In this document: in pieces, positions 1 through 21,879 of the stretch
Layout: each line of letters opens with the position of its first letter
Numbering within the stretch: the first letter of the stretch is position 1
DNA from: Bacteroidota bacterium
GTDB taxonomy: Bacteria > Bacteroidota > Bacteroidia > Chitinophagales > Chitinophagaceae
Length of the DNA: 21,879 nt
Reading direction: 5' to 3'
Assembly (NCBI GenBank): GCA_947461015.1
Contig: CANHIR010000012.1
Span: 1 to 21,879 of the forward strand
Position numbers and translations under genes: made by a program
The notes under the pieces: model-generated
The model's input: the letters and a program-made list of their open reading frames with translations, nothing else
Told to the model about the DNA's origin: nothing
Databases searched by the model: none

Positions 1-12
1 AAACGATTGCAT

Positions 13-945
13 ATGAAAAATTCAAGAAGATCCTTTTTAAAAAATAGCACCATGGCTGTTATGGCAGGTGCATTTTTACCAAAAGTATTACAGGCAGCTA
101 CATTAGCACCTGCTAAAAAAATATCATTAATTGGTATTCAATTGTATTCGGTAAGAACCGATATGTTTAAGCAACCCCTTGAAACCTTAACAGCTTTGTC
201 TAAGATGGGTTACAAGTTTGTGGAACATGCGAATTATGTAAACCGAAAATTTTATGGTTACAGCGCTACTGAATTTAAAAAGGTATTAAATGATTTAGGA
301 TTATCAATGCCAAGTGGCCATACGGTGATGAATGCAACCCATTTTGATAAATCAAAAAATGATTTTTCAGATGCTTGGAAATACACCGTAGATGACGCAG
401 CTGCGATGGGTCAGGAATATGTGATTAGCCCTTGGATGGATGAAAAATTAAGACATAGTTATGACGGCCTTATGTATCAATTGGATGTATTTAATAAATC
501 GGGCGAATTGTGTAAAAAACAAGGAATGAAATTTGGTTACCATAATCATGACTTTGAATTCACTGAAAAAATTAATGGTACACCTATTTATGATTTGATT
601 ATAAACAATACCGACCCGAATTTAGTTATTCAACAATTAGATTTTGGTAATATGTACGGTAGCGGTGGTCGTGCTAAAGAATGGATTGACAAATACCATG
701 GTCGTTTCCCTTCCTTACACGTTAAAGATGAAATTAAAGTGGATGGGAAAGGTGAAATGAACGATGGCTATGATAGTACCACCATGGGAAATGGCGTGGT
801 AGATCCTAAAGGATTATGTCTACTTGCTAAAAAAGTGAGTGGAGCACATCATTTTATTATTGAACAAGAGTCATACCAAGACAAAACCCCATTAGAATGT
901 GCTAAAATTAATTTAGACATTATGAACACATGGGGATTGGTATAA
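13..945 (+). CDS. Tat-exported sugar phosphate isomerase/epimerase-like TIM-barrel protein
   Basis: The protein belongs to the xylose-isomerase-like TIM-barrel (AP endonuclease 2) superfamily, whose members isomerise or epimerise sugars using a divalent metal. Seen in the sequence: an N-terminal twin-arginine signal (SRRSFLKNS) followed by a hydrophobic stretch, which predicts folded export to the periplasm; then barrel motifs GYHNHDFEF, QLDFGNMYG, LHVKDE and IIEQESY, which carry the usual H, D and E metal ligands. The ATG at 13 is chosen over the in-frame TTG at 7 because it directly precedes the Tat motif. The gene is complete at about 310 aa, normal for the family. A strong terminator follows, so it ends a transcript; anything upstream lies outside the window. 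Secreted members of this family in Bacteroidota usually accompany 3-keto-sugar or polyol metabolism. The exact substrate is unknown. Confidence 0.85.
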   Translation: MKNSRRSFLKNSTMAVMAGAFLPKVLQAATLAPAKKISLIGIQLYSVRTDMFKQPLETLTALSKMGYKFVEHANYVNRKFYGYSATEFKKVLNDLGLSMPSGHTVMNATHFDKSKNDFSDAWKYTVDDAAAMGQEYVISPWMDEKLRHSYDGLMYQLDVFNKSGELCKKQGMKFGYHNHDFEFTEKINGTPIYDLIINNTDPNLVIQQLDFGNMYGSGGRAKEWIDKYHGRFPSLHVKDEIKVDGKGEMNDGYDSTTMGNGVVDPKGLCLLAKKVSGAHHFIIEQESYQDKTPLECAKINLDIMNTWGLV

Positions 946-985
946 TATTTGAATTTTTAATTTCGCAGTAAGCTGTGAAATTTAT

Positions 986-1022
986 AAAAAGCACAATCAT
1001 AATGGTTGTGCTTTTTATTTTT
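986..1022 (+). terminator. Rho-independent terminator after the sugar isomerase gene
   Basis: The arms AAAAAGCACAA (986-996) and TTGTGCTTTTT (1006-1016) pair perfectly. The inner bases T-G, C-G and A-T extend the stem to 14 bp around a 3-nt loop. A T-rich tract follows. The hairpin lies inside the apparent N-terminal extension of the next reading frame, which argues against the GTG at 975 as that gene's start. Confidence 0.85.
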
Positions 1023-1055
1023 CCTAACTTTAAGAAATCATCTAAAGATTATTTT

Positions 1056-3308
1056 ATGAAGCATTTACGCCAAGGGTTTTCAGTTGTCTTATGTTTACTT
1101 ATTGTATATACAAGTTTTGGGCAAAAAGCAGAAAAGGAAAGATGGGAAAAACATGTTGCACAAACTAATATAATAAGAGACGAATGGGGCATCCCACATA
1201 TTTATGGAAAAACCGATGCAGATGCCATTTTTGGATTGATGTACGCGCAATGTGAAGAGAATTTTTCACAGATTGAAACCAACTATTTAGAAATGTTAGG
1301 TCGCAGTTCAGAAGCTCCCGTTTCAGGAATTGCTCAAATGCAAGGTGATGGGTATGCCGATTTAATGATGAAATTAATTCAGGATAGTGCCGAAGCGATT
1401 CATGATTTTGAGAGCAGTCCAAGCTGGTTTAAGAAATTATTAATTGCACACGCAGATGGGATAAATTATTATTTATATAAACATCCAGAAGTAAAGCCTA
1501 AAGTAATTCATCATTATCAACCTTGGTATCATTTAATGTGGACCGACGGCAGCGTTTCCCCAACACGCTATGGAGGAATAAGAAGAAAAGATGTATTTGA
1601 TTTTTATAAAACACAGGATGTAAGTTTGAGTGCAAATTTATTGAACACAACTTCTAATTGGGCAGGTATTGAAGATTACGCAGTTGAAGAAAAAACTTTA
1701 AAGGGTTCAAATGGTTTTGCAATTGCACCCAATCATAGTAAAAATGGCAACGCACTTTTATATATTAATCCACACGTTCCTTTTTACTTTAGATCAGAAA
1801 TGCATATGGTAAGCGAAGAAGGATTAAATGTTTACGGTGCTGTAACTTGGGGGCAAATGTTTATTTATCAAGGATTTAACGAGCATGCTGGCTGGATGCA
1901 TACTAGTAGTTATGCCGACGTTGCAGATGTGTATGCCGAAACAGTAAAACAAGAAAATGGCAAGTGGTTTTATTTGTACGATAACAAATGGATGCCTGTG
2001 ATTGAAAAGAAAATAAATATAGTTCATCCAACTAAATCGAAAATTTTTACCACTTATAAAACACATCATGGTCCTATTATGGGCAGCAAGGATGGAAAAT
2101 GGTTAAGCTTGCGTGAAAACAATCGTTCCTTAAACGCATTAATGGAATGTTGGACTAGAACGAAAGCGACAAATTTGAAGGAATACCAAGCAGCATTAAA
2201 TTTACTTGCAAATAATAGCAATAACACTGTTTATGCAGACGCGGATGGCAATATTGCATATTGGCATGGAAATTTTATGCCAAAACGAAGTAATGATTTT
2301 GATTTTACGCATCCTGTAGATGGAACTATTAAAGCTACCGATTGGCAAGGACTACATGGATTAAATGAAATTGTACAAAGTATTAATCCAGCAAATGGAT
2401 GGTTGCAAAATTGCAATGCAACGCCTTTCACAGTGGCTGGTACAAACAGTCCTAAAGAAATAGATTATCCAAAATACATGGCGCCTGATGGTGAAAATCC
2501 AAGAGGCTTAAACGCTGTTCGTTTACTTGAAAAAATAGATAAAATTAGTTTGGATGAATTAATTGCATTAGGATACAATAAACACTTAACAGCATTTGAT
2601 ATTTTATTACCTCCATTTATTGAATACTCAAAAACAGCAACATTAACTGAAGATCAAAAAAATGCAATAAACTATTTAGCAAATTGGAATCATGATGCAG
2701 ATACTAATTCCATTGCACAAACTATTGCTATTGAATGGGCTAGCAAATTAATGACAGCAATACCTCCCGCTGAAACCGAGGAAGCTGCAACTCAATCTAT
2801 TTTTAGGTTCAATAAAATAATTCAAGAAGTAAGCAATGAAAAAAAGTTAGCATTTCTTGATAGTGCACTAATGCGTATTAAAATTAATTACACAAATTTA
2901 CCAATGGCTCAAGCAAGTTGGGAGATACCCTGGGGTCAAATTAATAGATACCAGCGCGCACAGCCAAATACGGAATTTCCTTTTTCAGACAACAGACCTA
3001 GTATTGGAGTAGCGCAAACATCTTCAAAATTTGGACAGCTGCCTGCGTTTGAAAGTAACAGTAGAACAAATGGAGTGAAAAAAAGATACGGATTTTCTGG
3101 CAATAGCTTTATTGCTGCAGTTAGTTTTGGTAAAAAATTAGAAGCTAAAACAATTATAACAGGAGGCCAAAGCTTTGATCCTAATAATAAACATTTTACC
3201 GATCAAGCACAGGATTATATTGATGGTAAATTTAAAACCATTCACTTTTATAAAGAAGATGTTTTAGCGCATAAAGTAATATCATACAAACCAGGATTTG
3301 AAAGATAG
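1056..3308 (+). CDS. Secreted penicillin acylase family (peptidase S45) amidohydrolase
   Basis: This is an Ntn-hydrolase of the penicillin/acyl-homoserine-lactone/aculeacin acylase family, which cleaves amide bonds of acylated amines. The precursor is cut autocatalytically into alpha and beta chains; the new beta N-terminus is the nucleophile. Seen: signal peptide (residues 1-23, ending FGQ); the alpha-chain motif DEWGIPHIYG; the cleavage motif KGSNGFAIAP with the candidate nucleophile Ser218; NPHVPF; GWMHTSSYADVADVY; and NTVYADADGNIAY, which holds the likely oxyanion Asn. At 750 aa it is normal for the family. The ATG at 1056 is chosen because translation from the upstream GTG (975) would read through a terminator hairpin and put 27 residues before the signal peptide. 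The last 61 bases overlap the convergent regulator gene. Substrate is not predictable: a beta-lactam, acyl-homoserine lactone or N-acyl amino acid are all possible. Confidence 0.9.
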   Translation: MKHLRQGFSVVLCLLIVYTSFGQKAEKERWEKHVAQTNIIRDEWGIPHIYGKTDADAIFGLMYAQCEENFSQIETNYLEMLGRSSEAPVSGIAQMQGDGYADLMMKLIQDSAEAIHDFESSPSWFKKLLIAHADGINYYLYKHPEVKPKVIHHYQPWYHLMWTDGSVSPTRYGGIRRKDVFDFYKTQDVSLSANLLNTTSNWAGIEDYAVEEKTLKGSNGFAIAPNHSKNGNALLYINPHVPFYFRSEMHMVSEEGLNVYGAVTWGQMFIYQGFNEHAGWMHTSSYADVADVYAETVKQENGKWFYLYDNKWMPVIEKKINIVHPTKSKIFTTYKTHHGPIMGSKDGKWLSLRENNRSLNALMECWTRTKATNLKEYQAALNLLANNSNNTVYADADGNIAYWHGNFMPKRSNDFDFTHPVDGTIKATDWQGLHGLNEIVQSINPANGWLQNCNATPFTVAGTNSPKEIDYPKYMAPDGENPRGLNAVRLLEKIDKISLDELIALGYNKHLTAFDILLPPFIEYSKTATLTEDQKNAINYLANWNHDADTNSIAQTIAIEWASKLMTAIPPAETEEAATQSIFRFNKIIQEVSNEKKLAFLDSALMRIKINYTNLPMAQASWEIPWGQINRYQRAQPNTEFPFSDNRPSIGVAQTSSKFGQLPAFESNSRTNGVKKRYGFSGNSFIAAVSFGKKLEAKTIITGGQSFDPNNKHFTDQAQDYIDGKFKTIHFYKEDVLAHKVISYKPGFER

Positions 3309-3958
3309 TGATCATAGAGTTTAGAAATGAAGGCCATTTTCACAAGACCTGCCACATTCTTTACGTCAAACAATTGCATCATTTTAGTACGGTGACCTTC
3401 AACGGTTCTTTTGCTATGCCCTAATTCGGAAGCAATAATTTTACTTGGGGCTTCTTGACAAATTCTTATTAAAATGTATTTGTCATATAAACTAAGCTGA
3501 TGTACTTTATCCATTAATTGAACATCTTCCATCTTGTTTACCATTGTGGCAATTTTATTTGCAATTTCATTGCTAAAATATACTTTATCTTTCCTTGCCA
3601 TTTCTAATCCTTTTAGCCACTCCTCCTTACTTACATTTCTAGAAACAATTACCGAAAAACCATTTTCAATGAGTTGATATAAAATAAAATCATCCTGATC
3701 ATTCAATACAATCATGACAGGCACTTTTTTCTTTAGTAATTCAGAAAGGGCGAGATTTTGAGTTTGTGATATTTTAAACATGGCACTTTCAATAACAATC
3801 ACCTTAGGTGCAGCATGTATTGTAACTTCATTTAACATGCTAAAATGTTCAATAATATTTGGGGTTAAATAAGCTGGATGCTTATCAATGAGCATAGCAC
3901 TGCCCAATGCATAAACTGGTTGTTGATCACAAATGATTACCTGACTTTGCATATTCAT
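3248..3958 (-). CDS. LuxR/NarL-type response regulator with a degenerate receiver domain
   Basis: A transcription regulator with an N-terminal receiver-like domain (about 5-125) and a C-terminal GerE/LuxR helix-turn-helix (about 157-212; recognition region SKRTVEGHRTK). The receiver fold is recognisable (VIICD at strand 1, VIVIES at strand 3, GFSVIVSRNVS at strand 5), but its chemistry is altered. The phospho-acceptor Asp position holds Glu57, the conserved Thr/Ser position holds Asn86, the conserved Lys position holds Arg107, and only one acid remains at strand 1. It is therefore probably not controlled by ordinary phosphorylation. The start is ATG 3958; ATG 3952 is a close alternative. It is divergent from the ATP-grasp operon across 239 bp that contain direct repeats, so it may regulate that operon and itself (inference). 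Its 3' end overlaps the convergent acylase gene by 61 bp. No histidine kinase is adjacent. Confidence 0.85.
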   Translation of the reverse strand: MNMQSQVIICDQQPVYALGSAMLIDKHPAYLTPNIIEHFSMLNEVTIHAAPKVIVIESAMFKISQTQNLALSELLKKKVPVMIVLNDQDDFILYQLIENGFSVIVSRNVSKEEWLKGLEMARKDKVYFSNEIANKIATMVNKMEDVQLMDKVHQLSLYDKYILIRICQEAPSKIIASELGHSKRTVEGHRTKMMQLFDVKNVAGLVKMAFISKLYDHYLSNPGLYDITLCAKTSSL

Positions 3959-4022
3959 TTCTTTAGTTATTTAAAACAAAGAAATAATCTATAATAAATT
4001 GATATACAGCGGTTAAGATGGA

Positions 4023-4079
4023 TAAATGGGTATAAAAAAGAAGATAAATGCCCCTTTATGCTTTTTACTAAATGCCCCT
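4023..4079. repeat. Spaced direct repeats in the divergent promoter region, possible operator
   Basis: The 11-mer TAAATGCCCCT occurs twice, at 4045-4055 and 4069-4079, 24 bases apart start to start. A shorter copy (TAAATGGG) sits 22 bases before the first at 4023. The spacing is close to two helical turns, so the copies would lie on roughly the same DNA face. They sit in the 239-bp gap between the LuxR-type gene (minus) and the ATP-grasp operon (plus), where an operator would be expected. I see no other clear element or convincing small gene in this gap. The regulatory role is inferred. Confidence 0.45.
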
Positions 4080-4197
4080 GTGCTAGTAAATATACATAGT
4101 GCGTAATTAAGTGTTTAAATAATGACATAAATAACTTGTCAATGTAATATCTTTTAATAACTTCAATTAATCTTTTACTAAACCATTCTGCATCGCG

Positions 4198-5322
4198 TTG
4201 ATAGCACTAAAAAAATTATTTTATCCATTTGTCCCTATTGGACATTTAAAGGTTTGGGTATTGGCTCCAGCATTAAATAATCCCGATCCTAATTTGGCCT
4301 ATTATTATGATTTTAGTCAAAGTATTGAAGAATATACTCAAGTATTTACAAACTTAGATTTACCCTGGAAATGGCAACCTGTAACATTGAATAGTTATGA
4401 GCGCATCATTCAAGAAATTGCCAATGAGCGACAAAATGGTGAGTTTTTCCCAGTGGTACTTAACTTATGTGATGGAGATGAAATAAATGGGGCGCCTGGT
4501 ATTTCGGTGATTCATGCATTAGATAAAAAACAACTTATTTACACGGGATCTGATTCCTATTTTTACCATATCACCACTTCAAAAATCCCAATGAAGCGGG
4601 CTTTTGATGATGCATTAATCCCAACACCAAAGTGGGAGGCAATTACAGCACCTAAGATTATTCCAGAAAAATTATTTGAAAATTTAAATACACCCATTAT
4701 TGTTAAGCCTGCCGTTTCGGGTGGAAGTTTAGGAGTGGGGGTGAAAAATGTTGTAGAAACAGAAAAAGAATTATTAACGCAGGTAAGTAAAATGTTTGAA
4801 GGGTATAGGGGATGGGACTTATCATCACAAGGTATCGTTGCAGAGTCCTTTATTGACGGTCCTGAGTATACTATTATGATTGTTGGCAGTCACATGCAAC
4901 CCGAGTATGCAAAAATATATCCACCAGTAGAACGTGTATTTCATGCTTCCTTACCAGCAAAAGAAAAATTTTTATCCTTTGATCGTCTTTGGGAAATTTA
5001 TGAAGAAGAAGCACCTATGCCCCAACAAGAAAATTTTTATGAGTATGCTATAGGCAATGAAACTACACAAATGGCAATTCAAAAAGTGGCATGGGATGCA
5101 TATGTAGCGGTGGGTGGAACTGGTTATACCAGAGTAGATGTAAGAATAGATAAAAATACAGGAACCCCTTATGTATTAGAAGTGAATGCGCAATGTGGCA
5201 TTAGCGAAGATGAAAATTTTACTTCTATCGGTGCAATTTTGCGTTATGCGAATCAAAGTTTTACCGAATTAATTATTCATATTATTAACGATGCATTTGC
5301 AAGAAGAAGAAAAATAAATTAA
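4198..5322 (+). CDS. ATP-grasp ligase, D-alanine-D-alanine ligase-like
   Basis: An ATP-grasp enzyme related to D-Ala-D-Ala ligase, a family that activates a carboxylate as acyl phosphate and joins it to an amine. Seen: an N-terminal pre-ATP-grasp region (about 17-130: KVWVLAPAL, LNLCDGDE, IYTGSDSYFY); the ATP-binding lysine motif IIVKPAVSGGSLGVG (Lys170); VAESFIDGPEYTIMI; and the metal/phosphate-binding end YTRVDVRID...VLEVNAQCG (Asp314, Glu328, Asn330). All key residues are present, so it should be active. It is not a standard Ddl: the substrate-side sequences differ, and it is paired with a paralogue starting 1 bp after its stop. No ATG precedes the conserved region; TTG 4198 is the best start, but the frame is open back to 4171 and the start is uncertain. 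The substrates are unknown. Confidence 0.82.
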   Translation: MIALKKLFYPFVPIGHLKVWVLAPALNNPDPNLAYYYDFSQSIEEYTQVFTNLDLPWKWQPVTLNSYERIIQEIANERQNGEFFPVVLNLCDGDEINGAPGISVIHALDKKQLIYTGSDSYFYHITTSKIPMKRAFDDALIPTPKWEAITAPKIIPEKLFENLNTPIIVKPAVSGGSLGVGVKNVVETEKELLTQVSKMFEGYRGWDLSSQGIVAESFIDGPEYTIMIVGSHMQPEYAKIYPPVERVFHASLPAKEKFLSFDRLWEIYEEEAPMPQQENFYEYAIGNETTQMAIQKVAWDAYVAVGGTGYTRVDVRIDKNTGTPYVLEVNAQCGISEDENFTSIGAILRYANQSFTELIIHIINDAFARRRKIN

Positions 5323-5323
5323 T

Positions 5324-6760
5324 ATGCGCTCCCTCCCTATTCTTGGTCAATCTGAGTCATTTGAAAATTTGAAAATTTGTGTTTTGCAGCCAGACTATTC
5401 AACCTCTGGTGTTGACTATCAATATTATGACCCCAAACGTGATTTATCTAAGTTGATGCCAGAAGCCCATATTGATCATATTTTTTTAAATAAGCTTACT
5501 ACCTATCAACAACTAAAACAATTAAAAGAAAAAGCATACGATATTTATATAAATCTTTGTGAAGGTTATTTAGAATGGAAAGTTCCCTCTATTGATGTTA
5601 TTACGAGCTTAGATTTGTTAGAGCTCCCCTATACTGGTCCTAGTGCCAATTTATACGATCCGGCAAAAACCATTATGAAGTACTTGGCTTTTTGTGAGGA
5701 CGTAAAAACACCAGCACATATTTTAATTGAAAACAAGGAGGACTTATCACAATTACCGGGGAATTTGCAGTTTCCCTTATTTATAAAACCAGCAAAGGCA
5801 GGTGACAGTCTTGGTGTTGACGATGCGAGTAAAGCAAACAATACGGCCAGCCTAAATACAAAGGTTAAAAATATATTATCGGAATTTGGTTCGGCATTAG
5901 TAGAAGAATATATTGAGGGCAGAGAATTCACTGTACTCGTATGTGCTAATCCAGATGGAAAAACCTGCACTCGATTCATGCCCGTTGAATATATTTTCCC
6001 AGACGGCTTTGCTTTCAAAACTTACGCATTAAAAACATCGGAGCTTCACCCCAATGCAAATATTCCGGTGACGGATAAAATACTTGCCAAAAAATTACAA
6101 GACATTGGAGAACAAATATTTATGTCATTTAATGGGGTAGGATACGGTAGAATGGATTTTAGAATGAATGAAAAAGGAGAAATATTTTTCTTAGAAATAA
6201 ATTTCACCTGTTCTGTTTTTTACGCAGAAGGATACGAAGGATCTGCTGATTATATTTTACAACATGACGGAGCTGGACAAAGGGGTTTTTTAGAAAGAAT
6301 TATTATTGAGGGTATGGCCAGATTTGAACGTAAGCAAAAAAAATATACCATCAAGGGGAATGCAATTTCCGGATATGGAATGTATGCAAAGTTTAATTTA
6401 CCCAAAGGCACTTTGCTATTTAAAGGGGAAGAAAAAGCGCAACGCATTGTTACCAAAAAATTCGTAGACGATAATTGGGACGATCGCGAAAAAAATTATT
6501 TCAGACGTTATGCTTACCCCATAGGTAACGACGTTTATATTTTATGGGCACTAGAGCCTGAAGAGTGGTCACCACAGAACCATCATTGCGACGCCAATTG
6601 TGAATATGAAGGTTTAAATGTGTTTACCAACAGGGATATTAAAAAAGGAGAAGAGCTAACATTAGATTATGCTTATTTTTTAGATCATACTATGGAACCT
6701 TTTTCATGCGCATGCAGTTCTCCAAATTGTAGAGGTTTGATAAAAGGGAATAAAAAGTAA
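5324..6760 (+). CDS. ATP-grasp ligase fused to a SET/post-SET methyltransferase domain
   Basis: A two-enzyme fusion of 478 aa. Residues 1 to about 335 form a D-Ala-D-Ala-ligase-like ATP-grasp module, paralogous to the preceding gene: LPYTGPSANLYD, FIKPAKAGDSLGV (Lys155), ALVEEYIEGREFTV, YGRMDFRMN and FLEINF (Asp278, Glu291, Asn293). Residues about 341-478 form a SET domain: ISGYGMYAKFNLPKG (348-361, SAM-binding start), NHHCDANC (419-426, the NHxCxxNC motif), GEELTLDYAYF (443-452, catalytic-type Tyr449), then a post-SET motif with Cys462, Cys464 and Cys469 (CxCxxxxCRG). With Cys422 these match the zinc-binding cysteines of lysine methyltransferases. Both halves keep their key residues. The ATG lies 1 bp after the upstream stop, so the two genes are surely co-transcribed and probably translationally coupled. 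The likely role (inference) is amide ligation plus N-methylation of a protein, peptide or small amine. Confidence 0.85.
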   Translation: MRSLPILGQSESFENLKICVLQPDYSTSGVDYQYYDPKRDLSKLMPEAHIDHIFLNKLTTYQQLKQLKEKAYDIYINLCEGYLEWKVPSIDVITSLDLLELPYTGPSANLYDPAKTIMKYLAFCEDVKTPAHILIENKEDLSQLPGNLQFPLFIKPAKAGDSLGVDDASKANNTASLNTKVKNILSEFGSALVEEYIEGREFTVLVCANPDGKTCTRFMPVEYIFPDGFAFKTYALKTSELHPNANIPVTDKILAKKLQDIGEQIFMSFNGVGYGRMDFRMNEKGEIFFLEINFTCSVFYAEGYEGSADYILQHDGAGQRGFLERIIIEGMARFERKQKKYTIKGNAISGYGMYAKFNLPKGTLLFKGEEKAQRIVTKKFVDDNWDDREKNYFRRYAYPIGNDVYILWALEPEEWSPQNHHCDANCEYEGLNVFTNRDIKKGEELTLDYAYFLDHTMEPFSCACSSPNCRGLIKGNKK

Positions 6761-6810
6761 ATAAGCGTATTGGAAAATTTCATACATTCAAAGAATCATA
6801 AAACGACCTA

Positions 6811-7587
6811 ATGAAAAAATTATTCGCTAGCTTATTGGTATGTACAATTATTTCTTTCTCAGCCAATGCACAGGCAAAATTTAAAAATTATCAAGATAGT
6901 ATTGATGCTGAAGCAGCAAAATCAGAAATATGGACAACCGTTCCAGTAGTAACGCCAGGCAGTTTTACAAACCAAGCACCTTCCGATGCTATTATTTTAT
7001 ATAATGGAAAGGACTTTTCTGCTTTTCATGGTCGAGATGGCAAAAAAATTGGTTGGAAAATTGATCCAGATGGTGCTTTAACAGACGTAAAGGGCGCAGG
7101 AGATTTAATTACCAATCAAGCATTCGGTGATTGTCAATTACATGTTGAGTTTAGAACTCCAGCAATGGTGAAAGGAGAAGGGCAGTCAAGAGGCAATAGT
7201 GGCATCTATTTAATGGGTTTATATGAAATACAAGTACTAGACTCTTATAAAAATCCTACCTATGCAAATGGTCAAGCTGCTGCAGTTTATAAACAACATA
7301 TTCCATTGGTAAATGCAAGCCGAGCACCTGGGCAATGGCAGGCATATGATATTATTTTTAAAGCCCCCGTATTTAAGCAAGATGGTAACCTAGAAAAACC
7401 AGCCACCGTTACAGTTTTACACAATGGTGTATTGGTTCAAAATAATGTAACCATAATTGGCCCAACCGACTGGGTTATAAAGCCAGTTTATAAAAAACAT
7501 GATGCAAAGTTACCCTTGTTCTTTCAAGATCATGGAGATGATGGCAATCCAATAAGTTATCGAAATATTTGGATTAGACCTTTATAA
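6811..7587 (+). CDS. Secreted DUF1080 (3-keto-disaccharide hydrolase-like) protein
   Basis: A DUF1080 protein, concanavalin-like jelly-roll fold; characterised members hydrolyse 3-keto-glycosides. Seen: signal peptide (residues 1-20, SANAQ cleavage), then the family's hallmarks: IILYNGKDFSAFHGRDG, GDLITNQAFGDCQLHVEFRTP, RGNSGIYLMGLYEIQVLDS, GQAAAVYKQHIPLVNASR, GQWQAYDIIFKAP, VTVLHNGVLVQ and IWIRPL at the C-terminus. 258 aa is a full single-domain length. It starts 50 bp after the SET fusion with no visible terminator between, so it might be read from that operon, but functional linkage is doubtful. It fits with the sugar isomerase-like protein earlier in the window and the FucP-type transporter later. 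Confidence 0.9.
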   Translation: MKKLFASLLVCTIISFSANAQAKFKNYQDSIDAEAAKSEIWTTVPVVTPGSFTNQAPSDAIILYNGKDFSAFHGRDGKKIGWKIDPDGALTDVKGAGDLITNQAFGDCQLHVEFRTPAMVKGEGQSRGNSGIYLMGLYEIQVLDSYKNPTYANGQAAAVYKQHIPLVNASRAPGQWQAYDIIFKAPVFKQDGNLEKPATVTVLHNGVLVQNNVTIIGPTDWVIKPVYKKHDAKLPLFFQDHGDDGNPISYRNIWIRPL

Positions 7588-7606
7588 ATAATTTAAATTT
7601 TTGCAT

Positions 7607-8332
7607 ATGGGTAAAATGCATGTACCAGAATTTATAGCACCTTTCTCCCCTTTTTGGTGGGAATGTATATTAGCTGTTACACTCATTATTATTATCCTCG
7701 TTCGCCTACCATTGCATTGGAAAAATTTAAAGCGACGCAATTATGATTTGTTTATTGCTTGCATTTTATTGCTAAATACCGTTGCCGAAAATTGGTACAA
7801 CTATTCTATTGGATATTGGACCTTACAACAAAACTTGCCAATACATCTTTGTAGTATCACCAATATACTATGTATTGTATTGCTCTTTAATTATAAGCAA
7901 TGGATAGCGGAGCTTGTTTATTATTGGGGACTAGCTGGAGGTATTCAATCCTTGCTAACTCCTGAATTTACAATTGGAATGCGTGGCTATAATTTTTATA
8001 GCTACTTTATAAATCATGGAGGTTTAATATTAGTCGTAGCCTATATAATTGTGCATTATGAATTTACCCCAAGACCCAAATCTTGGTTATGGACACTTGC
8101 CTATTTGCAAATTGTGGTTATTATTGTTGGCTTGATTAATCATTTTGTAGACGCCAATTATATGTACTTATCAAATAAACCCGAGGTCGAAAATCCATTT
8201 GTAATTGGGGAATGGCCTTATTATATTTTGATATTAGAGTTAGTAGCGTTATTGCACTTTATTATTTTCTATCTTCCTTTTTATTTTCTAAATAAAAGGA
8301 AAATGTCGCTTGATAAAATTGAAGTAAATTAA
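7607..8332 (+). CDS. TIGR02206/YwaF family integral membrane protein
   Basis: A polytopic inner-membrane protein with about six to seven hydrophobic helices, matching the TIGR02206 (YwaF, TMEM164-like) family. Seen: an N-terminal FSPFWWE segment followed by a long hydrophobic helix, the motif LPIHLCSITNIL (the His-Leu-Cys signature of the family), YYWGLAGGIQSLLTPE, and YFINHGGLIL with a second conserved His. Human TMEM164 relatives are lipid acyltransferases that use a cysteine; the role in bacteria is not established. ATG 7607 is preferred to the in-frame TTG at 7601. It lies 19 bp after the DUF1080 gene, so co-transcription is likely. Its 3' end is 7 bp from the convergent HAD gene. Confidence 0.8.
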   Translation: MGKMHVPEFIAPFSPFWWECILAVTLIIIILVRLPLHWKNLKRRNYDLFIACILLLNTVAENWYNYSIGYWTLQQNLPIHLCSITNILCIVLLFNYKQWIAELVYYWGLAGGIQSLLTPEFTIGMRGYNFYSYFINHGGLILVVAYIIVHYEFTPRPKSWLWTLAYLQIVVIIVGLINHFVDANYMYLSNKPEVENPFVIGEWPYYILILELVALLHFIIFYLPFYFLNKRKMSLDKIEVN

Positions 8333-8339
8333 GCTGTTT

Positions 8340-8681
8340 CTAAAGCTCTTCGATACGCTTTGCTTTGTCGTCAATGACTAAATCAAAATTAGGCTTTGTA
8401 GGTCCGCCGTTTGGACAATATCCTGTAATAAGATCATTAAACTTACATCCCCATTTGTTTAGCTGAGACAGGGTCAATTCCTTTAAATCGCGCTTGGAAC
8501 TTTCTCCTCTACCTGTCCAATAGGTAATATGCCAACCTTCATCATATAATTTATTAATCTTAGCAATATTATCATAATTGGGTTCGGCCAATTCATACAC
8601 CCTTTTATCAGTATAAAAACAAATTGTTTCATCAATGTCAATTAAAGCTTTCTTGGAACCAAACCTTTTAGATTCAATCAT
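8340..8681 (-). CDS. Small HAD-superfamily phosphatase-like protein
   Basis: A 113-aa haloacid-dehalogenase-fold protein without an obvious cap. Seen: motif I DIDET with nucleophile Asp15 and general acid Asp17; motif II TYWTGRG (Thr56); a Lys-containing segment KRDLKEL; and motif IV DLVIDDKA (Asp104, Asp105). All catalytic motifs are intact. This compact type is common near capsule or surface-sugar genes and is often annotated as a capsular-biosynthesis phosphatase; its substrate is unknown. ATG 8681 is chosen because the longer frame from 8744 adds 21 residues that would overlap the probable promoter and are not part of the fold. Transcribed divergently from the second acylase. Confidence 0.75.
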   Translation of the reverse strand: MIESKRFGSKKALIDIDETICFYTDKRVYELAEPNYDNIAKINKLYDEGWHITYWTGRGESSKRDLKELTLSQLNKWGCKFNDLITGYCPNGGPTKPNFDLVIDDKAKRIEEL

Positions 8682-8708
8682 GTTATGTATTTTGTGTAAT
8701 AATAACTG

Positions 8709-8716
8709 CAAATTTA
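8709..8716 (-). promoter_or_regulatory. Candidate Bacteroidota -7 promoter box for the HAD gene
   Basis: TAAATTTG on the minus strand matches the Bacteroidota consensus TAnnTTTG exactly. It is 27 nt upstream of the ATG at 8681, giving a leader of about 20 nt. A convincing -33 TTG at standard spacing is not seen. The box abuts an imperfect inverted repeat, TAGAT-ATA-ATCTA, at 8715-8727. Confidence 0.4.
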
Positions 8717-8760
8717 GATATAATCTATAAATTACAGTTCTCAATTTTTAAAACAAGCTC

Positions 8761-10854
8761 ATGTTCCAATTCTTAAAAAACTTTGCTGGCCTTTTTTCAT
8801 TTGTATTATTTTCAATGCTTGCAAATGCACAGGTATCTAGCAACCCCACCATTAACGTAAATAAAATAACCATTGCAAGAGATTCCTTTGGTGTGCCGCA
8901 TATATTTGCACCTACCGATCCTGAAGTGGCTTATGGAATCGCATGGGCACATGCCGAAGATGATTTCACCACCATACAAACCTTACTTTTAACTGGGAAG
9001 GGCAAACTTTCTTCCTATTTAGGTAAAAAAGGAGCACCTGTTGATTTTGTTGTTGGCTTGTTAAATACCAAGGCATTGGTAGAAGCACAGATAGGACAAA
9101 TGGACCCTAAATTTCTAGCCTTAGTCAAAGGTTATTTAATGGGATTAGAAGCCTATGCAAAGGCGCATCCAAAGGAAGTATTAAATAAACAGGTATTCCC
9201 TATTTCCATTGAAGAATATTTATCGGCAACTGTATTTTCTGTTGCAGTATTTTGTGGTGTAGATAAAACATTGCCAAAAATTTTAAACGGAACCATTCCA
9301 CAACTAGCAGGATTTACTGGCGAGGGAAGCAACACGTTTGCAATTCATGCCAATAAGTCAAGCACAGGTGAAAACATGTTGGTTATAAATGCACATCAGC
9401 CTATCGAAGGGGCAACTGCCTTTTATGAAGCACATTTGCAAAGTGAAGAAGGATGGAATATTTTAGGCGGATTGTTTCCAGGTGCCCCATTAATTTTTCA
9501 TGGTGTTACGCCCAATTTTGCATGGGCACATACCGTAAATTTTCAAGATAAAATAGATGTGTATCAATTACAAACTGACAAAGCGCATCCTGGTGAATAT
9601 AAAGTGGATGGCAACTGGTTGAAACTTGAGAAAAGAAAAGTGAAATTAAAAATCAAAGGAATTCCATTTCCAATTTATAGAAAAGTATACAATTCAATTT
9701 ATGGGCCAACTGTAGCTACACCAAATGGCGAATATTTTTCTATGCGATTGCCATCCTTAATGGATGCAGGCGCATTGCAACAGTGGTATACAATGAATAA
9801 GGCTAATAATTTTACAAGTTTCAAAAAAGCATTAGCGCAAAATCACTTGCCTATGTTTAATATCATGTATGCCGACAATAAGGATACGATATTTTATATT
9901 TCTAATGGAAAAATGCCTTACCGAAATCCAGATACATCCTATCATTGGAATAGTACTGTACCAGGTAATACCATGGCAACTTTATGGACAAAATTTAAGC
10001 CTTTAAGTGAACTGCCTCAACAGTTAAATCCAGCAAGTGGTTATTTATTTAATACCAACCATTCCCCATTTTTAGCAACAGACGAAAAATATAATTTAGA
10101 CCCGAAAAGTTTTGATGTGAATGATGGTTATGAAACTTATCACAACAACAGAAGTCGCCGAGGAAAGGATTTGATTGATGAATTAGATAAAATTAGTTAC
10201 GCCGATTTAAAACGTATAAAATTTGATAGAAGCCTTCCTGCTAAAATATTATTCCCGTATGGTTTTACTGCAGATAGTATGTTTTTGGTAAATGAAAATA
10301 ATTACCCAGCACTAGCGCCCATTATTTCAACATTAAAGCAATGGGATCATGCAGCAGTGGCGAATAGCAAAGGTGCTGCCATTTATAATATTGCTTATTA
10401 CTTGGTGCCTCAAGTAATGGATGGACGCAAAAATGATAAACTAACTTTACAAGAAGCAGTGATCGTGTATGAAAAAATAGACGAATACCTTAAGAAAAAT
10501 TTTGGAAGAACCGACATAGTCTTAGGCGACTTACAAAAATTAGTAAGAGGTGATGAAAGTTGGCCGCAAGGTGGCATGCCAGATGTATTAGCAGCAGTGA
10601 TGAGTGAACCCTATAAGGATGGAACTAGAAAAATGAATAGTGGTGACGCTTATATTAACATTGTAAGTTTTCCAAAAGATGGTAGCCTGCCGCATATTGA
10701 AACAATCAACACATTTGGTGCAAGTATGCATAAAGAAAGTCCTCATTTTGCGGATCAACGCGCCATGTATCAGGCTCAGATGTTAAAACCAATGACGCTT
10801 GACAAAAATGCAATTCTGAAAAATGCTGAAAAAATTTATCATCCAGCTTTGTAA
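8761..10854 (+). CDS. Second secreted penicillin acylase family (S45) amidohydrolase
   Basis: A 697-aa Ntn-hydrolase precursor, paralogous to the S45 protein at the start of the window but clearly diverged. Seen: signal peptide (residues 1-24, MLANAQ end); the alpha-chain motif RDSFGVPHIFAPTDPE and YGIAWAHAEDDF; the autocleavage site GEGSNTFAIHANKS with nucleophile Ser190; INAHQP; the beta-chain motif FAWAHTVNFQDKIDVYQ; and MFNIMYADNKDTIFY with the oxyanion Asn. Known relatives deacylate N-acyl homoserine lactones, penicillins or cyclic lipopeptides; substrate is unknown here. The ATG at 8761 gives the signal peptide directly. It is transcribed alone, ending at the hairpin at 10914-10947. Confidence 0.9.
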   Translation: MFQFLKNFAGLFSFVLFSMLANAQVSSNPTINVNKITIARDSFGVPHIFAPTDPEVAYGIAWAHAEDDFTTIQTLLLTGKGKLSSYLGKKGAPVDFVVGLLNTKALVEAQIGQMDPKFLALVKGYLMGLEAYAKAHPKEVLNKQVFPISIEEYLSATVFSVAVFCGVDKTLPKILNGTIPQLAGFTGEGSNTFAIHANKSSTGENMLVINAHQPIEGATAFYEAHLQSEEGWNILGGLFPGAPLIFHGVTPNFAWAHTVNFQDKIDVYQLQTDKAHPGEYKVDGNWLKLEKRKVKLKIKGIPFPIYRKVYNSIYGPTVATPNGEYFSMRLPSLMDAGALQQWYTMNKANNFTSFKKALAQNHLPMFNIMYADNKDTIFYISNGKMPYRNPDTSYHWNSTVPGNTMATLWTKFKPLSELPQQLNPASGYLFNTNHSPFLATDEKYNLDPKSFDVNDGYETYHNNRSRRGKDLIDELDKISYADLKRIKFDRSLPAKILFPYGFTADSMFLVNENNYPALAPIISTLKQWDHAAVANSKGAAIYNIAYYLVPQVMDGRKNDKLTLQEAVIVYEKIDEYLKKNFGRTDIVLGDLQKLVRGDESWPQGGMPDVLAAVMSEPYKDGTRKMNSGDAYINIVSFPKDGSLPHIETINTFGASMHKESPHFADQRAMYQAQMLKPMTLDKNAILKNAEKIYHPAL

Positions 10855-10913
10855 GTGTAATTATTTCTGTTTATCAAAAAGTAAATAAAATACAAAATAA
10901 TATCATTGTCTTT

Positions 10914-10947
10914 AAAATGGTTACAGCCTAGCTGTAACCATTTTTTT
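10914..10947. terminator. Bidirectional terminator between the second acylase and the UDP-sugar dehydrogenase
   Basis: A 14-bp perfect stem: AAAATGGTTACAGC (10914-10927) and its complement (10931-10944), with the 3-nt loop CTA and T-tracts on both sides (seven T on the plus strand). It serves two convergent genes. On the minus strand it includes the last codons and stop of the dehydrogenase (Met-Val-Thr-Ala-Arg-Leu-stop), so coding sequence and terminator coincide. Confidence 0.88.
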
Positions 10948-12192
10948 ATCTAATAAGGACTTAGTATCAAACAATACAGCATCCTCATTATTTTTTAATT
11001 TATGATAATCTAGAGAAGTGAAAAACTGATGTGCTACTGTAATCAAAATAGCATCATAGGTTTCAAGTTTTGTAATTAAATGAATGGCGTGTTTTTCTGC
11101 CACTTCCTCAGCATTGGCAAAAGGATCAAACACTGACACTTCCATTTCCTTGGACTTTAAGAAACGAACTATTTCAAATACTTTTGAATTTCTAATATCA
11201 GGGCAGTTTTCCTTAAAGGTTACGCCTAATAATAAAACCTTGGAACCCTTTATTGGTTTGGAAGTTTTTTCTATTAACCTTATTAATTTTTCAGCAATAA
11301 ATTTACTCATGGCGTCATTCACCTTTCTTCCCGACAATATAACTTGTGGCGAATGTCCAAGCTGTGTTGCTTTGTGTGCTAGATAATAAGGATCCACGCC
11401 AATACAATGACCACCAACTAGACCTGGCTTAAAAGGTAAAAAATTCCATTTTGTAGCTGCCGCATCTAATACCTCTTGTGTATCAATCCCCATTTTATCA
11501 AAGATCAAAGCCAATTCATTCACAAATGAAATATTTATATCTCTTTGTGCATTTTCAATAGACTTGGATGCTTCGGCAATCTTAATACTTGAAACTTTGT
11601 GTGTACCCGCTGTGATAATACTTGCATACAATGAATCAACCTTTGTGGCAATTTCAGCAGTAGAGCCTGCTGTTACTTTTTTTATTTTAGTTAACGTATT
11701 TACTTTATCACCAGGATTAATTCTTTCAGGTGAATATCCTACGTAAAAATCGTGGTTAAATAGTAAACCACTTTCTTTTGCTAAAACAGGGACACAGTCT
11801 TCTTCCGTACAACCAGGATAAACGGTACTTTCATAAATCACTAGGTCTCCACTTTTTAAAATGGATCCAATCATCTTACTTGCTTTTAGCAAAGGTTTTA
11901 AGTCGGGAGATTTATTTTCATCCACGGGAGTAGGAACGGTAATTATAAAAATAGAACAATGCTTAATTGCTGCCAGGCTCGCGGTAAAGCTTAAATTTAT
12001 TGCATCCTTAATTTCAATTGTATTACATTGAAGCGTTTCATCCTCCCCTTTTTGCAGCGCAGCTACTCTTTTTTCATTGATATCAAACCCTATAACAGTA
12101 TATTTTTTACTAAATTCAACAGCTAGCGGTAAGCCAACATAACCTAGTCCAATAATAGCAATGGAAGTACCTGTATTAATAGCTGCATTCAT
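10921..12192 (-). CDS. tviB: UDP-N-acetylglucosamine 6-dehydrogenase-type nucleotide-sugar dehydrogenase (TviB/WbpA-like)
   Basis: A cytoplasmic NAD-dependent enzyme that oxidises C6 of a UDP-sugar twice to the uronic acid, feeding surface polysaccharide synthesis. Seen: the Rossmann motif IIGLGYVGLPLA (13-24); TVPTPVDENKSPDL; the ESTVYPGCTEE segment typical of the TviB/VipA subgroup; YSPERINPGDK; EASKSIENAQRDINI with Lys210; the catalytic cysteine motif GGHCIGVDPYY (Cys263); and a C-terminal UDP-binding domain with LGVTFKENCPDIRNS and VFDPFA. 423 aa is full length. Such genes normally sit in polysaccharide loci, but here no glycosyltransferase or epimerase adjoins it. It follows the DUF1684 gene on the same strand by 24 bp, so the two may be co-transcribed. 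Precise substrate (UDP-GlcNAc or UDP-GalNAc) is not certain. Confidence 0.9.
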   Translation of the reverse strand: MNAAINTGTSIAIIGLGYVGLPLAVEFSKKYTVIGFDINEKRVAALQKGEDETLQCNTIEIKDAINLSFTASLAAIKHCSIFIITVPTPVDENKSPDLKPLLKASKMIGSILKSGDLVIYESTVYPGCTEEDCVPVLAKESGLLFNHDFYVGYSPERINPGDKVNTLTKIKKVTAGSTAEIATKVDSLYASIITAGTHKVSSIKIAEASKSIENAQRDINISFVNELALIFDKMGIDTQEVLDAAATKWNFLPFKPGLVGGHCIGVDPYYLAHKATQLGHSPQVILSGRKVNDAMSKFIAEKLIRLIEKTSKPIKGSKVLLLGVTFKENCPDIRNSKVFEIVRFLKSKEMEVSVFDPFANAEEVAEKHAIHLITKLETYDAILITVAHQFFTSLDYHKLKNNEDAVLFDTKSLLDKKMVTARL

Positions 12193-12216
12193 ATAATGCC
12201 AAAGTTAATGGACTCA

Positions 12217-13104
12217 TTAATGATGTCCATAATTTTTTTCACCCGCTTCAATTGCAATAGAGAGTCGGTTTTGTTTTGGGGGTAAGGGACAGGTAGCGAA
12301 CGCCGTAAAAGCACAAGGTGGGTTATAGGCATTGTTAAAATCAATTGAAGTATTACCATCCTTGTCGGGTCTGGGTATATCAATAAACCTGCCAGCCCCA
12401 TAAGTGCTTTTGCCTGATGTTATGTCTGCAAAAACAATAAAAAGAGTAGGTCCATTTTCGTCAATCACATCCAACGAAAAAGTTTGGCCATCTTTTTCAA
12501 AAATCAATTTCCCCGCATTTTTAGATGGGACTGTTTGGCCAAGCACATTGGTGATCATTAAAAAATCCTGTACCGGTTGCACTAATTTTGCTTTAATGTG
12601 CCATTTTTTATGAATGGGAAATCTTGCTATTCCTTTGAAATCTAATAACGTTTTTGCTTTTAAATTTCTAAATCGAATGCCCACTTTATCTTCTCTTTTA
12701 ATAACCACCCACGAAAATTGTTCCCAATCCATTAAAGACACTTTCCCATTTTCGTCAAACACTTTATAGGATTGGGATAACGATGATTTAACTTTATCAA
12801 TTTCTATAGTATTCGTAGTCCCATTTTCCCATAATACGGAGTCTCCATTGTAAATAAAGCTCCCCAATAAAGCAGGGAACTTTGCATTATTATAATAACA
12901 GTCTACATTTTTTTGACTTCCAAATGTGTTCTTACCCTTATGTAGCCAAAACAAGCCTTCTAAATTTAACCACCCGTCTGTCTTTTTTAAATACGCTATC
13001 CTCATTTGATGCCAAGCATCAACAGATTTTTTATAAGTATTGTCCTGTGCTTTCGCAAACTGCATTAAAACGAATGTGATTAAGATAAATACTATTTTTT
13101 TCAT
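12217..13104 (-). CDS. Secreted DUF1684 family protein
   Basis: A DUF1684 protein of 295 aa with a signal peptide (residues 1-19, FAKAQ end). The family hallmarks are all present: DGWLNLEGLFWLHKGKNTFG near the N-terminus, FRNLKAKTLLDFKG, and the conserved C-terminal block TYGAGRFIDIP, DFNNAYNPPCAFTAF, ATCPLPPKQNRL and IEAGEKNYG with two conserved cysteines. The biochemical function of the family is not established. The length is normal and no disruption is seen. It starts just downstream of an exact TAnnTTTG box on the minus strand and probably shares its transcript with the UDP-sugar dehydrogenase. There is no evidence that the two act together. Confidence 0.9.
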   Translation of the reverse strand: MKKIVFILITFVLMQFAKAQDNTYKKSVDAWHQMRIAYLKKTDGWLNLEGLFWLHKGKNTFGSQKNVDCYYNNAKFPALLGSFIYNGDSVLWENGTTNTIEIDKVKSSLSQSYKVFDENGKVSLMDWEQFSWVVIKREDKVGIRFRNLKAKTLLDFKGIARFPIHKKWHIKAKLVQPVQDFLMITNVLGQTVPSKNAGKLIFEKDGQTFSLDVIDENGPTLFIVFADITSGKSTYGAGRFIDIPRPDKDGNTSIDFNNAYNPPCAFTAFATCPLPPKQNRLSIAIEAGEKNYGHH

Positions 13105-13108
13105 ACAA

Positions 13109-13116
13109 CAAATTTA
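13109..13116 (-). promoter_or_regulatory. Candidate -7 promoter box directly in front of the DUF1684 start codon
   Basis: TAAATTTG on the minus strand matches TAnnTTTG exactly and ends 4 nt before the ATG at 13104. With the usual distance from -7 box to transcription start, RNA would begin at or next to the ATG, i.e. a leaderless message (inference). Confidence 0.4.
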
Positions 13117-13207
13117 GGAAGAAGCATTAAGTCACCAATATACTTATATTTTTATTGTCTACCAAAATAGTAGATTTATTTATACAATGTAGCAAATAAA
13201 TAATAAA

Positions 13208-13215
13208 TATTTTTG
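13208..13215 (+). promoter_or_regulatory. Candidate -7 promoter box for the esterase-asparaginase pair
   Basis: TATTTTTG fits TAnnTTTG. It would give a leader of about 55 nt before the ATG at 13277. No clear TTTG at -33 spacing is seen, and the surroundings are AT-rich, so chance is possible. Confidence 0.3.
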
Positions 13216-13276
13216 TCAATTCGCATCATAGGATTATCGTAACTTAGAAGCTGTTATTGAATTAAAACACAATTTT

Positions 13277-14155
13277 ATGAGACAAAAAATTGCTTTATTA
13301 TTTTTAGCAATCATCACTATTGTAACAGGATTTAGTCAAGGTAAAGTGTTGACTAAACAAGTAATAAAAAGTACTATTTTAAATAGGGATGTAAACTATA
13401 CCGTTTACCTTCCCGAAGGTTATGAAACCAACCAAAGAAATTATCCAGTTACCTATTTATTACATGGTCATGGTGATAGTGATGACGGCTGGATACAATT
13501 TGGTGAAATAAATCGCTTAGCAGATGCAGCTATTAAGGATGGGAAAATAGCCCCCATGATTATTGTTACCCCCGATGGATTTAAAAGTTTTTACATGAAT
13601 GCGGCAGATGGCTCCATGAATTACGAAGATTTTTTTATAAATGAACTAATCCCGCATATACAGAAAACATACAAAGTTAAGGCAGATAAGCGTTTCAGAG
13701 GCATAGCAGGACTTTCTATGGGTGGTTACGGTAGTTTATTGTATGCCCTAAAATATCCTGATTTATTTGTGGCAGCAGCTCCGCTAAGTGCTGCAATATG
13801 GACCAACAATGATTATGAGAATATGCAAGACAGCAGGTATAATAGTTATTTTGCTGGTCCTATCGGAAAAAATTTAAAAGGCAAAGAAAGACTTACTCCT
13901 AACTGGTATGCAAATAGCATTTTTAGTTTAATGGATAAAAAGACACCCGAAGAATTAAGTGCTGTAAAATATTGGATTGACTGTGGAGACGATGATTTTT
14001 TAACCCTAGGCAATACTCAATTACATATAACGCTAACCAATAAAAAAGTAGCACATGAATTTAGGATGAGAGACGGTGACCACAACTGGACTTATTGGAG
14101 AAATAATGTAATTGATGCTTTGTCTTTTATCAGTGACAATTTTAGAGCAAAATAA
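13277..14155 (+). CDS. Secreted alpha/beta-hydrolase esterase (esterase D / FrmB-like)
   Basis: A 292-aa serine esterase of the putative-esterase family (PF00756-type), which includes feruloyl and acetyl-xylan esterases and S-formylglutathione hydrolase. Seen: signal peptide (residues 1-20, FSQG); the strand/oxyanion motif YLLHGHGDSDDGW; the nucleophile elbow GLSMGGYGS with Ser147; DCGDDDFL, which carries the probable catalytic Asp; and GDHNWTYW with the catalytic His269. The triad is complete, so it should be active. Because it is exported, carbohydrate-ester or other extracellular ester hydrolysis is more likely than glutathione metabolism. Its stop is 4 bp before the asparaginase ATG, so the two form an operon. 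Confidence 0.88.
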   Translation: MRQKIALLFLAIITIVTGFSQGKVLTKQVIKSTILNRDVNYTVYLPEGYETNQRNYPVTYLLHGHGDSDDGWIQFGEINRLADAAIKDGKIAPMIIVTPDGFKSFYMNAADGSMNYEDFFINELIPHIQKTYKVKADKRFRGIAGLSMGGYGSLLYALKYPDLFVAAAPLSAAIWTNNDYENMQDSRYNSYFAGPIGKNLKGKERLTPNWYANSIFSLMDKKTPEELSAVKYWIDCGDDDFLTLGNTQLHITLTNKKVAHEFRMRDGDHNWTYWRNNVIDALSFISDNFRAK

Positions 14156-14159
14156 AAAC

Positions 14160-14651
14160 ATGAATAAGGAAATACAAGTATTTATAACGGGTGGTACTTT
14201 TGATAAAGAATATAATGAGCTTACAGGTAATTTATATTTTAAAGAAACGCATTTACATGAAATGCTAGATTTAGGTAGAAGTAGATTGGATTTGTCTATT
14301 GAGACCTTAATGATGAAAGATAGCTTGGATTTTATTGAGGCAGACAGAGCTACCATTGCAGCTGCCTGTAATAATACCAAAAGCAATAAAATATTAATCA
14401 CCCATGGCACCGACACCATGACCATCACTGCAGAATATTTAATTGATAAGTGTACTGAAAAAACCATTGTATTAACAGGTGCGATGGTACCCTATAAATT
14501 TGGCAGTAGCGATGGTTTATTTAATTTAGGAAGTGCTTTGGCTTTTGTGCAAGTATTGTCACCCGGCGTTTACATAGTCATGAATGGAAAAGTATTTGAA
14601 GCAGGTAAAGTGAAGAAAAACACCGACAAAGGCGAGTTTGAAGCTTACTAG
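14160..14651 (+). CDS. Single-domain asparaginase-family protein
   Basis: A 163-aa protein that matches only the N-terminal catalytic domain of L-asparaginase (full enzymes are about 330 aa). Seen: FITGGTFDKEY with Thr13 (first catalytic Thr position), ITHGTDTM with Thr84-Asp85 (the second catalytic pair), VLTGAMVPY and SSDGLFNLGSAL. It ends naturally at VKKNTDKGEFEAY, followed by a convergent gene 7 bp away, so it is not a recent truncation with the second half downstream. Half-length asparaginase-domain proteins are a recurrent group in bacteria, of unclear activity. ATG 14160 is preferred over 14112, which lies within the esterase gene. There is no signal peptide, so it is cytoplasmic, unlike its operon partner. 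Confidence 0.8.
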   Translation: MNKEIQVFITGGTFDKEYNELTGNLYFKETHLHEMLDLGRSRLDLSIETLMMKDSLDFIEADRATIAAACNNTKSNKILITHGTDTMTITAEYLIDKCTEKTIVLTGAMVPYKFGSSDGLFNLGSALAFVQVLSPGVYIVMNGKVFEAGKVKKNTDKGEFEAY

Positions 14652-14658
14652 CATTCAC

Positions 14659-15126
14659 TTAACGATATCTAGTATCAATTAAGTATTGAATTTTCCAACC
14701 TTCTTTCAATTTAACAAGCTGAAAAGAATTTACTCCATTATGTGAATACTTGTCCTTATAGTAAAATTCATAAGGTGTCCAAGCAATGGCTAAGTCCTTA
14801 TTTGTTTTTACAGTTTCAAATACAATTCTTTCATCCAATGAGCCTACTGGTTGCTTCCCAATACTATTAATAAAATTCTGTACCGTCTCATTTTTTACCA
14901 TAACCTCATCCAATTTTGAAACCACTGTTTGAAAAACAGCAGTGGGGCTGAAACATGTCTTTAAAAGTAAAGTGTCACTGTTTTTCATGGCTGTAAACAT
15001 ATTTTGGATCACTGCCTTCACTGCAGCTTGTTCAGTCTCATTAATATTATTTTGTTGCGCACTTGCTGTTGCGCTTGTTATGAAAATGAAGCATGCAAGC
15101 GAGACGAATTTATAATTCATAGCCAT
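14659..15126 (-). CDS. Secreted NTF2-like (SnoaL/DUF4440-type) protein
   Basis: A 155-aa protein with a signal peptide (ATASAQ end) and one NTF2-like cone-fold domain of the SnoaL/lumazine-binding-like/DUF4440 kind. Seen: an amphipathic start AAVKAVIQNMFTAMKNSDTLLLKTCFSPTAVFQTV, FINSIGK, and the closing strands LAIAWTPYEFYYKDKYSHNGVNSFQLVK and EGWKIQYLIDTR. These domains bind small ligands or serve as enzymes; no specific role can be assigned. ATG 15126 or 15120 could be the start; both leave the signal peptide intact. It is divergent from a DoxX gene and shares its 81-bp promoter region, which contains a perfect palindrome. Confidence 0.8.
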   Translation of the reverse strand: MAMNYKFVSLACFIFITSATASAQQNNINETEQAAVKAVIQNMFTAMKNSDTLLLKTCFSPTAVFQTVVSKLDEVMVKNETVQNFINSIGKQPVGSLDERIVFETVKTNKDLAIAWTPYEFYYKDKYSHNGVNSFQLVKLKEGWKIQYLIDTRYR

Positions 15127-15144
15127 TGATTTGATTTTTGATTT

Positions 15145-15167
15145 TACAAATTCATGATGAATTTGTA
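15145..15167. promoter_or_regulatory. 23-bp perfect palindrome, candidate operator between NTF2-like and DoxX genes
   Basis: The left half-site TACAAATTCAT (15145-15155) and its exact complement ATGAATTTGTA (15157-15167) surround a single central G. It lies in the 81-bp gap between two divergent genes, 18 nt upstream of the minus-strand gene and 40 nt upstream of DoxX. An 11-bp perfect dyad is well above chance and lacks a U-tract, so a dimeric repressor site is more likely than a terminator. No repressor gene is beside it. Confidence 0.6.
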
Positions 15168-15207
15168 TTTTGTCAACAATTTAAAACACTTTTATTAAAA
15201 CGACACT

Positions 15208-15579
15208 ATGAAAAGTACAAAAATTATGTATTGGGTGAGCACAGTTATCATTTGTTTATTTGCTTCTACTGCAATTATGATGAATTCTAAAATGGCGATT
15301 GATGGCACAACACACTTAGGCATCCCAAGATGGCTAGGTTTGGAGGTGAGTATTGGTCAACTAATTGGACTTGTTCTATTAATTGTCCCTATAGTTCCAG
15401 CGCGCGTTAAAGAATGGGCCTATGTGGGATTTGGCATCTTGTATTTAACAGCGGCAATAGCACACCTTTCAGTTCAGGACCCAATTGGACATACCATTAT
15501 GGCGATTGCATTCTTTGGTCTATTAATATTGTCTTATAGTAGCTTTCACAAATTACAAGCAGAGAAAGGGAAGGCATAA
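15208..15579 (+). CDS. DoxX-like small membrane protein
   Basis: A 123-aa inner-membrane protein with four hydrophobic helices (about 7-25, 47-63, 72-88 and 93-112), typical of the DoxX/DoxX-like family. Seen: IPRWLGLEVSIGQLIG, IVPARVKEWAYVGFGILYLTAAIAHLS, and a closing ISFFGLLILSY-like helix. Members have been linked to redox homeostasis and to respiratory or solvent-stress responses, but the reaction is not known for this one. It is a single transcript unit that ends at a strong hairpin. The shared promoter with the NTF2-like gene, including the palindrome, suggests joint control. Confidence 0.8.
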   Translation: MKSTKIMYWVSTVIICLFASTAIMMNSKMAIDGTTHLGIPRWLGLEVSIGQLIGLVLLIVPIVPARVKEWAYVGFGILYLTAAIAHLSVQDPIGHTIMAIAFFGLLILSYSSFHKLQAEKGKA

Positions 15580-15599
15580 AAATTTATAATTTATCCCTC

Positions 15600-15638
15600 A
15601 ACAATAAAGGCTCCCAATGGGAGCCTTTATTGTTTATT
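15600..15638. terminator. Bidirectional terminator between DoxX and the M28 peptidase
   Basis: A 16-bp perfect stem: AACAATAAAGGCTCCC (15600-15615) and its complement (15619-15634), with the loop AAT and T-rich ends on both strands. It lies between the ends of two convergent genes. Confidence 0.9.
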
Positions 15639-15665
15639 AAATAACTTTTTTTAAAAGATCACTCA

Positions 15666-16970
15666 TTATTTTAATTGCTTTGTATCAACTCGGGAAGGGG
15701 TATCCTTGCCAGAAACAATCGTTCTTGCGCTTAATGCAATTGCCTTAATAATCTCATTCATATTGTCCATGTCCAATGTTTGGAACTCGTCACTTGGTTT
15801 ATGATAATTAGGTTCGCTGTCCATTTTAGAAGTTGAAATAGTATGTGCTGGAACACCTAGTCTTGCTAATGTAGCATTGTCAGAGCGGTAAAATAAATTT
15901 TGATCTGTATACGGATCAGGATAAAATTTAAAAGCAGACCCTTCTAAATTCTTTTGTAAGATATCTCCCATATTTGTTTTTTCATAACCCGTTATATAGG
16001 CACTGTTTTTACCCCATTTGCTTTCGGTGCCAATCATTTCTAAATTAAACATGGCTTTCACCGTTAAAGGATCAAATTGCTTCGAAAAATATTGAGCCCC
16101 ATAACCGCCTACTTCCTCGGCCGTAAAGGCAACGAAAATGAGGGTTCGCTCATTGTTGTTTAATTTTTTAAAATACTTTGATAGCATTATTACCGCTGTA
16201 GTTCCAGCTGCATCATCATTTGCTCCATTGTAAATAGAATCTCCATTTATCGCCTTCGCAGCATTTACACCAAGGTGATCATAGTGACCAGAGAAAATCA
16301 CATATTCATTTGCTAAAGATTTGCCAGGAATTACACCTACTACATTGGCCAATGCAAGACTTTCAATTTTATGTGTAGCTTCTATTGTGAATTTAGAAGG
16401 TATATTGTTGGTTAAAACAAAAACAACTGTTTTTTGATCTGCCGTTATATTTGATTTAAGTTGAACTAGTCTAGAAAAATTATTTGCAAAACTTTCGTCC
16501 ACTAAGACAACATAATTTGCATTTGCTGAAAGTACTTTTCTGGCGGCCATTCCAAAATTATCTTCTTTATTTATTTTAACCACTTCATATCCGCTTGTTT
16601 CATTAATGCTTACAATCGGTTCAGCGGAAACAACAATTAAGTTTTTAGTATCTAAGGCAACTCCATCAAAAGTCCCAGAAGCGGAAACAAATTTTGCACT
16701 TAATTTAGAAAAAGATTGTAAATAGGTATTGCTATTATTTAACTTATTTAAGCCAGCTTGCTTAAATTCATTCGCAATAAAATTTGCCGCCTTATCAATT
16801 CCTTTTGAAAAAGTACGTCTACCTTCTAGTTCATCAGAAGATAAAAACTTCTCAACTCTTTCAGTTTCACTTTTATTAATAATGGAACTAACTTCTTGTG
16901 CAATAACTTGACTACTTAACAAAGTACATAAAATGGTTATGTACAGAACATTCTTTTTCATAGATATCAT
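15666..16970 (-). CDS. Secreted M28 family zinc metallopeptidase
   Basis: An exported aminopeptidase-type enzyme (434 aa) that removes residues from peptides using two zinc ions. Seen: signal peptide (MKKNVLYITILC...VIAQ); the propeptide-like start LSSDELEGRR, typical of this group; a PA-like insert in the middle; and the zinc site with SGHYDHLGV (His/Asp), NGANDDAAGT (Asp), FTAEEVGGYGAQ (Glu-Glu base and ligand), NLEMIGT (Glu) and PNYHKPSDE (His). All five ligand positions are filled. The start is ATG 16970 or, more likely, ATG 16961 (MKKN), which gives a cleaner signal peptide. It is divergent from the ECF sigma gene. Confidence 0.9.
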   Translation of the reverse strand: MISMKKNVLYITILCTLLSSQVIAQEVSSIINKSETERVEKFLSSDELEGRRTFSKGIDKAANFIANEFKQAGLNKLNNSNTYLQSFSKLSAKFVSASGTFDGVALDTKNLIVVSAEPIVSINETSGYEVVKINKEDNFGMAARKVLSANANYVVLVDESFANNFSRLVQLKSNITADQKTVVFVLTNNIPSKFTIEATHKIESLALANVVGVIPGKSLANEYVIFSGHYDHLGVNAAKAINGDSIYNGANDDAAGTTAVIMLSKYFKKLNNNERTLIFVAFTAEEVGGYGAQYFSKQFDPLTVKAMFNLEMIGTESKWGKNSAYITGYEKTNMGDILQKNLEGSAFKFYPDPYTDQNLFYRSDNATLARLGVPAHTISTSKMDSEPNYHKPSDEFQTLDMDNMNEIIKAIALSARTIVSGKDTPSRVDTKQLK

Positions 16971-17026
16971 AATTAAATATTGAGTCTTAAAGATAAAGCA
17001 TTAAACTATTCTAATAAAGTATTGTC

Positions 17027-17034
17027 TAAATTTG
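17027..17034 (+). promoter_or_regulatory. Candidate -7 promoter box directly in front of the ECF sigma start codon
   Basis: TAAATTTG matches TAnnTTTG exactly and ends 3 nt before the ATG at 17038. If used, the transcript would begin at or beside the ATG (leaderless). The alternative TTG codon at 17032 lies inside the box, which argues against that start. Confidence 0.4.
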
Positions 17035-17037
17035 TAT

Positions 17038-17580
17038 ATGCAAAGTGACCAATCATTGGTAATTGAATTTCAACAGACTACTCAAAAAGAGGGACCCTAT
17101 ACGATATTACTTAAGCGTCATCAACAAAGAGTTTATTATCAAATAAAAAGAATGCTTAATAACCACATGGATGCCGATGATGTGGCTCAACAGGTTTGGA
17201 TAAAAGTTTGGAATAAATTGGATGGATTTAAAATGGAGAGTGAGTTTAGCACCTGGCTGTTTAGGATTGCCTACAATGAAACACTCAATTTTATTCAAAA
17301 GCAACAAAAACAAGCCGGATTTAATGAAAGTTCGGAAAATATCAACTTTGAAGACGCCACAACTGGTACTGATCATCCAAAATCTACAACCATTCAAATT
17401 GCTTTAGAGCATGCGATAAAGCAACTCCCTGAAAAACAAAGGTTTGTATTTATGTTGCGTTATTTTGAGGAGTTAAATTATGAAAAAATTGCTTCTATAA
17501 CTGGCACTTCAGTAGGAGGCGCAAAGGCCAATTTCCACCAAGCCTTGAGAAAAATGGAGGAAATTTTAAAACGGGATTAA
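17038..17580 (+). CDS. ECF-type RNA polymerase sigma-70 factor
   Basis: A 180-aa extracytoplasmic-function sigma factor with regions 2 and 4 only. Seen: region 2 with MDADDVAQQVWIKVWNKLDGF and STWLFRIAYNETLNFI (core binding and -10 recognition); a short acidic linker; and region 4 with LPEKQRFVFMLRYFEELNYE and GTSVGGAKANFHQALRKM (helix-turn-helix for -35). It is followed 33 bp later by a single-TM protein and then a Spy-like protein on the same strand. This is a common Bacteroidota layout in which the second protein restrains the sigma factor and the third is part of the envelope response. ATG 17038 is preferred over TTG 17032. Confidence 0.92.
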   Translation: MQSDQSLVIEFQQTTQKEGPYTILLKRHQQRVYYQIKRMLNNHMDADDVAQQVWIKVWNKLDGFKMESEFSTWLFRIAYNETLNFIQKQQKQAGFNESSENINFEDATTGTDHPKSTTIQIALEHAIKQLPEKQRFVFMLRYFEELNYEKIASITGTSVGGAKANFHQALRKMEEILKRD

Positions 17581-17613
17581 ACCTTTACAGTCAACATTAG
17601 TCATACTAGAGAA

Positions 17614-18072
17614 ATGGAAAATAAAGAAATAGACAACAGTATTATAGAAGACAGAGTCTTGGCAGAAGCGCTTTTTACAAAAGCTGCATTGGCTTGGTTT
17701 GATGAAAATCAAAAGCAGTTAGATCCGTATTTTTTTGATACACAATCGGCTGCTATTGTAAAGTCGCTGAAAAAGAAAAAAGGGAGGATTTTTAAAATTG
17801 GCAGTTATGGTAAAATTGCAATAGCCGCTTCTTTTTTAACAATTATTGCACTTGGATATTTGTATTTAAAAACAAATAAGAAAATAGAAACAGTGCCTTT
17901 AATTGTAAAAATAGAAGAAATTCCTACCTCAGAAATTGAGGCATATTTAAATTCAAATGAGTTATTGGCTGAAGCCGACTTACAACTTATTATAAAAGAA
18001 GAAGAAATAAATTTTTCATCAGAAGACTCAAAAGCAGCGAACAATCAGGATACAAACACAATTCTAAATTAA
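17614..18072 (+). CDS. Single-TM protein, putative anti-sigma factor
   Basis: A 152-aa protein I do not recognise from a named domain. It has an acidic N-terminal cytoplasmic part (1-50), a Lys-rich run KSLKKKKGR (50-58), one transmembrane helix (about 67-86) and an acidic, Glu-rich exported tail (87-152). This topology, together with its place between an ECF sigma gene and a Spy-like gene, is what suggests an anti-sigma factor. It lacks the HxxxCxxC zinc motif of ZAS-type anti-sigmas and the FecR-type domain, so the sigma-binding region would be of a different type. It could instead be an unrelated membrane protein co-expressed with the sigma factor. Confidence 0.65.
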   Translation: MENKEIDNSIIEDRVLAEALFTKAALAWFDENQKQLDPYFFDTQSAAIVKSLKKKKGRIFKIGSYGKIAIAASFLTIIALGYLYLKTNKKIETVPLIVKIEEIPTSEIEAYLNSNELLAEADLQLIIKEEEINFSSEDSKAANNQDTNTILN

Positions 18073-18087
18073 ACCAATAAAACAAAA

Positions 18088-18507
18088 ATGAATATCAATA
18101 CAATGAAAAAGATTGCATTATTATTTGTAGTAATTGCAATAACAATTACTACAAATGCACAACCTCCCAGAAGACAAGGTGGGGGTAGGGGACTTGGAAA
18201 AGAAAAAATTGAATTGTATAAAATTCAATTTATAACCAAAAAGTTGTCTTTAACTTCTGCAGAAGCGGAAGCTTTCTGGCCAGTTTATGAAGCACAAAAA
18301 AAAGTGATGAAAGAAATTATTGCAACCAAGTCCAATGACGAAATTCAATTACAAGAAGCTATTTTAAATGCTCGAAAAAAATTCAAATCCGATTTAAAGC
18401 CAGTGTTAAAATCAGAGGAACGCGTAAATGATGCTTTAAAAATTGAGCGTGAATTTTTAAAGAAAATGCGATTAGAAATGAACAGAAGAAAAGGTTTTAG
18501 AGCATAA
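18088..18507 (+). CDS. Spy/CpxP-like periplasmic protein
   Basis: A small exported, highly charged helical protein (139 aa; ATG 18103 would give 134). Seen: signal peptide ending NAQ, a Gly/Arg-rich linker (RRQGGGRGLGK), then long amphipathic helices including KKLSLTSAEAEAFWPVYEAQK, which resembles the LTxxEAxxFWPxY signature of Spy/CpxP-like (LTXXQ-type, 'periplasmic heavy metal sensor') proteins in Bacteroidota. Known relatives act as periplasmic chaperones or stress sensors. It follows the putative anti-sigma gene by 15 bp and ends the operon at a strong terminator, so it is probably either a target or a feedback component of the sigma system (inference). Confidence 0.78.
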   Translation: MNINTMKKIALLFVVIAITITTNAQPPRRQGGGRGLGKEKIELYKIQFITKKLSLTSAEAEAFWPVYEAQKKVMKEIIATKSNDEIQLQEAILNARKKFKSDLKPVLKSEERVNDALKIEREFLKKMRLEMNRRKGFRA

Positions 18508-18528
18508 TTGAAGTTTTAATTTAAGTTG

Positions 18529-18560
18529 CGCCTCCAATTACTTGGAGGCGTTTTTATTTT
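18529..18560 (+). terminator. Rho-independent terminator of the ECF sigma operon
   Basis: CGCCTCCAA (18529-18537), loop TTAC, TTGGAGGCG (18542-18550), then TTTTTATTTT. A GC-rich 9-bp stem with a T-tract in this AT-rich genome. It overlaps the apparent TTG start at 18542 of the next frame, which is therefore not the real start. Confidence 0.92.
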
Positions 18561-18598
18561 ATGGAAACCCTTTTGTATATTACAGAACAAATCTTTAT

Positions 18599-20038
18599 AT
18601 GAAAAAAATACTCAGTGTCATTGGTATACTATTTTCAGCTTTGCTCATTTTTATAGGTATAAGAACCATTACAAATAAACCTGCTGCAAATAATATTCAA
18701 GTTAATTTATCCCCATTGCCTCAAAATGCAGTTGCACATATGAGTGCAGCAATTCAGTACAAAACAGAAACGCCCAATGATGAATATCAATTTGATACGG
18801 CTACTTTTATGAATTATCGAAAATTTATTGAAACCACCTACCCATTAATTCACAAAAACTTAACCAGGACCATTATTGATAGTTTTAATTATATATATGA
18901 ATGGAAAGGTACCGACCCTTCCATATTGCCAATGGTATTAATGGCGCACTATGATGTAGTTCCAGTTGAAGCTTCGGCTGTGAAACTTTGGCATGCACAA
19001 CCTTATGGTGGAGAAGTGAAAGAAAATTACATTTGGGGAAGAGGCGTATTGGATGATAAAGCAAGTATGATTAGCATATTAGAAGCGACAGAAGCACAAT
19101 TGCAAAAAGGCTTTACTCCAAAACAATCTATCCTACTATGCTTTGGTGCCGATGAAGAATCAAGTGGTAAAGGCGCAACGGCAATGGTTGAATATTTTAA
19201 AAAATTAAACAGGAAATTTGACTTGGTGGTGGACGAAGGTGGTGAAATTTCAACAGAACAAAATAAATCGGTTAAAAAGCCAATTGCGTCAATTGGTGTT
19301 GGTGAAAAGGGGTATGTGACCCTGGTATTAACTGCTCAAAAAGAAGGTGGGCATTCGTCAATACCTGGACAACAAACAGCTATTGATATACTTAGCACTG
19401 CTATTGCAAAAGTGAACCAAAATCCAATGCCCACTAAGTTAACGCCGCCTATTGAAGCTTACTTAAAAAGCATAAGCCCATACAATGAAAACTTCTTTGA
19501 AAAAGTGGCTTTATCAAACATGTGGTTGTTTAAAAGTTTTGTAGTCAATAATATGACAAAGGATCCTTCAAGTAACGCATTGGTAAGAACAACCCTTGTG
19601 CCTACTGTATTTAATAGCGGAGTGAGAGACAATGTAATTCCAACATTTGCGACAGCGTATATCAATAGCAGAATTTTACCAGGACAATCTAGCAAAGAGG
19701 TTTATGATTATGTTCAAAAAACAATTAATGATACCAATATCAAAATCACTTATTATAAAAATTACATGACTGAGCCTTCTCCAACTACCGATGTGAATAG
19801 TAAATACTATAAACGTGTAGAAAAAGCCGTTCGTTCTGTGGTGAAGGATGTGGTTGTAGCGCCTATGCTAATGGTTGGCGCAACCGATTCCAGAAATTAT
19901 AGAGCAGTAAGTGAGGGGGTAGTAAACTTTACTCCATTAACCGATGCCAAAGGTTATCATGGCATAGATGAAAGAATGCTAATAAGCGATTTTCAAAAAT
20001 GTTTTAATTTTTATACCTTATTAATTAAGGGCGAATAA
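18599..20038 (+). CDS. M20 family zinc carboxypeptidase (CPS1/PM20D1-like)
   Basis: A 479-aa metallopeptidase of the M20 family, carboxypeptidase-S/PM20D1-like group, which hydrolyses (or makes) amide bonds of peptides or N-acyl amino acids. Seen: an N-terminal hydrophobic anchor or signal (1-20); MAHYDVVPVE with His117 and Asp119; WGRGVLDDKAS with Asp152; GADEESSGKGA with Glu186/Glu187 (general base and ligand); DEGGEIS; a dimerisation-domain segment GHSSIPG; and a C-terminal GYHGIDERM with His454. The metal site is complete. The start is ATG 18599; the upstream TTG at 18542 lies in the terminator of the preceding operon. It is transcribed alone and converges on the MFS gene. Confidence 0.9.
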   Translation: MKKILSVIGILFSALLIFIGIRTITNKPAANNIQVNLSPLPQNAVAHMSAAIQYKTETPNDEYQFDTATFMNYRKFIETTYPLIHKNLTRTIIDSFNYIYEWKGTDPSILPMVLMAHYDVVPVEASAVKLWHAQPYGGEVKENYIWGRGVLDDKASMISILEATEAQLQKGFTPKQSILLCFGADEESSGKGATAMVEYFKKLNRKFDLVVDEGGEISTEQNKSVKKPIASIGVGEKGYVTLVLTAQKEGGHSSIPGQQTAIDILSTAIAKVNQNPMPTKLTPPIEAYLKSISPYNENFFEKVALSNMWLFKSFVVNNMTKDPSSNALVRTTLVPTVFNSGVRDNVIPTFATAYINSRILPGQSSKEVYDYVQKTINDTNIKITYYKNYMTEPSPTTDVNSKYYKRVEKAVRSVVKDVVVAPMLMVGATDSRNYRAVSEGVVNFTPLTDAKGYHGIDERMLISDFQKCFNFYTLLIKGE

Positions 20039-20053
20039 GAAAAGTCTGAAATA

Positions 20054-21295
20054 TTAATTTTCTTGTTTTACTTTATACCCCTTCCAACCAAAATAAGCAA
20101 CTACGATAAAACAAAATAACGGCACCAAATATCCTAATTGAAATTTACCAGTGGTGTCACTTATGATACCAAAAATTCTTGGCATAATGGCGCCACCCAC
20201 AATGGACATGACTATTAAGCTACTCGCCATTTCGGTATCTGCGCCCAAGTCCTTGATGCCTAATGAAAAAATAGTTGGAAACATAATGGACATAAAAAAG
20301 CAGATTCCAATTAATGCATAAAGCGTTATCATGCCATTGCCAGCAATAACTATTCCACAAAGCATTATACTTATCAAAGAATAAATGAATAATAATTTAT
20401 GAGGTGCTAAAAATTTCATAAATGCAGTGCCTGCAAACCTACCTATTAAAAAAGCCAAGCCAGCAATACTGGCATACTTAGCAGGAGATAAGCTTGTAAC
20501 AATTTTTGCATCCTTTATATATACAATAAAAAGGCTAAATATTGAAACTTGTGCACCTACATAAAAGAATTGCGCAATTACTGCCCAAGTTAAATGCCTA
20601 TGTCTAAATGTTTTTAATATGCTGCTTGAATTATTTACTTCCTTGTTTCTTAAATCGGGTAGTTTGATAAAATAAAAAAGGGCAGCAACAATAAGCAATA
20701 CCAATGCTAAAATTATGTAAGGCATTTTTACACTAGCCGCTTCGGATGCCAAAGCTACTTTTTTTGCAGATTCGGTCATAGCGTCTAATTCGGCATCTGT
20801 ATGACCTTGAATCAAAATATATTTTTCGCCTAATAAGGGTGCCAATACAACCGCTAACCCATTAAAGGACTGGGCAAGATTTAACCTTTGCGTTGAATTT
20901 GTCGGGTTCCCTAAAGCAGATACATAGGGGTTGGCTGCAGTTTCTAAAATAGTTAACCCGCAGGCGATCACAAACAAAGCGATTAAAAAATAATTGTAAG
21001 ATTGATGATTTGCTGCTGGTATAAATAAAAATGATCCGATTGAAAATAACAATAAGCCAGAAATAATCCCAATTTTATACCCCCATTTTTTCATGATGTA
21101 ACCCGCAGGCAAGGCCATAAAAAAATAAGCAATAAATATAGCAGAGTCCACTAAGGTTGCCTGTGTTGTGGTCAACGAAAAAGAATGTTTTAAATGGGGT
21201 ATTAAAACAGGATCTAAATTATGTGCAAAGCCCCACAAAAAAAACAAACTGGTAATTAAAATAAAGGGAATTAAATAAGATTTGGTTTTTTGCAT
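20054..21295 (-). CDS. Sugar MFS transporter, FucP (fucose:H+ symporter) family
   Basis: A 413-aa major-facilitator protein with about 12 membrane helices. Seen: the N-terminal signature ITSLFFLWGFAHNLDPVLIPHLK of the FucP/GluP group, including the conserved N-D pair; the loop motif GYIMKKWGYKIG between helices 2 and 3; ETAANPYVSALG in helix 4-5, highly typical of FucP; and RLNLAQSFNGLA. An extra hydrophilic insert (TDAELDAMTESAKK) between helices 6 and 7 is common in Bacteroidota members. Likely sugars are fucose, glucose/galactose or another monosaccharide, not decidable here. It is divergent from the NIPSNAP gene. Confidence 0.9.
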   Translation of the reverse strand: MQKTKSYLIPFILITSLFFLWGFAHNLDPVLIPHLKHSFSLTTTQATLVDSAIFIAYFFMALPAGYIMKKWGYKIGIISGLLLFSIGSFLFIPAANHQSYNYFLIALFVIACGLTILETAANPYVSALGNPTNSTQRLNLAQSFNGLAVVLAPLLGEKYILIQGHTDAELDAMTESAKKVALASEAASVKMPYIILALVLLIVAALFYFIKLPDLRNKEVNNSSSILKTFRHRHLTWAVIAQFFYVGAQVSIFSLFIVYIKDAKIVTSLSPAKYASIAGLAFLIGRFAGTAFMKFLAPHKLLFIYSLISIMLCGIVIAGNGMITLYALIGICFFMSIMFPTIFSLGIKDLGADTEMASSLIVMSIVGGAIMPRIFGIISDTTGKFQLGYLVPLFCFIVVAYFGWKGYKVKQEN

Positions 21296-21349
21296 GGCTC
21301 GTAATTATATATAAATATAATAAATATTCACTTGACAAGATAGAAACCC

Positions 21350-21357
21350 TATTTTTG
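21350..21357 (+). promoter_or_regulatory. Candidate -7 promoter box for the NIPSNAP gene
   Basis: TATTTTTG fits TAnnTTTG and lies 19 nt upstream of the ATG at 21377. A TTG occurs at 21332-21334, a 15-bp gap that is somewhat short for the -33 element. Confidence 0.4.
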
Positions 21358-21376
21358 GTAACTCAAATAATAATTT

Positions 21377-21879
21377 ATGAAAAAATTGATAATATCAACG
21401 GTACTTGCCTTTACAATGTTGTATGGATTTTCTCAACAATCAAAAACAAATGCACGTGAATACTATTTGATACAAGTTTATCATTGCACTAGTAACCAAC
21501 AGATAAAAGGCATAGATGCTTATTTACAAAATACATACCTTCCTTATTTGCACAAGTCGGGTATTAAAAAAGTGGGTGTGTTTGCACCTATTGTAAATGA
21601 TACTGCAGCAGATAAAAAATTATACGTTTGGATTCCTATGCAAACCATAGACGTTCTTGATAAATTAGATCAGGGTATTGAAAAACTTGATCCATTTGCT
21701 AAAAATGAAATTGTAGATTTAGATAATGCAGACAGCAGTTTACCTTACACAAGAATAGAAAGAATTGTTGCCAAGTCTTTTAAATATCAAACCCAGTACG
21801 AAAAAAATTCCAGCTTAACTAAATCACCAGACCGTATTTATGAATACCGCAGTTATGAAAGTCCTACCGAAAATGCACA
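21377..21879 (+). CDS. NIPSNAP family protein, cut by the window end
   Basis: An open frame with a signal peptide (MKKLIISTVLAFTMLYGFSQ) runs to the end of the window without a stop (167 codons). Seen: the first dimeric ferredoxin-like domain with REYYLIQVYH, QNTYLPYLHKSGIKKVGVF and KLYVWIPMQTIDVLDKLD. A second domain starts with RIYEYRSYESPTE, the hallmark opening of a NIPSNAP repeat. Bacterial members of this kind are about 250-260 aa, so roughly 90 residues are missing at the right edge. Function is unknown; secreted members are frequent near carbohydrate genes in Bacteroidota and Planctomycetes. Confidence 0.8.
   Translation, partial: MKKLIISTVLAFTMLYGFSQQSKTNAREYYLIQVYHCTSNQQIKGIDAYLQNTYLPYLHKSGIKKVGVFAPIVNDTAADKKLYVWIPMQTIDVLDKLDQGIEKLDPFAKNEIVDLDNADSSLPYTRIERIVAKSFKYQTQYEKNSSLTKSPDRIYEYRSYESPTENA

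Follow-up and report, generated by a model that had tools for sequence, protein, structure and literature searches.

The window analyzed here is a stretch of 21,879 nucleotides from a Bacteroidota bacterium of the family Chitinophagaceae (assembly GCA_947461015.1, contig CANHIR010000012.1). It carries two neighboring genes, A and B, with a single base between the stop of A and the start of B (Table 1). Both encode ATP-grasp ligases resembling D-Ala-D-Ala ligase (Ddl), with Pfam matches to PF07478 at 3.2e-16 for A and at 6.3e-21 for B (residues 137-293). In B the same polypeptide continues into a SET domain (PF00856, 6.7e-11, 43.0 bits against a cut-off of 22.4), in which NHHC occupies residues 419-422, and then into a post-SET CxCx4C motif. 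C462, C464, and C469 are likely to form a zinc site with C422, because known SET enzymes have one. The predicted model of B has a pLDDT of 89.7 and a pTM of 0.88, and a fold search with the whole model returned Ddl-type ligases for all 50 of its best matches, a result that bears on the ligase half, which has the Ddl fold, and not on the SET half. The ligase residues K155, E194, R276, D278, E291, and N293 are invariant in 50/50 aligned fusions, as are the SET and post-SET residues H420, C422, Y449, C462, C464, and C469. Since the ATP/Mg and SET/post-SET residues are conserved without exception in this set, both enzymes of B are very probably active. An earlier note on this DNA had described two paralogous Ddl-like genes 1 bp apart, the second with a complete SET domain, its catalytic residues and a post-SET motif of the same four cysteines. 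All of this is borne out by the coordinates, the Pfam scores, the 50/50 conservation of H420, C422, and Y449, and the tree discussed below (support 100/99).

Table 1. Features of the A-B locus and its context; positions are those of the window.
Feature	Position	Strand	Description
Gene A	4198..5322	+	Ddl-like ATP-grasp amide ligase, 374 aa, TTG start, without SET domain
Gene B	5324..6760	+	One polypeptide, 478 aa: ATP-grasp ligase, SET, and post-SET
B, ATP-grasp half	5324..6325	+	About residues 1-334; ATP and Mg residues K155, E194, D278, E291, N293 (roles by homology)
B, SET domain	6371..6670	+	PF00856, residues 350-449; NHHC and catalytic-site tyrosine Y449
B, post-SET cysteines	6707..6730	+	C462, C464, C469
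LuxR-type regulator gene (context)	3248..3958	-	GerE PF00196; divergent from A
Penicillin-amidase-like Ntn hydrolase, upstream (context)	975..3308	+	PF01804
Second penicillin-amidase-like Ntn hydrolase, downstream (context)	8761..10854	+	PF01804

The joining of a ligase to a SET domain is real. A search with B gave 4779 matches at E <= 1e-3 among 8000 scored, and both Pfam domains are present in 120/120 of the best 120 of these 4779, which were inspected. With a divergent fusion, L089, as the query there were 3191 matches at E <= 1e-30 among 8000 scored, and 119/120 of the best 120 of these carry both domains, the single listed homolog without a SET annotation being P0177. A sequencing error at the fusion point is therefore excluded: both searches together give 239/240 listed homologs with both domains, and the catalytic residues are intact in 50/50 aligned fusions. 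The fusion family is large, with named members in several phyla. Among the matches listed for L089, some come from Rubricoccaceae, Rhodothermales, Longimicrobiales/Gemmatimonadota, and Thermoanaerobaculia, and some listed members of the family bear the name “SET domain-containing protein-lysine N-methyltransferase”. Within the phylum, the full-length fusion is found in 17/395 sampled genomes from five families, nine of the 17 belonging to one genus, and 130/395 genomes match at E <= 1e-10, mostly through the ATP-grasp half alone. The fusion had been called unusual, a description that holds in a relative sense, with 17/395 genomes in the phylum sample and B in 59/195 genomes of the window's family. 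No description of a bacterial ATP-grasp/SET fusion was found among the papers listed by searches of mainly open literature, in which TTLL12 was the only fusion of this kind; a SET fusion is likewise not mentioned in the available passages on CDC123 and graspetide ATP-grasp enzymes.

A and B are, judged from their sequences, paralogs that are distinct from the ligase of cell wall synthesis. In a midpoint-rooted tree, for which the program issued a long-branch warning, a branch with support of 100/99 separates A and the ligase half of B from four Ddl and 14 other tandem ATP-grasps. Against TIGR01205 they score 79.4 and 80.8 bits respectively, far below the curated Ddl cut-off of 245.65, and a different gene exceeds this cut-off, and is the true Ddl, in 10/10 genomes tested, including that of the window (G000, at C48:6410-7372). 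The idea that A or B is a housekeeping cell-wall Ddl is rejected on these two grounds. The ATP-grasp fold with its ATP and Mg residues is present in A and B as it is in Ddl, and overall identity to Ddl is low, at about 20-35%. In an alignment with three Bacteroidota Ddl, A and B lack the N-terminal Ddl motif, the HGxPGED loop of Ddl becomes NLC(D/E)G, and the NTxPG kept by all three Ddl is replaced by NxxC (NAQCG in A, NFTCS in B). The two cysteines of these substrate-loop motifs are common to both paralogs, and are conserved as C79 (50/50) and C296 (49/50) in the fusions and as C91 and C333 (both 25/25) in the A proteins.

A and B are two members of a unit of three genes; the third, here called SET2, is a stand-alone SET gene of about 160-200 aa found beside them in other genomes of the family. 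Searches for each gene in one set of 195 genomes from the window's family gave B in 59, A in 60, and SET2 in 58, spread over 37, 37, and 36 of 101 genera respectively. A is present in 59/59 genomes with B, B and SET2 occur together in 56/195, and 134 genomes have none of the three. An exact test of this co-occurrence gives p = 1e-42; the counts ignore shared descent, and with genomes related in this way only the pattern is usable. B occurs without SET2 in G000 (71% complete), G571 (where A starts 85 bp from the contig end), and G587 (60% complete), whereas G565 has A and SET2 without B, with A truncated where the contig stops, and G567 carries only SET2, which lies 848 bp from a contig end. 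In the window's own genome, at the completeness just given, SET2 was not found at E <= 1e-8. Across the phylum sample SET2 (E <= 1e-20) is present in 15/395 genomes, 14 of which also have the fusion, leaving SET2 alone in G259 and the fusion alone in G000, G211, and G340. G211 and G340 have B with no separate SET2 match in the genome and no A nearby, and B can therefore act without them.

The organization of the loci follows the same pattern. In another 38 loci of the family that contain B, A is present in 38/38 (directly upstream of B in 35) and SET2 in 33/38 (directly upstream of A in 30), and the three genes form one run in 30/38. In most relatives that do not belong to the lineage of the window, SET2 is encoded immediately before A. 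Within that lineage A-B has no adjacent SET2 and commonly has two Ntn amidohydrolase genes close by. When SET2 is detected in these genomes it occupies a different locus: a strong match was obtained in 12/23 genomes reached through window-type loci (none strong in 11/23), away from the A-B locus in all nine of those 12 that were inspected. G212 presents a further arrangement, with SET2 and A overlapping by 4 bp at one locus and B elsewhere. Physical linkage is not needed for the unit, as SET2 sits apart from A-B in some genomes. A genus of another family, with nine fusion genomes, has the order SET2-B-ABC exporter-SET3 without A in 6/6 loci, the exporter domains having been checked in three.

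A gene for an ABC-type membrane protein (PF13748 in the one copy scanned, which has no ATPase domain) directly follows B in 16/38 of the family loci, and is present in 20/57 loci of another set. At E <= 1e-25 it occurs in 25/195 family genomes, 24 of which have B, the remaining one being G565 with its A and SET2; all 25 carry A, and in this sample the gene is seen only with the unit. Put the other way, it is found in 24/59 family genomes with B and not found in 35/59, nor was it found in the window's genome, whose assembly is 71% complete. The next commonest neighbors, a helicase-like gene (16/57) and MnmG (14/57), look like general gene order. The earlier note had suggested looking for a conserved neighbor that could be the substrate, and here the result was negative: no conserved substrate gene was found among the neighbors of the 57 loci. 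No conserved precursor peptide was seen either, the largest group of similar small ORFs spanning 8/95 loci in a search of 25-90 aa ORFs within 2 kb (BLAST 1e-4) that variable precursors can escape.

Three further genes near A and B in the window belong to the context of the pair. The LuxR-type gene is kept in 35/40 window-type loci with a full B and has no match in the set of 57, four of which are shared with the 40. Penicillin-amidase-like copies lie upstream in 31, downstream in 29, and on both sides in 24 of the 40 window-type loci, some of whose contigs end early, with no match in the 57 mostly other-lineage loci. The upstream gene is a lineage-specific neighbor, and the penicillin amidases were rejected as members of the unit on the basis of this distribution. 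Among loci from further afield, L088 has a MATCAP carboxypeptidase family gene (PF08014) two genes from B, an arrangement seen once. A gamma-glutamyltranspeptidase gene is found near the fusion in L088 and beside a SET2-like gene without the fusion in L211. The MATCAP/gamma-glutamyl theme of L088 and L089 was not generalized, with MATCAP in one locus and the fusion in 1/77 genomes of the bacterial family concerned. L210 encodes a SET-AdoMet decarboxylase-spermidine synthase fusion.

Most of what is known of SET domains concerns the methylation of lysine in histones and other proteins. SET2 keeps the NHxC motif, the tyrosine, and the post-SET cysteines in 14/14 aligned sequences, and a profile built from it matches BurB best among PDB entries, at 6.2e-20 over 126 positions; the next best, ASH1L, reaches 1.1e-8 over 63. 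Two single SET2 sequences also give BurB as their closest solved relative. BurB methylates free methionine to S-methylmethionine and contacts this substrate mainly through main-chain atoms (PMC12542666). As methionine is gripped in this way, the substrate of SET2 is therefore not readable from side chains. The SET domain of B gives a more divided picture. As a single sequence it matches BurB at 4.1e-8 over its last 58 residues and KMT2D at 6.1e-8 over nearly the whole domain, and as a profile it scores 6.2e-15 with BurB, in the last part only, versus 1.7e-13 with lysine methyltransferases. Its alignments with KMT2D and SETD2 cover almost the entire domain, and on these scores BurB and the protein-lysine methyltransferases are relatives of roughly equal closeness.

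Taken together, these data incline us to regard SET2-A-B as a biosynthetic unit, probably one in which SET2 methylates an amino acid, A and B carry out ligations, the SET domain of B adds further methyl groups, and a small product is exported. The catalytic residues, the single polypeptide of B, the paralogy of A and B, the co-occurrence and operon structure of the three genes, the occurrence of the membrane gene, and the kinship of SET2 with BurB are the observations behind this model. From them we infer both reactions, their order, the substrates, and export. In this model, SET2 would transfer a methyl group from SAM to a free amino acid or a comparable small metabolite. Each of the two ligases, A and the ATP-grasp portion of B, would convert a carboxylate to an acyl-phosphate with ATP and Mg and then join it to an amine, and the product of the two ligations would be di- or tripeptide-like. 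The SET domain of B would methylate either the substrate or the product of the ligase to which it is fused, and in some relatives the ABC-type membrane protein encoded after B would export the result.

The suggestion of an amide-linked product that is then N-methylated fits this model in its first part, which the BurB-like SET2 and the membrane genes strengthen. N-methylation specifically does not follow from these data: SET2 is nearest to a methionine S-methyltransferase and the SET domain of B is about equally near to BurB and to lysine enzymes. Certain observations run counter to the biosynthetic model: only 16/38 loci have the membrane gene directly after B, only 24/59 family genomes with B have that gene at all, its one scanned copy has no ATPase domain, G211 and G340 carry B without a separate SET2 match or a nearby A, and 11/23 genomes of the window-type locus set have no strong SET2. 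A protein or peptidyl-lysine substrate for B is also possible, as its SET domain aligns along KMT2D and SETD2 and with BurB over the last 58 residues only. A more specific version of the biosynthetic model, which we put forward tentatively and consider somewhat doubtful, is that of a previously undescribed system in which a sulfonium or N-methylated amino acid formed by SET2 is built into a short peptide by the twin ligases and methylated again by the SET domain of B before export, so that the SET enzymes would serve purely in the tailoring of small molecules.

The near end-to-end alignment of the SET domain of B with KMT2D and SETD2 would also suit a role in protein modification, in which A and B would attach amino acids to a protein and the SET domain would methylate either the protein itself or the added tag, in a bacterial counterpart of tubulin-tail modification. 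The earlier note had likewise proposed that the SET domain might act on a protein extended by the ligases. A eukaryotic precedent exists in TTLL12, which joins SET-like and ATP-grasp TTL-like domains, although critical residues are reported to be missing from both of its domains, which also come in the reverse order (PMC3520985). The MATCAP-family gene two genes from B in L088 points in the same direction, but in one locus only. Against this, the partner SET2 is nearest to an enzyme acting on a free amino acid, the ligase half has a Ddl fold, a conserved substrate gene was not found among the loci examined, and a membrane gene found only with the unit suggests a diffusible product. We consider protein modification unlikely.

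Less likely again is a lysine-based product, a proposal modeled on the other tandem ATP-grasps found in the phylum, in which the SET domains would methylate the epsilon amine. SET enzymes commonly methylate lysine, and in tandem ATP-grasp loci without SET a lysine-2,3-aminomutase-like gene comes next in 7/7 and a GNAT gene is also present in 6/7, these seven loci having been picked for tandem matches in the phylum search, with genes assigned by similarity and Pfam run on one locus. However, the tree groups the pairs of the aminomutase loci with Ddl and not with A and B, so that the analogy is not one of descent and lysine chemistry inherited from such loci is unsupported by the tree; moreover BurB, the relative of SET2, acts on a methionine sulfur. 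Least probable of all is a cell-wall role in which A and B would supply peptidoglycan synthesis with a modified dipeptide or depsipeptide. In its favor, the nearest solved relatives of both proteins are D-Ala-D-Ala and D-Ala-D-Lac ligases. Against it, both proteins fall far under the TIGR01205 cut-off, a separate true Ddl is encoded in every one of the 10 genomes tested, NLC(D/E)G and NxxC stand where the aligned Ddl have their N-terminal and NxxPG motifs, and methylation has no clear role in the wall.

If the more specific version of the biosynthetic model is correct, SET2-A-B would make a novel class of methylated peptide metabolites with representatives in several phyla, and SET domains would have been joined to small-molecule enzymes at least once more, in the fusion of L210. 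With a SET domain fused to a dipeptide-ligase fold and inherited together with a BurB-related SET2, action of a bacterial SET domain on small molecules becomes directly testable. The unit is compact, with three genes in one run in 30/38 loci, and would thus be transferable and its product searchable.

Among known systems, Ddl (TIGR01205/PF07478) shares the ATP-grasp fold and the ATP and Mg residues with A and B, which differ in falling below the family cut-off, in having loop motifs replaced by others with conserved cysteines, and in the fusion of one copy to SET. The tandem ATP-grasp loci of Bacteroidota with lysine aminomutase-like and GNAT genes are similar in combining adjacent Ddl-like ATP-grasps with tailoring enzymes, but stem from a separate duplication in the tree, have no SET, and carry NPNPD/NPLPG in place of NxxC. 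For graspetide (RiPP) ATP-grasp systems the point of comparison would be a conserved precursor peptide gene close by; the largest small-ORF group within 2 kb here covers 8/95 loci, in a search that variable precursors may evade. The histone-lysine methyltransferases of the KMT2/SETD2 type share SET and post-SET, NHxC, DY, and the zinc cysteines with the SET domain of B, which in contrast has no chromatin or histone context and is fused to a ligase of small-molecule type. BurB (9l4t) resembles SET2 in being a stand-alone SET and post-SET protein of about 170 aa and in sharing the Y-x-S-T-E and C-x-C-x(4)-C stretches, and differs in that the available text describes no ATP-grasp ligases with it (PMC12542666). 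TTLL12, like B, unites SET-like and ATP-grasp (TTL) domains in one polypeptide; it is eukaryotic and of the TTL type, with an N-terminal SET-like domain and, reportedly, critical residues missing (PMC3520985), whereas B is Ddl-like and has its SET domain at the C-terminus.

Penicillin-amidase-like Ntn hydrolase genes lie on both sides of the pair formed by the Ddl-like ATP-grasp gene (A) and the ATP-grasp–SET–post-SET fusion (B), an arrangement found at 24 of 40 window-type loci with a full B and at none of 57 loci mostly distinct from these. These hydrolases may have a role on the product of the unit (A and B with the stand-alone SET protein SET2), or may have no relation to it. A gene for a TMEM164-family integral membrane protein lies a short way downstream of the A–B pair. 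Elsewhere in the same genome, a second SET protein lacks the post-SET CxCx4C motif and occurs in a different gene context.

Features discussed in the text
Feature	Position	Strand	Remark
Penicillin-amidase-like gene	window 975-3308		
TMEM164-family gene	window 7601-8332		TIGR02206, 141 bits
Penicillin-amidase-like gene	window 8761-10854		
Second SET protein, window's genome	L001:1450-1836	minus	128 aa
Fusion gene and three nearby enzyme genes	L088:5135-13910		PF05013 (N-formylglutamate amidohydrolase), PF08014 (MATCAP-type), PF01019 (gamma-glutamyltranspeptidase)
SET2-like gene and adjoining gamma-glutamyltranspeptidase gene (Pfam family at right)	L211:5737-8020	minus	PF01019
SET–S-adenosylmethionine decarboxylase–spermidine synthase	L210:6465-8318	minus	617 aa; Pfam
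N-terminal SET protein, adjoining the preceding gene	L210:4989-6440	minus	483 aa

Seven further loci (L096-L102) carry tandem pairs of Ddl-like ATP-grasp genes that have no SET domain. A radical SAM gene resembling lysine-2,3-aminomutase comes after the pair in 7/7, and a GNAT gene in 6/7; these neighbours were assigned by similarity, with Pfam run for one locus. These gene sets probably represent another, unexplored product pathway.

Near the fusion gene at L088 are genes for an N-formylglutamate amidohydrolase, a MATCAP-type carboxypeptidase and a gamma-glutamyltranspeptidase, the last being the same enzyme type that neighbours the SET2-like gene at L211, whose genome (G259) has no fusion. 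At L210, the 617-aa protein is, by its domain content, a second SET fusion to small-molecule enzymes, different from that of the window. The C-terminal half of its 483-aa neighbour looks ATP-grasp-like, judged by eye from motif alone, and a Pfam scan of the protein gave no ligase match; compared with B, its domain order is reversed, with SET first.
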